In this document: one piece after another, positions 1 through 64,000 of the stretch | How the letters are laid out: each line of letters begins with the position of its first letter | Numbering within the stretch: position 1 is the first letter of the stretch | From: Pseudobdellovibrionaceae bacterium | GTDB lineage: Bacteria; Bdellovibrionota; Bdellovibrionia; Bdellovibrionales; Bdellovibrionaceae | Assembly: GCA_030158485.1 (NCBI GenBank) | Contig: JAOASS010000002.1 | Coordinates: forward strand, 1 to 64,000 | Reading direction: 5' to 3' | DNA length: 64,000 bases | Notes under the pieces: model-generated | Told to the model about the DNA's origin: nothing | The model's input: only the letters and a program-made list of their open reading frames with translations | Database searches by the model: none | Translations under genes and position numbers: made by a program

Positions 1-31
1 AAGTGCCATTCTTACTTATATGAATCACACC

Positions 32-457
32 CTAGCGTTTAAGAAGTCGGCTGATCATCTCAGGTTGCCAGCCTTTTCCTTGGTTCTTTGTTGGAACCCC
101 AACGCTGGTTAAAAAATCACAGATCTTCCGATACGAAAGTCCATCGTTCGACATTCTTCGTATCGATTCAATCACACGCTGTTCTCCGAGATGGGGTACC
201 AGCAAACCGTCTGATCGTCTAAAGCCGTAAGGAACTTGTGATGGCCGTAAACCTGGGTTTCCTTGCTTGCGAAGTGGGATTCCAAAGCCGATTAGAGCGT
301 CTCTAATCGCAGATCGCGAGGAAACGGTTCGTTCCGCATCACGAAGGCCCGCCAATTTTGTCTTCAATAAATTCCAGTATTTAGCATTGAAAATTCGTGA
401 TAGGCCATACGGGACTAGAACTTTTAATTTCACGGAGATATTGAATGAATTTGCCAA
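32..457 (-). CDS. Stand-alone recombinase-domain (serine-recombinase-like) protein
   Basis: The C-terminal two thirds, beginning at a PYGFR segment and ending in a GxPTxxQGKGWQ segment, resembles the 'Recombinase' domain that follows the catalytic domain in large serine recombinases. The catalytic resolvase domain with its serine is absent, so DNA binding is more likely than strand exchange. The longest frame starts at a TTG inside the start of the divergent gene at 445, which is doubtful; a GTG or TTG further in may be the real start and no good ribosome-binding site decides it. It is either a small regulator or stand-alone DNA-binding protein, or the remnant of a larger recombinase; the sequence does not settle which. 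Confidence 0.55.
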   Translation of the reverse strand: MANSFNISVKLKVLVPYGLSRIFNAKYWNLLKTKLAGLRDAERTVSSRSAIRDALIGFGIPLRKQGNPGLRPSQVPYGFRRSDGLLVPHLGEQRVIESIRRMSNDGLSYRKICDFLTSVGVPTKNQGKGWQPEMISRLLKR

Positions 458-816
458 CTATAGGCCACTACTTCCCCCTTATTATAGGTTTCTTCACGCT
501 ACTTATTGGAATTTCGGCGACAGCTAAACCAGAAGAGATGTCAAAAAAATTTGGAATTGCAGTTAATGGAGAGGCTCTTCCTTATGTCGTGAGCACAGGA
601 ATTCGAGATGTGTTTATTGGTCTCATTGTTTTAATTTTATTCTATCTACAGGCATGGAGCGCTCTTGGTGCAGGTCATCTTTGCATTGGGATCGTGGCGA
701 TTTCAGATTTTTTAGTTGTCAGAAAATACGGGGATAAGAAAGCTTCATTGATTCACCTTGTAGGAGGGGTCGTGGTAATTGCATATGGGGCTTGGTTGCT
801 TAGTACCCAGCAATAA
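445..816 (+). CDS. DUF4267-family small membrane protein
   Basis: A 123-residue protein with about four hydrophobic segments and short loops, matching the general pattern of the DUF4267 family: an SxGxRD-like turn (STGIRDVFIG) after the first helix, then a helix pair ending near the C-terminus. It should sit in the inner membrane; no biochemical role is established for the family. The ATG is preceded by CGGAG at good spacing, which supports this start. It overlaps the doubtful 5' end of the divergent recombinase-domain gene. A 17-base sequence just after its stop recurs near 2077. Confidence 0.6.
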   Translation: MNLPTIGHYFPLIIGFFTLLIGISATAKPEEMSKKFGIAVNGEALPYVVSTGIRDVFIGLIVLILFYLQAWSALGAGHLCIGIVAISDFLVVRKYGDKKASLIHLVGGVVVIAYGAWLLSTQQ

Positions 817-955
817 GTTCTAAACTTGTCCCATTTACCCAGCCAATTTGTCTTTACGAGTAGTGGAACTGAATATCTCATTTGCCTAATGATATTCTTC
901 TCATAGATATTCTTACTTGAACTTAAAAATTTTTTGTTTGCAAAAGAGGAAGTCA

Positions 956-1942
956 ATGAAAGCAGCTGTATTTGATCGCTTTGGTGGTCCCGATGTTATA
1001 GCAATCAAAGATGTGCCAACGCCAGAGCTCGGGCCCAGCGAAGTTTTGGTTAAAATTGATTCGACCTGTGTGAATTCGGCTGATTCGCGGATGAGATCTT
1101 TGAACGTACCGACAGGGTTCAAACTCATTTTGCAACTTATAAATGGTCCTTTCCGTCCTAGAAAAAGAATTCTTGGAGTTGATGGCTCGGGGATCGTTAT
1201 TGGAATTGGGCAAAAAGTGACTCAGTTCAAAGTGAGCGATCGTGTTCTTGTATTTCCTGGCATCTCGATGGGCTGTCATGCCGAGTTTATGAAGATTTCA
1301 GAGTCAGGTCTAATCGCTAAAATTCCTGAGCAAGTCTCTTTCACTGATGCGGCGGCCTCAGCTTTTGGCGGAACGACGGCTTTGCTTTTCCTAAGAGATC
1401 AGGCAAAATTGCAGGCACGAGAACGGATCATGATCATTGGCTCAACTGGAGCTGTCGGAAGCGCTGCAGTTCAGATCGCTCATCATTTAGGAGCTCATGT
1501 AACCGCAGTTTGTAGTGGTAAAAATAAAGAGCTCGCATTGCATTTAGGTGCCGATGAAGTCATAGATTATCAAACAGAAAATCCATACTCTCCATCACAA
1601 AAATTTGATGTCATCATGGATTGCGTTGGCAATTCGAGTCTTTCAGTAACTCAAAAACTTTTGACTAACAAAGGCCGCAATCTACTTGTCGTTGCAAGTC
1701 TACCCGATATGTTGCAAGGAGCAGCCCGTAAGCTAATGGGTGGGCCAAGAGTTATTTCCGGTGATACTTTTAAACTAACCTCGGATACTTTGGATGAGGT
1801 GCTTTCCCTGGTGGAAGCTTGCGTTTTTCGCCCTGTCGTTGATCGTATTTTACCCTTAGACAAGATTCAAGAGGCCCATCGTTTAGTCGACAGCGGACAC
1901 AAAAAAGGCTCAGTCGTAATCCAAATATCTGCTTCGAATTAA
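956..1942 (+). CDS. Medium-chain (MDR) NAD(P)-dependent quinone oxidoreductase/alcohol dehydrogenase
   Basis: The N-terminus MKAAVFDRFGGPDV and the nucleotide-binding motif GSTGAVGSAAVQIA, about residue 155, are typical of zinc-independent MDR oxidoreductases of the quinone reductase type, which reduce quinones or activated alkenes with NADPH. The structural zinc cysteine cluster is not present. The frame could open at 917, but ATG 956 is preceded by AGAGGA at the right distance and begins exactly where family members begin, so 956 is preferred. Length (328 residues) is normal. It is a single-gene unit, convergent with the Rieske-flavodoxin gene. The substrate cannot be told from sequence. 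Confidence 0.85.
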   Translation: MKAAVFDRFGGPDVIAIKDVPTPELGPSEVLVKIDSTCVNSADSRMRSLNVPTGFKLILQLINGPFRPRKRILGVDGSGIVIGIGQKVTQFKVSDRVLVFPGISMGCHAEFMKISESGLIAKIPEQVSFTDAAASAFGGTTALLFLRDQAKLQARERIMIIGSTGAVGSAAVQIAHHLGAHVTAVCSGKNKELALHLGADEVIDYQTENPYSPSQKFDVIMDCVGNSSLSVTQKLLTNKGRNLLVVASLPDMLQGAARKLMGGPRVISGDTFKLTSDTLDEVLSLVEACVFRPVVDRILPLDKIQEAHRLVDSGHKKGSVVIQISASN

Positions 1943-1978
1943 AGCACTAAATTTACAGCGACTGGCGAGACTTTCAAC

Positions 1979-2071
1979 CGAGGTCATCAAAATAAATTCC
2001 GTAAGAATTAATTTTGTTTTCATGGCTGAAAGTAACCGTTTAATTTAGTAAGCCATCTGATGATGACCTCG
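1979..2071. other. Structured intergenic element between convergent genes
   Basis: An 11-base inverted repeat, CGAGGTCATCA at 1979-1989 and TGATGACCTCG at 2061-2071, encloses two smaller hairpins: a 12-base stem with one mismatch and a 5-base loop at 1988-2016, and a 6-base stem ATGGCT/AGCCAT at 2022-2056. The small hairpin at 1988-2016 is followed by a T-rich stretch and could end transcription from the MDR gene. The larger cruciform-like arrangement is unexplained. The calls are from direct base pairing only. Confidence 0.4.
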
Positions 2072-2091
2072 CGCGCTAAGTTCTAAACTCG

Positions 2092-3183
2092 TCACAAGAG
2101 CTTGCTCGAACTATTAAAAGCCTTACGCCCGGCCCGTTGTTCGATACATTTTTCTGGAGTTTTGATCAAAGTTTCAGACAAGTTCACAGAGCGATCGACT
2201 AGTTCACAAGCGGCTTCACGCAGCTCTTTGCTTTTTTCAACAAAGCGAACATTGCGTTCCATGTTCTCGGCGGTCCATCCAAGAGAATGCGCGATGTAAG
2301 GAAATGGTGGTAAGTGAAAACCGAGCTCAGAAAAAAATCCCATCATTTGGCCGGCAACGGATTGAATATTGTCTTGTCCACCTGTGATAATGAAACCTGC
2401 TATTTTGTTTTTGAGTAGTTGATTGTTGTGGGTTGTGATTTGATTCTGGATGCAGTTCAGTCGTTCGATCATTTTGAAGTAAAGTGAACTTGCAGCGCCC
2501 CAACGAATCGGGGTGGCGACAAGAATCACATCAGCCCAGTGAACGATGTCTTCATACACCCGGTCTAACTGATCGTTTTTATCCATCTGAGTAATGGAGC
2601 ATGGCCAAGTACATGCGTGTGAACTTTTAGAATAAAATCCCTCACAGTGGCGAAAATTTAATTCGCGAAGCTTATGAAGGCGTGTTGTGTAGCCGTTGCT
2701 TTCAGCGTGTTGAAGCGCGTGTTCCAGTAACATTTCGGAGGTTGAGGCTCTCGGGTATTTGAGGTCCATAACCGTTGTTGAAATACCAGCAATGCGAATA
2801 GGTCCAGCTTCTCTTTGCGGTGACCTTGCAAGCTCATGCTTGCTGTGTTGAGGGTGGTTGCGTTCTGTTCGAGAAGCTAAATCGACAAAAAGCTCATCGG
2901 CTTCAATTTTTAATTTGTATGTCGGGACTTTATCATCTTCATAACCAGGTTCGCCGAGTCCTGTTTTGCGATGAAATTTGTAGTAGTGCCAAGGACAGAC
3001 GATATAGTCGCCTTCAAGAATGCCACTTCCAAGAGGACCGCCAATGTGATTACAAACTCCTGAGATGGCAAAAAATTCTCCATCTTTATAAGAAAGAGCA
3101 ATTTTTTTATCTGTTACTTCAATTTGCTGAAGTGATTTTTGTTTTAACTTGCTAACAATTCCTAATGATTTCCAGTTTTCCAT
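2092..3183 (-). CDS. Rieske [2Fe-2S] domain fused to NAD(P)H-dependent FMN reductase-like flavodoxin domain
   Basis: Residues 1-105 form a Rieske domain of the NirD/ferredoxin type, with ligands C44 and H46 in CNH and C63 and H66 in CPWH. Residues 125 to about 340 form a flavodoxin-like fold of the NAD(P)H:FMN reductase family (IRIAGIST start, then VILVATPIRWGAASS). The fusion suggests electron transfer between FMN and an iron-sulfur cluster within one soluble cytoplasmic chain. The two domains are joined by a charged linker. The frame is unbroken, so the fusion is real unless the assembly is wrong. AAGGAA precedes the ATG. A palindrome at 3228-3249, upstream of the start, may be its operator. 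Partner and substrate are unknown. Confidence 0.8.
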   Translation of the reverse strand: MENWKSLGIVSKLKQKSLQQIEVTDKKIALSYKDGEFFAISGVCNHIGGPLGSGILEGDYIVCPWHYYKFHRKTGLGEPGYEDDKVPTYKLKIEADELFVDLASRTERNHPQHSKHELARSPQREAGPIRIAGISTTVMDLKYPRASTSEMLLEHALQHAESNGYTTRLHKLRELNFRHCEGFYSKSSHACTWPCSITQMDKNDQLDRVYEDIVHWADVILVATPIRWGAASSLYFKMIERLNCIQNQITTHNNQLLKNKIAGFIITGGQDNIQSVAGQMMGFFSELGFHLPPFPYIAHSLGWTAENMERNVRFVEKSKELREAACELVDRSVNLSETLIKTPEKCIEQRAGRKAFNSSSKLL

Positions 3184-3227
3184 ATGTAAATTAGTTTCCT
3201 TGAAGTAGAAGGATAGGCTAGGAAATG

Positions 3228-3249
3228 TTGAGTATCAACGTTGACTCAA
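3228..3249. promoter_or_regulatory. Palindromic site upstream of the Rieske-flavodoxin gene
   Basis: TTGAGT-AT-CAAC pairs with GTTGACTCAA, an imperfect 22-base dyad with a perfect CAACGTTG core. It lies 45 bases upstream of the Rieske-flavodoxin ATG in the 285-base divergent gap (3184-3468) shared with the zf-TFIIB gene. The position is right for a repressor or activator site. No regulator gene is adjacent and no clear -35/-10 pair stands out, so the role is inferred. The rest of the gap is AT-rich with nothing else I can name. Confidence 0.35.
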
Positions 3250-3468
3250 GGCAATAAGTGGGATCGAAGTTGTCTTTGTGTAGCCCTACCCGAAGGAGAG
3301 TTTTAAAAGCGGGGTCTTTTAATTACTTTGCGCGAAAAGATCTAAAAAGTGACTGTCAATCTTAATATAAATAATTTAAAATAATAAGGTCAGTTTTTGT
3401 AGTTGAGATTAAACAGATTTCGAACTGAAATTGTGTTTTTTTGAAAAATTTCAGAAGGAGAAAATTGT

Positions 3469-3720
3469 ATGAAGTGTCCAAATTGTAAAGAAACAAACCT
3501 TGTTATTTCAGAGCGAAAGGGAATTGAGATTGACTATTGCCCTGAGTGTCGCGGTATTTGGTTGGATCGTGGCGAACTTGATAAAATGTTAGAAAAATCT
3601 AAAGCAGAAGAAACATCTTATGCAAAGGAAGGATCGCTTAGCCGTGATCAAAACTACTCGGACCCTTACCAGAAGCCTTATAAACGTAGAAAATCCTTCA
3701 TAGAGGAATTGTTTGATTAA
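3469..3720 (+). CDS. zf-TFIIB zinc-ribbon protein
   Basis: An 83-residue protein with the CPNC ... CPECRGIWLDRGEL signature of the zf-TFIIB family. The four cysteines should bind one zinc ion, and the WLDRGEL helix is the family hallmark. The tail after residue 45 is charged and probably disordered. AGAAGGAG precedes the ATG. Family members are small cytoplasmic proteins of unknown function and are not transcription factors in any shown sense. It is monocistronic or cotranscribed with the small exported protein that follows. Confidence 0.85.
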   Translation: MKCPNCKETNLVISERKGIEIDYCPECRGIWLDRGELDKMLEKSKAEETSYAKEGSLSRDQNYSDPYQKPYKRRKSFIEELFD

Positions 3721-3797
3721 TAAGCTTAGATGACACGCTTGACAGTTGTGTATCTTTGAAACAGATTGCCTTGAATTTTACCGAAACGGAGAAAAGT

Positions 3798-4160
3798 ATG
3801 ATTCGAATTTTTATCTTTCTTTTAATTGGAAATGTATCAATGGCAGTTGAAGTTTTTGATTCTAAAGTTAAATCTGATTTCTCTATCATCGAACAGCAAT
3901 TGGCAGAAAGTCTTTTTGGAATTTGCTTGTTAGATCAAAAAACTTTGCAAGCTCAAAGTCCTCAAGAATTTTATCAAGAAGCTTTTTGCCAAGACGGCAG
4001 TTACAATTATAAATTTGGTATTTGGCTAAAGTACGAAGAAACAACAACTTTCCGAGCAGAAAGCCATGCGGTATCAGACGCTAGCAAATGGCTCTGTGTG
4101 ATGGATGGCTTACTTGTTAGGAACAAGGCTCATTCCGAAATGGCTTGCACCCAAATCTAG
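3798..4160 (+). CDS. Small exported protein of unknown family
   Basis: The frame is open from 3756, but the ATG at 3798 follows a CGGAGAAAAGT ribosome-binding site and starts a clear signal peptide (MIRIFIFLLIGNVSMA, cleavage before VEVF). The mature part is about 104 residues with three cysteines that could form disulfides in the periplasm. I do not recognise the family. It is followed by a short gap and the exonuclease gene, with no sign of a functional link. Confidence 0.6.
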   Translation: MIRIFIFLLIGNVSMAVEVFDSKVKSDFSIIEQQLAESLFGICLLDQKTLQAQSPQEFYQEAFCQDGSYNYKFGIWLKYEETTTFRAESHAVSDASKWLCVMDGLLVRNKAHSEMACTQI

Positions 4161-4244
4161 TTAAGTAACTCGTTCTTGATTAGAGCGGCTCTTAATTTCA
4201 TTTTTTGATGAGTTCTCTGTTACAGTTAAATTGGGTGATCAACT

Positions 4245-4805
4245 ATGAATAGTTCCGTTAATCAATTTGAAAACAAACTCATTTCTTTTCAAGGAAATAT
4301 TCATCTTATTACAAATCATCAAGAATTATCTGTTGTTGTTGACCAATTAAATTCCGCGAAAGTTTTGGGATTTGATACGGAAACAAAACCAAGTTTTAAA
4401 AAAGGCGATGTTTTTAAAGTCGCATTACTGCAGCTGGCAACTGAAGAGGATGCTTACTTGATTCGTCTTCAACGCATTAATCAATTTGAAATTATTCAAA
4501 ATATTTTTGAAAATCCTGAGATTTTGAAAGTCGGAGTTGCTTTGCGGGACGATATTAAGCAACTTCAAAAAAGATTTTCATTTAGGCCTCAAGGTTTTGT
4601 TGAACTTCAAGAAATTGCAAAATCAAATGGACTTCAAAATTTTGGTCTTCAAGGTATGACCGAAGAAGTTTTAAAGGCCAAGCTCTCGAAAGGGCCTAAG
4701 TTAACAAACTGGGAAGCTTCTGAGCTCACGGATCAACAACTTCTTTATGCAGCAACTGATGCTTGGATTGGATTAAAGCTCTTTCAAACACTTCAAAAAT
4801 ATTAG
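4245..4805 (+). CDS. 3'-5' exonuclease domain protein (RNase D-like, DEDDy)
   Basis: A single 3'-5' exonuclease domain of the RNase D/WRN type. The DEDDy residues are visible: D44 and E46 in FDTET, D102/D103 in ALRDDIKQL, and Y168 with D172 in YAATD. It should need two metal ions and degrade RNA or DNA from the 3' end. At 186 residues it is only the catalytic domain and lacks the HRDC domains of full RNase D, so it may be a nuclease with a different substrate. It is convergent with the TonB-like gene, 9 bases away. Confidence 0.85.
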   Translation: MNSSVNQFENKLISFQGNIHLITNHQELSVVVDQLNSAKVLGFDTETKPSFKKGDVFKVALLQLATEEDAYLIRLQRINQFEIIQNIFENPEILKVGVALRDDIKQLQKRFSFRPQGFVELQEIAKSNGLQNFGLQGMTEEVLKAKLSKGPKLTNWEASELTDQQLLYAATDAWIGLKLFQTLQKY

Positions 4806-4814
4806 AAGAAATTT

Positions 4815-5357
4815 TTAAAAAGTAACCGCGTACTGAACGTAAAAATCTTGATTTGAAATATCATCAGGCACGGGTGGGACTCGGGGGTTTGTCAGTAAAG
4901 ATGATTCCAAAGAGTGTGCCACTTGCTGATCTACACCTTTAACATCAACGCTTTCGATAAAGCCCACTTTTGTGATTTTAAGCCTGACCAAATAAGTTTG
5001 TTTTTCCTTGGCGATAAGTGAAGCTGATTTCTTTTTACGCAAAAGATTTTTCCATAAACTATTTAAATAAGGATGCGGAACTCCTGAATCAAGAGAAATC
5101 ATTTTTGCTAAGCCGAGATCTTCCCTCGCTTCAGTAGACTTTTCGACAAAGGAAGGTTGAGGACTTTTAGTTTGTGTTACGATAAGCGGTTGTTGCGTGA
5201 GTGTTGCTGACGTTAGCTGATTCGGCTTTACTTGAGATAGGATTTCAACATCGACTTGATCGAAATTTAAACTTCGATCTTCCAATTTTGTCATGGCGAA
5301 GTGGCCTAAGGCGCTGGCGTGGATTGCGAAAGAAATCATAATAAATTTGTAAAACAT
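4815..5357 (-). CDS. Short TonB-like energy transducer
   Basis: An N-terminal hydrophobic segment (residues 4-20) anchors the protein in the inner membrane. A Ser/Thr/Gln-rich linker follows, then a C-terminal region of about 90 residues with the YLVRLKITKVGFIESVDVKG strand pattern of the TonB C-terminal domain. The start overlaps the receptor stop by one base (TAATG), so the two are translationally coupled and this TonB probably serves that receptor. The linker is not the usual Pro-Lys/Pro-Glu rod. No exbB or exbD lies with it; it could use the set at 13.8-14.9 kb or one elsewhere. Confidence 0.75.
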   Translation of the reverse strand: MFYKFIMISFAIHASALGHFAMTKLEDRSLNFDQVDVEILSQVKPNQLTSATLTQQPLIVTQTKSPQPSFVEKSTEAREDLGLAKMISLDSGVPHPYLNSLWKNLLRKKKSASLIAKEKQTYLVRLKITKVGFIESVDVKGVDQQVAHSLESSLLTNPRVPPVPDDISNQDFYVQYAVTF

Positions 5358-7438
5358 TAAAATACCAAACTTAATCCCGCAAAAAAGCTGCGAGGCTGCC
5401 CGGGCTCAACACCATTTGAGCGAATTCTTGAAAAGTATTCTTCGTCTAAAACATTTTGGATTCCATACAAAAAGCGGCTTTCCGGGGCACCCCAAAGTTT
5501 TCCGATCACGTGTTCTCCGGTTAAATCAAAAAGTGTGTACCGAGGTATTTTGAAATTTGTTGAGTGAGCGTCGTCACCCGAATGTTTTTCAGTCCACTGG
5601 CCTTGCAAGCGTAAAACAGAATAATTTCCGTAAACGTACCCTAATCCAGCCCGAATGATACTCGACGGAGAATACTGAGTCGCTTTTACTTCCAAAGTGC
5701 CCGAAGTTATTCGAGATTTTAACCAAGAGCCACCTAAGTGCAAATTAAAAGAATCATTCAACTTCGAAGAAAAGGATGCATCCAGACCTTCGCTTTCAGA
5801 GGCACCAATATTTTTAAACACATTCCCAACACGACCAAATTGGTTTGAATAATTAACTTTAAATAAACTCACGTCAGCTTCAATTTTTTCGAATTGACCG
5901 CGGAACCCGAGTTCTCGAGACCAGGTTCTAGCTTCATTGATTTCTTCACTGACTAAGTCACCCGTTCCCAGTGGGATTGTATCCTGAAAAGAGGGTGGCT
6001 TATAACCTTCTGAAAGATTGGCGTAAGTTTGGTATTTGGGATTGAGCTGATATTCAAGTCCTAGTCCATATAAACTGACTGAATTTGTTTTACTGGTATT
6101 TCTTAAAGGGACAGCTGATCCTGAATTCTTATTTTCATCTATTTTTTGTTTGATATTTTCCAAACGAATGCCTGGAGTAACAGTCAGCTTGCCTGATTGA
6201 AAAGCATTTTCGACAGCGAAAGCTTGGCTGTCTGTTGCACGGTTGAGATCTTTTGTTTCAGTTCCAGTGGTCGCAGTCGGTGAGTCGCCTGTCATTTGTG
6301 AAAAAGGGGATTTTGTGGTCATGCCGGTTAGTGCGGCCGTGAGATGGTGATTTTCTCCGAATAAAGAATAGTTTTTAAGAAAACGCGCATCGAATCCGAT
6401 TGCTGAAAACTTTTGAACTTGAATCGTATTTGTTGTTCCAACAGCAATGCCTCCAAATGTGGGATTGCCACCTAAAGCTTGGCGAAAACTGGATCTTTCT
6501 AAATTTGTTGTCCAAACAGTGACAGAGCTTATCGTAGTCGGGGACCAATCTTCTTCCCAAGTGAGGCTCAAAGACTGTCGGTCGACTTCAAGGCGATCAT
6601 TTTCAAGTGTCGTTTTTTTAAAGCCGTCAGCTAATGAATAAATATTTGCACCTGACGTCCGAGCAAGGCCTCCGGGTTCACCGAAGTGACCTTGAAAAAC
6701 ATCAAGGTCGAAATAAAATCTTCGAAATTCCTGATTCGTCAGCCTGAAGTTAAAGCGCGGATTTAAAATTCGGCTGTCGGAGTTTTTTTCGCGAAATCCA
6801 TCAGTACCTCTGGCATGGAAAGACCCGAGATAACCTTTTTTTTCGTTTCCACCCGTGATTTCTGTATATGTGCTGATGCGATTAAAGCTTCCACCGATAT
6901 TTTTTGTGAGGATTTGGTTTTCTTGCCATTCGCTTGGTGCTGATTTTAATTTGAAGTTAAGTGCTCCCCCGGGTTGGGGGCCAAAAAGAAGTCCAGCGCC
7001 GCTTCGATAAAATTCTATTTTTGAAAGCGCTTCTGAGGGCGGACTGTAGTAAGCTGCTGGATAGCCATAGGGATCTGCTGCCATAGGAATTCCATCTCTT
7101 AACATCAGAATATTAAACCCTTCGTGAGGATCACCGAGCCCCCGTGAAGTCATACTGATATAAGATTCATTATTCACTTCTGATGTGATCAGACCTGGAA
7201 TTTCTGCAATTGTTTGTCGATAATTGTTATTGGGTACTGTTGGAATATTTTCTTGATCAATAGTCGTGACTTTTTTCCCTGAGACAATTTTTTTATCAAC
7301 TACTGTCGAGTTTGGAATATTTCGCGTTGTGGATTGTAAAGTCATGGGTGGTAACTCAAAAGTTTTTGAACCACGGCCTGAGCCCGATGTTGGGACTTGA
7401 GCAAATAAAGTAGAAGAAAAAATAAATGCGACTAACAT
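5357..7438 (-). CDS. TonB-dependent outer-membrane receptor
   Basis: A 693-residue protein with a signal peptide (cleavage after LFA), an N-terminal extension, a plug domain with SRGLGDPHEGFNILMLRDG and GAGLLFGPQPGGALNF, and a C-terminal beta-barrel with the typical RSFFAGLSLVF end. The plug resembles the ferric-dicitrate/siderophore receptor branch, so an iron complex is the likely cargo, but this is not proven by sequence. It is first in a two-gene unit with the TonB-like gene. The start follows GGAGGCTTT directly, and this ribosome-binding site lies in a 10-base-pair hairpin (7439-7482). Confidence 0.9.
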   Translation of the reverse strand: MLVAFIFSSTLFAQVPTSGSGRGSKTFELPPMTLQSTTRNIPNSTVVDKKIVSGKKVTTIDQENIPTVPNNNYRQTIAEIPGLITSEVNNESYISMTSRGLGDPHEGFNILMLRDGIPMAADPYGYPAAYYSPPSEALSKIEFYRSGAGLLFGPQPGGALNFKLKSAPSEWQENQILTKNIGGSFNRISTYTEITGGNEKKGYLGSFHARGTDGFREKNSDSRILNPRFNFRLTNQEFRRFYFDLDVFQGHFGEPGGLARTSGANIYSLADGFKKTTLENDRLEVDRQSLSLTWEEDWSPTTISSVTVWTTNLERSSFRQALGGNPTFGGIAVGTTNTIQVQKFSAIGFDARFLKNYSLFGENHHLTAALTGMTTKSPFSQMTGDSPTATTGTETKDLNRATDSQAFAVENAFQSGKLTVTPGIRLENIKQKIDENKNSGSAVPLRNTSKTNSVSLYGLGLEYQLNPKYQTYANLSEGYKPPSFQDTIPLGTGDLVSEEINEARTWSRELGFRGQFEKIEADVSLFKVNYSNQFGRVGNVFKNIGASESEGLDASFSSKLNDSFNLHLGGSWLKSRITSGTLEVKATQYSPSSIIRAGLGYVYGNYSVLRLQGQWTEKHSGDDAHSTNFKIPRYTLFDLTGEHVIGKLWGAPESRFLYGIQNVLDEEYFSRIRSNGVEPGQPRSFFAGLSLVF

Positions 7439-7482
7439 AAAGCCTCCGGTTCATTCATCTCTAAGAATTAAGCGGAGGCTTT
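7439..7482 (-). promoter_or_regulatory. Hairpin sequestering the ribosome-binding site of the receptor gene
   Basis: In the minus-strand messenger AAAGCCTCCG pairs perfectly with CGGAGGCTTT over 10 bases, and the 3' arm ends immediately before the receptor ATG. The arm contains the GGAGG ribosome-binding site and the opposite arm is CCTCC, so the folded form should block translation. The 24-base loop contains an ATG that opens an 8-codon reading frame running through the receptor start. There is no T tract, so it is not a terminator. Translational control by leader translation, a protein or a ligand is inferred. Confidence 0.6.
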
Positions 7483-7542
7483 ATAAAAATTAACTTTAAA
7501 TTAAATTTAAGCGCTAATTGAAACCCAATTGAGGGGTAGATG

Positions 7543-7565
7543 AAAGGCTATTGAGAATAGCCTTT
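7543..7565 (-). terminator. Hairpin terminator after the OmpA-family gene
   Basis: AAAGGCTATT pairs with AATAGCCTTT (10 base pairs, 3-base loop), 15 bases downstream of the minus-strand OmpA-family stop codon. The T run after the stem on the minus strand is short (three T, inside the stem end), so termination may be partial and the receptor gene further on could receive some readthrough. Confidence 0.55.
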
Positions 7566-7579
7566 GTCGCAAGAGTTAA

Positions 7580-8617
7580 TTACCAGATTGATTTTAAAAT
7601 CTCTTGCAATTTCGCTTCATCACTAACGCCAATAAATTTAATTTCAGCACGTCTGTTGACATTCAAATCATTGCTGATTGGTTGAGTATCTGAAAAACCT
7701 CGAGTCTGAATTTTAGTTTGGCCTAATTTATTTTCTTTTAGAATTTGAGCCACAACTTCTGCTCTTTTTTCAGAAAGGGGTTCGTTAATTTTTTCAGTGC
7801 CCGTTGAATCAGCATGACCCAAAACTTGAACTTCTTTTACTAATCCAGGGTTTTGTGCCAAAGCCGCACTTAATTTTTTTAACTGAGCTTCTCTTTCAGC
7901 GGGTATTTCAGAGCTATTAACGGCAAAAGTTGTTGCTGTTTCGTTGATCACTTCGGTCGCAGTGACTTCATTTTTTTCAACAGGAGTCACTGTTGTCGAT
8001 GTTGTTCTTACGCCAGTGGCACGATTGGCTTTTGGATTCCAGCCCATTTGAAAATCAATCATCGCTGTGTTGACAGTCTTATTATCAACATTCAAGTCCG
8101 TCATCAGGCGACCACCCACACGTGCCATAATACCTTTGTTAAGAGCAAACTCTTTCAATACTTGAACTCCAGCGAACTGAGCATCGGCCTGGTTGGCTCC
8201 GTATTGAATGCCTTTTTCAAAATACTGATTCGCGACCACGCCTGCTTGCCAACGATTTTCAAGTAAATACCGTGTCGCTAATTCAGCCACTCCTGTATTG
8301 ATCGCGCGATCTTGTGCTGCTGATCGTGAAAACTGCTGATTCATCATGCCCAGTCCCGCATCCAAAACAAAAGGTGATTCTGTCATGTAGTAGGACCCAA
8401 TTGCTTTAATTGACGTGGGCATTCCTTCACTTTCAATACTTGAATTTTGTTGATCAGTGTAACCGGCGTTGACTCCAAGGTAAGGAACAAATCCTGATGG
8501 CAAGACTGAAGTATCAGCTTCACGAGTCATTTGACCAGTTGTTGTATTGGCTTGTGAATCTGTTGCGGCTTGGGCAAGTGACAAGCTTAAAGTTAAAGCA
8601 ATAAATAGGGCTTTCAT
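7580..8617 (-). CDS. OmpA-family outer-membrane protein with C-terminal peptidoglycan-binding domain
   Basis: A signal peptide (MKALFIALTLSLSLAQA) is followed by about 170 residues with alternating short hydrophobic strands, consistent with an eight-stranded barrel, then a Thr/Glu-rich linker and an OmpA-like domain (GHADSTGTEKINEPLSEKRAE ... NRRAEIKF) that binds meso-diaminopimelate in the wall. The domain's key Asp and Arg are present. AGGAGA precedes the ATG. It is divergent from the beta-helix gene and ends in the hairpin at 7543-7565. The likely role is linking outer membrane and wall. Confidence 0.88.
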   Translation of the reverse strand: MKALFIALTLSLSLAQAATDSQANTTTGQMTREADTSVLPSGFVPYLGVNAGYTDQQNSSIESEGMPTSIKAIGSYYMTESPFVLDAGLGMMNQQFSRSAAQDRAINTGVAELATRYLLENRWQAGVVANQYFEKGIQYGANQADAQFAGVQVLKEFALNKGIMARVGGRLMTDLNVDNKTVNTAMIDFQMGWNPKANRATGVRTTSTTVTPVEKNEVTATEVINETATTFAVNSSEIPAEREAQLKKLSAALAQNPGLVKEVQVLGHADSTGTEKINEPLSEKRAEVVAQILKENKLGQTKIQTRGFSDTQPISNDLNVNRRAEIKFIGVSDEAKLQEILKSIW

Positions 8618-8934
8618 TTAAAAATCTCCTGTTGTTATGAGCCTCACAATGTGGATCCTGTCCTATTAATGGTCAAAATATTTTTTTGATTTATATTTTT
8701 TGACACAAGAGGGGATGCTTAAGCTTACACAAAGGGCAGATGTTGCAGTCGGCTTCAACTATTTAATGTGTGAAAACAAAATAAAGCGAGTTTGATGTTT
8801 TTTATAGCAATTTGTCAGTTTGTCAGCCTAGAGCAAACAATTTTCTAACAGATTCCTAAAATTTGTTGTTGGAAGTCTGACATGACTTCAGTTTCGCACT
8901 CAATCTATTTTGAGCCCATCAAAAAGGAGTGTGT
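8618..8934. promoter_or_regulatory. Divergent promoter region with tandem TTTGTCAG and a dyad
   Basis: This 317-base gap separates the OmpA-family gene (minus) from the Ton operon (plus). It holds a perfect tandem repeat of TTTGTCAG at 8811-8826 and an inverted repeat GAAGTC-N6-GACTTC at 8872-8889, 46 bases before the beta-helix ATG. Either could be a regulator site for the operon. TGTCA words recall Pho boxes, but the 8-base spacing is wrong for the 11-base repeat of that site. AAAGGAG at 8924-8929 is the beta-helix ribosome-binding site. I see no gene in the gap. Confidence 0.4.
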
Positions 8935-10200
8935 ATGAAAATGTTAATCACAACAATCGCGCTCACTTTCAGTGTGGCAGCATTAGCTTGCCCCAATGGA
9001 ACTGAGTCTAAAACAGTGAACGGTCTTAAGCTTTGTGCTCTTAAAGGTAACTATGTATCAACAGATTTACGCTTGACGGCAAAGTATGAATACTTAATCG
9101 AAGACGGAGTTTTTATCGGTGGCGATAATGAACAGAAGTCGACACTTCGTATTGAGCCAGGGACTGTTATTCGTGGAAACCCAGCTAGCTTTATTGCTGT
9201 TATGCGCGGTTCTCAAATTTTCGCAGAAGGAACAAAGCAAAAACCTATTACATTCACTTCGCTTAAAAAGTCTGAAAGAAAACGCGGCGAATGGGGTGGT
9301 CTTGTATTGAACGGAAATGCTCCTATTAACGCTTGTCGCGCTGGCGCTGCTGTTTGTGAAGCCGTTTCAGAAGGTATTAAAGTGCGGGAAGTTAAATTTG
9401 GTGGAAACCAACCCGAAGATAACAGCGGTGTGTTAAAATACATCCGTGTTGAATTCGCAGGCTACCCAATGGCTCCAGATAACGAGCTCAACGGGATTTC
9501 ATTTAACGGTGTGGGTTCTGGAACTGTGGTTGAGAACATTCAAGTACACATGAATTCTGATGATGGAATTGAATTTTTCGGCGGAACTGTTAATGCCAAG
9601 TATGTTGTTTTGACGGAAAATGAAGACGATTCACTTGATTGGGATATGGGCTGGAATGGAAAAATCCAATTTTTACTTGCTGATCAAGGAAACGATGTTG
9701 TCGACAGTGGTATTGAAGCAGACAACTTGAAGTCCCCAATGAATGCAAGTCCTCGATCCAATCCAACAATCAGCAATATGACTTTGATTGGTTCAGCCCA
9801 ATCAGGTTACGGGATTTTATTGCGCCGTGGAACGGGTGCACAAATTTACAATACGATTGTATCAGGTTTCAAAAAAGCTTGTTTTGATATTGATGACAAC
9901 GAAACTTTTGCGAATGCAAATTCAGCAGTTGGAATTGTTGTTAGTCACTCTATCTTAAGTTGCACAAAGCCATTTGATTCTAAACCAGAAGACTTGTTTT
10001 CAATTCAAGACTGGTTTGTGAAGCAAAAACAAAATAGTTTGGATAACCCAAAACTAAAAGGTTGGATGCCAGTGGCTGGTAGCCCTGCCCTTGGTAATGG
10101 TGTGACTCCAGATGATTTTTTCTTTGAACCAGTTGATTTTATCGGAGCATTTGGTTCTGAAAACTGGGCAAAAGGTTGGACTGTAAACGCTCGACAATAA
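8935..10200 (+). CDS. Exported beta-helix-type protein, Ton operon partner
   Basis: The ATG at 8935 follows AAAGGAG and starts a signal peptide ending ALA before CPNG. The body has the repeated short-strand pattern of a right-handed beta-helix, with GTVIRGNP, AEGTKQKPITFTS and GEWGGLVLNGNAPIN segments seen in a conserved family of exported proteins found beside TonB-dependent receptors. Acidic clusters (NSDDGIEFFGG and ENEDDSLDWD) could bind calcium or another metal. It is the first gene of the operon, separated from the receptor by two hairpins. The role is unknown: surface-exposed substrate capture is a reasonable guess. The cysteine after ALA could be lipidated, but the lipobox is poor. 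Confidence 0.75.
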   Translation: MKMLITTIALTFSVAALACPNGTESKTVNGLKLCALKGNYVSTDLRLTAKYEYLIEDGVFIGGDNEQKSTLRIEPGTVIRGNPASFIAVMRGSQIFAEGTKQKPITFTSLKKSERKRGEWGGLVLNGNAPINACRAGAAVCEAVSEGIKVREVKFGGNQPEDNSGVLKYIRVEFAGYPMAPDNELNGISFNGVGSGTVVENIQVHMNSDDGIEFFGGTVNAKYVVLTENEDDSLDWDMGWNGKIQFLLADQGNDVVDSGIEADNLKSPMNASPRSNPTISNMTLIGSAQSGYGILLRRGTGAQIYNTIVSGFKKACFDIDDNETFANANSAVGIVVSHSILSCTKPFDSKPEDLFSIQDWFVKQKQNSLDNPKLKGWMPVAGSPALGNGVTPDDFFFEPVDFIGAFGSENWAKGWTVNARQ

Positions 10201-10218
10201 AATTTAAAAAACATCTTT

Positions 10219-10270
10219 TTTCACCAGAGAACCTCCTCGTTTTCTGGTGAAATTGCTTATCGGAGCAATT
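10219..10270 (+). promoter_or_regulatory. Two hairpins between the beta-helix and receptor genes
   Basis: TTTCACCAGA (10219-10228) pairs with TCTGGTGAAA (10243-10252). Directly after, AATTGCT (10251-10257) pairs with AGCAATT (10264-10270), and the GGAG ribosome-binding site of the receptor (10262-10265) sits across its loop and 3' arm. There is no strong T run, so attenuation, messenger processing or translational control is more likely than full termination. The two stems overlap by two bases and would compete at their junction. Confidence 0.45.
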
Positions 10271-10273
10271 ATT

Positions 10274-13132
10274 TTGCTTAAAATAAAATTGAAAAATAAA
10301 ATGAGTTTTATTTTGCTGATGTTCATGATCAGCTTTTTTCAATTTTCTTTTGCGCAAAATTTAAACTCATCAAAAACAGGCGATCTATTTGTTCAAGCAT
10401 TTCAGGGAAATACACCGGTCATGGGTCTCAAAATTATCGTCCAGGACCAAGTGTATGAAACTAATTCGACAGGTTCCATTCTTCTTAATTTAGAAGCGGG
10501 AAGTTATTTGGTTCATGTTCCGCAAGGTGAACAAATTCTTCCTATTGAGATCCAAGAAGATCTTGAAACGCTTGTTAAAATTAATGTGAATCCACTTTTG
10601 AAAGCAAGCGCTGAAGTTGAAGCCGCACCAATTTTTAAGCCCCTGATGACGGCTGAGAGTACGAGCACGCTTCAATTCAAGGCACCCGAGACTACGGAAA
10701 ATACAATAGAAGAGTTTGTTGTCTTAGCTCCACAGAGTAAAGTTTCAATCGCAGCATTAATTGAAGTTCGTAAAAAAAGTTCTGGCGTAACTGAAGTATT
10801 AGGCTCGGAACAAATGTCACGACAAGGTGATTCAGATGCGGCAAGTTCCCTTCGAAGGGTCACGGGTTTAACGCTGATGGGTGGGAAGTATGTTTTTGTA
10901 AGAGGACTGGGTGATCGTTATTCTTCAATTCAGCTGAATGGATTTAAGCTTCCAAGCCCAGAACCTTCACGAAGAGTTGTTCCTTTAGATCTTTTTCCGA
11001 CTTCAATACTGGATAGTGTGATTGTGCAAAAAAATTATCTCAGTTCGTTTTCAGCCGATTTTGGAGGCGGACTGATTCAGCTGCAAACTCGAAATTTGCC
11101 TGATAAACTTTATGCACAAATCAATTTAGGGCAAAGTTTTAATGATGTTGATGACTACGCCAGCTATGCAGGAGGATCTCAAGATTGGACAGGGCACGAT
11201 GATGGGACTCGTCAAATGCCAGCAGCAATTCGATCTGCTTTAGCAACGGGAAAAAAACTGATCGAATCTCAAGATCCACAATTGGGTTTTACGAAAGAAG
11301 AACTCAGAGCTCTTGGTGCCTCGCTTAGAAAAAACTATTCAATAGTCGAAAAATCTTCTGAGCCTCTTCCTTCAATGCAAATAGGTTTAGGAAACACTTG
11401 GAAATTTGAAGGTTTTAACTTGGGAGCATCAAGCTCTGTAAGTTACAGCTCTGTTATCGATGTAGATGAAGAAAAAACGGCTCAGTTTGATGTTCCTCGG
11501 CCTGGGGAGCTTTCAAAATCTCAAGATGGTCGGTTGATCAGTTCAGAAGTTGATCGAAAATTATCGGGCACTTTGAATCTTGGAATTGATTTAAAAAAAG
11601 ATCATCGCCTGAGCATTTTGCTTCTTGCTCTTCGTCACAGCTCTGACGAAACCTCAGTCAATGAAACAACGGGTCCGGGAATCAATGACTATGCTCGAAA
11701 AAGAACTCGGACTGAATGGGTTGAAAGAGATCTCTTTATTCAGCAGCTCAAAGGCGGATCAAAAATTTCAGAACCTCTTCAGCTTGATTGGCGAATGGGG
11801 CGTTCCAGTGCAACAAGAAATGCTCCTGACAGCAAAGAATACGATTATCGTAAGATCACAAGTTCCGATCCCTTTCTTTTAGATCCTGAGGTGTCAGGAA
11901 ATATACGAAACTATAATAACTTAATAGAGTCCAATGACGAGTGGGGATTGGAACTGACACATGAGATTCAAAAATTTAAAACTCAAGTCGGCGTCAGTGA
12001 AATGGTACGTGATCGAAGTTCTGACACTTTTCGATTACAATACGTTAAAGACTATTTAGCGGGGGAAGCTCCTGATTTATCAAGAAGTCCTGATGAAATA
12101 TTTTCTGATGCTGAAGATTGGGTTCTGGTCAATCAGACGGGAACTGCGGATAGCTACTCTGGATTCCAACGGACTCAAAGTTTATTTTGGAATACACAGT
12201 GGCAACCGAACCCAAAGTATGAATTCATTTTAGGCCATCGTCTTGAAAATTCTGTTCAAAAAGTACAAACATTTTACTACTACAATAAAGATGATATTCA
12301 GTCTCTGGGTTTAAATGAATCACGAAATTTACTTCCATCCTATGCTATGACTTGGAAACCTAATGACGTCTTCCGATTGCGTTTCGCTTATGGTGAAAGC
12401 ATCGCGAGGCCTGACTTCAGAGAACTTTCGACTGTTCGGTATATCGATGACGACACGGGTTATGAAGCGAAAGGAAATACGGAACTTAAACAGACTATTA
12501 TTCGACATTTTGATCATCGAATTGAATATTACTTTCAAACTGACGAGTATATTTCTTTGGGATTGTTCTATAAAAGATTTCAAGATCCGATTGAAGATGT
12601 TTTTCAGCCGTCAGCAGGGTCTTTAATCAAAGTTCCTCAGAATGCAATCAGCGCGGAAAATCGTGGACTTGAAGTCGAGTCCCGTTTAAGCTTTCGTCAT
12701 CTCAACAGAGATTTGCGTCGATGGTCATTGATGGCTAATTATTCAATCATCGATTCTGAAGTGAAGCTTGATGAAGCAAAATCTTTTAATCTGACTTCAC
12801 GCGATCGAGCCCTTCAGGGGCAATCACCTTACGTTTTGAATATGAGCCTTTTTTATGATCGGCCGGCTGAGGGAATTAAAGCTTCATTACTTTACAATAT
12901 ACTAGGTCGACGTATCACCGAAGTTGGAACAGACTTAAGACCTGATATTTTCGAACAACCATCAGGTCAGCTCGATTTCGTGTTTTCTCAAAAAATCAAA
13001 AATAATATGCAACTTGGCTTTAAAGCACGCAACTTACTTGATCCATCTTTACAAGCGAAACAAGGTGACGAAATTGTGAGAACGCGAAAAAAAGGTCGAG
13101 CCTATTCTTTAGGGTTAACATGGGCCATCTAA
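10274..13132 (+). CDS. Large TonB-dependent receptor with N-terminal carboxypeptidase-regulatory-like domain
   Basis: The frame opens at GTG 10247, but TTG 10274 has GGAG eight bases upstream and gives a signal peptide with a basic start (KIKLKNK) and cleavage before QNLN; 10274 is chosen. Order: signal peptide; a small beta-sandwich extension to about residue 120; a TonB-box-like segment (EEFVVLAP); a plug with GGKYVFVRGLGDRYSSIQLNG; and a barrel of about 650 residues ending YSLGLTW. At about 950 residues it is large for the family, so a bulky ligand is possible. It is followed by all Ton energising genes and overlaps the ankyrin gene by 13 bases. Confidence 0.9.
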   Translation: MLKIKLKNKMSFILLMFMISFFQFSFAQNLNSSKTGDLFVQAFQGNTPVMGLKIIVQDQVYETNSTGSILLNLEAGSYLVHVPQGEQILPIEIQEDLETLVKINVNPLLKASAEVEAAPIFKPLMTAESTSTLQFKAPETTENTIEEFVVLAPQSKVSIAALIEVRKKSSGVTEVLGSEQMSRQGDSDAASSLRRVTGLTLMGGKYVFVRGLGDRYSSIQLNGFKLPSPEPSRRVVPLDLFPTSILDSVIVQKNYLSSFSADFGGGLIQLQTRNLPDKLYAQINLGQSFNDVDDYASYAGGSQDWTGHDDGTRQMPAAIRSALATGKKLIESQDPQLGFTKEELRALGASLRKNYSIVEKSSEPLPSMQIGLGNTWKFEGFNLGASSSVSYSSVIDVDEEKTAQFDVPRPGELSKSQDGRLISSEVDRKLSGTLNLGIDLKKDHRLSILLLALRHSSDETSVNETTGPGINDYARKRTRTEWVERDLFIQQLKGGSKISEPLQLDWRMGRSSATRNAPDSKEYDYRKITSSDPFLLDPEVSGNIRNYNNLIESNDEWGLELTHEIQKFKTQVGVSEMVRDRSSDTFRLQYVKDYLAGEAPDLSRSPDEIFSDAEDWVLVNQTGTADSYSGFQRTQSLFWNTQWQPNPKYEFILGHRLENSVQKVQTFYYYNKDDIQSLGLNESRNLLPSYAMTWKPNDVFRLRFAYGESIARPDFRELSTVRYIDDDTGYEAKGNTELKQTIIRHFDHRIEYYFQTDEYISLGLFYKRFQDPIEDVFQPSAGSLIKVPQNAISAENRGLEVESRLSFRHLNRDLRRWSLMANYSIIDSEVKLDEAKSFNLTSRDRALQGQSPYVLNMSLFYDRPAEGIKASLLYNILGRRITEVGTDLRPDIFEQPSGQLDFVFSQKIKNNMQLGFKARNLLDPSLQAKQGDEIVRTRKKGRAYSLGLTWAI

Positions 13133-13818
13133 TTAAATTAATTATTTTAAGTCTTCTGATTTTGAGTACATGGGGTTGTGGACAGCATTCAGCACAGAAT
13201 AATTTTTTTGTTAAATCTGGTGAAGATAAAACAATACAAGAAAGCCAAGAGCCGCTTGATAAAATGCAACGTGCGATTTTTGATGGAGATTATTTAGCTG
13301 TTCAAAATCTTATTTCAGAAGAATATCCAATCGATTCCATTTTAAAAAATGACAGAACGGCTTTAGCAGAAGCTTGTTTGCAAAGACAAAGTCGAATTAT
13401 TCGGATTTTAATCAACTCGAAAGCTCGTATTGACTTGAGCCCAATCGAAGGTGTTGATCTTTTGACTTGGGTAGAAGAGCAGACTGATGCAAAAAAAATT
13501 CTTCGAGCTCTTCTTAAAACTGAAATCGAAGATCAACTGGAATTTCTGGAAGTTTTAACCAAAAATAACTTTTCAGAAATTAAAAGTCTACTTGGTGAAG
13601 AAATAAATGTGAATTTTATTTCGGCTGAAGGTGAAACTCCTTTAATTTTAAGTATAAGAAATCGTTGGAATAATTCACTTCGTGTTTTATTTGCCGAGCC
13701 TATTTTAGATGTTAATTTCAAGAACTCAAAAGGCGAAACCCCTTTGAAAGTTGCTCGTGATTTAAAGCTTGTTCAAATAGAAAAAGAACTCTTACGCAGA
13801 AATGCTTCAGAAGAATAA
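13120..13818 (+). CDS. Ankyrin-repeat protein, probable lipoprotein
   Basis: An N-terminal signal segment ends in TWGC at about residue 20, an acceptable though not ideal lipobox. The rest carries ankyrin-type helix pairs, clearest as SAEGETPLILSIRNRW and SKGETPLKVARDL, with weaker copies before. Ankyrin folds bind proteins, so in the periplasm it may scaffold receptor and Ton proteins. The start codon lies inside the 3' end of the receptor gene (13-base overlap), and exbB follows after 17 bases. Placing an ankyrin protein between receptor and exbB is not part of standard Ton operons I know. Confidence 0.75.
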   Translation: MGHLIKLIILSLLILSTWGCGQHSAQNNFFVKSGEDKTIQESQEPLDKMQRAIFDGDYLAVQNLISEEYPIDSILKNDRTALAEACLQRQSRIIRILINSKARIDLSPIEGVDLLTWVEEQTDAKKILRALLKTEIEDQLEFLEVLTKNNFSEIKSLLGEEINVNFISAEGETPLILSIRNRWNNSLRVLFAEPILDVNFKNSKGETPLKVARDLKLVQIEKELLRRNASEE

Positions 13819-13835
13819 ACAGCAGGAGAATAAAA

Positions 13836-14483
13836 ATGACAGAAAGAATATTTGCAATTGCTCACTTTGCCGATCAAGTCGTGCTGTACTTGCTTTTAAT
13901 GTTAACGGCGTTAGCGTTATATTTAATAATTCAGCGATTTTTAATTTTAAATAAAGCTTCGACACAAAGTCGTAAAATAAAAGTCGATATTGAACAGGCT
14001 CTTATTCAAAGTCGATACGAATATGTTGAAACGCTGGCTCAAGATCTTAAAACGCCGGTGGGACGTATTTGCGCGGTGGCATTAAGACATTTTCAAGCAA
14101 AAGGTGTTATCGGACTTGAAGAACTTTTTCGTTCAATGACGATGCTCGAGAAACCACGTCTGGAAAAGTCTTTAGGTTTTTTGGCGACGGTGGGATCCAA
14201 TGCGCCGTATATTGGACTGTTCGGCACAGTGCTTGGAATTATGAAATCCTTCCATGATTTGGGACAGAGCTCGGGTGCTGGTCAAAACACTGTTATGGCA
14301 GGAATTTCAGCAGCTCTTATCGCGACGGCGGCAGGCTTACTTGTCGCTATTCCATCGGTGCTTGCTTATAATTATTTTCAAAGACAAGTCAAAGGAATCA
14401 TGAGTGGTGTTGATACAGCTCAAGAACTTTTTATGATTTATGCAAAATCGAAAGGAACAAATCATGGCATCGCAAGCTCATGA
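13836..14483 (+). CDS. exbB: ExbB/TolQ/MotA-family proton channel protein
   Basis: Three membrane helices are visible: residues about 15-33, 110-135 (VGSNAPYIGLFGTVLGIMKSF) and 150-180 (GISAALIATAAGLLVAIPSVLAY). The APYIGLFGTVLGI and AAGLLVAIP motifs are the conserved channel helices. With ExbD it uses the proton gradient to drive TonB. AGCAGGAG precedes the ATG. Overlap with exbD and tight packing support one transcript. TolQ is a possible alternative, but the neighbours are Ton, not Tol-Pal, genes. Confidence 0.92.
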   Translation: MTERIFAIAHFADQVVLYLLLMLTALALYLIIQRFLILNKASTQSRKIKVDIEQALIQSRYEYVETLAQDLKTPVGRICAVALRHFQAKGVIGLEELFRSMTMLEKPRLEKSLGFLATVGSNAPYIGLFGTVLGIMKSFHDLGQSSGAGQNTVMAGISAALIATAAGLLVAIPSVLAYNYFQRQVKGIMSGVDTAQELFMIYAKSKGTNHGIASS

Positions 14484-14874
14484 TTCTGATCAAGAAATAT
14501 CAGATATCAATATTGTTCCACTAGTCGACATTATCTTAGTGGTTCTCATTATTTTTATGGTGACGGCACCGGCTTTGATTAAGCCCAGTATTGAAGTTGA
14601 TTTGCCAGTCGCTTCTTCCAGTGATTCCACAGAGCCTTCATTCTTACAAGTTGCTGTTACGAGCGAAGGGAGAATTTTGATTAATAATCAAGATGCTGAT
14701 GAACAAACGACCCGCGAAATTGCAAGAATTGAACTTGATCGGAATCCAAAAGTTCAAGCGGTTATATCTGCTGACCAGCAATCTTACCATAAGCACGTCA
14801 TTCAGGTGATGGATTGGTTAAAAAAAGAAGGTGTTCAAGACTTTGCAGTTACGACTGAAAGAGAGATTTTATGA
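14464..14874 (+). CDS. exbD: ExbD/TolR-family proton channel protein
   Basis: The ATG at 14464 follows AAAGGAA and lies inside exbB. A short cytosolic N-terminus leads into one membrane helix with the essential aspartate (D22 in IVPLVDIILVVLIIFMV). A periplasmic domain follows, ending with the usual HKHVIQVMD-type segment (YHKHVIQVMDWLKKEGVQDF). It assembles with ExbB to couple proton flow to TonB. The stop overlaps the next gene by ATGA. Confidence 0.92.
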   Translation: MASQAHDSDQEISDINIVPLVDIILVVLIIFMVTAPALIKPSIEVDLPVASSSDSTEPSFLQVAVTSEGRILINNQDADEQTTREIARIELDRNPKVQAVISADQQSYHKHVIQVMDWLKKEGVQDFAVTTEREIL

Positions 14875-15605
14875 AACTGATAATATTACTTTGTTTTTTA
14901 ACTCAACTGACAAAGGCTTCTTCTTTAGGAGAAGTTCAGAAAATAATCGAACTTCGACAAAATGTTGAAACAGTTTCGCAAGAACTAGACCAGCAAAATC
15001 AGCGTCAAAATGCTGAAATTGAGATGCTGGTGCAAAGAAAAAACGAACTCGAGTTAAATTTTTCCAGAGACCGTCTCAAGTTACAAGTTCTTAAAAATAA
15101 AAGTGAATGGAATCAGAATCACAAAATTTCTGGATTAAAAACGTCAAAATCTGATGCCGTTTTTATTAAAAAATGGATTCTGGGTCTGCAAAATTGGGTT
15201 CAGCGATCGCTACCTATCAATCAAGAATCAAGACTTGAGCAAATTCTAGAATTTGAAAAAAGACTTCAGGCAGAAGAGCCAGTGGAAGTCTTAATCTGGG
15301 ATATTTGGTCATTTATTGACGGCGAAATTAAAATGACCAAGTCAAATCAGTATGAACTGATGAATTTACCACTTGCCGATCCCACTTTGGCAGAAGTCGC
15401 CAGGATTGGCATGTTACAAGTCTATTTTAAAACTCCTGATAAACAATATGGTTATGCTGTTAAAAATGATAAAAAATGGACTTACCAGATAACAAATCAA
15501 GAAATTGAAAAAGCAGCCATTCAAAAAATTTTGAATGCTGTTAAAGAAAAAAAATCTCGGACTCGTCTTGATTTTCCGGGTTTAGTTGTTCAGGGGAATC
15601 TATGA
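14871..15605 (+). CDS. DUF3450-like periplasmic coiled-coil protein of the Ton system
   Basis: A signal peptide (MKLIILLCFLTQLTKA) is followed by a long coiled coil (residues 20-85, heptads rich in Q, N, E and L). A C-terminal domain carries EVARIGMLQVYFKTPDKQYG, K-x-W and LDFPGL, which resembles DUF3450. That family is found in TonB2-type operons of marine gammaproteobacteria next to TtpC. No membrane anchor at the C-terminus. ATGA overlaps on both sides show tight translational coupling. Function in the family is not settled; a structural periplasmic link of the Ton complex is a reasonable inference. Confidence 0.7.
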   Translation: MKLIILLCFLTQLTKASSLGEVQKIIELRQNVETVSQELDQQNQRQNAEIEMLVQRKNELELNFSRDRLKLQVLKNKSEWNQNHKISGLKTSKSDAVFIKKWILGLQNWVQRSLPINQESRLEQILEFEKRLQAEEPVEVLIWDIWSFIDGEIKMTKSNQYELMNLPLADPTLAEVARIGMLQVYFKTPDKQYGYAVKNDKKWTYQITNQEIEKAAIQKILNAVKEKKSRTRLDFPGLVVQGNL

Positions 15606-16399
15606 AATTTTTGATGTTTTGTTTGTTTGTTTTTATAAGCTCTGCAAAAAGTGAGACTCAGACCCTTGATGAAGCTTTTAAAAAAGAGTTTGGTTATTTA
15701 GCCCTTCAAAAAGAAGTTCTTTTCAGGCAAAAGAGTCTTTCAAGTCAAAAGCACGACGCTGCAAAAAATAATTTAGAAAATCAAATCAAAGTGCTCGAGC
15801 AAAAAAATGCTCTTCAAGTTTTCGAAATTGAAGTTCTATCTGAAAAAGTGGCACGACTCGAAAAAAAGAAGCGTGAAGCTTACCAAAAAATTGATTCACT
15901 TGAAAGTGTTTATAAGAAAGCACGAAATTCTTTAGTCGAATTGAAGAGCGAACTCAATTTCGAAAAAAAAGCATCAGCTGCTAAATGGGAAACGAGTGAT
16001 ATCAAAATTAAAGACTTTGATCCGATAATAGAGCAAAGTTTTGCTTTATTGCATTCAGCTTCAAGTATCCAATCTGCAGATTCTTATTACCTCAATCTAG
16101 AGGGTGATTTAGTCAAAACAACTTTACTTCGATACGGTCGAATTGGAGCGCAGTTAATAGAAGAAGGAAAAAGTCGATTACTGGGCCCTAGCTCGCAAGG
16201 TATTTTAAAAGATTTAGGTCTTGTAGCAGAACTTGGACCGATTCGGAGTCTTGTCATATTTGAAAATTTAACTGATAAAATTGAACTTAAGCAAAGTGCT
16301 AATATGTGGGATAAGCTGGCTGATAAATTACCTTTGATAGTGCTTATTTTTATATTTTTAATAGTGATGGGGCTATTCACTCTTTTTGCGAAAGACTAA
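15602..16399 (+). CDS. TtpC-like N-terminal domain with a single membrane anchor, no ExbB channel
   Basis: A signal peptide, a coiled coil (residues about 45-125) and a domain with EGDLVKTTLLRYGRIGAQL resemble the periplasmic N-terminal part of TtpC, the long ExbB-like protein of TonB2 systems. Here the chain stops after one membrane helix (WDKLADKLPLIVLIFIFLIV and onward), where TtpC would continue into three ExbB-type helices. The separate exbB gene could supply that part. The gene is coupled to DUF3450 by ATGA and is followed by tonB after 8 bases. The TtpC match is from pattern, not alignment, so it is moderate. Confidence 0.6.
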   Translation: MKFLMFCLFVFISSAKSETQTLDEAFKKEFGYLALQKEVLFRQKSLSSQKHDAAKNNLENQIKVLEQKNALQVFEIEVLSEKVARLEKKKREAYQKIDSLESVYKKARNSLVELKSELNFEKKASAAKWETSDIKIKDFDPIIEQSFALLHSASSIQSADSYYLNLEGDLVKTTLLRYGRIGAQLIEEGKSRLLGPSSQGILKDLGLVAELGPIRSLVIFENLTDKIELKQSANMWDKLADKLPLIVLIFIFLIVMGLFTLFAKD

Positions 16400-16407
16400 A
16401 ACCTCAG

Positions 16408-17001
16408 ATGAAAAATTTATTTAAATTAATTTCTTTTGTTTTTTTCATCATGATAATTTTAGCAGCGTTCTTGTCTCACCAGGTGAAAGACTTAGAAGTT
16501 GTTGATGCACAAAAAGTTGATGAAAAAATTCAAATCAAAGTTCCTGAAAAAGTAGAACCTGTTCCGGTTGAAGAAACTTTGTCAGCAAAAAATGAGGCAC
16601 AGCTGATGCCCCAAAATGCACCTCTTCAAATGCCGCAGTTTTCTGGATTGTTAGGCGTGGGTTCTGGCCCAGGGCTCAACGCTGGACATGATAATTCGGC
16701 ATCTGACCTGATTGATCAAGCGCAGAATCAAGATCGGGCACCGCAAGTTCTAGTCAGAACTCAATTAGAATACCCCATTCAAGCGAAAGCAAAAGGACAA
16801 AAAGGTTACGTGGTATTTAAAGCTCTTATCAGTGAATCGGGTACATCTGTTGAAGCTCAAATTCTACAAAGTGAGCCTCGAGGTGTTTTTGATTCTGTTG
16901 TTTTAAATTCATTGAAGTCCTGGAAATTTTCCCCCGGAATTTTAAAAGGAAAAGTAGTTTCAATGTGGGTGACTCAAAAAGTGAGATTTGATTTTGAATA
17001 A
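16408..17001 (+). CDS. tonB: TonB-family energy transducer
   Basis: One N-terminal membrane helix (residues 5-22) is followed by a Val/Pro/Glu linker (KVPEKVEPVPVEET) and a C-terminal TonB domain with VRTQLEYPIQAKAKGQKGYV and LNSLKSWKFSPG. It spans the periplasm and pulls on the receptor plug using ExbB-ExbD energy. Gene order (exbB, exbD, DUF3450, TtpC-like, tonB, TPR) parallels TonB2 operons. Its end overlaps the next gene. Confidence 0.9.
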   Translation: MKNLFKLISFVFFIMIILAAFLSHQVKDLEVVDAQKVDEKIQIKVPEKVEPVPVEETLSAKNEAQLMPQNAPLQMPQFSGLLGVGSGPGLNAGHDNSASDLIDQAQNQDRAPQVLVRTQLEYPIQAKAKGQKGYVVFKALISESGTSVEAQILQSEPRGVFDSVVLNSLKSWKFSPGILKGKVVSMWVTQKVRFDFE

Positions 17002-18055
17002 ATTCTTTTTTATTTTTTTATTATCCTTACAAGCTTTAGCTCAAAATGCGACGATTCAAATCGAATCAATTTACGATGAGTACGAAGGTGTGGCTCTTGT
17101 TGAAGCGTTACTTCGAGACGGTAAAACTTTAGAAGCTGAAAACGTTTTGAGAAATGAAGTTGTTTCAGAATTTAAAACTCAAATTTTATGGGCTAAAATT
17201 TTTAATTTAAAAAAAGATCCGCGTGCGGCTTTGAAGTCTATTCAATCAATATCTTCTGTAAATGACGAAGTTCAGATTGAAACGCTGCTTGCGTATTATC
17301 AGTTAGAAAAATACGATTCGTGTGCTGCTGTTCGATTCAAAGATCAGCTTAAAGTATCTTTTCCTTTGATCAAGCTGCAAGTGGACTGCTTTATTCGCAC
17401 TAATCAATATGAAAAAGCTTATCAGGTTCTCAAGCAAAGAACAGATATTGATTCTGTTGATCGAAAATTTGACCTGCTTGTGAGCCTTGGGCTTTTTCAA
17501 CAGGCTTTGGACAGTGCCATTCAAAGGTCTTATGACCCAAGTCAGGTCGAAATCTTTTTAAAGTGGGCAGAGTCCCTACCAAAAAATGAAAAAGCCCTTT
17601 TTTTAGAAATACTCAGGCTACGTTTTCCGAATCAACCTCGAGTCCAAGGTGCCTGGGCTCAAAGTGAGTACTCGGCAGGACGAATGATTTCTGCAGCTTC
17701 AGGATTTAAAATAGCGAGTTTTTTAGACTCCTCCTTTTTTCACATAGCTGCAGAAGTTTTTCGGGCGAACCGCCAATTTTGTCAGGCGCAATATTTAGGT
17801 TCACAAATTGAAGAGCCCAAGCCTCATCTTAAGTTTAAACTGTCTCTTGCTATTGATCGTGGCCGATTTTCTGAAATCACAGGTTTGTCGGGCCCTTTTT
17901 TGCGAAGTGATCTAAACGAAGATCAGGATCTACATTACGCGATGGCTTTTTCATTTTTAAAACAAGGTTCTCTTAAAAAAGCTTCTTATCACAGAAAATT
18001 TATAAGCCGCGAAGATCTCATTCAGAAAAATAAAAAACTATTTTCAGAAAATTAA
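16994..18055 (+). CDS. Exported TPR-like protein, last of the Ton accessory set
   Basis: No ATG is available. TTG 16994 has a GTGAG sequence eight bases upstream and begins the signal peptide MNKFFFIFLLSLQALA; TTG 16988 is an alternative. The mature protein is almost all helix with degenerate tetratricopeptide-type pairs, for example FLLQ-like AEVFRANRQFCQAQYLG and HYAMAFSFLKQGSLKKASYH. A TPR protein (TtpB in Vibrio) commonly closes TonB2-type operons, which supports a role in this complex. It overlaps the tonB stop. Confidence 0.7.
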   Translation: MNKFFFIFLLSLQALAQNATIQIESIYDEYEGVALVEALLRDGKTLEAENVLRNEVVSEFKTQILWAKIFNLKKDPRAALKSIQSISSVNDEVQIETLLAYYQLEKYDSCAAVRFKDQLKVSFPLIKLQVDCFIRTNQYEKAYQVLKQRTDIDSVDRKFDLLVSLGLFQQALDSAIQRSYDPSQVEIFLKWAESLPKNEKALFLEILRLRFPNQPRVQGAWAQSEYSAGRMISAASGFKIASFLDSSFFHIAAEVFRANRQFCQAQYLGSQIEEPKPHLKFKLSLAIDRGRFSEITGLSGPFLRSDLNEDQDLHYAMAFSFLKQGSLKKASYHRKFISREDLIQKNKKLFSEN

Positions 18056-18124
18056 AAGAGCTTGAAATTAGGTCTTTATTCATGCCCAATTAATGAACGA
18101 CTTTTTAGTTAATAAGGGGGCATT

Positions 18125-19081
18125 ATGAATTCAGCAGTGAAATATTTCTCTTTAGGTCTTATCTTGATAAGTTTTAAAGTTCATTCTTTTGATAAGCCAT
18201 CGCAGATTCAGGTTCCATCCCATTTATTACAAAAACTCAAGTCTTTTGAGCCTTCCGGCAGTCTTTATCTAGAAGACTTGGATCGATATTTAATTGCAAG
18301 TGACGATACTACAAAAAAAAATGATCCTTGGCTTTTTTTAATGGATTCAAAAGGTGTTGTAGATGAATCTCCAGTTGTCATTGAAGGTGTACAAAAAATG
18401 ACAGATATTGAATCGATAAGTCAGGATGAAAACGGACTTTTGTATATTTTAGGTTCTCAAAGTTTAAATAAAAATGGGAAAAACTTAAAGGAACGAAATC
18501 TTTTCTTACGTGCAGAAAGAATCGGACGAAATATTCAAGTATCAGATGCAATTGAGCTCCGCCCCCTTTTATTAAAAGCTTTATTAGACTCTTCTGAAAG
18601 TGAGATTTTACTTTTGCGCAGCCAGCTAGAAGCTGGGCTTGATATTGAATCTCATTTTATATTCAGTGGGCAATTGTATTTAGGTTTTAAAAACCCTCAA
18701 ACTCAAGAGGGTCAAGCTTTGATCGTCAATATGGGTTCCGTCGACAATCTTTTTCTTCATCAAAGTTTGGAAAAAATAACGCTTAGTAAGCAGATCAACT
18801 TTTATGCATTATCAGGTCATCCTGATTTGCTTTCTGAAATTTTAAAAGTTGGAGACCTGTTGTTCCTGACAACGACATCCGAAGATTCAATTGGGCGCTT
18901 GTGGAGCTACAATTTAAAAAGTGAAGAACTCAAGATCATCGAAAATTATGAAAACTTACGTCCCGAAGCAGTTGCCTATAACTCGTTTAAAAGTGAACTC
19001 TTGATATTTTTTGATCAGGGAGATGAAGCCGCTTTATTTCAGCGAAGACTTATAAACCAAAAGGGCAAAATTGCGTTTTAA
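18125..19081 (+). CDS. Exported DUF3616-like beta-propeller protein
   Basis: A signal peptide (ending VHSF) is followed by repeated four-strand blades with GSLYLEDLDRYLIASDDT, WLFLMDSKGVVDES and DIESISQDENGLLYILGSQS. These recall DUF3616 and esterase/phytase-like propellers of bacteria. A clear GGGG-type ribosome-binding site (AAGGGGGCATT) precedes the ATG. The 69-base gap after the TPR gene means it may be on the same transcript or its own. If phytase-like, the upstream receptor could import a phosphate compound, but catalytic residues cannot be assigned here. Confidence 0.6.
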   Translation: MNSAVKYFSLGLILISFKVHSFDKPSQIQVPSHLLQKLKSFEPSGSLYLEDLDRYLIASDDTTKKNDPWLFLMDSKGVVDESPVVIEGVQKMTDIESISQDENGLLYILGSQSLNKNGKNLKERNLFLRAERIGRNIQVSDAIELRPLLLKALLDSSESEILLLRSQLEAGLDIESHFIFSGQLYLGFKNPQTQEGQALIVNMGSVDNLFLHQSLEKITLSKQINFYALSGHPDLLSEILKVGDLLFLTTTSEDSIGRLWSYNLKSEELKIIENYENLRPEAVAYNSFKSELLIFFDQGDEAALFQRRLINQKGKIAF

Positions 19082-19137
19082 GCCGTGTTAAGGGCTATTG
19101 GGCTGTCTTTTTTATTCAAAATTGCAATCAAAGTATG

Positions 19138-20256
19138 TTAGATGATTCGACATTCCGCTTTTTCTGCGATAGTCGGCAGCGTCTTAAGCCAAACTAAAAA
19201 TCCAGAGTAGTACAAAGTCATATTTTGTTTTTCAACTAAATTAAAAATCGGGTGGTTTTTGACTTCTTGGATGGCTTGGGCTGCTAATTTTTCAAACTGA
19301 TGAATCAAGCCAACTTGTTGTCTAGCATTCAAACACTTAAAAGCTTGAACGATAGGGTTTTTATTTTTTTCCACTGATTTGCTTTTGAAGCCATTCCAAG
19401 GGTCAAAATCTGGAATCATAAAACTTCTAGACCGATCAAAATCATAGGGCACGAAAGTCAGTTGCTTTTCACTTTCGAAAAAAGCGACGACATTTTGTAA
19501 AGCTTGAGGATCTGTTTTGAAGTCATAATTTCCAAGAAGACTTTCAAATAAATTAAGCTGATTGACGACCATTTTGTTTTGAATGAGATCATTTAATTTT
19601 TTGAAGTCATCATCTTCAGAAGCTAACTTCAGGTCGATTCTTTTAGCTAAGTTGTTGTCTGGTTCAATAAAAAAGGCGAACCGAGTTTGAGTCTTTATTT
19701 TTTTTAAAGTATCGATATAAGTGATTTCGGCCATTCGGACTCCGAAACTTTGGTTTGTTAAATTTTGGTATAATTTATAAGCAAAGTATTCTTGGTGAAT
19801 TGCATTCGCACTGACTTTTAATTCATCGTCTTCTGGGTTTAAATTCGGATAGCGATCGCAATGAGTGACAAGTTTAATACCTTTAATATTTTTAAAATCG
19901 GAGTTATCAAGAGTCTTTTTGTCAGCTTTAGCAAAACTTAATTTGAGCGGAGGAAATTGACAGCTCATGGCGCGGTCATGGCCGCGCAATTTAAGTTGTA
20001 TATCAAGATAGACCTTTTGACCGACTGTCTGATGTAAAGTGAGTCGGCCCATGACCGGTTCCTTTTTTTCAAAACTTTTAGCGATGGAATCCATTGATTC
20101 CGGTCCTGGGCTCAGTTCTTTTCCGCCGAAAGGTGCTTCAATTGTGATTTTAAGAGTTTTTTCTTCAAAGAAAAGAATTTCGCGTCCCTTCGCCCGAGCT
20201 AAAGGAGTTGCAGCTAAGGAGCTTAAAAAAAGTAAGCTGATTGTCAAAATCTTCAT
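19138..20256 (-). CDS. Exported protein with CotH-kinase-like features
   Basis: A signal peptide (cleavage after LARA) is followed by a 350-residue domain. The block order LKLRGHDRAMSCQFPPLKL, IKLVTHCDRY, YFAYKLYQNLT, RFAFFIEPDNNLAKR and VPYDFDRS fits a conserved exported family related in layout to CotH spore-coat kinases: an RG-x-S-like segment, a helix with a Tyr-rich face, an acidic FFIE strand and a final DFD-like motif. The match is by pattern and may be convergent. It is convergent with the DUF3616-like gene and divergent from mtgA. Confidence 0.55.
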   Translation of the reverse strand: MKILTISLLFLSSLAATPLARAKGREILFFEEKTLKITIEAPFGGKELSPGPESMDSIAKSFEKKEPVMGRLTLHQTVGQKVYLDIQLKLRGHDRAMSCQFPPLKLSFAKADKKTLDNSDFKNIKGIKLVTHCDRYPNLNPEDDELKVSANAIHQEYFAYKLYQNLTNQSFGVRMAEITYIDTLKKIKTQTRFAFFIEPDNNLAKRIDLKLASEDDDFKKLNDLIQNKMVVNQLNLFESLLGNYDFKTDPQALQNVVAFFESEKQLTFVPYDFDRSRSFMIPDFDPWNGFKSKSVEKNKNPIVQAFKCLNARQQVGLIHQFEKLAAQAIQEVKNHPIFNLVEKQNMTLYYSGFLVWLKTLPTIAEKAECRII

Positions 20257-20382
20257 TTAATTGCTCTTTTCTTTATAATGGCAGAGTCTTGAATAAAGCT
20301 CATGAGGCATCCTGCTATTATCTTTTCATAGCCGTTTAAAAGCGTCTAGACAAAAAGAAAGGTTTTTTGTAAGGATCATAAG

Positions 20383-21078
20383 ATGATTCGGTCTGTAAAA
20401 TCAGAACTCAGTTTATATCTTCGTATTCGAAAATTTATTTTTCGGTTTTTTCTCCTTTTTTTTGTTGGGAGCTTCATTCTGGCTTTTATTTTTAGATTTG
20501 TTCCCGTCCCAGTGACGCCGCTGATGCTCATTCGTACAACGAGTTCTTTATTTGATCAGAAATTCATTGGAATCGAAAAAAGTTGGGTTCCGCTAGAACA
20601 AATTTCGCCTCATTTGCAAACCGCTGTTTTAAAAGCGGAAGACTATCAATTTTTTGAACATAATGGCTTTGATTACAACGCCATTCAAAAGGCTTATAAA
20701 CATAATCAAACTCATCCTCGAAAAAAAGGGGCCAGTACGATTTCACAACAAACAGCTAAAAATCTTTTTCTATGGCCTCACCGAAGTTGGCTGCGAAAAG
20801 GACTCGAAGCCTATTTCACTGTCTTAATTGAAGCAACTTGGTCAAAAAAACGTATTTTGGAAGTTTATTTGAACGTGATAGAACTAGGTCCTGGTCTTTA
20901 CGGCGCTGAAGCCGCTTCTCAAAAGTTTTTCAAAAGAAAAGCGAAATACTTAAATTCTTCACAAAGTGCACTGCTTGCGGCAGTGTTGCCGAATCCTCGT
21001 CGGTTTCGCGTTGATCGACCTTCAAACTATGTGTTAGCTCGCCAAAGAAGAATTTCGAATCGATCAGCCCCCAAATAA
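20383..21078 (+). CDS. mtgA: Monofunctional peptidoglycan glycosyltransferase
   Basis: An N-terminal membrane helix (residues 18-38) is followed by a family 51 glycosyltransferase domain. The catalytic glutamates are in KAEDYQFFEH and RILEVYLNVIELG, and GASTISQQTAKNLFL is the conserved second motif. It polymerises lipid II into glycan chains on the periplasmic face of the inner membrane and has no transpeptidase domain. Length (231) is normal for MtgA. AAGGA precedes the ATG. Confidence 0.93.
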   Translation: MIRSVKSELSLYLRIRKFIFRFFLLFFVGSFILAFIFRFVPVPVTPLMLIRTTSSLFDQKFIGIEKSWVPLEQISPHLQTAVLKAEDYQFFEHNGFDYNAIQKAYKHNQTHPRKKGASTISQQTAKNLFLWPHRSWLRKGLEAYFTVLIEATWSKKRILEVYLNVIELGPGLYGAEAASQKFFKRKAKYLNSSQSALLAAVLPNPRRFRVDRPSNYVLARQRRISNRSAPK

Positions 21079-21082
21079 TGAT

Positions 21083-21556
21083 TTATCGACTCAATGCTTG
21101 GTTAATAAGATCTGTTTCTTTCCGACAAGTGTCCCAGTTACCAGTGGAGTCCCGACTGATTTCTTTTACTCCAGAAGTATTGATTAATATTCGAATGATC
21201 TGAGCATCACCTGAACAAACGGCAAAAATTTTGGCCGAAGTTAAAGAAACGTTTCCAATTTTTGAATTGAGTAAAGCGCTCAGTGATCGACAAATGTCCC
21301 AATTGCCAGTGGAAATAGCCATTTTTTTATTTGTTCCTGTGTTCAAGTTTGTTGAATTCACAATAACTTGGGCATCACCAGTGCAAGTAAATGAAACTGA
21401 ATAGGATTCTTCTGGGTCACGATCATGATTCCCATTTAAGCGAAATTCAAGTTCCCGAATCAATTCTAAGTTAGAAGCGCTTTCAAGACATTGGCGGCTG
21501 TTGGCAAAAGAAAGCGAAGATATCAGGAGCAAAATAGAAGTGAATTGAATTTTCAT
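21083..21556 (-). CDS. Exported protein with an internal duplication
   Basis: A signal peptide (ending SFA) leads into a small mature protein built from two copies of about 50 residues. Each copy has a C-x-GDAQ-I/V stretch followed about 18 residues later by STGNWD-I/T-CR. Six cysteines suggest disulfides. I do not recognise the family. AAAGGAA precedes the ATG. The stop is only 4 bases from that of convergent mtgA, and no functional link is evident. Confidence 0.65.
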   Translation of the reverse strand: MKIQFTSILLLISSLSFANSRQCLESASNLELIRELEFRLNGNHDRDPEESYSVSFTCTGDAQVIVNSTNLNTGTNKKMAISTGNWDICRSLSALLNSKIGNVSLTSAKIFAVCSGDAQIIRILINTSGVKEISRDSTGNWDTCRKETDLINQALSR

Positions 21557-21631
21557 ATAATTTCCTTTATTTACAATGGAGTTACATTGATAATTGCTTC
21601 ATTTCTACTAAAAATGTGATAATGATCGTCT

Positions 21632-22297
21632 GTGAGCAAAGAAATATTAAAACTAATGGCGGGTTTCCGTCGTTTTCGTAGCAAATACTTTTCGGGCGAT
21701 GATGGCCTTTATAACCGGTTATCATCTTCCGGGCAGACTCCCAAAACTTTGATTATTGGTTGTAGTGATTCACGGGTAGATCCCGCGTTGATCTCATCTT
21801 CTTCTCCGGGTGAAATTTTTGTGGTTCGCAATGTGGCGAATTTGGTTCCCCCCTTTGAATCTGCCAATGGCTTCCACGGAGTGAGTGCGGCAATTGAATT
21901 TGCAGTTGTAAATTTGAAAGTCGAAAATATTGTGATTTTAGGGCACCGTCAGTGTGGTGGTATTCGGGCTTTAGTTTCTGGTGGCACTCAAATGGAAAAA
22001 ACAAGCTTTGTTGGACATTGGATGGAAATTGCAAGAACTGCAAAAGAACGGGTTTTGAAAAGATCAGCAGGTCTTGATTTTGAAGCGCAGTGTAAAGAGT
22101 GTGAAATGGAAGCAATCATCACGTCACTTGAGAACCTCAAAACCTTTCCCTTTGTGTTAGATGCCATTGGAACTCGTGATCTGAAGCTTTTTGGAATTTA
22201 TTTTGATCTTGAGCAAGGTCAACTTTTTGAGTTTGACCCCGCAATCAGTGGATTTAAACAACTCGAAATAGACAAAGCCGGGGACAAACTTCTTTAA
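21632..22297 (+). CDS. Beta-class carbonic anhydrase
   Basis: CSDSR, then GHRQCGGI, are the zinc-binding motifs (Cys, His, Cys) and the Asp-Arg dyad of beta carbonic anhydrases, which interconvert carbon dioxide and bicarbonate in the cytoplasm. Length and order match the SulP-linked/prokaryotic clade. The start is uncertain: GTG 21632 gives the longest form, and ATG 21656 would remove 8 residues; neither has a strong ribosome-binding site. Confidence 0.92.
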   Translation: MSKEILKLMAGFRRFRSKYFSGDDGLYNRLSSSGQTPKTLIIGCSDSRVDPALISSSSPGEIFVVRNVANLVPPFESANGFHGVSAAIEFAVVNLKVENIVILGHRQCGGIRALVSGGTQMEKTSFVGHWMEIARTAKERVLKRSAGLDFEAQCKECEMEAIITSLENLKTFPFVLDAIGTRDLKLFGIYFDLEQGQLFEFDPAISGFKQLEIDKAGDKLL

Positions 22298-22411
22298 AAT
22301 TTTTTTAAAAATGGATTTATCTTTGTATTTGTTAAATAAGTTTGAGTTGACTGAGCCCCTTCATCGCAGATATCTCAGGTGTTCTTTAATTCTGAACTCA
22401 AGGGGTTTATC

Positions 22412-22696
22412 ATGATTAAAAATCTGTTTGTTATCGTTCTTGCCGTTTTTTTTACAATTAGTTTTCATTCTGTTTCTGTAGCCTCTCATGGTCACGGTCA
22501 CCATCATCACCGCCCTCGACCTCCTTCTTACCCATACCCGCAGCCTTATCAAGTGACTTGCTACACTCAAGGCCTAGGCAACGGAGCTGTTTTTTACGGG
22601 GTTGGTCCTGATGTTTATACGGCTCAACGTTGGGCTCTTTACGTTTGTCAGGCAAGTGGTCAGTATTGCCAATACTTAGGTTGCCGCAATTTCTAA
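22412..22696 (+). CDS. Small exported His-rich protein
   Basis: ATG 22412 follows AAGGGG and begins a signal peptide (ending SVA). The mature protein opens with a HGHGHHHHRPRPP stretch that could bind divalent metals, then a Pro/Tyr segment and a small domain with four cysteines (CYTQG, VCQASGQYC, GCRNF). A CCCCTT word at 22356-22361 could pair with the AAGGGG site. The family is unknown. It is probably monocistronic. Confidence 0.6.
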   Translation: MIKNLFVIVLAVFFTISFHSVSVASHGHGHHHHRPRPPSYPYPQPYQVTCYTQGLGNGAVFYGVGPDVYTAQRWALYVCQASGQYCQYLGCRNF

Positions 22697-22743
22697 TTTC
22701 CGCCATAATACTGCCTGGAATTTAAATTCAGGGAGTTCTCAAA

Positions 22744-22932
22744 ATGGACATTCTTTTGATTCTTATTTTTGTTCTTTTTGGGATAGGTTTATTCGCTTAT
22801 TTTTTTCTGATGATGTTCTATCCAGAATGGGTGGGCATCACAGGAAGTGAAACGAAAAAAGAACTTGAACAAGAAGCTTTAGAAATCGAAAAAAGAAAAT
22901 CATCGGAAAACGAATCTGAATTCAAGAATTAA
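22744..22932 (+). CDS. Small single-pass membrane protein
   Basis: A 62-residue protein with one or two hydrophobic helices (residues 3-28) and a charged tail rich in Glu and Lys. GGGAG precedes the ATG at suitable distance. It is 13 bases upstream of truC and may share its transcript. No family is recognised. Confidence 0.6.
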   Translation: MDILLILIFVLFGIGLFAYFFLMMFYPEWVGITGSETKKELEQEALEIEKRKSSENESEFKN

Positions 22933-22945
22933 GACATAAATTAAA

Positions 22946-23647
22946 ATGCAATTAGACATTCTATATCAGGATCAAGATTATATTGCGATTCATAAGCCTT
23001 CGGGGTTGCTAGTTCATCGAACTGATCTTGATTTAATGGAAATGAAAGCAACAGTTCAAATTATTCGTGATCAATTAAAAGCACAAGTTTATCCAGTTCA
23101 TAGGTTGGACCGTGCCACTTCAGGTGTTTTAGTTTTCGCCAGGTCATCGTTAGCGGCTCGACAGTTATCTCAAGCTTTTTTAGATCAAGCAGTTGAAAAA
23201 AAATATTGGGCGATTGTCAGGGGTCATTTAAAAGAAGAAATATTTTTAGATTATGCACTGCCAAAAGTATTTGCCCAAATGGGACAGCAAAAAAAACAGT
23301 CGGCCCAAACTTATTTTAAACCTTTGTCATTTGTCGAAATTCCATTTGCTGTTGATCGATACCCAACCAGTCGATACTCTTTGGTCGAAGTAAGACCCAT
23401 CACGGGAAGAAGTCATCAGATTCGAAGGCATCTGAAACATTTAAATCATCCCATTCTGGGTGATGTGAACTATGGACAGGGAAAACACAATTTATTTTTA
23501 AGACAAAAATTTAATATAACAAGACTTTTGCTAGCTTGTGTTCAAATTTCATTCACACATCCTCGGACAGGAGTTTTGACTCATGTTAAGTGTGACTTGG
23601 CGAATGATTTTAAACAGGCTCTTCAGCACCTTGGTTTTTCTTCATGA
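22946..23647 (+). CDS. truC: tRNA pseudouridine synthase, TruC type
   Basis: RluA-superfamily domain starting IAIHKPSGLLVHRT, with catalytic aspartate in HRLDRATSGVL and GRSHQIRRHL near the end. The LVHRT and YPVHRLDR wording is closest to TruC, which makes pseudouridine 65 in tRNA-Asp and tRNA-Ile. The stop overlaps the DTW gene by ATGA, so both tRNA-modifying enzymes are probably made together. Confidence 0.85.
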   Translation: MQLDILYQDQDYIAIHKPSGLLVHRTDLDLMEMKATVQIIRDQLKAQVYPVHRLDRATSGVLVFARSSLAARQLSQAFLDQAVEKKYWAIVRGHLKEEIFLDYALPKVFAQMGQQKKQSAQTYFKPLSFVEIPFAVDRYPTSRYSLVEVRPITGRSHQIRRHLKHLNHPILGDVNYGQGKHNLFLRQKFNITRLLLACVQISFTHPRTGVLTHVKCDLANDFKQALQHLGFSS

Positions 23648-24249
23648 TTCTGCAAAGAAAAAGAAAAACGAAAGATCCCTGTCCGGACTGTTTTCTTCAT
23701 AAAAAACTTTGTATTTGCTCTTTGATTCCAGATCTTGAGACCAAAACAAAAGTGGTCCTTATCATTCATGCTAAAGAACTAAAAAGGACAACCAATACGG
23801 GTCGTCTCGCTTTAAAATCTTTAAAGAATAGTGAAATGCGTATTCGGGGGCAATCAAAAGTAGCGTTGGATCTCAGCGATTTATTGGCCCCAAATTATCA
23901 AACGCTGTTATTTTATCCTTGTGATCAAGCTAGTGAATTAACAAAAGAGTACTTACAGTGTTTTTCAAAACCAATTCAACTTCTTGTCCCAGATGGAAAC
24001 TGGCGACAAGCCAGCAAAGTATCGATTCGGCATAAGGAACTTCAATTTGTTCCCAGAGTTATGATTTCAAAACCTAATTTAGCAAAAAGTCATTTAAGAG
24101 CGGAATCCTTTGAAGAAGGCATGTCAACGTTACAGGCCATTGCGGAAGCACTGAAGATAATTGAAAGCGAGGAAGTGTATTTAAAGCTGATGCAAGTTTA
24201 TCAAGCGAAGCTTGAAAATACTTTGAAAGGCCGAGGTCAATTTAATTGA
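23644..24249 (+). CDS. tapT: DTW-domain tRNA-uridine aminocarboxypropyltransferase
   Basis: An N-terminal CPDCFLHKKLCIC zinc-type motif, then ELKRTTNTGRLAL, LLFYPCDQASEL and LVPDGNWRQASK. The last corresponds to the D-x-x-W motif of DTW proteins, which add acp3 to U47 of tRNA using S-adenosylmethionine. Length fits. It is ATGA-coupled to truC and overlaps convergent hflX by 13 bases. Confidence 0.85.
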   Translation: MILQRKRKTKDPCPDCFLHKKLCICSLIPDLETKTKVVLIIHAKELKRTTNTGRLALKSLKNSEMRIRGQSKVALDLSDLLAPNYQTLLFYPCDQASELTKEYLQCFSKPIQLLVPDGNWRQASKVSIRHKELQFVPRVMISKPNLAKSHLRAESFEEGMSTLQAIAEALKIIESEEVYLKLMQVYQAKLENTLKGRGQFN

Positions 24250-25634
24250 AAGCGACTTTTTAGTTTTTGAATATCTTCAGCTAGAGCTCGAACTTTTAAA
24301 GTGGTTCCATTTCCGTCATAAGTTTCCTCTAGAACTCGCATTTTAGACCGAATTTCCCCTATCGCGCCTTTATTTGTATAGGGTACGAAAATATTTTCTT
24401 CATTCATATCAGTTTCAAAATAACTCACAAGTGTACTTCTTAGATTGGCAACATCCTGGGGGCTTTTCGCTGAAAGAAATAGAGCATCTGGATATTCAAT
24501 TTGAAGTTCTGTTTTTTGTTCCGGGCTGAGTCTATCCACTTTATTTAAGACCAAAAGACTTTGAATTTCTTCTGCTCCCACCTCTTTTAAAACTGATTTG
24601 GTTACTGTAAGTTGAGATTTAAAAGTCGGGTCTGAAGAGTCGACAACATAAAGTAAAAGTGAAGCATTCAGGGCTTCATCAAGTGTTGATTTAAAAGAAG
24701 CGACCAAATCATGAGGCAGCTTTTTAATAAAACCAACAGTGTCTGATATCAGGATTTTAGGCCTTGTTTCGGGATCTAGAAGTCGAACAGTGGTGTCTAA
24801 TGTTGCAAAAAGTTTGTCTGCAACTAAAACTTCACTTCCGGTTAGAGCTCGCATTAAAGAAGATTTACCAGCGTTTGTGTAACCGACGAGTGCCACCGAT
24901 ATTTCTTGGCCTCTTCGAGAGCGCCTGGTGTCATGTTCTTGTGCGATAGATGAAAGTTCTTGTTTGAGTTCTTTAATGCGATCTCTAATTTTTCTTTTAT
25001 CTAATTCTAAGCTGGTTTCACCGGCTCCCTTTCCACCGACGCCGCCGCCGCCTCGATCTTCGCCACCACCAGTTTCTCGAAGTCTGGGGGCCACATAAGT
25101 GAGTCTTGCAATTTCAACTTGCAGGCGAGCCGCACGAGTTCGAGCGTGTCGGCTGAAAATTTCAATAATAACCCCTGTGCGATCCAAAACAGTTACGCCT
25201 GTGGCGCTTTCAAGATTTCTTAACTGAGAAGGGGACAAGTCGCAGTCAAAAATAACAATATCCGCTTTTTCTTTTGGCTTTTTTTCAACCGCAGAATCAT
25301 CATCGGATTCATTTTCTTCATGCAGGGATTCTTCATCATTTTCTTTCGATTTATTTTGATCAAACTTTAAAGCCGCTTTGTGTTTTTTTTTGACAACCAT
25401 CGGCCCAACAACGCCTGTACCGTCAGTCCAAGAGGCTAATTCTTTTAATTTTCCATCACCTAAAACGGTTGCATGTCGTTCAGAATCACGCCGCTGCGAA
25501 GTCTGGCCGACAACATTGTAACCCAATGTTGTGACAAGTCTGGCCAATTCCGCCAGAGAACCTTCAAGTTCTGAATCTGAAACTTTAGGCAGTTGAACCC
25601 CGACTAAAAGGGCATTAAGTGGTTTTGTTTGCAT
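24237..25634 (-). CDS. hflX: Ribosome-associated GTPase HflX with an acidic insert
   Basis: The N-terminal HflX domain, a GGG-rich coiled-coil linker (GGGEDRGGGG) and a GTPase domain with GYTNAGKSSL (G1), DTVGF (G3) and LNKVD (G4) are in the family order. HflX splits stalled ribosomes. Residues about 92-122 form an insert rich in Asp, Glu and Ser (ending in KKPKEK) inside the N-terminal domain that I do not expect in standard HflX. The start overlaps the cvfB stop by 20 bases, so translation is coupled. Confidence 0.93.
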   Translation of the reverse strand: MQTKPLNALLVGVQLPKVSDSELEGSLAELARLVTTLGYNVVGQTSQRRDSERHATVLGDGKLKELASWTDGTGVVGPMVVKKKHKAALKFDQNKSKENDEESLHEENESDDDSAVEKKPKEKADIVIFDCDLSPSQLRNLESATGVTVLDRTGVIIEIFSRHARTRAARLQVEIARLTYVAPRLRETGGGEDRGGGGVGGKGAGETSLELDKRKIRDRIKELKQELSSIAQEHDTRRSRRGQEISVALVGYTNAGKSSLMRALTGSEVLVADKLFATLDTTVRLLDPETRPKILISDTVGFIKKLPHDLVASFKSTLDEALNASLLLYVVDSSDPTFKSQLTVTKSVLKEVGAEEIQSLLVLNKVDRLSPEQKTELQIEYPDALFLSAKSPQDVANLRSTLVSYFETDMNEENIFVPYTNKGAIGEIRSKMRVLEETYDGNGTTLKVRALAEDIQKLKSRFQLN

Positions 25635-26292
25635 TTGATTTTACCAATCGAATTCCGTCTTCATCAAGAGTGATCAGCCGCTTTTTATAAAGTCCGCCCA
25701 AAGCTATTTTATACTTCTTTTTACTGACGCCAAAAAGATCATAAATTGTTTCAGCGGAAGTTTTGTTATTCAGTGGCAAGAAGCCACCGTGATTTTTAAG
25801 TTCTTCTAGAATTTGAGGCCCGATTTCGCCTTGTGCTGCTTTATGACCTGGTTTTTGAAGAATAAGATCGACTTTGCCATCGTCGCGAATTTTTTTAATA
25901 TAGCCTTTTATCTTTTGTCCGTACTCGAGCACTTGAAATACTTCACTGTGGTAGAGAACTCCCCAGTTCTTATTATTAACTATGGCTTTAAAGCCTAAGT
26001 CAGTTTCGGCAGCAATCAATAAGTTCACTTCATCATTTTCTTTATAGGCTGCAGGTTGTTCGGAGATGTGTTGGTCTAAACGCATGGAAGCTGTGATTCT
26101 TTCAGCTTTATCTAAATAAATATAAACAATGACAAATTGTCCTGGTTGAATCGAACGAGTTTGTTCGCTAGGGGGTAAGAAGAGATCCTTTGGCAGGCCC
26201 CAATCAAGAAAAGCTCCGACTTCTTTTACGTCGACGATATTTAAGTATGCAAATTCACCAATCCAGGCTTCTGGTGTGTCCGTATTTTTCAC
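25615..26292 (-). CDS. cvfB: CvfB-type S1 RNA-binding protein, short form
   Basis: Two S1-like domains (for example GAFLDWGLPKDLFLP and GYIKKIRDDGKVDLILQK) are followed by a winged-helix C-terminus (SKKKYKIALGGLYKKRLI). This is the CvfB/YitL layout, RNA-binding proteins that affect virulence-factor expression in Gram-positive bacteria. It is 225 residues, shorter than usual, and seems to lack one S1 unit. The start is GTG. It lies between a stress-type coiled-coil gene and hflX as one unit. Confidence 0.8.
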   Translation of the reverse strand: MKNTDTPEAWIGEFAYLNIVDVKEVGAFLDWGLPKDLFLPPSEQTRSIQPGQFVIVYIYLDKAERITASMRLDQHISEQPAAYKENDEVNLLIAAETDLGFKAIVNNKNWGVLYHSEVFQVLEYGQKIKGYIKKIRDDGKVDLILQKPGHKAAQGEIGPQILEELKNHGGFLPLNNKTSAETIYDLFGVSKKKYKIALGGLYKKRLITLDEDGIRLVKSNANKTT

Positions 26293-26297
26293 AGTGA

Positions 26298-26687
26298 TTA
26301 CTTCTTCAGTTCTTCTTTGGCTTCGGACATCGAGTTTTTAACTTCAATCCAGGCTTTTGTCAGCCCTGACTTTAATTTTGCCCAGGCTCGACCACTTGAG
26401 CTTTTCATGGCTGTTAAATCTTTTTCTAAATTTTTTTGTTCAATTTCAAGATTTTCAATTGTTTTGTCTTTTGATTTTCCGGCCTGATTTTTTAATTCTT
26501 TGATTTTTGCTTTCAAATTCGTGAGGTTTTTTTCCATTTCTTTTACAAAAGCTTCTTTTTGCTCTTTTGTGTAGTCGGCGGCCGCATCCGCCGTTTCGCC
26601 TGCTTTTTCTTTTACGTCAGTTGCTGTTGTTGCCGCAACACTGACTTGGGTTAAAGATAAAATGATCAGAAGTATAAAACGCTTCAT
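26298..26687 (-). CDS. Exported coiled-coil protein, sll1863-stress-family-like
   Basis: A signal peptide (ending SVA) is followed by Ala/Lys/Glu-rich helices typical of small stress-related coiled coils. The pattern AEEL-KAKIKELKNQAGKSKDK recalls the sll1863 family. AGGAGA precedes the ATG. It is 5 bases upstream of cvfB, so the unit sll1863-like-cvfB-hflX is probably cotranscribed from here. Low sequence complexity makes family assignment weak. Confidence 0.55.
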   Translation of the reverse strand: MKRFILLIILSLTQVSVAATTATDVKEKAGETADAAADYTKEQKEAFVKEMEKNLTNLKAKIKELKNQAGKSKDKTIENLEIEQKNLEKDLTAMKSSSGRAWAKLKSGLTKAWIEVKNSMSEAKEELKK

Positions 26688-26783
26688 AAAATCTCCTATT
26701 TTTAAATAAAGAATTGAAGTTTTTTATTCTTATGAGAGTCGCTGATCAGAGTCAATCAATCGCCATATTAAGGGGAGTTGATC

Positions 26784-27248
26784 TTAGGAAAGTTCTTCCA
26801 AAATTGCACTTACTGTTTGTTCGATCTTTTTAATAGATGCTGGGGCTACGAAAATGGTATCGTCGCCAGCCATGGTACCAATAATTCCTTCAGGTTTGAC
26901 TTGGTCTAAGTGACGAGCCACTAAACTTGCCGAGCCTGGAGTTGTATGAAGTACAATCATAATTCCGTTATGCTCAATATTTAAAAGTAAACCCTTCAAA
27001 TCCAAGTTTGAAACTGAAGGCATCATGATATCGTCAGGTAGGCGATATTTGATCTGGCCCGCAGGGTCGAAGGTTTTAATGGCTCCTAGTTTTCTTAAAT
27101 CACGAGATATCGTACTTTGAGTGACTTGAAACTTTTGCCGAGCCAATTCTTCTGCGAGGTCCTCTTGAGTCGAGATCTCGCCCTCAGTTAGGAGCTTTCG
27201 AAGAGCATTGAGTCTGGACCTAGCATCACTGTTTGGTATTAAGCCCAT
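26784..27248 (-). CDS. argR: Arginine repressor ArgR
   Basis: The N-terminal winged helix (STQEDLAEELARQKFQVTQSTISRDLRKLG) and the C-terminal hexamerisation domain with the arginine-binding GTMAGDDTIFV motif are both present. ArgR binds arginine and represses arginine biosynthesis at ARG boxes. Being last in argCJBFR gives autoregulation. It overlaps argF by 10 bases. Confidence 0.95.
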   Translation of the reverse strand: MGLIPNSDARSRLNALRKLLTEGEISTQEDLAEELARQKFQVTQSTISRDLRKLGAIKTFDPAGQIKYRLPDDIMMPSVSNLDLKGLLLNIEHNGIMIVLHTTPGSASLVARHLDQVKPEGIIGTMAGDDTIFVAPASIKKIEQTVSAILEELS

Positions 27249-28213
27249 AAGCTGCCTGCTTCCTGATTTGTTATTTTTTGATGATAGCGATTAAAAATTC
27301 CTAAGAGCAATGCTTTTTGAGCATGGAGTCTATTTTCAGCTTGTTGAAAAAGAGCTGAATTTTTGTATTCAGCGACTTCTTCTGTTATTTCCTGACCCTT
27401 TATCATGGGTAAGCAGTGCATAGCGATTGCATTGGGTCGAGCTTGGGACAGAATTTCTAAATTAAGTTGGTAGTTTTTAAAAACCTCAAGTCGGACTTCA
27501 TTTTCCTTTTCAAATCCCATACTTGTCCAAACATCTGTATAAACAGCATGAGCATTTTGAACGGCTGTTTTTGCATCTGAAAAAGAAAGAATGCGAGCTC
27601 CGCCGAGGAGTGCACGATGCTGGGCCCGCATCAAGATTTGCGCATCAGGTTGATAATCGCTTGGACAAGCGTAATGAACGTCAACACCAACAAAAGGAGC
27701 AAGTAGTAAAAGGGAATGTAAAACATTATTTCCGTCACCGATATATGTTAGTTGAAGGCCTTTGAGTGTTTTAAACTTTTGTTTTAATGTCATCAGATCT
27801 GCTAAAGCTTGGCAGGGGTGATGAAGATCCGAGAGTCCATTAATTATGGGAATTTTTGCATGGGGAATCATTCGATCAAAAGTCGAATGTTCAAACGTTC
27901 TGAGCATCAAGCCGTGAACCATACTTTGAAGAACTCTGATCGTATCTTCGGGATCTTCGCTTTTTTTCTGGTTTCCACTTAGTTCAACGACTTGCCCACC
28001 CAGTTCTTGAATTCCGACCGTGAAGCTCAAGCGTGTTCTTAAAGAAGGCTTTTCGAAAACCAAAGCAATTGTTTTATTTTTTAAAGGAGTATCAGGAAGC
28101 AGCCTATGGTTTCGATTCTCTTGAAGTTTTTCAGCATAAGATAAAAGATTAAGAAGTTCAGCTTGAGATAATTCTTCACCTGTTAAAAAATGTGGAGATC
28201 TAATTAAAAACAT
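27239..28213 (-). CDS. argF: Ornithine carbamoyltransferase
   Basis: The phosphate-binding motif is FEKPSLRTR; HPCQALADL and HCLP mark the carbamoyl-phosphate and ornithine sites, and DVWTSMG is the SMG loop. It converts ornithine and carbamoyl phosphate to citrulline. The N-acetylornithine variant is less likely given the SMG loop, but not excluded. It overlaps argB by 14 and argR by 10 bases. Confidence 0.93.
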   Translation of the reverse strand: MFLIRSPHFLTGEELSQAELLNLLSYAEKLQENRNHRLLPDTPLKNKTIALVFEKPSLRTRLSFTVGIQELGGQVVELSGNQKKSEDPEDTIRVLQSMVHGLMLRTFEHSTFDRMIPHAKIPIINGLSDLHHPCQALADLMTLKQKFKTLKGLQLTYIGDGNNVLHSLLLLAPFVGVDVHYACPSDYQPDAQILMRAQHRALLGGARILSFSDAKTAVQNAHAVYTDVWTSMGFEKENEVRLEVFKNYQLNLEILSQARPNAIAMHCLPMIKGQEITEEVAEYKNSALFQQAENRLHAQKALLLGIFNRYHQKITNQEAGSLWA

Positions 28214-29039
28214 ATCGAAGTTCCTTAAGGCCCATTGCTATTTGTTCTTGGAAAGAGGGTTCTGGAGTATTCTTGCTGAAGCACCAAGTTCCGATTTGAT
28301 TACTCCAGAGGCCATTAACGCAGTCTTGACCATTCATCACTCGAGCCGCTTTGACTCCATTTTCAAGTGCAGAAAGAATTGTTTTAGTTTTTGTTAGCAT
28401 TCCGCCTTGAACAATTTCATCTTTGATTAAATTGTAAAGTTCTAAAGGGTTGAGCTCTGGAATAGGTTTGTGAAATTGATTTAGAATTCCTTTTTGATCT
28501 GTTAGAAAAATCAGATACTGAGCTTTCAAAGCTTGTGCGATTCGGCTGGCGGCCCAGTCGGCGTTGATATTATACTTTTCACCGCGGCCACCCACTCCAA
28601 TGGTTGAAATCACGGGAATAGAATGAATCATCGCAGTTTCTATGATTTCAGTATTGACGTGTTCAATATGGCCAACCAAACCTAACTTTTCCGAAATCGA
28701 AGAACAAAAAAGAGTATTATTTTCCGCACCTGAGAGCCCCAAAGCGGGTAGATTTTCATTTTTTAAATGTGTGACAAGTTGGTGGTTGACTTGGCCATGA
28801 AGGACTTCTTCAATCACCCCAATCATTTCAGGCGTCGTTATGCGTTGACCCTGAAAAAAAGTCCATTGAATCTGCCGAAGTGTCAGCTCTTGATTGATAG
28901 CGGGTCCACCACCATGGACAACAATAACTTGATAGCCGTAGCGTCGATATTCTTTTAAAGCTTTAATGAAAACTTTTAAGACAGACTCATCTTGAAGGCT
29001 CGCTCCACCTAATTTGATGACAACTCTTGAAGGCTTCAT
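28200..29039 (-). CDS. argB: Acetylglutamate kinase
   Basis: The amino-acid-kinase fold starts VVIKLGGASL; the HGGGPAI loop binds the acetylglutamate, and GG(M/V)L-like QGGMLTKTK is near the end. It phosphorylates N-acetylglutamate in the second step of the pathway. The start overlaps the argJ stop by ATGA. Length (279) is normal. Confidence 0.94.
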   Translation of the reverse strand: MKPSRVVIKLGGASLQDESVLKVFIKALKEYRRYGYQVIVVHGGGPAINQELTLRQIQWTFFQGQRITTPEMIGVIEEVLHGQVNHQLVTHLKNENLPALGLSGAENNTLFCSSISEKLGLVGHIEHVNTEIIETAMIHSIPVISTIGVGGRGEKYNINADWAASRIAQALKAQYLIFLTDQKGILNQFHKPIPELNPLELYNLIKDEIVQGGMLTKTKTILSALENGVKAARVMNGQDCVNGLWSNQIGTWCFSKNTPEPSFQEQIAMGLKELRYVFN

Positions 29040-30232
29040 GTGTACTCCGTGTTAATTTCCACATATTTTTTGGAAAGATCGCAGCCCCAAGCGACAGCGC
29101 TATCTGTGCCGGATTGAAGATCCACTTCGATTTTTATTTTTGACTGCTTAAGAAGCTGCTTGACGGCATCGCGATCAAAACTTTGAGGAGTCCCTTTTGC
29201 ATACAAAATCTGACCCTGAATTTTAAGAGTCATTTTTTGTAAAGCTTCAACTGGAACTTTTTCAGCGCCGAGTCTTGCTAAAATTCTTCCCCAATTAGGG
29301 TCTTCCCCGTGCATTGCTGTTTTGATAAGAGGTGATAAGGTCACGCCTCGGGCTGCTTTTTTTGCTAATTCCAGATTGGGAGCATTTTGAATTTCAACTT
29401 CCAGCAATTTGCTAGCACCTTCGCCATCTGCAGCAATACTTTGTGCTAAAAACTGTGAAACCTCTTGTAAAGAATTTTTGAAAGTCAGAATATCAAATTC
29501 TGATAAGACTTCAGCTTCGCTAGCACCATTCGCCATCAAAAAAACGCAGTCGTTTGTCGAGCAGTCGCCATCAACGCTGATCATATTGAAGCTCACATCG
29601 TTGACTTGTTTCAAAAGACTTTGCGCTAAATCGGGTGATATTTTGGCATCTGTCAGCAAGTATCCCAGCATCGTTCCCATATTGGGGTGAATCATACCAG
29701 AGCCTTTGCAGATGCCTGTGATGCGAACTGTTCCTGTTGATAATTCAACTTGAGTTGTGACTGATTTAGGCACCAGGTCAGTTGTGAGAATAGCGAGCGC
29801 AAAGTTTTCAGCGACTTCTGTCGCGCGGTCGACAAGTTCAGGGATTGCCGCTTCAATTTTATCAATCATCAATTGATGGCCTATCACGCCCGTACTGGCA
29901 GCCAGAACCTGGTCATTTTTAATATTCAGTTCTTTTGCGACAGCTGAAATCATTTGTAAATTCAGTTCAACACCTTGATTTCCAGTAGCGGCGTTGGCTT
30001 GCCCTGAGTTTGTCACAAGTGCTCTAATTTCAGAAGATGGAAGAATTTTTTGGCAATAAGTAATGGGTGCCGCTTTCATTTCATTCAACGTAAAAACGCC
30101 CGCAGTCACGCAATCAACTTCTGAAATAATAAGTCCAATATCAGGTCGATAACGGCGAACACCGCAGTTGACACCACTCGCTAAAAATTTGGCTGGCAAA
30201 ACTGTTCTGTGAAGGCCTGGTCCAGGGCTCAT
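29036..30232 (-). CDS. argJ: Glutamate N-acetyltransferase (ArgJ)
   Basis: The self-cleavage site appears as HPNMGTMLGYLLTDA; the family usually has ATML, here GTML, with the essential threonine kept. KGSGMI and GEDPNWGRILARLG are also present. ArgJ transfers acetyl from acetylornithine to glutamate and may also use acetyl-CoA. The frame opens at 30277, but the ATG at 30232 has AAGGAG upstream and overlaps the argC stop by ATGA, so it is preferred. Confidence 0.94.
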   Translation of the reverse strand: MSPGPGLHRTVLPAKFLASGVNCGVRRYRPDIGLIISEVDCVTAGVFTLNEMKAAPITYCQKILPSSEIRALVTNSGQANAATGNQGVELNLQMISAVAKELNIKNDQVLAASTGVIGHQLMIDKIEAAIPELVDRATEVAENFALAILTTDLVPKSVTTQVELSTGTVRITGICKGSGMIHPNMGTMLGYLLTDAKISPDLAQSLLKQVNDVSFNMISVDGDCSTNDCVFLMANGASEAEVLSEFDILTFKNSLQEVSQFLAQSIAADGEGASKLLEVEIQNAPNLELAKKAARGVTLSPLIKTAMHGEDPNWGRILARLGAEKVPVEALQKMTLKIQGQILYAKGTPQSFDRDAVKQLLKQSKIKIEVDLQSGTDSAVAWGCDLSKKYVEINTEYT

Positions 30233-31305
30233 GAAGTCTCCTTGAGGTTGTTCAGCAACCCCAGAGTCACAGGCCAATCCATCATTCGATTAAGATTTTC
30301 AACCGCTTGGCTGGCTGCACCCTTTAATAAATTATCCAAACAAGAAAAGACGTAAAGTTTATTTCCAATCATTTCATAACTAATATGCGTGAAAGGTGTG
30401 TGAATCACTTTGTTAAGTGAAGCCAGTTTTGAAATATCAGGTCCAAAGCGCACCAGAGGATAATCTTGATAAGCATCGTGGTAGGCCGCCCTTATTTCAT
30501 CTAAATTTTTAGCATTTGTTTGAGCATAAATGCTTGCGATAATTCCGCGCTTAGTAGCGATTAAGTGAGTCGCGAAATGAGGGTCTATCAATTTTCCAGC
30601 AAAAGTTTGAACGGCTTCTTGAATTTCGGGTGTGTGTTGATGCCGACCGACTCGGTAAGGAAGACATTCACCGTCGACTTCTGAAAATAAAATATTTTCA
30701 GAAGGTTTTTTACCAGCACCGGTCGTTCCTGATTTTGCATCAATCACGATACTTTCAAGATGTATGAGATTTTTTTTGATTAAAGGAATTAAAGCCATAG
30801 AGATAGCGGTTGCGTAACATCCAGGATTTGAGACTAAATTCTTTTCACGTTGAAGAGGTTCTGAAAATGGAACAAGTCCGTAGTGAGCATCTGCTAAAAG
30901 TTCTTTTTCAGTGTGATTCGCATGATACCATTTCGAGTAATCACTCTTTTTCAGGCGGAAAGCTCCGCTTAAATCGATTACTTTTTTATTTTGCGCGATC
31001 AAAGCAGGAGCGAGCTTCAATGAAATATCTGCTGGCGTGGCTAGAAACACGATGTCTGTCAGATTCTGAAACAGTTCTGATTCGGGTAGACAAATCAGAT
31101 TTTTTGCTGAGGTATCTAAAATGTCATGAGAGATCTCGAAAGCCGCTGTGGCGAAGGCATGGGTCAACTTCACAAGCGGGTGTTGAAGTAAGATTTTGAT
31201 AAGCTCAAGACCGGCGTAGCCACGGGCGCCAACAACCGATGCCGTCACTTTTTTGAGCGACTGAGAACTTTTATTTGCTGAATTTGCGAGCACATAATTA
31301 TGCAT
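30229..31305 (-). CDS. argC: N-acetyl-gamma-glutamyl-phosphate reductase
   Basis: The NADP motif GARGYAGLELIKIL, the catalytic cysteine in NPGCYATAISM, and GRHQHTPEI are as in ArgC. It reduces acetylglutamyl phosphate to the semialdehyde. ATG 31305 gives 19 residues more than usual ahead of the core and has no ribosome-binding site; GTG 31248 would match the usual start but also lacks one. The predicted transcription start falls at about 31307, so ATG 31305 may be leaderless. First gene of argCJBFR. Confidence 0.93.
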   Translation of the reverse strand: MHNYVLANSANKSSQSLKKVTASVVGARGYAGLELIKILLQHPLVKLTHAFATAAFEISHDILDTSAKNLICLPESELFQNLTDIVFLATPADISLKLAPALIAQNKKVIDLSGAFRLKKSDYSKWYHANHTEKELLADAHYGLVPFSEPLQREKNLVSNPGCYATAISMALIPLIKKNLIHLESIVIDAKSGTTGAGKKPSENILFSEVDGECLPYRVGRHQHTPEIQEAVQTFAGKLIDPHFATHLIATKRGIIASIYAQTNAKNLDEIRAAYHDAYQDYPLVRFGPDISKLASLNKVIHTPFTHISYEMIGNKLYVFSCLDNLLKGAASQAVENLNRMMDWPVTLGLLNNLKETS

Positions 31306-31320
31306 ATATCTGCATAATTA
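31295..31320. promoter_or_regulatory. ArgR operator: 26-base palindrome over the argC start
   Basis: TAATTATGCA (31295-31304) and TGCATAATTA (31311-31320) are a perfect 10-base inverted repeat with a 6-base spacer. The centre resembles the TGAAT-W4-ATTCA ARG box. It covers the predicted argC -10 box and the argC ATG. With argR at the end of the operon, autorepression is strongly suggested. Confidence 0.75.
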
Positions 31321-31342
31321 GTTGATATAATGCATTTGTCAA
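31314..31342 (-). promoter_or_regulatory. argC promoter
   Basis: On the minus strand, a perfect TTGACA (plus 31337-31342) and AATTAT (plus 31314-31319) are 17 bases apart. The -10 box lies inside the ArgR palindrome. Transcription would begin near 31307, almost at the ATG. Confidence 0.6.
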
Positions 31343-31351
31343 ATTTAAAAT
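31322..31351 (+). promoter_or_regulatory. argG promoter
   Basis: TTGATA (31322-31327) and TAAAAT (31346-31351) are 18 bases apart and point to argG. They interleave with the argC promoter, so one ArgR complex could shut both. Confidence 0.5.
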
Positions 31352-31369
31352 GCATATGGTAGACCCTGA

Positions 31370-31383
31370 TGCATAATTATTCT
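31370..31383 (+). promoter_or_regulatory. ARG box downstream of the argG promoter
   Basis: TGCATAATTATTCT matches 12 of 14 conserved positions of the TGAAT-W4-ATTCA ARG-box pattern. It lies about 20 bases after the predicted argG -10 box, where bound ArgR would block initiation. Confidence 0.65.
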
Positions 31384-31443
31384 TGCCATTTGATTCTTAT
31401 GCAGGCATGAATAAAGTGATTAAAGCAGAAGGAGTGATCGCTT

Positions 31444-32661
31444 ATGTCTCAAACAAAAGCAAACCAAGATGCCGTTCTTTTAGTTTACAGCGGTGGGCTG
31501 GACACTTCAGTTTGTATTCCACTGATGCGCGAAGAATATGGTTACAAAAAAGTGATCACAGTCACTGTAGATGTAGGACAAGAGCATTCTGATATTGCGC
31601 AAGCGGCAGAAAAAGCAAGTTTTCTGAAAACTGAACATTATACTGTCGATGCGAAAGAAGAATTTGTTGAAAAGTATTGCTGGCCTTCAGTGAAAGCGAA
31701 TGGCGATTATCAAGGTTATCCGATGTCGACTTCGATTGCTCGACCTTTAATTGCAGCAAAGGCTGTTGAAGTCGCAAAGCGTTTAGGTGTCAATGCTTTT
31801 GCGCACGGTTGTACGGGAAAAGGAAACGATCAATACCGTATTGAATTTGGTATTAGAGCGCAAATGCCAGAAGCCACTATTCACGCTCCAGTCAGAGAAA
31901 AAAATATGACTCGTACTTGGGAAATTGAGTATGCTCAAAAAAACAATGTTCCCATTCAGCAGTCGCTTGAAAAAATTTGGTCCATTGATGAAAACCTTTG
32001 GGGGCGATCAATTGAAGGTGGGCGGCTGGAAGAACCTGACTTCGCGCCTCCTGAAGAAATTTTTCAGTGGACGAAATCCGTAGAAACAAGTGATGTCGCG
32101 GCTTCAATTCTTAAAGTAGAATTTAAAGAAGGGGTCCCCGTTTCGATTAATAATGAAACGGCCAGCCCCGCGCAACTTGTGATAAAATTAAATACACTAG
32201 CTGGAAATCATGGTGTTGGAAGAATCGATATTATGGAAGACCGAATGATGGGTCTCAAAGTCAGGGAAAATTATGAATGTCCAGCTTCAACTGTGATTTT
32301 AAAAGCCCACAAAGCGCTTGAAAATTTAGTCTTAACTCGAGATGAGATCAGATTTAAATCTCTTGTTGATTCTGAGTGGAGCAAATTAGCCTACGAAGGT
32401 CTTTGGTGGGATCCTTTCAAAACAAATTTGGAAGCTTTTATTAATTCAAGCCAAAAACGAGTAACGGGCTTTGTGAGTTTGAAACTTTATAAAGGCAGCG
32501 TGACAGTCGTAGGTCGCAATTCACCTTGGGCCCTTTATTCTGAAGACTTAGCTTCTTTTGACACAACAACTTTTGATCAACGTGAAAGCACAGGATCTGT
32601 TAAAAACTTTGGTTTGCAAGCGCGGATGTTTGCTAAACTTTTAGAAGCCAGTCAGAAGTAA
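31444..32661 (+). CDS. argG: Argininosuccinate synthase
   Basis: The ATP pyrophosphatase loop YSGGLDTSV is followed by TVDVGQEHSD, FAHGCTGKGNDQYR and the citrulline/aspartate site SIDENLWGRSIEG. It joins citrulline and aspartate using ATP. AGAAGGAGTG precedes the ATG. It is the first gene of argGH, divergent from argC across ArgR sites. Confidence 0.96.
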   Translation: MSQTKANQDAVLLVYSGGLDTSVCIPLMREEYGYKKVITVTVDVGQEHSDIAQAAEKASFLKTEHYTVDAKEEFVEKYCWPSVKANGDYQGYPMSTSIARPLIAAKAVEVAKRLGVNAFAHGCTGKGNDQYRIEFGIRAQMPEATIHAPVREKNMTRTWEIEYAQKNNVPIQQSLEKIWSIDENLWGRSIEGGRLEEPDFAPPEEIFQWTKSVETSDVAASILKVEFKEGVPVSINNETASPAQLVIKLNTLAGNHGVGRIDIMEDRMMGLKVRENYECPASTVILKAHKALENLVLTRDEIRFKSLVDSEWSKLAYEGLWWDPFKTNLEAFINSSQKRVTGFVSLKLYKGSVTVVGRNSPWALYSEDLASFDTTTFDQRESTGSVKNFGLQARMFAKLLEASQK

Positions 32662-32696
32662 AAAAAATAATTTCTTTAACTCAAGAGGTTTTAAAA

Positions 32697-34067
32697 ATGA
32701 AACTTTGGGGCGGGCGTTTTGAAAAAGAAACAGATCAAAAAGTAGAAGAATTTTCATCAAGTCTCTTAACGGATTCTAAAATGTGGATTTCAGATATCAA
32801 AGCCTCTATTGCCCATGCTCGTATGCTGGGATATCAAAATATTATTTCGATTCAAGATTCTGAAAAAATAATTCAAGGACTTCTGGAAATAGCTGAAGAA
32901 ATAAAAAGTGGACAATACGTCTTCAATCCAAAAGCGGAAGATTTGCATTCAGAAGTTGAAAATTATTTAGCTCGTAAAATAGGGGATCCTGCTAAACGTC
33001 TGCATACGGGGCGAAGTCGTAATGATCAAGTGGCAACAGACACAAGGCTTCACTTGGCTGAAGAAGTTAAATTTTTGATTGAAGATATTCAAATTTTAAA
33101 AAAAGAACTTTTACTTCAAGCTGAAAAAAACACAGAAACGATTTTACCAGGAATGACTCATTTTCAGCACGCCCAGCCCGTGAGCTTAGCCCATCATTTG
33201 CTGGCTTACTTTTGGATGTTAGAGCGGGATCGTGAAAGGCTTCAAGACTCGTATAAAAGAATTTCTTCGATGCCATTGGGATCTGCGGCTTTAGCGGGGA
33301 CCGGTTTCCCTCTTGATCGAGAGCAAACTCGTGTGGAATTGGGGTTTGAAAAAGTCACAGAAAACAGTTTGGATGCTGTTTCTGATCGTGATTTTGTAAT
33401 CGAATTTTTATCAAATGCATCGTTAATCATGATGCATTTATCAAGACTTTCGGAAGAATTGATTATCTGGAGCACTCCTGAATTTGGTTATGTTGAATTA
33501 GGTGATGAAGTGACAACAGGTTCTTCGATTATGCCACAAAAGAAAAATCCAGACGTAGCTGAATTGATTCGGGGACGAGTAGGTCGCGTTTACGGGGCTT
33601 TGTTTGGAAGTCTCACGATGATGAAAGGTCTGCCGCTAGCTTACAATCGTGACATGCAAGAAGATAAGATTCATCTTTTTGAGGGACTTGAAACTGTCAA
33701 ATCTTGCGTCAAAATGACCGACTTGATGCTGAAGAAAGCAACTTGGAAAAAAGAAAAGATGTTAAATTCATTGAAAAATGACTTTTCAAATGCAACTGAT
33801 TTAGCAGATGATTTAGTTGAAAAAGGAATTTATTTTCGGGAGGCTCATGCAGTCGTCGGACAACTCGTTCAGTTCTGTATCAAGCAGGGAATGGGTTTAG
33901 AAGATCTGACAGTTGATCAGCTGAAGAAGAGTCACTCACTTTTTGATGAAAAAAGTAAAGCCAAACTTGATCATTGTGCGGTGATGAAAGCTCGTAATTC
34001 TGAAGGCGGGACTTCGCCAACAGCTGTTAAAGTTCAAATTCAAAAAGCGAAAGCAACTTTAGGATAA
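32697..34067 (+). CDS. argH: Argininosuccinate lyase
   Basis: The fumarase-superfamily signature GSSIMPQKKNPD is present, with HTGRSRNDQVATD near the N-terminus and the catalytic histidine in THFQHAQP. It splits argininosuccinate into arginine and fumarate. AAGAGG precedes the ATG. The stop overlaps the convergent GIDE gene by 9 bases. Confidence 0.96.
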   Translation: MKLWGGRFEKETDQKVEEFSSSLLTDSKMWISDIKASIAHARMLGYQNIISIQDSEKIIQGLLEIAEEIKSGQYVFNPKAEDLHSEVENYLARKIGDPAKRLHTGRSRNDQVATDTRLHLAEEVKFLIEDIQILKKELLLQAEKNTETILPGMTHFQHAQPVSLAHHLLAYFWMLERDRERLQDSYKRISSMPLGSAALAGTGFPLDREQTRVELGFEKVTENSLDAVSDRDFVIEFLSNASLIMMHLSRLSEELIIWSTPEFGYVELGDEVTTGSSIMPQKKNPDVAELIRGRVGRVYGALFGSLTMMKGLPLAYNRDMQEDKIHLFEGLETVKSCVKMTDLMLKKATWKKEKMLNSLKNDFSNATDLADDLVEKGIYFREAHAVVGQLVQFCIKQGMGLEDLTVDQLKKSHSLFDEKSKAKLDHCAVMKARNSEGGTSPTAVKVQIQKAKATLG

Positions 34068-35024
34068 AACTTTATAAAGCAGAGCGATTCCTCCACTGAT
34101 TAAAGCGACTCCAAATAAAAAAAGCAGATAGAAATTCCAGTTCGATTTTTCATGAAGAGTTTTTTCATGGGTATCAATAATGACTAGTTTGTGATTTTCA
34201 GAAGATTTGATTTGTCCATGAAGTGGAACAGTGGAAGCTCCAGTTTTTGCTATTGATTTACTGTCGGCATTGATCAAAGTTCGCGCTAGATAATGAAGTG
34301 CTTTTCTTAATTCAACAGCGGATACTTTTCCATCTCGATTAAAGTCAAAAAAAGAAGAACTTGTTCCGATTTTAAGTCGCGGATCGTTTTGGACTTTATT
34401 AAAAAAACTTTGTAAACCTGCTGTCAGGGGTGCTTTAACTTCTTTGGCGCTGAGACTTTCAAATTCTCCTAGCGCCAGGATGGGACAACCCAGTGTTATA
34501 AAAGATTCAACGACTCTAAAGCATCCGCCAAACAAAAAACCGAGTAAGCCCGTTGGCGGTGGGAACCCGGACGAATTAAAGTCTTGAAAAGTGTTTTTGA
34601 TCAGGTGATTTCGGCTGAGATCACTTAATGACGACCAATTCGTTGTTCGATTTTGAATTTCAAGTTGGGCTTTAGGTAAAACAACTTGAATAGCACCAGT
34701 TGATTCTATAATCAGAAAATCAGCAGCATGACTTCGTGAAAACACAGTGACCCATTCTGTATTTTTTTTCTTTTTTACTTTTTTTTGCAACACAAGACTG
34801 TAGTAGACGCAATCATTGCTTTGTGAACACTTAACCGTCATTTCAAGAGGCCATGCATAACCCTGAAATTCAGCAAATCCCTGAGCTGCAGAACGGGCTT
34901 TACTTGTTGGAGTATCTTCAATCAATCTTTTAATTTTTATTTTTTTAAGACTGTGCCAAATTGCGTAGGAGCCAGCTCCTACGCAAAGAATAATCAGTTT
35001 AAATTCATCACCTGTTATTTGCAT
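34059..35024 (-). CDS. GIDE-type membrane protein with an EF-hand
   Basis: An N-terminal membrane helix (8-24) and a C-terminal one (297-318) frame a GIDE/BAM-like domain (LIEDTPTSKARSAAQGFAEF), seen in bacterial relatives of the mitochondrial E3 ligase MULAN; no RING domain is present, as usual in bacteria. An EF-hand loop fits perfectly at residues 227-238 (D227, N229, D231, G232, V234, E238), so calcium binding is likely. It starts directly after the lemA stop codon (TAG then ATG), and LemA-GIDE pairs are common. Confidence 0.7.
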   Translation of the reverse strand: MQITGDEFKLIILCVGAGSYAIWHSLKKIKIKRLIEDTPTSKARSAAQGFAEFQGYAWPLEMTVKCSQSNDCVYYSLVLQKKVKKKKNTEWVTVFSRSHAADFLIIESTGAIQVVLPKAQLEIQNRTTNWSSLSDLSRNHLIKNTFQDFNSSGFPPPTGLLGFLFGGCFRVVESFITLGCPILALGEFESLSAKEVKAPLTAGLQSFFNKVQNDPRLKIGTSSSFFDFNRDGKVSAVELRKALHYLARTLINADSKSIAKTGASTVPLHGQIKSSENHKLVIIDTHEKTLHEKSNWNFYLLFLFGVALISGGIALLYKVLS

Positions 35025-35585
35025 CTAACCGATCGGAAGGTTCATTTTTAAGTTCGGTTTTTGTTTTTCTTCTTCAGCTACTTTAAACATTTCTTTTGGC
35101 AAGTAATTCAAACTTCGAGCTACAATAACGTCGGGAATTTGTTCAATACGGGTATTAAAATTCGTGACAGATTCATTGTAATGTTCACGGCGATCAGCTA
35201 ACTGATTTTCTAAATCTGAAATTCGATTTTGTAACTGTTTGAAGTTTTCATTTGATTTAAGCTCTGGGTAGTTTTCACTTAAAGCCAAAAGGCCCGTAAA
35301 AGCCATCGACATTCTTTGCGATGAATCCATTTTATCTTTGATCGTCTGAGCAGAAGAGTAGTTTTTTCGAGCTTCAATCAGCTTAGATAAGATTTTATTT
35401 TCATAATTAACGAATTGTTCGATTATCTGCACAAGCTGCGGGATTTCATCAAATCTTTGTTTTAAGATAACTTCAATATTAGACCAAGATCGATCAATCT
35501 GATTTTTAAGTCGAATCAGCGAGTTATAAATTGAGACAAAAACAAAAATAATAACTGTGACAATACCTAAAATAATTAAATTCAC
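35025..35585 (-). CDS. LemA-family membrane protein
   Basis: One N-terminal helix (MNLIILGIVTVIIFVFVSIY) is followed by SLIRLKNQIDRSWSNIEVILKQR, the LemA hallmark, and a helical bundle. The start is GTG with AGGAGA 10 bases upstream. LemA proteins occur with GIDE-type or TPM proteins; their biochemical role is unsettled. Upstream of the GIDE gene with no gap. Confidence 0.9.
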   Translation of the reverse strand: MNLIILGIVTVIIFVFVSIYNSLIRLKNQIDRSWSNIEVILKQRFDEIPQLVQIIEQFVNYENKILSKLIEARKNYSSAQTIKDKMDSSQRMSMAFTGLLALSENYPELKSNENFKQLQNRISDLENQLADRREHYNESVTNFNTRIEQIPDVIVARSLNYLPKEMFKVAEEEKQKPNLKMNLPIG

Positions 35586-35600
35586 AAAGAGGGTCTCCTG

Positions 35601-35807
35601 TTATTGTTTTCCCGTTTTGTCGGGTTCCTGGGGCTTTATTATCAATTGAAGTAAAAGATTGGCGACAAATAAAAAACCGATGACGGCAGAAACCTTTTTT
35701 AAAAATTCTATTGATTGGTCGGTTGAAATGACTTCTAGAATCCACAGCACAAAAACAGCAGAGTTGATGAGGATTAAAAAAACACTATAGATCTTTAATA
35801 GTTTCAT
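35601..35807 (-). CDS. Small two-helix membrane protein
   Basis: ATG 35807 follows AAGAGGA; longer starts at 35828 and 35837 are less likely. The 68 residues hold two hydrophobic helices (about 6-27 and 40-58) and a short charged tail. It precedes lemA by 15 bases and may be the first gene of that operon. No family is recognised. Confidence 0.6.
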   Translation of the reverse strand: MKLLKIYSVFLILINSAVFVLWILEVISTDQSIEFLKKVSAVIGFLFVANLLLQLIIKPQEPDKTGKQ

Positions 35808-36034
35808 AGGAGTCCTCTTAGAATTCATGGTAAACAAATATCAAGGCAATGCTACGGGACAAAAGTCGATTTCGTCTTTGCGCAGCAGAAGTTAAAAAAT
35901 ATCTTACAGTTATGAAAGAACTCTTGATATGACAAGTCATGCACATGAATTGGGAATTGGGCAGTAGACTTTTTGTAAATTTATTTCGCCATTTTATTTC
36001 AGCTAGCTTTTGGTCAGGGCTTAGGAAATAAACT

Positions 36035-37060
36035 TTGAAGACTCGTTATAAGCTGCTTTTTTTTATTCTTATTTCTTCGCTGCTCCTGAGCTTACTTTTT
36101 GTGGGTCTTTTTTTATCTTTTGATTCAAAATACTTGAGTCTCTTTTCTTTGGTCCTATTAGTTTTTATTTTTTTTGTATCCTCTATTTCTAAAACTCTTA
36201 CAAGACCTATAGAGGTAGCGAATCAGGCTTTTAAAAACTTCGCGAATGGGAATTTTAAAGCTTTTGATGATCTTGAAATTCTAAAAGATGATCGCGGAAT
36301 TCTTTTATCAAATCTTAAGCAAATGAGCGAACAGATGACTTTGCTTTTAAGGCAAAGAGCGCAAAAGGCGCGGATCGCGATACTCGGGGAAATCGCTGGA
36401 AATATTGCTCATGAAATTAATAATCCCTTGCAAGTGATTTCGATTCGATTGGAACTGATTTTAAAAGAACTACAAAAAGGCCATGATATCAAAAAAATTG
36501 AAAATAATATTGAAGTTGCAAATAAAACTGTTTTTAGAATTTCAAAAATTATTAAAGGTTTAAAAGCCCTTTCCCGAGAAGGCGAAGCCGACCCTTTTTT
36601 GCCAGTAACAGTTCAAGAGCTTGTTGATAATGCGATGGTACTATGCCAGGGCTCACTTCGCCATAGTTTAGTTGACTTACAGTTCGTTTCTGATGTGCCA
36701 AGCTTTCAAGTAGAATGTCGGTCTTTTCAAATTATCCAAGTCTTACTGAATCTAATTAATAATGCTCACGATGCGATCGCAGACAATCAGGAACGTTGGA
36801 TTCGTTTAAGTGTTGAAGTCATTGGAAATAATGTATTATTCAAAGTGCGAAACAGTGGGCCTAAAATTTCTCAAGAATTAGTCAAAAATATTTTCGATCC
36901 ATTTTATACAACAAAAAAATCAGGATACGGCACCGGTCTTGGCCTGAGCATTTCTATTCAGATTGCAAAAGAACATCAAGGAAACCTTTATGTCGATTTG
37001 GATGATGAGCAGACTTGCTTTGTCCTAAAAATATCAGCAGTCTGTTCAAGTCAGGCGTGA
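36035..37060 (+). CDS. Membrane histidine kinase
   Basis: Two close membrane helices (5-27, 32-50) with almost no periplasmic loop lead to a HAMP-like segment. The phospho-acceptor is in EIAGNIAHEINNPLQVI. ATPase boxes are LLNLINNAHDAI (N), FDPFYTTK (F) and GTGLGLSI (G). It probably senses a membrane or cytosolic cue. TTG start with AGGAA upstream. No response regulator is adjacent, so it is an orphan. It overlaps the convergent ABC-F gene by 10 bases. Confidence 0.88.
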   Translation: MKTRYKLLFFILISSLLLSLLFVGLFLSFDSKYLSLFSLVLLVFIFFVSSISKTLTRPIEVANQAFKNFANGNFKAFDDLEILKDDRGILLSNLKQMSEQMTLLLRQRAQKARIAILGEIAGNIAHEINNPLQVISIRLELILKELQKGHDIKKIENNIEVANKTVFRISKIIKGLKALSREGEADPFLPVTVQELVDNAMVLCQGSLRHSLVDLQFVSDVPSFQVECRSFQIIQVLLNLINNAHDAIADNQERWIRLSVEVIGNNVLFKVRNSGPKISQELVKNIFDPFYTTKKSGYGTGLGLSISIQIAKEHQGNLYVDLDDEQTCFVLKISAVCSSQA

Positions 37061-38679
37061 AGCATTTTCTTACGCTTTTCTAAGTAATAATCAAGCGAGC
37101 CTTCAGTTACAACTAATTTATTTTGATCCAATTCAAATACTTTTGTCGTGATCTGATGTAAAAAATGACGATCATGGCTGACAATCATAATTGTGCCTTC
37201 AAACTTTTTAATTGCTTCAAGTAACATGGCGCGTGTTCCAATATCCAAGTGATTCGTGGGCTCATCAAGTACTAAAAAGTTAAGAGGTTTGGCTAAAATT
37301 GTTGCAAGTACAACTCGAGATTTTTCACCACCAGATAAGACTTTAATTTTTTTATCAACTTGATCGCCAGAAAATTTAAGGCAGCCTAAAAGATTTCTGA
37401 CATAACCGATTGTTGAATTTGGAATTGTTGCAAAAACTTCTTCCATGACAGTGCTTTCGGGGTTTAAAAGATCCATTGAATTTTGGCTGAAATAACCCAT
37501 TTGAATACTGGGTCCAAGAGAGCAGGAACCTTCGGATGCGCCAGTTTGACCACAAATAATTTTAAGTAAAGTTGATTTGCCCGCACCATTAACACCGACA
37601 ACCGCAACACGGTCTAATCTTTTAACAAGACCAGAAGCGCCTTTAAAAACTAGTTTTTCTTTGCCGTCTTCTCTTTGCCAAATTTTTCCTAGGTTTTCAA
37701 ACTTCACAACATCGTCTCCGCCGCGAGGCGGATTAGACCATTCAAACTGAGCAGCTTCAGCTTCTTTGAGAACTTCAATACGATCAATTTTTTCAATCTT
37801 TTTAACTCGAGATTGAACTTGCGCAGCATGAGAAGCTCTGGCCGCGAAGCGGGCGATAAATTCTTCTTCTTTGGCAAGCATGTCTTCTTGTCGTTTGGCC
37901 GCAGCTTCCAGTTGCTGCATACGGATTTTCTTTTCTTTTTCGTAAAAGTCGTAATTTCCTGTGTAAGTTGTAATTGTCTGGTGGGCGACTTCGACTATTT
38001 TATTGACGATGCGATTCATAAATTCGCGATCGTGGCTTGTCATCATCAAGGCCCCTTTGTAATTCTGAAGCCATTCTTCAAGCCAAAGAATACTTTCAAG
38101 ATCCAAGTGATTTGTGGGTTCGTCCATCAGAAGAACTTGCGGATTGAGAACTAAGATTTTTGCAAGGGCAATGCGCATTTTCCAACCACCGCTAAAGCTA
38201 GCCGTGTCGCGGTGGTGATCATCTGGCCCCAGGCCCAGGCCTGTGAGAACTTCAGCAGCTCTGGTTTCAATGTCGTAGCCGCCTAGGTTTTCAAATTCCC
38301 CTTGAATTTGGCCGTATCTTTCAAGAACAGAATTCATTTCATCATCAGATAGATTTTCAGTCAGTTTGATTTCAAGCTCGGCTAATTCTTTTTTAATTTT
38401 ATTTAAAGAAGGAATGGCCATCATGACTTCTTCTAAAACTTGACGCCCTCTCATGTCTTCTATGTCTTGTGAAAAGTAGCCGATCGTGGCTTTTTCGGGT
38501 TTTGAAACAGTTCCGCCTTCATAGCCGTCTTCGCCCATAATAATTTTAAAAAGTGTTGATTTGCCATTTCCATTAGGACCGACAAGGCCGATTTTTTCGC
38601 CTGTATTGATCTGAAAAGAAGCAGATTTAAAGAGTATTTTGGTACCGAATTGTTTTGAAATAGAACTGGCATGAATCAT
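37051..38679 (-). CDS. ABC-F family ATPase (ribosome-acting, YbiT/Uup-like)
   Basis: Two ABC domains with GPNGNGKST and GVNGAGKST, signatures SGGWKMRIALAKIL and SGGEKSRVVLATIL, and a charged linker between. There are no membrane helices, so it is an ABC-F translation factor, not a transporter. The frame opens at 38706, but 38679 (MIHASSISKQFG) matches the usual family start; 38706 has GAGGA upstream and remains possible. Confidence 0.9.
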   Translation of the reverse strand: MIHASSISKQFGTKILFKSASFQINTGEKIGLVGPNGNGKSTLFKIIMGEDGYEGGTVSKPEKATIGYFSQDIEDMRGRQVLEEVMMAIPSLNKIKKELAELEIKLTENLSDDEMNSVLERYGQIQGEFENLGGYDIETRAAEVLTGLGLGPDDHHRDTASFSGGWKMRIALAKILVLNPQVLLMDEPTNHLDLESILWLEEWLQNYKGALMMTSHDREFMNRIVNKIVEVAHQTITTYTGNYDFYEKEKKIRMQQLEAAAKRQEDMLAKEEEFIARFAARASHAAQVQSRVKKIEKIDRIEVLKEAEAAQFEWSNPPRGGDDVVKFENLGKIWQREDGKEKLVFKGASGLVKRLDRVAVVGVNGAGKSTLLKIICGQTGASEGSCSLGPSIQMGYFSQNSMDLLNPESTVMEEVFATIPNSTIGYVRNLLGCLKFSGDQVDKKIKVLSGGEKSRVVLATILAKPLNFLVLDEPTNHLDIGTRAMLLEAIKKFEGTIMIVSHDRHFLHQITTKVFELDQNKLVVTEGSLDYYLEKRKKMLHA

Positions 38680-38754
38680 AGGTCGATAATATGCCTTAAA
38701 ACCCATCTAAAGTCGAGTCCTCAAACCCCTTGTTCTCTTGTTAGAATAGCATCC

Positions 38755-39285
38755 ATGAGTTTATTGAAGCCTTTCTTGTCTGAAAAAGCGAAATTCCTTC
38801 TTGATGCCGATGCTCAAGTCCATGAATCAATTCTTAAATTCGAATATTGTTTAATTGATAAAGTGAATCTTTTTGAACTTTCGAAAGTGACTCAACTATG
38901 GAATCCTTCCCAAGTTCTTCGTGAAGATGAGCTTTGGAAGCACACTTGTTTTGAAGCTTTTCTAAACCCTCTAGGTCTGGAAATCTATTATGAACTTAAT
39001 TTTTCCTTAAAGCCGGCTTGGAATCTATATCGCTTTGAACGGTATCGCTTTCCTCAGCCACCTCCAGTCAATTCTGATTTTGAAATTCAATCTTTTAATT
39101 GGGACTCAATCGAAAATAAGCTTAAAGTCGAATTAAAAAATAAAACAAAATATAAAAAATTTAAAATTGGTTTAACGGCTGTTTTAGAAGAAAAAAATGG
39201 AAATAAAAACTATTGTGCCCTCGAACACTTGGGGTCTCAGCCAGATTTTCATTCGCAAGACAGCTTTACAATAATAAGGGGATAA
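38755..39285 (+). CDS. DOMON-like domain protein
   Basis: The ATG at 38755 is the best start for this domain. LWKHTCFEAFL, YYELNFSLKPAWNLYRFERYR and ALEHLGSQPDFH match the single-domain DOMON-like family. Role unknown; the fold often binds heme or sugars. It is one base from namZ and likely cotranscribed. Confidence 0.75.
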   Translation: MSLLKPFLSEKAKFLLDADAQVHESILKFEYCLIDKVNLFELSKVTQLWNPSQVLREDELWKHTCFEAFLNPLGLEIYYELNFSLKPAWNLYRFERYRFPQPPPVNSDFEIQSFNWDSIENKLKVELKNKTKYKKFKIGLTAVLEEKNGNKNYCALEHLGSQPDFHSQDSFTIIRG

Positions 39286-39286
39286 G

Positions 39287-40486
39287 ATGCCCGTACAAAT
39301 GGGAATTGAAGCATTACTGCAAAATAAAAATATGATCAAAGAACTTAAAAAAAGACGAGTGGCGCTAGTTTGTCACCCGGCGAGCGTTAACTCAAAACTG
39401 GAACACAGTTTTGATTTGCTACATAAAAAAATAGGGCTTTCGGCAGCTTTTGGGCCACAGCATGGTGTGAAAGGCGAAAAGCAAGACAATATGGTTGAAA
39501 GTGAAGATTTCCTCCATCCCGAGTATCAAATTCCCATCTTCTCACTTTATGGTCCCTTTCGAACTCCCACTCCCAAAATGATGGAAACTTTTGATGTTTT
39601 GATTTTTGACTTACAAGACTTAGGCTGCCGTATTTATACTTTCATCACAACTTTACTTTACGTCATGCAAAAATGTGCTCAGCACGGAAAAGAAATGATT
39701 CTACTTGATCGGCCCAATCCTATCGGTCGACAGGTCGAAGGATATTCATTGAAATCAGGTTGGGAGTCTTTTGTTGGAGCCAGTGATTTTCCGATGCGAC
39801 ATGGTCTGACTCCGGGTGAAATGGCCCTTTATTATAAAGAAAGATTTGAATTACCTGTTGATTTAAGAATTTTTAGCATGAAAGGTTATAAACCTGATTC
39901 AAAGCCGGGATTTGGTTGGCCCTCGGATCGATCTTGGGTGAATCCTTCACCGAATGCTCAAACCCTTAATATGGCTCGAGCCTATCCTGGAACTGTGATG
40001 ATCGAAGGTACGACTTTAAGCGAAGGTCGGGGAACAACAAGAGCGCTTGAACAGATTGGCGCCAGTGATCTTGATTTTAATCCTGTGTTAAAACTGATGA
40101 AAAAAAAAGCCCCTCAATGGTTGAAAGGGGGCATCTTGAGAGAATGTTATTTTGAGCCGACTTTTCATAAGCATGAAAAAAAACTTTGCCATGGTTTTCA
40201 ATTTCATACCGATTTTGTGGGATATCAACACGCGAGTTTTAAGCCTTATCGAATTGTGGCTTTGATGCTGAAATGTATTCGCGAACTGAACCCGCAGTAT
40301 CCGATCTACCGAGATTTTGCTTATGAATACACAGTTGGTAAGCTAGCTTTTGATGTGATTAACGGTGGACCAGATCTTCGAGAATGGATCGAAAACCCCA
40401 AAGCCAGCGTTCAAGACCTTGAAAAAGCGCTTCAAAAAGATGAAAAAGAATGGATTCGGAAAAGAAAAAAATTTCTTCTTTACTAG
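39287..40486 (+). CDS. namZ: DUF1343 exo-beta-N-acetylmuramidase (NamZ family)
   Basis: FGPQHGVKGEKQDNM, IFDLQDLGCRIYTFI, LDRPNPIGR and the YPGT(V)MIEGTTLSEGRGTT motif are the conserved blocks of DUF1343. Characterised members remove terminal MurNAc from peptidoglycan fragments. No signal peptide is seen, so it should act in the cytoplasm or be released by lysis, probably in muropeptide recycling. AGGGGA precedes the ATG. Confidence 0.88.
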   Translation: MPVQMGIEALLQNKNMIKELKKRRVALVCHPASVNSKLEHSFDLLHKKIGLSAAFGPQHGVKGEKQDNMVESEDFLHPEYQIPIFSLYGPFRTPTPKMMETFDVLIFDLQDLGCRIYTFITTLLYVMQKCAQHGKEMILLDRPNPIGRQVEGYSLKSGWESFVGASDFPMRHGLTPGEMALYYKERFELPVDLRIFSMKGYKPDSKPGFGWPSDRSWVNPSPNAQTLNMARAYPGTVMIEGTTLSEGRGTTRALEQIGASDLDFNPVLKLMKKKAPQWLKGGILRECYFEPTFHKHEKKLCHGFQFHTDFVGYQHASFKPYRIVALMLKCIRELNPQYPIYRDFAYEYTVGKLAFDVINGGPDLREWIENPKASVQDLEKALQKDEKEWIRKRKKFLLY

Positions 40487-40834
40487 TTTTAGATCAAAAA
40501 AGGTCAGATTAAGTAACCACTTTAAAGGCCAATCGAAAATTGGATTGGATTTTAAACAAGCGCTACTAAGGTCATAAAAAAAAGTTGGATATAAAATTGG
40601 AATTTTGCAGATTTGAGTTTTTTTAATTGTCGGGCCATTGGTGGGTTCTCCTTTGAGTGGCGGTTTAGCGCCATTTTGTCAGCGTCTTTGTATATATGTA
40701 AATTATATGTAATAAAATTCAAAAAGGAAGTCCAGAATTGAAAAAGAGTGGCTGATTTAACGGTCTTAAATCTTGAAAAAATCTGACTTGATCCTGTAAG
40801 TCTAGGAAAGTCTTGTGTTTTATTTAAATATCGA
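40487..40834. promoter_or_regulatory. Long intergenic region with an 11-base-spaced repeat
   Basis: This 348-base gap contains TATATGTAA twice, at 40693 and 40704, exactly 11 bases apart, one helical turn, as in direct-repeat regulator sites. TGGCG-GTTTAG-CGCCA forms a small hairpin near 40658-40673. A possible tiny minus-strand gene occupies 40552-40638. Nothing else is recognised. Confidence 0.35.
40552..40638 (-). CDS. Possible 28-residue small protein
   Basis: The ATG at 40638 is preceded by AAAGGAG with nine bases between, the strongest ribosome-binding site nearby. The product is basic at the N-terminus and hydrophobic at the C-terminus (QLFFMTLVALV), like a small membrane peptide. The frame also opens in phase at 40674 for 40 residues. 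A hairpin lies in the leader. It is too short to judge by composition; homologues would decide. Confidence 0.3.
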   Translation of the reverse strand: MARQLKKLKSAKFQFYIQLFFMTLVALV

Positions 40835-40849
40835 GTGAAATTAAATTCT

Positions 40850-41629
40850 ATGAAGCAGCGTCCATGGCCGATTCTTATCCTTGCTCTTTTTCATATTTTG
40901 GCACCTTTAGGAAATATTTTAGTTAATGCTTGGTTAGCTAAAATTAGTTTCACTTATTATTTACATGCACTCATGGCTCCTGAAAATCGAGCCACACTTT
41001 TAATTTTTACAGTGGTTCCTCTTCTCGGGGCTTTTTTAATTTATATTTGTCGTAAATGGAGCTACGTCGCCTATATCGCTTTGATGACGATTCCTTTTGG
41101 TTACAGTCTGATGTCCTATATGGAAAAGTCCACTGTTCCCATGATGTTGGCTCTGATTGTTTTTTATGTGGTGAACATGTTAGTCATCGGCTACTTCCTT
41201 TTGCCTGCTGTTCGGCGACTTTACTTTGATCCACGTTTGCGCTGGTGGGAAACAAAGCCACGATATAAAGCAGATTTTCAAAGCCAAGTCGAATATGCGG
41301 GTCAGCAGCACTGGGTTGAAATTATGAATATTTCAGAAGGTGGAGCTTTCCTAGAAACGACTTCTGATTTTCCAGAAGGAACTTTACTGAAGATTTTCTT
41401 CAAAGATTCCCATGGGGTTGTCAATTTGAATGGTGAAATCGTTTATAAGCGACAACAAGCGCCCATTGGTTACGGATTTAAGTTCGATAAAGCAGCTTCC
41501 AAGCAGCCTCGCTTAAAAGAGCTTATTCGCAAGCTTGAAAGTGAAGGTGCTTTAATTCAAGGGCGACTTCCTGGGCCTGAAGACTCTTTTGGTGGCTGGC
41601 TGAAGTCCCTTTTTCCTTCCCGAAAATAG
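40850..41629 (+). CDS. Membrane PilZ-domain protein
   Basis: Four membrane helices (residues about 5-25, 48-66, 70-87, 94-115 of the short form) precede a PilZ domain. NISEGGA matches the D/N-x-S-x-x-G motif for c-di-GMP, but the usual RxxxR before it is not kept (only one Arg in PRYKAD), so binding may be weak or absent. GTG 40835 is an alternative start; neither has a clear ribosome-binding site. Confidence 0.75.
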   Translation: MKQRPWPILILALFHILAPLGNILVNAWLAKISFTYYLHALMAPENRATLLIFTVVPLLGAFLIYICRKWSYVAYIALMTIPFGYSLMSYMEKSTVPMMLALIVFYVVNMLVIGYFLLPAVRRLYFDPRLRWWETKPRYKADFQSQVEYAGQQHWVEIMNISEGGAFLETTSDFPEGTLLKIFFKDSHGVVNLNGEIVYKRQQAPIGYGFKFDKAASKQPRLKELIRKLESEGALIQGRLPGPEDSFGGWLKSLFPSRK

Positions 41630-41652
41630 CTTGATCCGTTATACATCAGAGC

Positions 41653-42066
41653 ATGCGCAACGAAAAATTTTCTTCTGCACTTTATGTTCTGATGACTTTG
41701 GCTTACAGCCAGAACCGTAAAACGAATTCGAATGAAATAGCTTTGGGACTTAAGACAAATCCTGTTGTTGTCAGGAGGCTCATGGCGCTTTTGTCAGAAG
41801 CAGACCTTATTATTTCACGAAAAGGCCGAGACGGGGGAGTCTGGCTTGCGCAAAATCCAGAAAAGATGACTCTAGCGGATATTTATCGTGCTGTTGAAGT
41901 TCCAGAAATGATCAGCAAATTTCAAAAACCGGCACTTAAAAAATGCAAAGTCAGCTGCTCTATGAAAAAAATAGTTTCGCAAGTTTCATTATCCTTAGAA
42001 AAAGATATTATTAAAAGTCTTACAAAAACAAAATTGTCAGATCTTTTAGTTAAAGTGGACTCATGA
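41653..42066 (+). CDS. Rrf2-family transcription regulator
   Basis: The winged helix (SNEIALGLKTNPVVVRRLMALL) and the CxxxC-type pair near the dimer helix (KKCKVSCSMKK) fit Rrf2. Only two cysteines are evident, fewer than in Fe-S-binding IscR or NsrR, so cluster binding is uncertain. ATGA couples it to the MFS gene, its likely target. Confidence 0.82.
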   Translation: MRNEKFSSALYVLMTLAYSQNRKTNSNEIALGLKTNPVVVRRLMALLSEADLIISRKGRDGGVWLAQNPEKMTLADIYRAVEVPEMISKFQKPALKKCKVSCSMKKIVSQVSLSLEKDIIKSLTKTKLSDLLVKVDS

Positions 42067-43352
42067 CATCAGCGGTTCTGGATAAAAATCAAAAACAAAA
42101 ATGGTCTTGGATTTTCTATGATTTTGCAAATTCAGCTTTTAGCACAACAGTAGTCGCAGGATTCTTCCCTGTTTTTTTTAAAAAGTTTTGGAGCTCCGGA
42201 GTTGATTCTTATTTAACCACTTCACGCTTGGGGCTATGTCTTGGTATTGCAGGCGTGATCATGGCCATTTTATCACCCATTTGGGGACGAAAAAGTGACT
42301 TGGCTTCTTCTCGAAAAAAGTGGTTGGTGGGTTTTGCGTTTGCGGGAATGACTTTAACCGGAGTTCTGACTTTTATTCCTCAAGGAAAATGGGAAATAGC
42401 ACTTTTGGTTTATGTGCTTTGTTATATTGCCTTTGAAGCGGGAATTGTTTTTTATGATTCTTTATTATTGGAAGTCGCAGAAAAAAAAGATTTTGAAAAA
42501 GTTTCTTCTCAAGGTTATGCGCTAGGTTACTTGGGAGGGGGACTTCTTTTCGCAATCAATGTCTTGATGACTCTCTATCCTGAATTTTTTGGTCTTAAAT
42601 CAGCAACAGAAGCTGTGCAATATTCTTTTATGACAGTTGCTCTTTGGTGGTTTCTTTTTACTCTGCCACTCGTTTTTTTCTTAAAAGAAAAGCCGCATCC
42701 ACAAAGCCAAAAGCTCAATGAGGAATCTTTGTGGGCAGCTTTTCCACAGCTGATAACGTCATTTAAAAAATTATTAAAACAAAAACCGATCTTTTATTTT
42801 TTACTGGCTTATTGGTTTTATATTGACGGAGTCTACACGGTTTACACGATGGCTGTTGACTACGGACTCAGTATTGGTCTTGAGGATCAAGACCTTATGA
42901 AAGCACTTTTAGTGACACAATTCGTGGGCTTTCCGAGCGCTCTACTATTTGGAAAATTGAGTGAAAAACTGAATGTGAAAAGTCTTTTAATGTCTTGTCT
43001 TGGGATCTATAGCCTTGTCCTCTTTTTTTCGATGGGGATTAAAACAGGGACTGACTTTATGATTTTAGCTGTTTTTGTCGGTTTTGTTCAAGGTGGCCTT
43101 CAGGCATTAAGTCGCAGTTATTATGCTCATCTTATCCCAGAAAATCAGAAAGCTGAATATTTTGGATTTTTTAATATCATCGGTAAGTCAGCATCTTTTG
43201 TGGGACCTTTTTTAGTTGCAAGTGTGACTTACATGACAGGGAATCATCGCTTAAGCTTATTTTCAATTACGCTTCTTTTTGTTCTAGGATTTATTTTTTT
43301 AATGAAAACTGATACGAATCCTAAAAATCAAAAAATTGAAAGGACTTCTTGA
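42063..43352 (+). CDS. MFS transporter, Atg22/UMF1-like
   Basis: About 12 membrane helices. The N-terminal WSWIFYDFANSAFSTTV is the hallmark of the vacuole-effluxer (Atg22-like) branch. Substrate unknown; amino-acid efflux is known for Atg22 in yeast. Coupled by ATGA upstream and TGATG downstream. Confidence 0.87.
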   Translation: MTSAVLDKNQKQKWSWIFYDFANSAFSTTVVAGFFPVFFKKFWSSGVDSYLTTSRLGLCLGIAGVIMAILSPIWGRKSDLASSRKKWLVGFAFAGMTLTGVLTFIPQGKWEIALLVYVLCYIAFEAGIVFYDSLLLEVAEKKDFEKVSSQGYALGYLGGGLLFAINVLMTLYPEFFGLKSATEAVQYSFMTVALWWFLFTLPLVFFLKEKPHPQSQKLNEESLWAAFPQLITSFKKLLKQKPIFYFLLAYWFYIDGVYTVYTMAVDYGLSIGLEDQDLMKALLVTQFVGFPSALLFGKLSEKLNVKSLLMSCLGIYSLVLFFSMGIKTGTDFMILAVFVGFVQGGLQALSRSYYAHLIPENQKAEYFGFFNIIGKSASFVGPFLVASVTYMTGNHRLSLFSITLLFVLGFIFLMKTDTNPKNQKIERTS

Positions 43353-43942
43353 TGGCCTTTAATCCTCACGATCATTTTTTTAAAAAAGCAAAAAAAGATA
43401 ACTTTGCGGCGCGAAGTGTTTACAAGCTTGAAGAAATTGATAAGAGATATAAAATTTTTAAAACAAAAGACCGTGTTTTAGATTTAGGAGCAAGCCCTGG
43501 ATCCTGGAGCCAGTACGTCAGTCAGAAAGTCGGATCTCAAGGTCAAGTTTTAGGAGTTGATCTGAAGCCAGTTGAAGTGAAGTTGAATAACGCTGCTTTC
43601 ATTCAAGCTGACTTACGGGATCTGAATTTAAAAAATGTTTTTGAAGAACATGGTTTTCATCCACCTTTTGACTCTGTGATTTCAGATATGGCGCCGTCAA
43701 CAACTGGAATTCGAGTGACTGATCAAGCAAGAAGTTTAGAGCTTTGTGAATTAGCTTTGCAAATTGCTGTTCAGTTCGTCAAACCTAAGGGTCATTTTAT
43801 TTGTAAGCTTTTTCACTCTGATGAATTTCAAAATTTAAAAAAACAAATTATTTTACATTTTGAAAAATTCGAAGCTGTTAAGCCTGAAGCAACTCGGTCA
43901 ATCAGTAAAGAAATTTTTCTTGTTGGAATTAAGAAAAAATGA
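43352..43942 (+). CDS. rlmE: 23S rRNA 2'-O-methyltransferase (RlmE/FtsJ family)
   Basis: ARSVYKLEEIDKRYKI, DLGASPGSWSQ (SAM site) and SDMAPSTTG are RlmE motifs; the K-D-K-E set is visible (K in the first motif, D in SDMAP, late K and E). It methylates U2552 in the large rRNA. ATG 43352 follows AAGGA and overlaps the MFS stop by one base. Confidence 0.92.
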   Translation: MAFNPHDHFFKKAKKDNFAARSVYKLEEIDKRYKIFKTKDRVLDLGASPGSWSQYVSQKVGSQGQVLGVDLKPVEVKLNNAAFIQADLRDLNLKNVFEEHGFHPPFDSVISDMAPSTTGIRVTDQARSLELCELALQIAVQFVKPKGHFICKLFHSDEFQNLKKQIILHFEKFEAVKPEATRSISKEIFLVGIKKK

Positions 43943-44598
43943 AGATTCTATTTGAAGATGAAAATCTGGTGGCCGTGCATAAACCAGCGGGTTGGCTGAG
44001 CGTACCATCGGTTCAGGGTAAAAGTGACAGCCGCTCTGTAGTTGGGATCGAGCTCCAAAATCTTTTAAAAACAACAATTTTTCCGCTTCATCGTCTTGAT
44101 TTTGAAGTCGAAGGTGTTTTAGCTTTCGCTAAAAATCCACCGACACAAGCTAAAATTTTAGATCTTTGGCAAAAAGGCCAAGTTCAAAAAAAATATAGGG
44201 CTTTGACTCAAACTCAAGATTTTTCTCATTGGCCTGAAAACGTAGAAGGAAATATTTTTGAATGGCCAGAAGGAAAACCTTGGACTTCCTATTTAGTCGC
44301 AGGAAAAAAAAGGGCTTTTGTTGCTCGTCATGGTTCTCGGTCCATAACCAAATGGGAAATCATAAAACAAAAATCTACTTTTTTAGAATGGGAGCTTGAG
44401 CCTGTGACGGGACGTCGTCATCAATTAAGAGTTGAGCTGTCACGAAGGGGATTTCCCATTTTTGGAGACAAGCTTTATGGAAGTCAAAAAGTCGGGCCAC
44501 GAACTGATGAAATTGCTTTGAAAGCAATCCAACTTAAAATTGAAGGTTACGAACTGATTCAAACTCAATGGGATTGGGACTCATGGCACAAAAAATAA
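43939..44598 (+). CDS. RluA-family pseudouridine synthase
   Basis: VAVHKPAGWLSVPS, catalytic aspartate in HRLDFEVEGVL (LDFE replaces the usual LDRxTSG) and GRRHQLRVEL. The target RNA is unclear. The altered motif around the aspartate is notable but Asp is kept. Coupled to rlmE by ATGA. Confidence 0.85.
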   Translation: MKILFEDENLVAVHKPAGWLSVPSVQGKSDSRSVVGIELQNLLKTTIFPLHRLDFEVEGVLAFAKNPPTQAKILDLWQKGQVQKKYRALTQTQDFSHWPENVEGNIFEWPEGKPWTSYLVAGKKRAFVARHGSRSITKWEIIKQKSTFLEWELEPVTGRRHQLRVELSRRGFPIFGDKLYGSQKVGPRTDEIALKAIQLKIEGYELIQTQWDWDSWHKK

Positions 44599-45143
44599 AA
44601 TCATTGGCTGTTTTTTGTGGAGCTCGTGTTGGTCACTCGCCACACTTTAGTCAGATGGCTTTTCAATTAGGACGGATGTTGGCTCAAAATAATATTCGTC
44701 TTATCTATGGCGGAGGGCGAGTCGGTCTTATGGGTGAAGTGGCTCAAGGGTGTCTTCAAAATGGCGGTTATGTAATTGGCGTTATTCCAGAATCTTTGAT
44801 GACGCGTGAATTGGGTTTAAAAGATTGTCAGGAACTTCACATCGTAAAGTCCATGCATGAACGAAAAGCATTGATGGAACAGCATTCTGAGGCTTTTATG
44901 GCGATCCCTGGTGGTTTTGGAACATTAGATGAAATTTTTGAAATCATCACATGGCGACAGTTGCAGTTTCATCAAAAGCCCATCATATTTTTGAATCACC
45001 AGCAGTATTTCAGTTCTCTTTTCGACTTCTGTCGTCAAATGAATGCAGAAGGTTTTATTTCTCAAGAAGATTGGAATACGATTGAAGTCTACACCGAATT
45101 AAATGAATGGATTCAAAAATGGACCAAATTGAAGCGTCTATGA
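44583..45143 (+). CDS. LOG-family nucleotide 5'-monophosphate phosphoribohydrolase
   Basis: The PGGFGTLDEIFE motif and GGGRVGLMG are diagnostic of the TIGR00730/LOG family, which releases bases from nucleoside monophosphates. ATG 44583 lies inside the upstream gene; 44568 is an alternative. Ends in ATGA overlap. Confidence 0.9.
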   Translation: MAQKIKSLAVFCGARVGHSPHFSQMAFQLGRMLAQNNIRLIYGGGRVGLMGEVAQGCLQNGGYVIGVIPESLMTRELGLKDCQELHIVKSMHERKALMEQHSEAFMAIPGGFGTLDEIFEIITWRQLQFHQKPIIFLNHQQYFSSLFDFCRQMNAEGFISQEDWNTIEVYTELNEWIQKWTKLKRL

Positions 45144-46255
45144 ATGCTAAAATAAGACTGTTTTTTACAGTTTTTACGATTCTTTTTGCAGGCTTCCATT
45201 TTTGGGTCCTATTTGTTTTAACAGAAAATTTTTCACTTCATTTTATTTATAATTTTACTTTAGCTGCTTTTTTTATTTTTGGATTTATAGCCATTCCGAT
45301 TGGGTACCGTGTTTCACAGAAAGAGCCTCGATCAAAATTTTATTTCTTGTCCTGGATTGGTTATATTTGGCTAGGTTTCTTATTTACTTCTCTTTGGATT
45401 TCGACTCTTTTTTATATTTTGAAGCTTTTGATAAACGACATTTATTTAAATAGTTACCATGTTCTTGGTTTGATTTGTGTCGTTTGCTTGTATGCTTTAT
45501 TCAAGGGCTTAAATGACCCTGTTGTTCGCATTCACAAAATTAAATTTGATAAAAAATTAGATCTCTTAAAAATTGTCCACATTACAGATCTTCATGTTGG
45601 ATTGCTCAGACATAATAAAGCCTGGCTAGAAAGAGTTGTAAAAAAAATAAATGCTCTTGATGCAGATTTTGTTGTTTTAACTGGGGATCTTGTAGAAGGA
45701 AAATGGTCCACAGTTTTCCCCATGATTCAGTCATTGAAATCTGTTCAAGCTAGAAAAGGTAAACTCTACGTTTCTGGTAACCATGAGTTTATTCACGGTG
45801 GACTTTTGTGGGAAAAAACTATGACAGAAATGGGTTGGACGTCGCTTCATAACGAGCATAAAATATTTGAACATCAGGGCCAGAAAATAATGTTCGCAGG
45901 AGTTCCCGATCGAATGGTTCGTCGTTTTGAATCTCATTTACGTTCTATACCGGATGAGGCTCTGAAAACAGATGAAAAAGTTGATTGTAAAATACTTTTA
46001 GCGCACGAACCGGCAAGTGTTTTGGATTTGAAAAGTGAAAAGCCAGATTTTCTTCTTTCAGGCCATACTCACGGGGGTCAAATTTTTCCCTTTCAGATGA
46101 TGGTTCGTATGGTTCAGCCTTTAGTTTTGGGCTGGAAAACAATTAAGGGAATTAAAGTATTCGCTCATCCAGGGACGGGTCTGTGGGGTCCACCGATGCG
46201 CCTTGGAACTGAAAATCAGATTGTACTACTTGAATTATCTGGATCAACAAGATGA
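45140..46255 (+). CDS. Membrane metallophosphoesterase
   Basis: Three or four membrane helices (first 115 residues) precede a calcineurin-type domain: ITDLHVG, LTGDLVEG, SGNHE and SGHTHGGQ give the metal ligands. It resembles YkuE/YaeI-type lipid or nucleotide phosphoesterases. Start 45140 gives ATGA coupling; the frame opens at 45107. Confidence 0.86.
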   Translation: MNAKIRLFFTVFTILFAGFHFWVLFVLTENFSLHFIYNFTLAAFFIFGFIAIPIGYRVSQKEPRSKFYFLSWIGYIWLGFLFTSLWISTLFYILKLLINDIYLNSYHVLGLICVVCLYALFKGLNDPVVRIHKIKFDKKLDLLKIVHITDLHVGLLRHNKAWLERVVKKINALDADFVVLTGDLVEGKWSTVFPMIQSLKSVQARKGKLYVSGNHEFIHGGLLWEKTMTEMGWTSLHNEHKIFEHQGQKIMFAGVPDRMVRRFESHLRSIPDEALKTDEKVDCKILLAHEPASVLDLKSEKPDFLLSGHTHGGQIFPFQMMVRMVQPLVLGWKTIKGIKVFAHPGTGLWGPPMRLGTENQIVLLELSGSTR

Positions 46256-46264
46256 TAATACGCC

Positions 46265-47359
46265 ATGCTGACTGAATTAAAATCAAGATTATCTGATTAC
46301 TATCAAAAGAATGAACAAAAAGTAGATCTCGGATTTTTCTTAGGTGGATTTCTAATCGATATTTTCACGCTTTCTCAAATTGATGATCTATTCACGATTT
46401 TTCAGCAAGTGATTTACTTAAGTGCCATTGGTTCGCTACTTTACTTTGATTTTTTAGCACAAAATGAAAAGTTTACGCCAACACGGTTTTTAAATGTGTG
46501 GAATTATCGAAAGCCAATCATCCATTTCTTATTAGGTAGTTTACTCAGTTTGTACTCTCTTTTCTTTTTAAAAAGCTCTTCGTTTTTCTCGTCTTTTGTT
46601 TTTGTTCTTTTCTTAATTTCATTGATGATTGCGAATGAATTTAAAACTGTTCAAAAAAGTGCTGTAAATATTAAAGTGGGTCTTTTTGTTATTTGTCTTT
46701 TTTCATTTTATTCTCTTATTATTCCTGTGATTTTAGGCTTTGTCGGTTGGGGATCTTTCCTAGGCGCTGTGAGCTTAACATTGATCACTTTTCTTTTAGT
46801 TTTTCAAAATCTTATAAAAATTCTTGTTGATAGGAAAATTATTTTAAAGTTTGTAATGGCACCTGCTATGGGTGTTTTAAGTCTTTTTGTTCTTTTTTAT
46901 TTGATGGGTTGGATTCCCCCCGTACCCATTTCCATTACTAAAATGGGAGTTTATCATCAGCTTGAAATAAAAGAAGGTCAGTACTTTTTAAAATATAATA
47001 GACCTTGGTATCAATTCTGGCAGTCGGGAGCACAATCCTTTAAAGCAGAGCCTGGGGATTCGGTTGTGTTTTTTGTTCAAATTTTCTCACCTCATCGTTT
47101 TGATGATCAAGTTATTCTGAATTGGAATTATTTTGATAAAAAAGGTGGGTGGCTGACAAGCGATAAAATACCTATTCGAATTCAGGGAGGCCGTGAAAAA
47201 GGCTTCAGAGGTTATACCAATAAGAAAAATTTTTCGGCTGGCGAATGGAGAGTCAAAGTTGAAACAACAGATGGTCGTGAAATTGGGCGACTGTATTTTG
47301 ATATTGAAAAATCAGAAGTGAGCAGTCTGAATAGAAATTGGAAAACAGATGTTTTTTAA
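46265..47359 (+). CDS. DUF2914 membrane protein
   Basis: Seven or so membrane helices (residues 20-235) precede a periplasmic C-terminal domain with VILNWNYFDKKGGW and RGYTNKKNFSAGEWRVKVET, typical of DUF2914. The family has no assigned function. It follows the metallophosphoesterase by 9 bases. Confidence 0.8.
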   Translation: MLTELKSRLSDYYQKNEQKVDLGFFLGGFLIDIFTLSQIDDLFTIFQQVIYLSAIGSLLYFDFLAQNEKFTPTRFLNVWNYRKPIIHFLLGSLLSLYSLFFLKSSSFFSSFVFVLFLISLMIANEFKTVQKSAVNIKVGLFVICLFSFYSLIIPVILGFVGWGSFLGAVSLTLITFLLVFQNLIKILVDRKIILKFVMAPAMGVLSLFVLFYLMGWIPPVPISITKMGVYHQLEIKEGQYFLKYNRPWYQFWQSGAQSFKAEPGDSVVFFVQIFSPHRFDDQVILNWNYFDKKGGWLTSDKIPIRIQGGREKGFRGYTNKKNFSAGEWRVKVETTDGREIGRLYFDIEKSEVSSLNRNWKTDVF

Positions 47360-47379
47360 AAAAGAACCGTATCATCTGA

Positions 47380-47691
47380 TTAGTTTTGATTTTTCAAAGC
47401 ATAATCACAAAAATCCCGGATGTGCGGATCAATTGTTTTGAGCATTTCAAAATACTCTTTCATAAGTTCTTTGTTAGCATCTTTTGTGATTATGCTTTGA
47501 AAAATTGAATTCCATTCTTGTCCACTCAAAAGTTTAATTCTAAAGATGATATCTTCTAAATAATTTTCCCCGCCGTAGGGTGAAGAAATCCAGTTTTGCT
47601 TTTCAATCCATTCAGTGGCACTTTTAAGTAAGAAAAGATTCATTAATTTATTTTGTTCAGGATCGTTCTTGATAAGTAAGTTCTTTTCCAT
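47380..47691 (-). CDS. Hypothetical protein beside a response regulator
   Basis: ATG 47691 follows AAGGAA. About 103 residues, helical, no signal or membrane segment. It starts 19 bases after the response-regulator stop and is probably cotranscribed. No family recognised; a partner of that regulator is possible. Confidence 0.55.
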   Translation of the reverse strand: MEKNLLIKNDPEQNKLMNLFLLKSATEWIEKQNWISSPYGGENYLEDIIFRIKLLSGQEWNSIFQSIITKDANKELMKEYFEMLKTIDPHIRDFCDYALKNQN

Positions 47692-47709
47692 ATTTAGCAA
47701 TTCCTTGGT

Positions 47710-48153
47710 TTAGACGAAGATTTCTTTAAGATTTATTTTGAGTTCACCCATTGAAAATGGTTTTTTTATAAAATTGAGATTCGAATGCGATTTAAAACCA
47801 ATAGCCTCAACAACTTCATTTTTTGGAAGAGCTGACATAATCACAACCGGGACATCTGGATAAGTTCGACAAAAGATTTTCCAAAGGTCAAGTCCTGTGC
47901 CATGCCCTTCAAGCATGATATCAGCAATCACAAGTTCGTAGGGACTTTTGCCGATTTGTTCAGTTCCTTTAATCATTTTTCCAAGAGCTTGTTCTAGGCT
48001 TGTAGCCCAATCAATATCAGAATCAGCGTTAATATCGTAAACTGCTCTTCCTACAATTGCGGCTAAAAAAAGATCATCTTCGACAATTAAAACTTTCTTA
48101 CATTGCTTGCGAACAACTTGATCTGAATTAAAATAAGTCGATAAATTTTCCAC
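47710..48153 (-). CDS. Single-domain response regulator
   Basis: A receiver domain with acidic pair E25-D26-D27, phospho-acceptor D78 (VIADIM), Ser107 and K131 (IKKPF). No output domain, so it may relay phosphate or bind a partner. GTG start with GGAGGGG close upstream. Upstream gap to the hybrid kinase is 147 bases. Confidence 0.85.
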   Translation of the reverse strand: MENLSTYFNSDQVVRKQCKKVLIVEDDLFLAAIVGRAVYDINADSDIDWATSLEQALGKMIKGTEQIGKSPYELVIADIMLEGHGTGLDLWKIFCRTYPDVPVVIMSALPKNEVVEAIGFKSHSNLNFIKKPFSMGELKINLKEIFV

Positions 48154-48300
48154 TTGGACCCCTCCATGGGAAATAATTCGTGAATTTTATGTATTTTATG
48201 TCCTTTGCAAAACTATGTTGCAATTCAAATACCATCTTAATAATTCTTAAATTCTAATTAAAACACGACAAGTGGCATAATTCCCTGAAACTGCCCCACT

Positions 48301-50274
48301 TCAGTTGGGCCATTTTTTTGTGAGAGCTGAAATTGTCGAGACTAGTTTTTGCTTATTAACGGGTTTAGTGACATGTTCACAAAAACCAATCGCAAGACAT
48401 TTATCTTTTTCTGTTTTAAGAGCGTGTGCTGTTAATGCAATAATCGGGATATCTGAATTAAATTCTCGTATTTGAGTCAGGGCTCCGTATCCATCAAGCT
48501 CAGGCATCTGAATATCCATTAAAATGAGATCGAAATCATTCCGAGATGCCATTTCAACGGCTTCTAATCCATTTTGTGCGAACTTAAGAACAAGTCCGTA
48601 CGGCATTAAGTATTTTTCGATTAAAATCCGATTTTCTTCAGCATCATCTGCGACTAAAATTCGAATTCCTTTTAGATTATTAAATTTTTTTTGAAGCTCT
48701 GCTTGCGATGGAAAGTGAACTGCAGTTTCTTTTGAATCAACAACAAGGACGGGTAAATGAAAGAAAAAAGTACTTCCTTGATAAAGCTTACTGGTAACAA
48801 GTTCTAAATTACCGTTTAACATTTGTGCAAGTTTTCTTGATAGATGAAGTCCCAAACCAGTCCCTCCGTATTTTCTTGTTGTCGAAGAGTCCACTTGTGA
48901 AAATGGTTTGAAAATTCGATTTTGATAATCGTCACGTATTCCAAGGCCAGTATCGGTAACAGTAAATCCAAGGCAAAATTTAGGGCCTATCTGATAACTT
49001 TCAATTTTAAGTTCAACAAATCCTTCACTGGTAAACTTAATCGAGTTTCCGATTATATTAATCAGGATTTGTTTCATTCGAGTTGGATCGGATTTAACGT
49101 AGTCGGGCATATTTTCGGATATGATAGTTTTGAAGATCAAACCTTTTTCTTGCGCGCGAAATTCAAAGAGCTCTTTTATTTCATTAATGAGATCCTTAAT
49201 AGAAAAATCAATAAGTTCAATTTCAAATTTATTCGCTTCAACTTTTGATACATCTAAGACATCGTCAATAATATGTAAGAGTTGATTCCCACTTTTCAAA
49301 ATTCGATCAAGCAAGCCATTTCTTTCATCAGCCGATATTTGTTCATTTCTGAGGATATCAGCAAAGCCAATAATGATTCCAAGTGGTGTGCGGATTTCAT
49401 GGCTGACGTTGGCTAAGAACTGAGTTTTGATAACACTTGCGGTATCGGCAGCTACTTTCGCAGCTTGTAATTCTGTAACTAAAATTTTGTGATCCGTAAT
49501 ATCTATACAAGATCCTGTAAATCCAGAAAATTTTCCGTCACCATTATAACGTGGAATACCTCTTGCCATCATCCAGCGGTATTCGCCGTATCGATTTTTC
49601 AAACGGTATTCTGTTTCAAAGTACTTTCTATTTTCAAAGTCATTGGCGATTGATCTCAAACACCTTGGAAGATCATCTGGATGAATTCCCTCTGCCCAAC
49701 CAAATCCTTTTTCTTGATCAAGTGTCTTTCCAGTAAAATCAAGCCAGCTTTGATTGAAATATGTACAGGATCCATCTTCTTGGGCAAGCCAAAGAAAGAC
49801 GGGGGCAGCATCTGCAAGATTCTTGAATCGATCCTCTGATTCAAGAAGTTTGTTCTGGATTAGAACATCAGTTGATAAATCCTTAATCAGGATAAGACCC
49901 TTTGCTGAATCTTGAGAGCTTAATATTATTGGAATATAGTGGATATCATAAAAAGATCGTATCTTCGAATTCTCAAATTCATATGGAATATTTATTGTGC
50001 TGCTCTGTTTCCCATCTAAACAGGCTCGAAGCTTAGTTATTTCATTTTTTAAAAAAGGTAAAAAAATATCAACTTGAGATCCTTTGGCACGATCATTTTG
50101 AATCCCACTCAAATCTGCTAAAGTACAGCTCCAGAAATTTATCTGAAGATGATCGTCGAATAGACAGAATGCATAAGGTGTATTTTTAATGATATGATTT
50201 GTAAAGCCGAGAGCCTGTTCAAGACATTCTAAATGTGTTTCAAATACTGAAGAATCAGTCAAATGGCTGCTCAT
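48301..50274 (-). CDS. Hybrid histidine kinase (PAS-PAS-HisKA-HATPase-receiver)
   Basis: Two PAS domains (residues about 15-130 and 145-270; the second has YFNQSWLDFTGKTL and the PAC end GFTGSCIDIT), then HisKA (NVSHEIRTPLGI), HATPase_c (GTGLGLHLS) and a receiver (LILMDIQMPELDGY). No membrane helix, so it is a cytosolic sensor. It lacks its own HPt, which is encoded at 51257. Divergent from the regulator group across 390 bases. Confidence 0.92.
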   Translation of the reverse strand: MSSHLTDSSVFETHLECLEQALGFTNHIIKNTPYAFCLFDDHLQINFWSCTLADLSGIQNDRAKGSQVDIFLPFLKNEITKLRACLDGKQSSTINIPYEFENSKIRSFYDIHYIPIILSSQDSAKGLILIKDLSTDVLIQNKLLESEDRFKNLADAAPVFLWLAQEDGSCTYFNQSWLDFTGKTLDQEKGFGWAEGIHPDDLPRCLRSIANDFENRKYFETEYRLKNRYGEYRWMMARGIPRYNGDGKFSGFTGSCIDITDHKILVTELQAAKVAADTASVIKTQFLANVSHEIRTPLGIIIGFADILRNEQISADERNGLLDRILKSGNQLLHIIDDVLDVSKVEANKFEIELIDFSIKDLINEIKELFEFRAQEKGLIFKTIISENMPDYVKSDPTRMKQILINIIGNSIKFTSEGFVELKIESYQIGPKFCLGFTVTDTGLGIRDDYQNRIFKPFSQVDSSTTRKYGGTGLGLHLSRKLAQMLNGNLELVTSKLYQGSTFFFHLPVLVVDSKETAVHFPSQAELQKKFNNLKGIRILVADDAEENRILIEKYLMPYGLVLKFAQNGLEAVEMASRNDFDLILMDIQMPELDGYGALTQIREFNSDIPIIALTAHALKTEKDKCLAIGFCEHVTKPVNKQKLVSTISALTKKWPN

Positions 50275-50664
50275 CGATCTTCTTTCTTAAAACGATTGAG
50301 AAAAGTTCTCAGGTATTATTATAAGTGTCTGCTATATAATATAGAATCTTATTTAGTCGCAAGTCATTTTTAGAATAAAAAAAGAATAGTTAAAATAAAT
50401 TATTTTGAAATAGAACAGTCTGGAACAGATGAGTTTGAACGGCTCGATTTTTCATTCAGTTTTTTAAAAACTAGAATTTGTGAATTCTCATATATTTTTT
50501 AAAAAGAGGGGCATTCAGTCTAAAACTAAAGGACATTTTGTCTCAAATGTGTGTTTTAAAATGAAAAAATCATGATTTATTGCAGGTATGGTTTTTGCTG
50601 ATGATAAAAGAATAGAGTTTTAAATTTAAAGGCTGTCGTATTCGTACATCAAGGAGGATTTAGT
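50275..50664. promoter_or_regulatory. Divergent promoter region of the phosphorelay
   Basis: This 390-base AT-rich gap holds short dyads: AGAATT-TGTG-AATTCT, and ACATTT-TGTCTC-AAATGT near 50530-50550, and CATTCAGT twice, about 60 bases apart. They may be regulator sites for the divergent transcripts. AAGGAGG at the right end serves the response regulator. No gene seen. Confidence 0.35.
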
Positions 50665-51231
50665 ATGTACAGATGTGATCAATTTGAACTGAATTCAGTT
50701 CAAACTAAAAATGTAAATCGTCAATTTTGTGCACGTGTTGAAATACAATCTCTTGATTGGAAATCAATTCGTAACCCTCTTTATGCCCTTCCCCCTATTG
50801 GCTATCATTTTAAAAAAACAAAACGCGCATTGGTGGTTGACGATGATCAAGATTTAGTGCGCTTTATGACTCAACAACTTAAAAAAGAAGAATTCCGTGT
50901 CGACACTTGTACAGATGGTTACGATGCACTCGAACGTCTTGTAAGTAAAAATTATGACCTTGTGATCATGGACTGGTCACTGCCTGGAATTAGCGGAGGC
51001 GAAGTGTTAAGAAAAACTGACGAATTTATTGATATGGATCCTTTAACAAGTGAGACTTGGGGATATCAAAAAAAACCAGTTGTGATTGTTTCGGGTCATG
51101 ATATCAACAGACTTCATTTTCCACTTGTGGACAAATTTGAAATTGTTGATTTCTGGCCTAAGCAAATGGGACCTTCTGCTTTAGTCAGTAAGTTGAAAAG
51201 TGTAGCTCATCATAACATGAGTCTCGCTTAA
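50665..51231 (+). CDS. Response regulator with N-terminal extension
   Basis: About 54 N-terminal residues of unknown fold are followed by a receiver with DDD (59-61), phospho-acceptor D103 (VIMDWS), VSG and a lysine in FWPKQ. No output domain. AAGGAGG precedes the ATG. It heads the receiver-HPt-NtrC run. The insertion between helix 4 and strand 4 (DMDPLTSETWG) is unusual. Confidence 0.82.
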   Translation: MYRCDQFELNSVQTKNVNRQFCARVEIQSLDWKSIRNPLYALPPIGYHFKKTKRALVVDDDQDLVRFMTQQLKKEEFRVDTCTDGYDALERLVSKNYDLVIMDWSLPGISGGEVLRKTDEFIDMDPLTSETWGYQKKPVVIVSGHDINRLHFPLVDKFEIVDFWPKQMGPSALVSKLKSVAHHNMSLA

Positions 51232-51245
51232 TAATGATAACGGGT

Positions 51246-51253
51246 GGGGGGGG
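51246..51253 (+). repeat. G8 tract in the ribosome-binding site of the HPt gene
   Basis: Eight G in a row, three bases before the GTG start, serve as or include the ribosome-binding site. Such a run is rare in AT-rich DNA and prone to slippage. Confidence 0.6.
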
Positions 51254-51256
51254 ATC

Positions 51257-51622
51257 GTGGAAGTAAGTCTTAAAATACCAACTTTTGAAAACAGAAAAGT
51301 ATTCGTCGATATTTCATTCGCAGATATTGTTCCTTGGTTCATCGATAACCGTAAGCAAGATATCAAGCGTATTCGTGAATTTGTTGAAGTTTCTGACTTT
51401 GATCAGATTCAAAGAATGGGTCATCGATGGAAGGGAACTTGTGCAAGTTATGGGTTTGAACAATTAAGTCGGACGGGTGAATTATTAGAAAGCTGTTCAG
51501 TTTCTCAGAAACGGGAAGAAATTTTAAAATTACTTGAACAAGTCACTGAATATATTAATAAGCTAGAAATTGTTTACACGTCGCCAGGCGAAAATAACAA
51601 CTCTAATGAATTTCATATTTAA
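51257..51622 (+). CDS. HPt phosphotransfer protein
   Basis: H56 lies in GHRWKGTCASYGFEQL, matching the H-x-L-K-G-x-x-x-x-x-G pattern of HPt domains. The 121-residue helical protein would shuttle phosphate between the hybrid kinase receiver and a response regulator. GTG start after the G8 tract. Unlinked HPt genes are common partners of hybrid kinases lacking one. Confidence 0.82.
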   Translation: MEVSLKIPTFENRKVFVDISFADIVPWFIDNRKQDIKRIREFVEVSDFDQIQRMGHRWKGTCASYGFEQLSRTGELLESCSVSQKREEILKLLEQVTEYINKLEIVYTSPGENNNSNEFHI

Positions 51623-51649
51623 ATTAAGCATATAAAGGTATTTTCAACT

Positions 51650-53056
51650 ATGAGTTTTACACCTGCTCGAATTGTTATTTTAGATGATGACTTAGATCTA
51701 CTAAAGTTAATGGAAACTATTCTGGCCCCACGAGGTTTTAAAATAGTCACTTATTCTGAAGCAAAAGTAGCTTTAGAAAATTTAAAAAATGAACAAATTA
51801 AAACAGATCTGATTATATCTGATATTCAGATTCCCGATATGGGCGGGTTACAATTTCTTTCTGCAGTAAAAGAATTTCTTCCTGAAGTTCCTGTTTTGAT
51901 GATGACAGCTTATGGTACGATTAACATGGTTATCGAAGCGCTCAGGCTTGGAGCTTCGGATTTTATACAAAAACCATTTGTTAAAAGTGACCTTGTCGGA
52001 GCAACAGAAAAAGCACTTAAAACACAAGAAATCAGTCCGCAAAATACGGCAGCGAAACTTCACCATGAAATTCAAAAGAGTCAGATTATTTGCAAAAGCT
52101 CGGACATGCAAAAAGTGATGGAATTGGCCCAACGTGTAGCTTTTGCATCGGCTAACGTTTTGATTACTGGCGAAAGTGGAACTGGAAAAGAAGTGATTGC
52201 CAAAATTATCCATAATCTAAGTCCTCGTGGCAGTAAACCGTTGGTGGCTATTAACTGTGCGGCTATTCCTGAAGGACTTTTAGAATCTGAGCTTTTTGGT
52301 CACGCTAAGGGTTCATTTACGGGAGCTGTTCAAAATCGTCGTGGTCTATTTCGCGAAGCGAGTGGTGGGACTCTTTTTCTAGATGAAATTGGGGACCTCA
52401 GTTTGCCACTCCAAGCAAAAATTTTGCGGGTTCTGCAAGAAAAAAAAGTCAGACCTGTGGGCTCAAATGAAGAGCATTTTGTTGATGTGCGAATTGTATC
52501 AGCGACTCATAAAAATTTAGAGCAGAGTATTCGCAAAGGTGAATTCCGAGGTGATCTTTTTTATCGACTTAATGTTATTCCGATTCATTTATCTCCGCTC
52601 AGGCTTCGTCGGGATGACATTTTACCTCTGGCTCAGCATTTTCTAGGTCGCATGGTAAAAAAGTATGAAATGCCTGAAAAAAAATTAACTCCTGCGGCAA
52701 TGGAAGCACTCGAGTCCCACGAATGGCCAGGAAATGTACGGGAGCTTGAGAATGCAATTGAAAGAGCTGTGATTCTTTCAGGAGATTTGATCACTCATGA
52801 TAATTTGTTTATTACTCCTCAAGCTCAAGTGCAGGCTCCGAAAAGTACGATGAATATTTTTGATCAATTTGAGCCCATGCCACTTAAGAATTTAGAATTA
52901 ATGTATATTCATTATATTCTGTCAAAAACGGGTGGTCGAAAAGATAAAGCAGCTGCAATTCTTCAGATTGATAGAAAAACTTTATTCAGAAAATTATCAG
53001 AGTATCAAAAAGAAAGCGAACAACCTGCTCAGTCTGTAGCTGAAGTGACAATTTAA
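51650..53056 (+). CDS. NtrC-family sigma-54-dependent response regulator
   Basis: Receiver with D58 (IISDIQIP); AAA+ domain with GESGTGKE, the sigma-54 contact loop GSFTGA (Ser for the usual Ala), and GGTLFLDEIGD; and a Fis-type helix-turn-helix (GRKDKAAAILQIDRKTLFRKL). It should activate sigma-54 promoters on phosphorylation. Final gene and likely end point of the relay. Confidence 0.94.
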   Translation: MSFTPARIVILDDDLDLLKLMETILAPRGFKIVTYSEAKVALENLKNEQIKTDLIISDIQIPDMGGLQFLSAVKEFLPEVPVLMMTAYGTINMVIEALRLGASDFIQKPFVKSDLVGATEKALKTQEISPQNTAAKLHHEIQKSQIICKSSDMQKVMELAQRVAFASANVLITGESGTGKEVIAKIIHNLSPRGSKPLVAINCAAIPEGLLESELFGHAKGSFTGAVQNRRGLFREASGGTLFLDEIGDLSLPLQAKILRVLQEKKVRPVGSNEEHFVDVRIVSATHKNLEQSIRKGEFRGDLFYRLNVIPIHLSPLRLRRDDILPLAQHFLGRMVKKYEMPEKKLTPAAMEALESHEWPGNVRELENAIERAVILSGDLITHDNLFITPQAQVQAPKSTMNIFDQFEPMPLKNLELMYIHYILSKTGGRKDKAAAILQIDRKTLFRKLSEYQKESEQPAQSVAEVTI

Positions 53057-53079
53057 AATACACCGAATTAAGGTTGGAG

Positions 53080-53508
53080 TTATTTTTTTGCGACTAAACT
53101 TACGGTGAGTCTAGAAACACAACAAAGTTGATCAGTTTCATTTTTAATTTTAATTTCCCAAACATGCAGAGTTCGACCTATGTGAATAGGAAAAACGGTG
53201 CCCGTGACAAACCCACTGCGTACTGATTTAATATGATTAGCATTGATTTCAATACCAACTGGTAAAGTGCTTTCATCGTCTCGACAATAAAGTGATGCGA
53301 CGCTACCCAAAGTTTCTGCTAGTAAAACGCTGGCCCCGCCATGAAGCAAACCAGCAGGTTGAATTGTACGGTGATCAACTGGCATTCGGGCTTTTAAATA
53401 ATCAGGCCCCACTTCGGTAAATTCGATTCCTAAACTTTGGGCCGCTGTTTGAAGACAGACAAGATTGATTTGTTTGATTTCAGGCTGATTTTTCCAGATT
53501 GTTTTCAT
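53080..53508 (-). CDS. PaaI-type hotdog thioesterase
   Basis: QPAGLLHGGASVLLAETLGS and GIEINANHIKSVRSG fit the PaaI/YdiI acyl-CoA thioesterases; the catalytic Glu is in LAETLG. The frame opens at 53538 (TTG); ATG 53508 is preferred though neither has a good ribosome-binding site. Substrate not assignable. Confidence 0.87.
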   Translation of the reverse strand: MKTIWKNQPEIKQINLVCLQTAAQSLGIEFTEVGPDYLKARMPVDHRTIQPAGLLHGGASVLLAETLGSVASLYCRDDESTLPVGIEINANHIKSVRSGFVTGTVFPIHIGRTLHVWEIKIKNETDQLCCVSRLTVSLVAKK

Positions 53509-53573
53509 ATTTAAAGACAATAAAGAATTGAAGCCCAAAAGAGCAAAGTCTTTTGTAGCTGCGCCAAGTCGGA

Positions 53574-54596
53574 TTAAGGTTGAAAGTTTGAAAGACTCTT
53601 TTCTTCTTCAGAAGAAAAATCTGAAGCCATGTAGAGGGCTCGTTTTGCCGAAACTTTTGAGGGATTTTTTATTTTTCCCATGAGAGGAGCGTTATAGTTT
53701 CCTGTCGCAGTCAGAATTCGAATCAGATCTTCTGGTTTTTGAAGTTCTGGGCGTTTTTCTTTTAATAAAATAACAAGGCCTGTAACAATGGCTGTGGCTT
53801 GAGATGTTCCTGTCATATAACCCATTTTCTGATGGGGTAAGATGGAAAGAATTTGTTCTCCGGGCGCCGCTAATTTCACGTGACGAGGTCCCCAGTTACT
53901 AGAAGGAACACGTTTCAAATCAGGTCCAATTGCTGTGACGGATAAGATATTTTTTAAATGATAGCTTGCGGGATAAAAGCCGATAAGATCCGAATCAGTG
54001 CTTTCGTTTCCGGCAGCAGCGATCACAAGAACATTTTTTTGCAAAGCTTCTTCTAAAACTTTTTTTTCAAGTGGATGAGGATCTGACCCTCCACCAGAGT
54101 AGTTAATTAAAGTCGCTCCCATCAGGAGGGCGTATTTGATGGCACGGACAGTATTCATCAAATTGGCCCCCCCTGGAGCCTTTGGATCATAATATTTCAA
54201 AACCATAATTTTTGAACCAGGAGCAATGCCTTTGAATTCTTTTGAATTCCCTGCGATAAGTCCTGCGATATGAGTTCCGTGACCGTGATCATCCTTGACA
54301 TCAGAATTATCATTAGCAAAGTTCCAACCGTGGACATCATCAATAAAGCCATTCTTATCATCATCTAAATTATTCGTAGACCTATTTTTTCCATTTAAAT
54401 CAAGACCGACTTCGCCGGGATTAGTCCAAAGTGAATTTTTTAAGGCAGGGTGGTGAATATCGACTCCGGTGTCTAATACCGCAACCATAGATTTTTTTGT
54501 TTGAACTTGGTCGACTAAATCTAATTCAACAGCTTTTTGATACCAAGACGTTGTTTGAGCAGATGCCAGAGAAATTAAAAGCATCAACACATTCAT
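53574..54596 (-). CDS. Secreted subtilisin-like serine protease (S8)
   Basis: A signal peptide (cleavage after ASA) is followed directly by the protease domain. Triad: D42 (VLDTGVD), H106 (HGHGTHIAG), S265 (GTSQATA), with oxyanion N197. There is almost no room for an inhibitory propeptide. The ATGA overlap with the upstream RHS-like gene couples them, so that protein may be its substrate, chaperone or inhibitor. Confidence 0.92.
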   Translation of the reverse strand: MNVLMLLISLASAQTTSWYQKAVELDLVDQVQTKKSMVAVLDTGVDIHHPALKNSLWTNPGEVGLDLNGKNRSTNNLDDDKNGFIDDVHGWNFANDNSDVKDDHGHGTHIAGLIAGNSKEFKGIAPGSKIMVLKYYDPKAPGGANLMNTVRAIKYALLMGATLINYSGGGSDPHPLEKKVLEEALQKNVLVIAAAGNESTDSDLIGFYPASYHLKNILSVTAIGPDLKRVPSSNWGPRHVKLAAPGEQILSILPHQKMGYMTGTSQATAIVTGLVILLKEKRPELQKPEDLIRILTATGNYNAPLMGKIKNPSKVSAKRALYMASDFSSEEEKSLSNFQP

Positions 54597-55552
54597 AAAG
54601 AGCCCCCTTGATTAGTCGAAATTCTTCCAATATTGGTATTGATCAAAGTTCGAGTCACAGTAATTTTTTGAGGTCTTGAATTATTTTGAGCATAGTCAAA
54701 AATAAAATCTGACTGGAACCCCTGATTCCTGCAGAACTTATTAACAGTTGAGACACTTCTTTTTTGAGGTAATATTTTGTAAGCATAAATTTCAACACAA
54801 GCGCCTTGTAGTTTTAAAACTTGGTCAGATTTTTTATCGTACTCAATTTTTAATTGTTCTGCCCTTGCATTTGTTTTGCGCGATATCAAATTATCTAAAT
54901 CATCGTAGACATAATCAATTTTTTGATCACCCATTTGAAATTGAATCAAATTAAATCCAAGATAATGAAAAGTACGAACTTCTTCTTTAAAAGTTATTTT
55001 AGATACCAAATCTAAAACAGAATGCCATTCAAAAATCAGGATATCTTTTCCAATAAGCACTTTTTCGGGCAAACCTCTGGAATTAGGTATAATTTTTGAT
55101 ATCTTCTTATTTTTTATAAGTTCAATTAATTGACCTTTGAAATTATATTTTGCAAGAATTTGATTTTTGATACGTCTTTCATAGTAACCAAGTTTAATTA
55201 AGATTTGGTCATTGAAATTTTCTAGATTGATATACGACGAAGCGGTTGAATTCGTTTTAAAGATAAGAGGGCGTGACGACTGACAATCGTTTAATCGAAT
55301 GACGCCGCGTCCTTGAAAAACCAGCTGAGTCTCAAGATCACTGCACCAACCTCGGCCAAAATAACCAAGTTCAAGCGAGCGACTCCGATACGTTCGATTG
55401 ACGTTCTGGTTCGGATTGTCGCTCGCTTCGGTTAAAATCAGTCCACCATCTTGCATATTAACTGCGTGATATTTTTTTACAGACGCTAAAGTTACAGAAG
55501 AAAAAGTGAGAACAAAATAAAGTGCTAACTTTTGAATTAATTTATTTTTCAT
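54593..55552 (-). CDS. Exported RHS/DUF6531-like protein
   Basis: A signal peptide (ending TLA) leads to RTYRSRSLELGYFGRGWC, the usual entry segment of RHS/YD proteins, then YD-like strands (YVYDDLDNLISRKTNARAEQLKIEYD). At 319 residues it is only part of a typical RHS shell and has no toxin domain, so it may be a small cell-surface protein. Coupled to the subtilase gene. Two hairpins lie upstream. Confidence 0.65.
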   Translation of the reverse strand: MKNKLIQKLALYFVLTFSSVTLASVKKYHAVNMQDGGLILTEASDNPNQNVNRTYRSRSLELGYFGRGWCSDLETQLVFQGRGVIRLNDCQSSRPLIFKTNSTASSYINLENFNDQILIKLGYYERRIKNQILAKYNFKGQLIELIKNKKISKIIPNSRGLPEKVLIGKDILIFEWHSVLDLVSKITFKEEVRTFHYLGFNLIQFQMGDQKIDYVYDDLDNLISRKTNARAEQLKIEYDKKSDQVLKLQGACVEIYAYKILPQKRSVSTVNKFCRNQGFQSDFIFDYAQNNSRPQKITVTRTLINTNIGRISTNQGGSL

Positions 55553-55566
55553 CGTACAGATGGTTA

Positions 55567-55604
55567 AAGCAGAATTGAGGCCACAGACGAAAAGCCTTCT
55601 GCTT
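55567..55604 (-). other. Leader hairpin 1 upstream of the RHS-like gene
   Basis: AAGCAGAA pairs with TTCTGCTT (8 base pairs), with an inner AGGC/GCCT. It ends 15 bases before the RHS-like ATG and could affect its translation. Confidence 0.45.
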
Positions 55605-55644
55605 CGAGTTCAATCAAAATACTAGCACACTTGAATAGAAACAT

Positions 55645-55676
55645 GACAGCTGTGTACAGTCTAACGGGCAGCTGTC
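55645..55676 (-). terminator. Hairpin 2 downstream of the diguanylate cyclase gene
   Basis: GACAGCTG pairs with CAGCTGTC (8 base pairs, 16-base loop). It lies about 48 bases after the diguanylate cyclase stop on the minus strand. Terminator or operator; the T run after it is weak. Confidence 0.4.
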
Positions 55677-55723
55677 TAAAATATAACAGTCGGCTTTTAG
55701 CCCAATTCGTTTGAGCTTTAAGT

Positions 55724-56848
55724 TTAGGCCGCAGATGATAACGGAAAGGGTGCCGCTACCGTGTAGCGATCTCGGCCAGAATTCTTACTTTGATACAGAG
55801 CCATATCAGCTCTTTTGGTCCAATTGGGAAATGATTCGTTTTCCAATAGTTGAGCGATTCCACAGGAGACTGTGAACTTGATATTGAGGTCTTTATGAAT
55901 AATTGTTTCCCGTCTAATACGACTTAAACATTCTTCTACTTTTTGAGCAGCAGATGGAAGATCAAAATCAGGAAGAATCACGGCAAATTCTTCGCCGCCA
56001 AGTCGTGCGACTAAATCGTTATCTCTTTTAAAAGACTCTTTTAAAAATCGAACACATTCTTTAATGACATGATCCCCGATGTCATGTCCATAAGTATCGT
56101 TTACTTTTTTAAAGTGATCGATATCAAACATCAAAACTGAAATTGGTACTTTTGAAAGTGCGTAAAGTTGTTGATACCGCAGTCCTTGTTCTTCAAAACT
56201 TTTACGGTTGTATGCTTGCGTTAAGTGATCCACTTTTAAGCTTGTTTGGGCTTCTGATAATTGTTTTTTCATAGTTTGTAGCGATTTTGACATCGTTCCA
56301 AGGCGCTTATTTCGCCTTTCATCTTTTTGTGTTTGGTACTGAACATACGTGTCAATAAATTCTCGTGATTTGTGTTTTAACTTTTCCATGGCGTTGGATT
56401 CGACGGCTTCTCGTAATTCTTCAAGCTGAGCTTTGAGTTCGACTTCTTTCGTTTTTTCAACTTGTATATCTTCACCCAATTGGTCTGCGAAGTCCCAAAT
56501 AATACTTTTAAATTCCTCTGCAGATCTTTGGATGTAAGAGTACTCATCGACTCGGTAGGATGAAAAGAATTGGCGAATGCGGAAAAGAAGTTTATCAGCA
56601 TCAGGATAATCTGATTTTAAAAGTGACTTGGAATAGTCGTCAAATATTTCTCGGGTTTTTCGCACTGGATGTTTGTCAAAATCGAATAAGTTTTTACTGT
56701 AAATATCAAGCAAATAAAGAATCGTGGCCCGTTCTTCAGAAATATCAATTGTTTCCAGTGAAGCTTCTTCTTCAGAAGGAGCTGAAGACCCGTTTCGTCG
56801 AATTCCTAAATCAAATTGATCTGCAATTTTTTTAACCCAAGACTTCAT
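55724..56848 (-). CDS. Diguanylate cyclase (GGDEF)
   Basis: A helical N-terminal region of about 200 residues precedes a GGDEF domain. The active motif is RLGGEEF and the inhibitory site RxxD (RDND) stands five residues before, so product inhibition is likely. It makes c-di-GMP. ATG 56848 follows GGAG; a TTG start at 56905 is less likely. Confidence 0.92.
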   Translation of the reverse strand: MKSWVKKIADQFDLGIRRNGSSAPSEEEASLETIDISEERATILYLLDIYSKNLFDFDKHPVRKTREIFDDYSKSLLKSDYPDADKLLFRIRQFFSSYRVDEYSYIQRSAEEFKSIIWDFADQLGEDIQVEKTKEVELKAQLEELREAVESNAMEKLKHKSREFIDTYVQYQTQKDERRNKRLGTMSKSLQTMKKQLSEAQTSLKVDHLTQAYNRKSFEEQGLRYQQLYALSKVPISVLMFDIDHFKKVNDTYGHDIGDHVIKECVRFLKESFKRDNDLVARLGGEEFAVILPDFDLPSAAQKVEECLSRIRRETIIHKDLNIKFTVSCGIAQLLENESFPNWTKRADMALYQSKNSGRDRYTVAAPFPLSSAA

Positions 56849-57016
56849 TCGATATGCTCCGCTTTTCTGATCGACAAGGTCATGATCAAAAAGACCCGTC
56901 GACAAAATTAAGTGATTTAATAGGACTTTAAAAAAATCTCTATTAAGTCTTTTTTTATCGGTATTTGAGTCTGATTTCTGAAGGACTAGTTGGCCTTAAG
57001 TCCGGGGCAAAAGGTA

Positions 57017-57052
57017 AAAAGCCCCGAAGAGAATAATTTCTTCGGGGCTTTT
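57017..57052 (-). terminator. Strong intrinsic terminator
   Basis: A 14-base-pair GC-rich stem (57017-57030 with 57039-57052, core AGCCCCGAAGA) with an 8-base loop. On the minus strand it is followed by T residues, ending the 57081 gene; it could also work on plus. Confidence 0.85.
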
Positions 57053-57080
57053 GTGCAATCGTTTAAGTAAATTTTAAGAT

Positions 57081-57734
57081 TTATAATTTGCAGTTGGCAA
57101 GACTGTCTTTGTTGTCTCGGCTCATGAAATCTTCAAGGGCTTGACCTTCAAGGTTTAAGATTTCTTTAGCTGCTACCCGAACGGCAATATTAGCTTGCAG
57201 ACCTTCGCTTGTTTTTTTTGCGACGTTTTCATGCCACATAACTGCTTTTTTTCCGTAGCCTGCTACATAGGCTCCTAAAACCACCATTTTTCGTGTGGCG
57301 GCAATATCCGCTTGGTCTTTTGCCGTCAAAGCTGAATTTCGTGCAATTGTTCTCAAAATTTTAGAATTAGACAAAGCGGCTCTGGTGTCTAATTCAGAAG
57401 CTTTAACATCCTTTAAAATGCGGACTGTGTAGTTAACAGTTTCCACAGCATCCAAATTTGTTGCAAGGTGGGATAAGAGTTCAGTTTTGCTCATTTGAAT
57501 GGTCTCGGCTGCTGCCTGAATAGCCGCATTATCTCCGTACTCTTGAATTAAAAGATCCCGTTTTTCTTTTGCGGTTTTACCTTTGTTGACAAGGTTTTCA
57601 ATTTCATTTTTATTAATTTCTAGTTTTGCTTCTGTTGCCCGTACCGCTACCGACTTTGTTACAACAGGCAAGGCTGCGTGTCCGGCTTGAGTCAAGCTCA
57701 TTAAAAGTGCTAGAACGATGAGGTTTTGATTCAT
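57081..57734 (-). CDS. Exported helical protein, unknown family
   Basis: A signal peptide (ending AGHA) is followed by about 195 residues of Ala/Lys/Glu-rich helices. No membrane helix or known motif. It lies 60 bases after the large membrane protein gene and ends at a strong terminator, so the two probably form one transcript. Confidence 0.6.
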   Translation of the reverse strand: MNQNLIVLALLMSLTQAGHAALPVVTKSVAVRATEAKLEINKNEIENLVNKGKTAKEKRDLLIQEYGDNAAIQAAAETIQMSKTELLSHLATNLDAVETVNYTVRILKDVKASELDTRAALSNSKILRTIARNSALTAKDQADIAATRKMVVLGAYVAGYGKKAVMWHENVAKKTSEGLQANIAVRVAAKEILNLEGQALEDFMSRDNKDSLANCKL

Positions 57735-57794
57735 AAGATCTCCGTTGAGTTAAATTAAAATTACAAGTAAAGGGGTTACACTTTTGATGCCATT

Positions 57795-60700
57795 TTATTG
57801 CCCCCGAGGATTAGCTCCTTTTCGCAGGGGCTTTGTAGATTCGTTTTCAGATCCGTTTAATTCATTATCCGCCAAAAGTTTCTGATAGCTTTCAGAAGTG
57901 CTGAAATTTGTCAGCTGAGTGTTGATGAGGTAGGCAGTCATCTGAGAGCTGATTTTTTGTAGACCTTGAAAAGAAAATCCAGCAATTTCTTGATGGTAGG
58001 GACTTAAGTTTAAACTATTTAAATATTCGCCGTAAACTTTAAGGGCTTTTTGAACTTGGTTTTGATATTGACTGAATTCGCCCGGTGCAAAAGAAAGGAC
58101 GACTTTTCCTTGGGTCGGTTTCATGTTTTTTAAAGCTTGGTAAAGAGGCTTAAAAGCTTGTACGAATTCTTTTTGAGAATCAGTTCGCGCGTAAAGGTCT
58201 GTGTTCATGAGTTCAATAAAAGTGAAACCTTTATGTAATTTTATAGTGGATTTTTTGTCAGTCTGGTGATTTTTTAAAGTTTCCATTTCGCCTAATAAAG
58301 TCAAATAAGTTTGAAGCTCTTGGTTTGAAGCTTTAAACAGTCCGCGTCCAGCTTGTGTGCGTTTTAATTTGCCGTTTGGATCAACCACAGTATCAAATAG
58401 ACCATCCATCAATTTTTCAGAATTCATACCTTCAATCATTTCATGAAGAAGACTTTGAAATTCATGATCTAAACGAATAAATAGTTTTGTAAAAACAGGT
58501 TTGATCGATTTTAACCACCATTTATCTACCGCAGAAGTCGACTCGGCACGGGTATCAGTCCAATCACCTAGTATCGACGGTAAAATCTGAGTCGAAAAAA
58601 AACTGATGAAAAGTTCGCCTTCAGATTTGTTATCAACAAATACTTTCGATTGAAAAAGTTGACCAAATGCAATTTCAAATTTTATATTTTGATCAATCAG
58701 ATTCTTACAAAGAAAAAACAGGGGAGCCACGTCTTCTCCGCTCAAAGCCCCTGATTTTTTATGAGTCTCGGTATAGTACCGTGGCATCTGCATTCTAATC
58801 TGATAATTGTGTGCAATAATTCGAGGCGCTTTAAATTTTGGTTTAAAGCCTAAAGATTGTCTTAATACAAGTTCAGAATCTTGTGAATCGGGTCCGCACA
58901 TCATTTGATAAAGAAGGTATTCTGGATAAGTTGTAAAAGTGAAACCGTTCCGACTTTTGGGAACGGATAATTTTTCAAAATACTGCGGAAATAAACTTGA
59001 ATAAAGATAAGGCACGGCAAGTCCCGGCGTCATAATCGGAGTCGGATTTCCCAAATTATTTCGAAGAATTGTGAGTAAGAGTTGCAAATCAGAGTCTTTT
59101 AAATCTTTATCAGATAAAATTCGATTAATTTCGCCTATGACAATTCCAATTTTAAACTCATCATCTGTGGTTTTAATTTTCTGAATAATTTCTTGAATCT
59201 TGTTCTGACTTTCTTTTGAGATTGAAGGTCTTTGATTTTCTGCTAGTTTTTTTTCAAACAGCGCAACAGCTTCTTCAAATTGAGGAATTATTCGTTTAAT
59301 TGTTTCTTTTTGGAATTGAACCATTTGGTCGGGACTGAACCAATTCAATTCGGCTTCAGTTTTACAGTTATCGGGATCGATTTCACAACTGGCATGGCCT
59401 GTCGGCATGATTCCATAAAGGGGGAAGGTTCTGAATGGAAGATAAGTAGCTTGCCACTTTCTTGCGTCTTCGATTTTACCTTCAGTTTTGATAATCTGTT
59501 GGCTTTTGAAAGCATTAAAAATTTCTTCAATAAAAGCCGTATAAAAATTTTCTGTGGCTTGCAGTTCTCGAATAATTTCACTTGTCATAGAAGTCCAAAT
59601 TTGAATTCCATTAAAATACTTGCTGTGATTAATCATTCTCCAGGCATCCATTTGTTCTTGAAATGTTTTTAAAAGGGGAATGATATTATAATGATGAACA
59701 GCAGATCGGCCTTTATGCATTTTAGTAGAAGCAGTATAATTGGCATCTAAGTTCCAACTATTTTTTTGATTTAAATTATAGTATTCAAGTAGCTTGAGAT
59801 CGACTTCATCAACAGAGCCAGCTCTCCAGAATTGGGCCCATATTTTTGAGACCACTGGATTCAAAGAATGATCAAGCCCAATAAAGCCAGCATTTTGAAG
59901 TGTGCTCACTAAGGCAGCCCCAACCGTGATGCTATTAAAAAACCAACCTGTAGGAGTCACTCGAGCTGCCAGTTTGAGCCCGATAAATTGCAAAGTCGGT
60001 CGACTTAGTTTCGCTACTGTTTCAAATACTTTTGTTCCGGCAATTTTTTTGCCTGCATTTGATCCAGCTAGAGCCAGCTTTCCGTTCTGATATCCTTTTT
60101 GTGCGAACGTCAGCGTTCCAGATGCAACGGCCATTGATAGCATCATGGGAATATATTGTTCGACTTTATTGTTAAAATTAAAAAACTCATTTTGTGCGAC
60201 ATCGCAAGGGTCTGGTTGACCTAAAGATTTTAAAATGGTGTCCATTTGAGTGGGGGGCTTTATAAGCGCACTGACGCAAGTTTTCATCAGATTTAAGACT
60301 TCCACTGTTAAGCTTGAAGCCATCATACCTGCTGACATGCCAAGATAAGGAATGGCTATTCTCATCGTTGAAGTAGAAACAACTCCGTTAGGTGTCATTC
60401 GGGATTTGAACGCAGTTCCTGGGACTCCTGCATATTTTTTTAAAAGCATATCGGAAGTGAAGCCATTTGCCGCCATAAAAGAATAAAAAGCCATATGAGC
60501 AATAGGGTCCGTGAGACTTTCTAAGTGTCTTACCATGCTCAAGGGATCTGCTGCATAGTCCGTTAATAATTGCCAATACATGACAGCACCGATGGCGCCT
60601 GTGAATAAAATTGATTGCGCACCAAAGCCATGAAGAGAACCAGAAAAAGGGCGCATAAAAGCTTCTTTTGCAATCGTTTTTGTTGATTTTGTTTTGAGAT

Positions 60701-61154
60701 CATATTGCCTGTGAATTTCATCTCGAACAGTTTGTGGTAAGTAGTAGTATTTTTCAAAAACCGCACGTGGATCCATTTCAGTAGGTAAGCCAAGGAAAAC
60801 TCGTGTGAATTCAATTTGTCGAACCAGTTCTTTTACTTGCCACTCCATTTTATTTCTCATCACAGAAATTTCTGTCTTTTCGCGGGGGTCAAATTGAAAT
60901 TGTCCGTGAATTTTTTCTTCCGGTTTCTGGGGGTTTACCATTGTGAATTCAATTAGTTTTTTTTCTTGATCTTGACGAGTGCCGGCTACGATCGGGATTG
61001 TGGATTCAGAAATAACTTTAGCATCTTCTGCTTCTGAATTATTTCGAGCTAGCGCGTTCAGGCAGATGACTGTCGATAAAAAGTAAACAAAAAGAGCGAG
61101 ACTTGAAAATCTTGATAATATTTGAGCTTTGATTTTCAAAATAGATTGTCTCAT
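57795..61154 (-). CDS. Large exported membrane protein, unknown family
   Basis: ATG 61154 follows AAGGAG; the frame opens at 61196. An N-terminal signal or anchor (SLALFVYFLSTVICLNALA) is followed by about five hydrophobic segments within the first 450 residues, then about 650 residues without membrane segments. Length is about 1119. I do not recognise the family. It is cotranscribed with the 217-residue exported gene that follows. Confidence 0.7.
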   Translation of the reverse strand: MRQSILKIKAQILSRFSSLALFVYFLSTVICLNALARNNSEAEDAKVISESTIPIVAGTRQDQEKKLIEFTMVNPQKPEEKIHGQFQFDPREKTEISVMRNKMEWQVKELVRQIEFTRVFLGLPTEMDPRAVFEKYYYLPQTVRDEIHRQYDLKTKSTKTIAKEAFMRPFSGSLHGFGAQSILFTGAIGAVMYWQLLTDYAADPLSMVRHLESLTDPIAHMAFYSFMAANGFTSDMLLKKYAGVPGTAFKSRMTPNGVVSTSTMRIAIPYLGMSAGMMASSLTVEVLNLMKTCVSALIKPPTQMDTILKSLGQPDPCDVAQNEFFNFNNKVEQYIPMMLSMAVASGTLTFAQKGYQNGKLALAGSNAGKKIAGTKVFETVAKLSRPTLQFIGLKLAARVTPTGWFFNSITVGAALVSTLQNAGFIGLDHSLNPVVSKIWAQFWRAGSVDEVDLKLLEYYNLNQKNSWNLDANYTASTKMHKGRSAVHHYNIIPLLKTFQEQMDAWRMINHSKYFNGIQIWTSMTSEIIRELQATENFYTAFIEEIFNAFKSQQIIKTEGKIEDARKWQATYLPFRTFPLYGIMPTGHASCEIDPDNCKTEAELNWFSPDQMVQFQKETIKRIIPQFEEAVALFEKKLAENQRPSISKESQNKIQEIIQKIKTTDDEFKIGIVIGEINRILSDKDLKDSDLQLLLTILRNNLGNPTPIMTPGLAVPYLYSSLFPQYFEKLSVPKSRNGFTFTTYPEYLLYQMMCGPDSQDSELVLRQSLGFKPKFKAPRIIAHNYQIRMQMPRYYTETHKKSGALSGEDVAPLFFLCKNLIDQNIKFEIAFGQLFQSKVFVDNKSEGELFISFFSTQILPSILGDWTDTRAESTSAVDKWWLKSIKPVFTKLFIRLDHEFQSLLHEMIEGMNSEKLMDGLFDTVVDPNGKLKRTQAGRGLFKASNQELQTYLTLLGEMETLKNHQTDKKSTIKLHKGFTFIELMNTDLYARTDSQKEFVQAFKPLYQALKNMKPTQGKVVLSFAPGEFSQYQNQVQKALKVYGEYLNSLNLSPYHQEIAGFSFQGLQKISSQMTAYLINTQLTNFSTSESYQKLLADNELNGSENESTKPLRKGANPRGQ

Positions 61155-61332
61155 ATTGAAATAACTCCTTAGTTCATTCAGAAATAGGAAGTTCAAGATC
61201 TGTACCTTTTAAATTGATCTAATCGTTTATATGGCGGTCTTCAGAAGTCATTTTTAACTTGTTTAAGCGCCATGACGAAAATTGTCTGACACTTCTATTT
61301 TTTTGTGTTGGGAAATCTTCCGCCAGGCGCGA

Positions 61333-61345
61333 TCTCATTATGAGA
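61333..61345. promoter_or_regulatory. Dyad upstream of the antiporter gene
   Basis: TCTCAT-T-ATGAGA is a perfect 13-base dyad 72 bases before the antiporter ATG, in the 262-base divergent gap (61155-61416). A regulator site is inferred; nothing else is recognised in the gap. Confidence 0.35.
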
Positions 61346-61416
61346 CAACGCAATAAAAGGCTATTTTTTCAGTTCTTTAAATTGATGAAATAGATTTTCA
61401 ATGCCAGGATCGAAAA

Positions 61417-63624
61417 ATGTTACATTTGCCTGAACTGATTCAAGATCTTGGTTTTATTCTGATTGCTGCTGCGATAGTCAGTCTTCTTTTTAAAAGATTT
61501 AAACAGCCCGTAGTTCTAGGTTACTTGATCGCTGGGATTTTAGTCGGTCCCCATGTTTCAATTACTCCGACAATTGTTGAAAGTGAAAGTCTTCAAATTT
61601 GGGCAGAAATTGGGGTTATTTTTCTTCTTTTTGGTTTGGGTCTTGAATTTAGTTTTAAAAAACTAGCTCAAGTCGGAGTCAGTGTTTCCATCACAGCCGT
61701 TTTTGAAATTATTTTCATGAGCGGTCTTGGTTTTTTAGCTGGATTTTTATTAGGTTGGTCAACAATGGACAGCCTTTTTTTAGGTGGAATTCTTTCGATT
61801 TCTTCAACAGCTATTATTGTCAGGGCCTTAGATGAATTAGGATTAAAAGGCAGACGATTCGTTAAAGTGGTATTTGGAGTTCTGATCGTCGAAGATTTAG
61901 TGGCTGTTCTTTTACTTGTTTTGCTTTCAACCGTAGCTGTGACTCGAAGTTTTTCTGGTTCTGAACTTTTTCTTTCCGCTTTGAAATTGATGTTTTTTGT
62001 CATCATATGGTTTGTTTTAGGGATCTATTCACTTCCTCTTTTTTTACAAAAAATCAGAAAATATTTAAACGATGAAACGACTCTGATTGTAGCTTTGGGA
62101 TTGTGTCTTTTAATGGTTATCGTCGCGACTAAAACAGGATTTTCAGCAGCTTTAGGGGCGTTTGTGATGGGATCCATTCTAGCTGAAACACGGGATGGAT
62201 CAAAAATTGAACATCTTTTAGATCCTGTTAAGAATTTATTTGCAGCTATTTTTTTCGTTTCAGTTGGAATGTTAATTGACCCGCAAGTTCTCAAAGAACA
62301 TTTCGGAGTCATTCTCTTTTTGTCTTTTATTACGATTGTGGGGAAAACACTCAGCACGACTTTGGGGGCTTTAATTTCAGGACAAAGCCTAAGGCATTCT
62401 GTTCAAGCTGGTATGAGTTTAGCTCAAATCGGTGAATTCTCATTTATCATTGCAACTCTTGGTCTGACTTTAAAAGTTACAAGCGAAATTCTTTACCCCA
62501 TTGTTGTGGCAATATCAGGAATCACAACTTTTGCGACTCCTTATTTAATTCGTCTATCCGATCCTTTTTGTGAATGGATTGAAAAACGCTTGCCAAATGA
62601 AATTAAAAATCGAATTGAAAAATATCAAGCATCAGTTTCCAGTTCAGCTTCCAGGGGCACTGAAAGTTATTGGAGTATTCATGGCACAAAAATTATTCTT
62701 AACTCTGTCATAGTTTTTGCCCTTGTTTACTTTACACAGATTTATATTCGCCCTTTCGTTTTTGAAAAGTTAGGTGAGAGCTCTTCCATTTCTTTTGGCC
62801 TTGCTTTTTTCACCATCTTGTTATCTGCACCTTTTCTTTGGGCCTTATCCATGAGCCAAAATATTGAAAATGGTTCTAGGATCCTTCGTTCTGTTGAAAC
62901 ATTCTTATCGTTGATTAGGACTTTTCTAGGTCTGATTTTAATTGGTTTTGTGATTTGGCAGATGGCTCCAGTGAAGGGCTTTCCACTGATTCTTATTTTT
63001 ATACTCTTTATTTCGAGCTTTATACTGATGAAATTGTCGAAACCTTTTTATTTGCGAATGGAAAGAATTTTTATTTCCAATTTGGATGATAAACAAAAAA
63101 GTACCCATCACCATCGGCCCCAGTTAGCTCCGTGGGATGCAACTTTGGCAGAATACGTCCTTTCTCCAGAATCAAAATTGGTTGCACAAACTTTACATGA
63201 ATGTGCTTTAAAAGAAAAATACGGCGTAACAGTGACTTTAATCGAACGTGGAAGTAAGAAAATAATTGCTCCTAGCCGGGATGAATTTTTATTTCCCTAT
63301 GATCGATTATTTTTAATTGGAACAGATGACCAATTAGCAAAAGCATTAGAAGTCATCGAAATAAAACCCGATGATCAAGTGACTGAAGCTTTAGAAGTTT
63401 ATGGTTTAGAACCGATCATGTTGACAGATGAATCTCTTTTTAAAGGTAAATCGATTCGGGAATCAGGAATACGTGAAAGGGTAAATGGATTAATTGTTGG
63501 TTTAGAAAGAAATGGGAAAAGAATTCTAAGTCCAGATTCTTCGATGGAACTTTTTTCTCATGATTTGTTATGGATCGTCGGAGATCGCGCCAAAATACGT
63601 GCTTTGAAAAATTCGGGGGCCTAA
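61417..63624 (+). CDS. CPA2-family cation:proton antiporter with two RCK-C domains
   Basis: About 12 membrane helices with VVLGYLIAGILVGPH and FSAALGAFVMGSILAET, typical of KefB/C-like CPA2 exchangers. After a second group of helices (420-545), two RCK-C (TrkA-C) domains follow without an RCK-N nucleotide-binding domain, so NAD control as in KefC is not expected. AGGA precedes the ATG. Transports K+ or Na+ against H+. Confidence 0.88.
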   Translation: MLHLPELIQDLGFILIAAAIVSLLFKRFKQPVVLGYLIAGILVGPHVSITPTIVESESLQIWAEIGVIFLLFGLGLEFSFKKLAQVGVSVSITAVFEIIFMSGLGFLAGFLLGWSTMDSLFLGGILSISSTAIIVRALDELGLKGRRFVKVVFGVLIVEDLVAVLLLVLLSTVAVTRSFSGSELFLSALKLMFFVIIWFVLGIYSLPLFLQKIRKYLNDETTLIVALGLCLLMVIVATKTGFSAALGAFVMGSILAETRDGSKIEHLLDPVKNLFAAIFFVSVGMLIDPQVLKEHFGVILFLSFITIVGKTLSTTLGALISGQSLRHSVQAGMSLAQIGEFSFIIATLGLTLKVTSEILYPIVVAISGITTFATPYLIRLSDPFCEWIEKRLPNEIKNRIEKYQASVSSSASRGTESYWSIHGTKIILNSVIVFALVYFTQIYIRPFVFEKLGESSSISFGLAFFTILLSAPFLWALSMSQNIENGSRILRSVETFLSLIRTFLGLILIGFVIWQMAPVKGFPLILIFILFISSFILMKLSKPFYLRMERIFISNLDDKQKSTHHHRPQLAPWDATLAEYVLSPESKLVAQTLHECALKEKYGVTVTLIERGSKKIIAPSRDEFLFPYDRLFLIGTDDQLAKALEVIEIKPDDQVTEALEVYGLEPIMLTDESLFKGKSIRESGIRERVNGLIVGLERNGKRILSPDSSMELFSHDLLWIVGDRAKIRALKNSGA

Positions 63625-64000
63625 TTTAGATTAAGATGCCAAAAGGCTTCAGCGACTAATTCGCCGTTGATTTGAATTTGAATTTTATGTTCGCCAGAAT
63701 AGTATCTTCGAGTTGTCACGGGTTTCAAAGAATGATTTTTTTGAATTTTGTATATTTCATTTGGTTTTAAATCGATCACTTTAATTTTGAAAACTTTGGG
63801 CGATAATTTTTGATTCGATTTTTGAAAATGTACTACGTAATCAATTGCAAGCTTTTGAGTTCTAGAAGTTTTCGATTTGATTTCGAATTTAAATTGAAGA
63901 ATATCATTAATTTGAAATATCCTTTTGTTGATAATAAGTGTTCCTACTTTTATTTTTGGTTTTTGACCACAACCGATTAAGTTGAGGGCTGGTTTGTAGC
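63621..64000 (-). CDS. AlkC-type DNA alkylation repair protein, C-terminal part only (runs off the window)
   Basis: No start codon is in the window, but an open frame continues from the right edge to TAG at 63621. It begins KPALNLIGCGQKPKIKV and continues as an Ig-like domain with LAIDYVVHFQKSN, SPKVFKIKVIDL, NHSLKPVTTRRYYSGEH and VNG-like INGELVAEAFW, as in AlkC-beta/AlkD-related proteins that carry a C-terminal Ig-like domain. The stop overlaps the antiporter stop (4 bases). The catalytic HEAT part would lie to the right. Confidence 0.75.
   Translation of the reverse strand, partial: YKPALNLIGCGQKPKIKVGTLIINKRIFQINDILQFKFEIKSKTSRTQKLAIDYVVHFQKSNQKLSPKVFKIKVIDLKPNEIYKIQKNHSLKPVTTRRYYSGEHKIQIQINGELVAEAFWHLNLN

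Follow-up and report, generated by a model that had tools for sequence, protein, structure and literature searches.

A conserved Ttp-type Ton operon of Bdellovibrionota with a short TtpC, an ExbB/ExbD motor of another lineage, and a probable Pho-type promoter

Some Ton systems require TtpB, TtpC, and TtpD on top of TonB, ExbB, and ExbD, for reasons that are still open, and a list of unknowns published in 2025 includes the roles of additional N-terminal domains, such as DUF3450, found on ExbB-family proteins (PMC12505986). The closest described relatives of the locus studied here are the TonB2 and TonB3 systems of Vibrio, which share with it TtpB (DUF3450), the periplasmic domain of TtpC, ExbB, ExbD, a short TonB, and TtpD in one operon, the TonB3 operon also including a receptor gene. 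TonB2 is iron regulated in Vibrio, and in Vibrio vulnificus TtpB, TtpC, TtpD, ExbB2, ExbD2, and TonB2 are all essential for uptake (PMC6957404). Caulobacter provides a second point of comparison in ElpS (CC_0170) and Cc0171, where an exported-protein gene adjoins that of a TonB-dependent receptor; ElpS is produced in cells starved of phosphate, has conserved counterparts in many bacteria, and reaches the cell surface without help from the type II system (PMC2996285). PhoB of Caulobacter controls various TonB-dependent receptors as well as the type II system (PMC11208175).

Here, we analyzed a stretch of 64,000 nucleotides (the window) from a Pseudobdellovibrionaceae bacterium with a genome assembly of 2.48 Mb. 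Hits in Pseudobacteriovorax, Bacteriovoracaceae, and Silvanigrellales locate this genome within Bdellovibrionota, broadly defined. The ten open reading frames between positions 8935 and 19081 are all real, lie on the + strand, and follow the order given in the original prediction; together with two noncoding elements they make up the following features:

8841..8860, + strand: 11-bp-period direct repeat TTTTCTAACAGATTCCTAAA, a probable PhoB box (Gibbs motif)
8935..10200, + strand: ElpS-like exported right-handed beta-helix protein (weak Pfam Beta_helix match, AlphaFold model)
10219..10252, + strand: 14-bp hairpin followed by a weak T tail, separating the genes for the beta-helix protein and the receptor
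10301..13132, + strand: TonB-dependent receptor with an N-terminal extension and a TonB-box-like EEFVVLAP (Pfam plug and barrel; sequence)
13120..13818, + strand: ankyrin-repeat lipoprotein, N-terminus ending LSTWGC-GQH (Ank_2; Cys-x-x-His conserved in relatives)
13836..14483, + strand: ExbB/TolQ-type stator subunit of the Bdellovibrionales stand-alone lineage
14440..14874, + strand: ExbD/TolR-type subunit of the same lineage as its ExbB partner
14871..15605, + strand: TtpB (DUF3450), periplasmic coiled coil (DUF3450 E=6e-8; PMC6957404)
15602..16399, + strand: gene 7, truncated TtpC with a long coiled coil and without ExbB domain (hhalign 99.7%, one transmembrane helix, model)
16408..17001, + strand: short TonB (Pfam TonB_C, tree)
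16988..18055, + strand: gene 9, TtpD-like helical-repeat (TPR) protein (position; homologous to the final gene in sister loci)
18125..19081, + strand: gene 10, exported protein (no Pfam family, no homologue in the fetched loci)

Five junctions within this run overlap, namely, receptor/ankyrin (13 bp), ExbB/ExbD (44 bp, smaller with a later start), ExbD/DUF3450 and DUF3450/gene 7 (4 bp each), and TonB/TPR (14 bp); the remaining open reading frames are separated by gaps of 8 to 46 bp, with ∼70 bp ahead of gene 10. Starting the receptor at the ATG at 10301 yields a signal peptide. A search for promoters and terminators inside the run found promoter-like sites (28 compared to 23.7 ± 5.8 expected) and terminator-like sites (9 compared to 8.5 ± 3.0) at chance level, without excess, the one exception being the hairpin at 10219-10252, a possible mRNA processing site or partial terminator that could raise the output of the first gene relative to the rest of the operon. 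Rfam and tRNA scans of the window gave no matches. Just upstream and divergent from the operon, positions 5357-8617 of the − strand encode another TonB-dependent receptor, of 693 aa with a FecA-like plug and barrel, as well as a protein of the OmpA family. Most of the protein families proposed at the outset were recovered by Pfam (TonB-dependent receptor, ankyrin repeats, ExbB, ExbD, DUF3450, and TonB_C); the exceptions are gene 7, which has no significant Pfam family, gene 9, whose TPR-like match is weak, and gene 10, for which neither a Pfam family nor, by sequence search, a PDB relative was found.

We compared gene neighborhoods in the loci around the beta-helix gene from other Bdellovibrionota and in the 80 best beta-helix loci, among which the arrangement of the window was also looked for outside Bdellovibrionota, labeling the neighbors with profiles derived from sequences of the window and of its relatives. 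In relatives the genes are not scattered: beta-helix, receptor, ankyrin, ExbB, ExbD, DUF3450, short TtpC, TonB, and TPR (type B) follow each other in identical order in 17 Bdellovibrionota genomes of five families, which is far beyond chance. These nine genes are a conserved operon, and gene 10, the supposed propeller, lies outside the conserved run and has no homologue in any of the loci compared. A sister architecture (type A), or a close variant of it, is found in other Bdellovibrionota, Nitrosomonas, Methylomonas, Methylothermaceae, Myxococcota, a Planctomycetota bin, and Alteromonadales, in the order beta-helix, DUF3450, full TtpC, short ExbB, ExbD, TonB, TPR, and receptor, with the ankyrin gene last in Bdellovibrionota only. 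Type A has the same components and likely the same task but differs in its full-length TtpC with three transmembrane helices, its second, small ExbB, and its Ttp-lineage ExbD.

The gene set is a known kind of system and not a wholly new one, and the suspected kinship with Vibrio TonB2-type operons is borne out by the presence of TtpB, the periplasmic part of TtpC, ExbB, ExbD, TonB, and TtpD. Among the Ttp hallmarks, the window has TtpB/DUF3450 (one clade within its family), TonB, and a terminal TtpD (TPR), and it lacks the TtpC-ExbB fusion and Ttp-lineage ExbB2/ExbD2. Compared to Vibrio TonB2 and TonB3, its TtpC is without the ExbB domain, its ExbB and ExbD belong to another lineage, the gene order differs, an ankyrin lipoprotein and a beta-helix protein are added, and the promoter appears to be of the Pho type instead of the Fur type.

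The beta-helix protein and the ankyrin protein had both been regarded as nonstandard, a view that the wider comparison does not support. Genes for the beta-helix protein and the receptor are adjacent or in one operon in nearly all loci, including those of Alteromonas, Pseudoalteromonas, Nitrosomonas, and Myxococcota, among others, and often come with the full DUF3450-TtpC-ExbB-ExbD-TonB set. In Indioceanicola, the pair precedes gsp genes, as described for Caulobacter. Judged by gene order and by the described homologues, the pair matches ElpS/Cc0171 of Caulobacter, with which it probably shares a link to phosphate starvation; as the counterpart of ElpS/Cc0171, the beta-helix protein is a standard partner of the receptor. 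Unlike the Caulobacter locus, the window has a dedicated Ttp machine in place of type II secretion genes, and its exported protein has no clear lipobox: the Cys of its N-terminal ALAC is conserved, in a noncanonical context. The AlphaFold model is a right-handed beta-helix, for which a fold search returned the generic polysaccharide-lyase/epimerase/tailspike fold with no activity indicated, and PDB sequence searches with the beta-helix protein and the receptor found no relatives. In Gammaproteobacteria (loci L048, L049, L066, L086, and others), the beta-helix protein is much longer (∼900 to 1400 aa), indicating an extra N-terminal region there. A homologue with 40% identity at 80005-81072 of LR745206.1, a 634-kb record labeled uncultured phage, may be a genuine phage gene or the result of mis-binning.

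The ankyrin protein was found only in Bdellovibrionota among the sampled loci, where it is standard: its gene adjoins that of the receptor in nearly all loci of both architectures. Where the N-terminus is intact, it almost always carries a lipoprotein-like Cys, in many copies with x-x-His after it. The ankyrin lipoprotein is a Bdellovibrionota addition to the system.

The ExbB and ExbD of the operon have a different origin from its other parts. In the ExbB tree, the window protein groups with stand-alone ExbB of Bdellovibrionales (support 95/94), and AU tests rejected its placement with type A ExbB (p=0.0002) or with the ExbB domain of TtpC (p=3e-6). The ExbD tree agrees, placing the protein in the stand-alone instead of the Ttp lineage, and the other type B parts each form one clade (beta-helix, 97; receptor, 94; TtpB, 98; TonB, 96). 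The closest relative of the operon motor is the stand-alone ExbB/ExbD pair of the same genome (C9:89620-90654; 52% identity), which differs in having no TonB, TtpB, TtpC, TtpD, or receptor nearby. The conserved Bdellovibrionales neighborhood of this pair includes an FHA-domain protein, a sulfatase-like protein, pssA, and asd; in one complete genome (L134, G002:C1:527879-528505), the matched stretch of stand-alone ExbB has one in-frame TAA. Profiles and trees thus identify the ExbB/ExbD of the operon as derived from the stand-alone pair of the lineage, which would have replaced the usual motor, a swap that is new in the searches made here.

The identification of gene 7 as TtpC-like also stood, with the qualification that it is the N-terminal part of TtpC: its profile aligns to residues 14 to 270 of the 448-column TtpC profile (99.7%, hhalign). 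The protein has one C-terminal membrane helix, compared to three in full-length TtpC, and so lacks all that follows the first ExbB helix. In the model (mean pLDDT, 77), a signal peptide precedes a helix spanning residues 22 to 117, which is followed by a small beta domain and then by the terminal helix. Across 369 Bdellovibrionota genomes, TtpC lengths are bimodal, with ∼254 to 294 aa in 17 genomes and ∼402 to 493 aa in 22, and the two forms never occur together in the same genome. Of two outlying lengths, one is due to a contig end and the other to an over-long reading frame. A frameshift artifact is ruled out by the 17 genomes and by the lack of an ExbB remnant before tonB. The case for TtpB and TtpC being paralogues is weak, with hhalign values of 91 to 94% over short, different stretches. 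Our literature search found no described split TtpC, and the single-helix form with its apparent loss of the ExbB domain is, in the searches made here, new.

The link to phosphate comes from the promoter. A Gibbs motif learned only from 33 Bdellovibrionota beta-helix promoters (log-likelihood, 458 compared to 332 to 348 shuffled) has the consensus CCTAAC-AGAAT-CCTAAC with an 11-bp period. In pst loci, which were not part of the training, the motif scores at p≤0.042 upstream of 11 of 14 pst operons (Mann-Whitney, 9e-6), higher than at almost every other gene start, and two more sites are at or near mis-assigned or divergent starts. Written as a pattern, it has seven matches in the genome of the window, of which the only two upstream of genes precede this operon and pst, the others being intragenic; the score at pst in this genome is moderate (10.7 compared to 18.2). 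That these two are the only matches upstream of genes suggests that the repeat at 8841-8860 is probably the Pho box of this lineage. The E. coli Pho-box consensus has no match in the window promoter (9/14, p=0.75) and is absent in Bdellovibrionota. Outside this phylum, E. coli-type Pho boxes (at least 11 matches) precede the beta-helix gene in 45% of cases compared to 2% after shuffling, and in Alteromonas, phoB, phoR, and the phosphate-binding protein gene pstS adjoin the locus. None of the papers searched described a Pho-controlled Ttp system, and a putative Pho-box repeat that is learned from beta-helix promoters and also marks pst promoters is likewise new in our searches.

Taken together, the operon is likely to encode a Ttp-type Ton importer that is dedicated to one receptor, is induced by phosphate starvation, and runs on a swapped motor. 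At low phosphate, a PhoB-type regulator would bind the repeat and the operon would be transcribed. At the outer membrane, the beta-helix protein and the receptor would capture a phosphorus-containing nutrient in the manner of an ElpS/Cc0171-like pair, with the ankyrin lipoprotein, given its lipobox-like Cys, presumably beside the receptor in the periplasm. ExbB/ExbD would act as the proton-driven motor and TonB would pass the force to the receptor, while TtpB, truncated TtpC, and TtpD, by homology to Vibrio TonB2, would form the periplasmic scaffold; the requirement for all six TonB2 proteins in V. vulnificus supports a transport role. The proposal of a distinct import system for one bulky substrate holds in part: the Ton machine is self-contained and has its own receptor, but it is of a known kind, and the Pho-box-like repeat suggests phosphorus instead of just any bulky substrate. 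That one TonB serves one receptor is plausible in this genome, whose TonB-dependent receptors with a plug domain number four and whose TonB C-terminal domains number six. One of these six, on contig 5 (C5:46106-46821), lies directly beside another TonB-dependent receptor, which suggests a second receptor-dedicated arrangement.

The near-constant adjacency of the beta-helix and receptor genes would also fit a Ton machine that, instead of importing a nutrient, uses the receptor to export the beta-helix protein or display it on the surface, a role reportedly proposed for Oar in Myxococcus. The type II-independent route of Caulobacter ElpS to the surface is in line with this (PMC2996285), but the receptor has the ordinary plug-and-barrel build, import is the known function of Ttp systems (PMC6957404), and Pho control fits scavenging; we consider export unlikely. 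We give equally little credence to an importer of iron/siderophores or polysaccharides in which another OmpR-family regulator binds the Pho-like repeat. The iron regulation of Vibrio TonB2 (PMC6957404) and the resemblance of the beta-helix fold to polysaccharide lyases and epimerases would favor it, whereas the recurrence of the motif at pst promoters, a run free of siderophore and glycan genes, and the Pho boxes and PhoBR/PstS genes beside homologues elsewhere argue for phosphorus.

Because the trees are unrooted, we infer the direction of the change in motor and TtpC. The distribution of the two forms suggests that TtpC lost its ExbB domain, rather than being fused to it later in the sister type, and the simplest history is one event in Bdellovibrionota, in which a copy of the local stand-alone pair would have taken over from the original ExbB2/ExbD2 and TtpC would have shed its motor domain, leaving a rod anchored by one helix. 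Unrooted trees would also fit an ancestral short TtpC from which the widespread form arose by fusion to ExbB; yet full TtpC occurs in several phyla and the short form, among sampled loci, only in Bdellovibrionota, and type B ExbB derives from the local stand-alone pair, which makes this order of events slightly less credible still than the two alternatives above.

For the phosphate-starvation-induced importer that we favor, the main points of note are the Pho-type promoter and the motor swap with a split TtpC. The conserved motif offers a candidate Pho box that can be tested in Bdellovibrionota, and it would connect phosphorus with an outer-membrane system that is common yet little studied. 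On balance, we lean toward viewing the periplasmic rod of TtpC as a separable adaptor, which in Bdellovibrionota would work in trans as a single-helix protein with a motor recruited from stand-alone ExbB/ExbD, the Ttp scaffold and the stator being exchangeable modules. Such a natural split, in which TtpC has parted from its ExbB domain and the motor can be traced to a foreign source, would reveal which part is dispensable and make the rod testable on its own.
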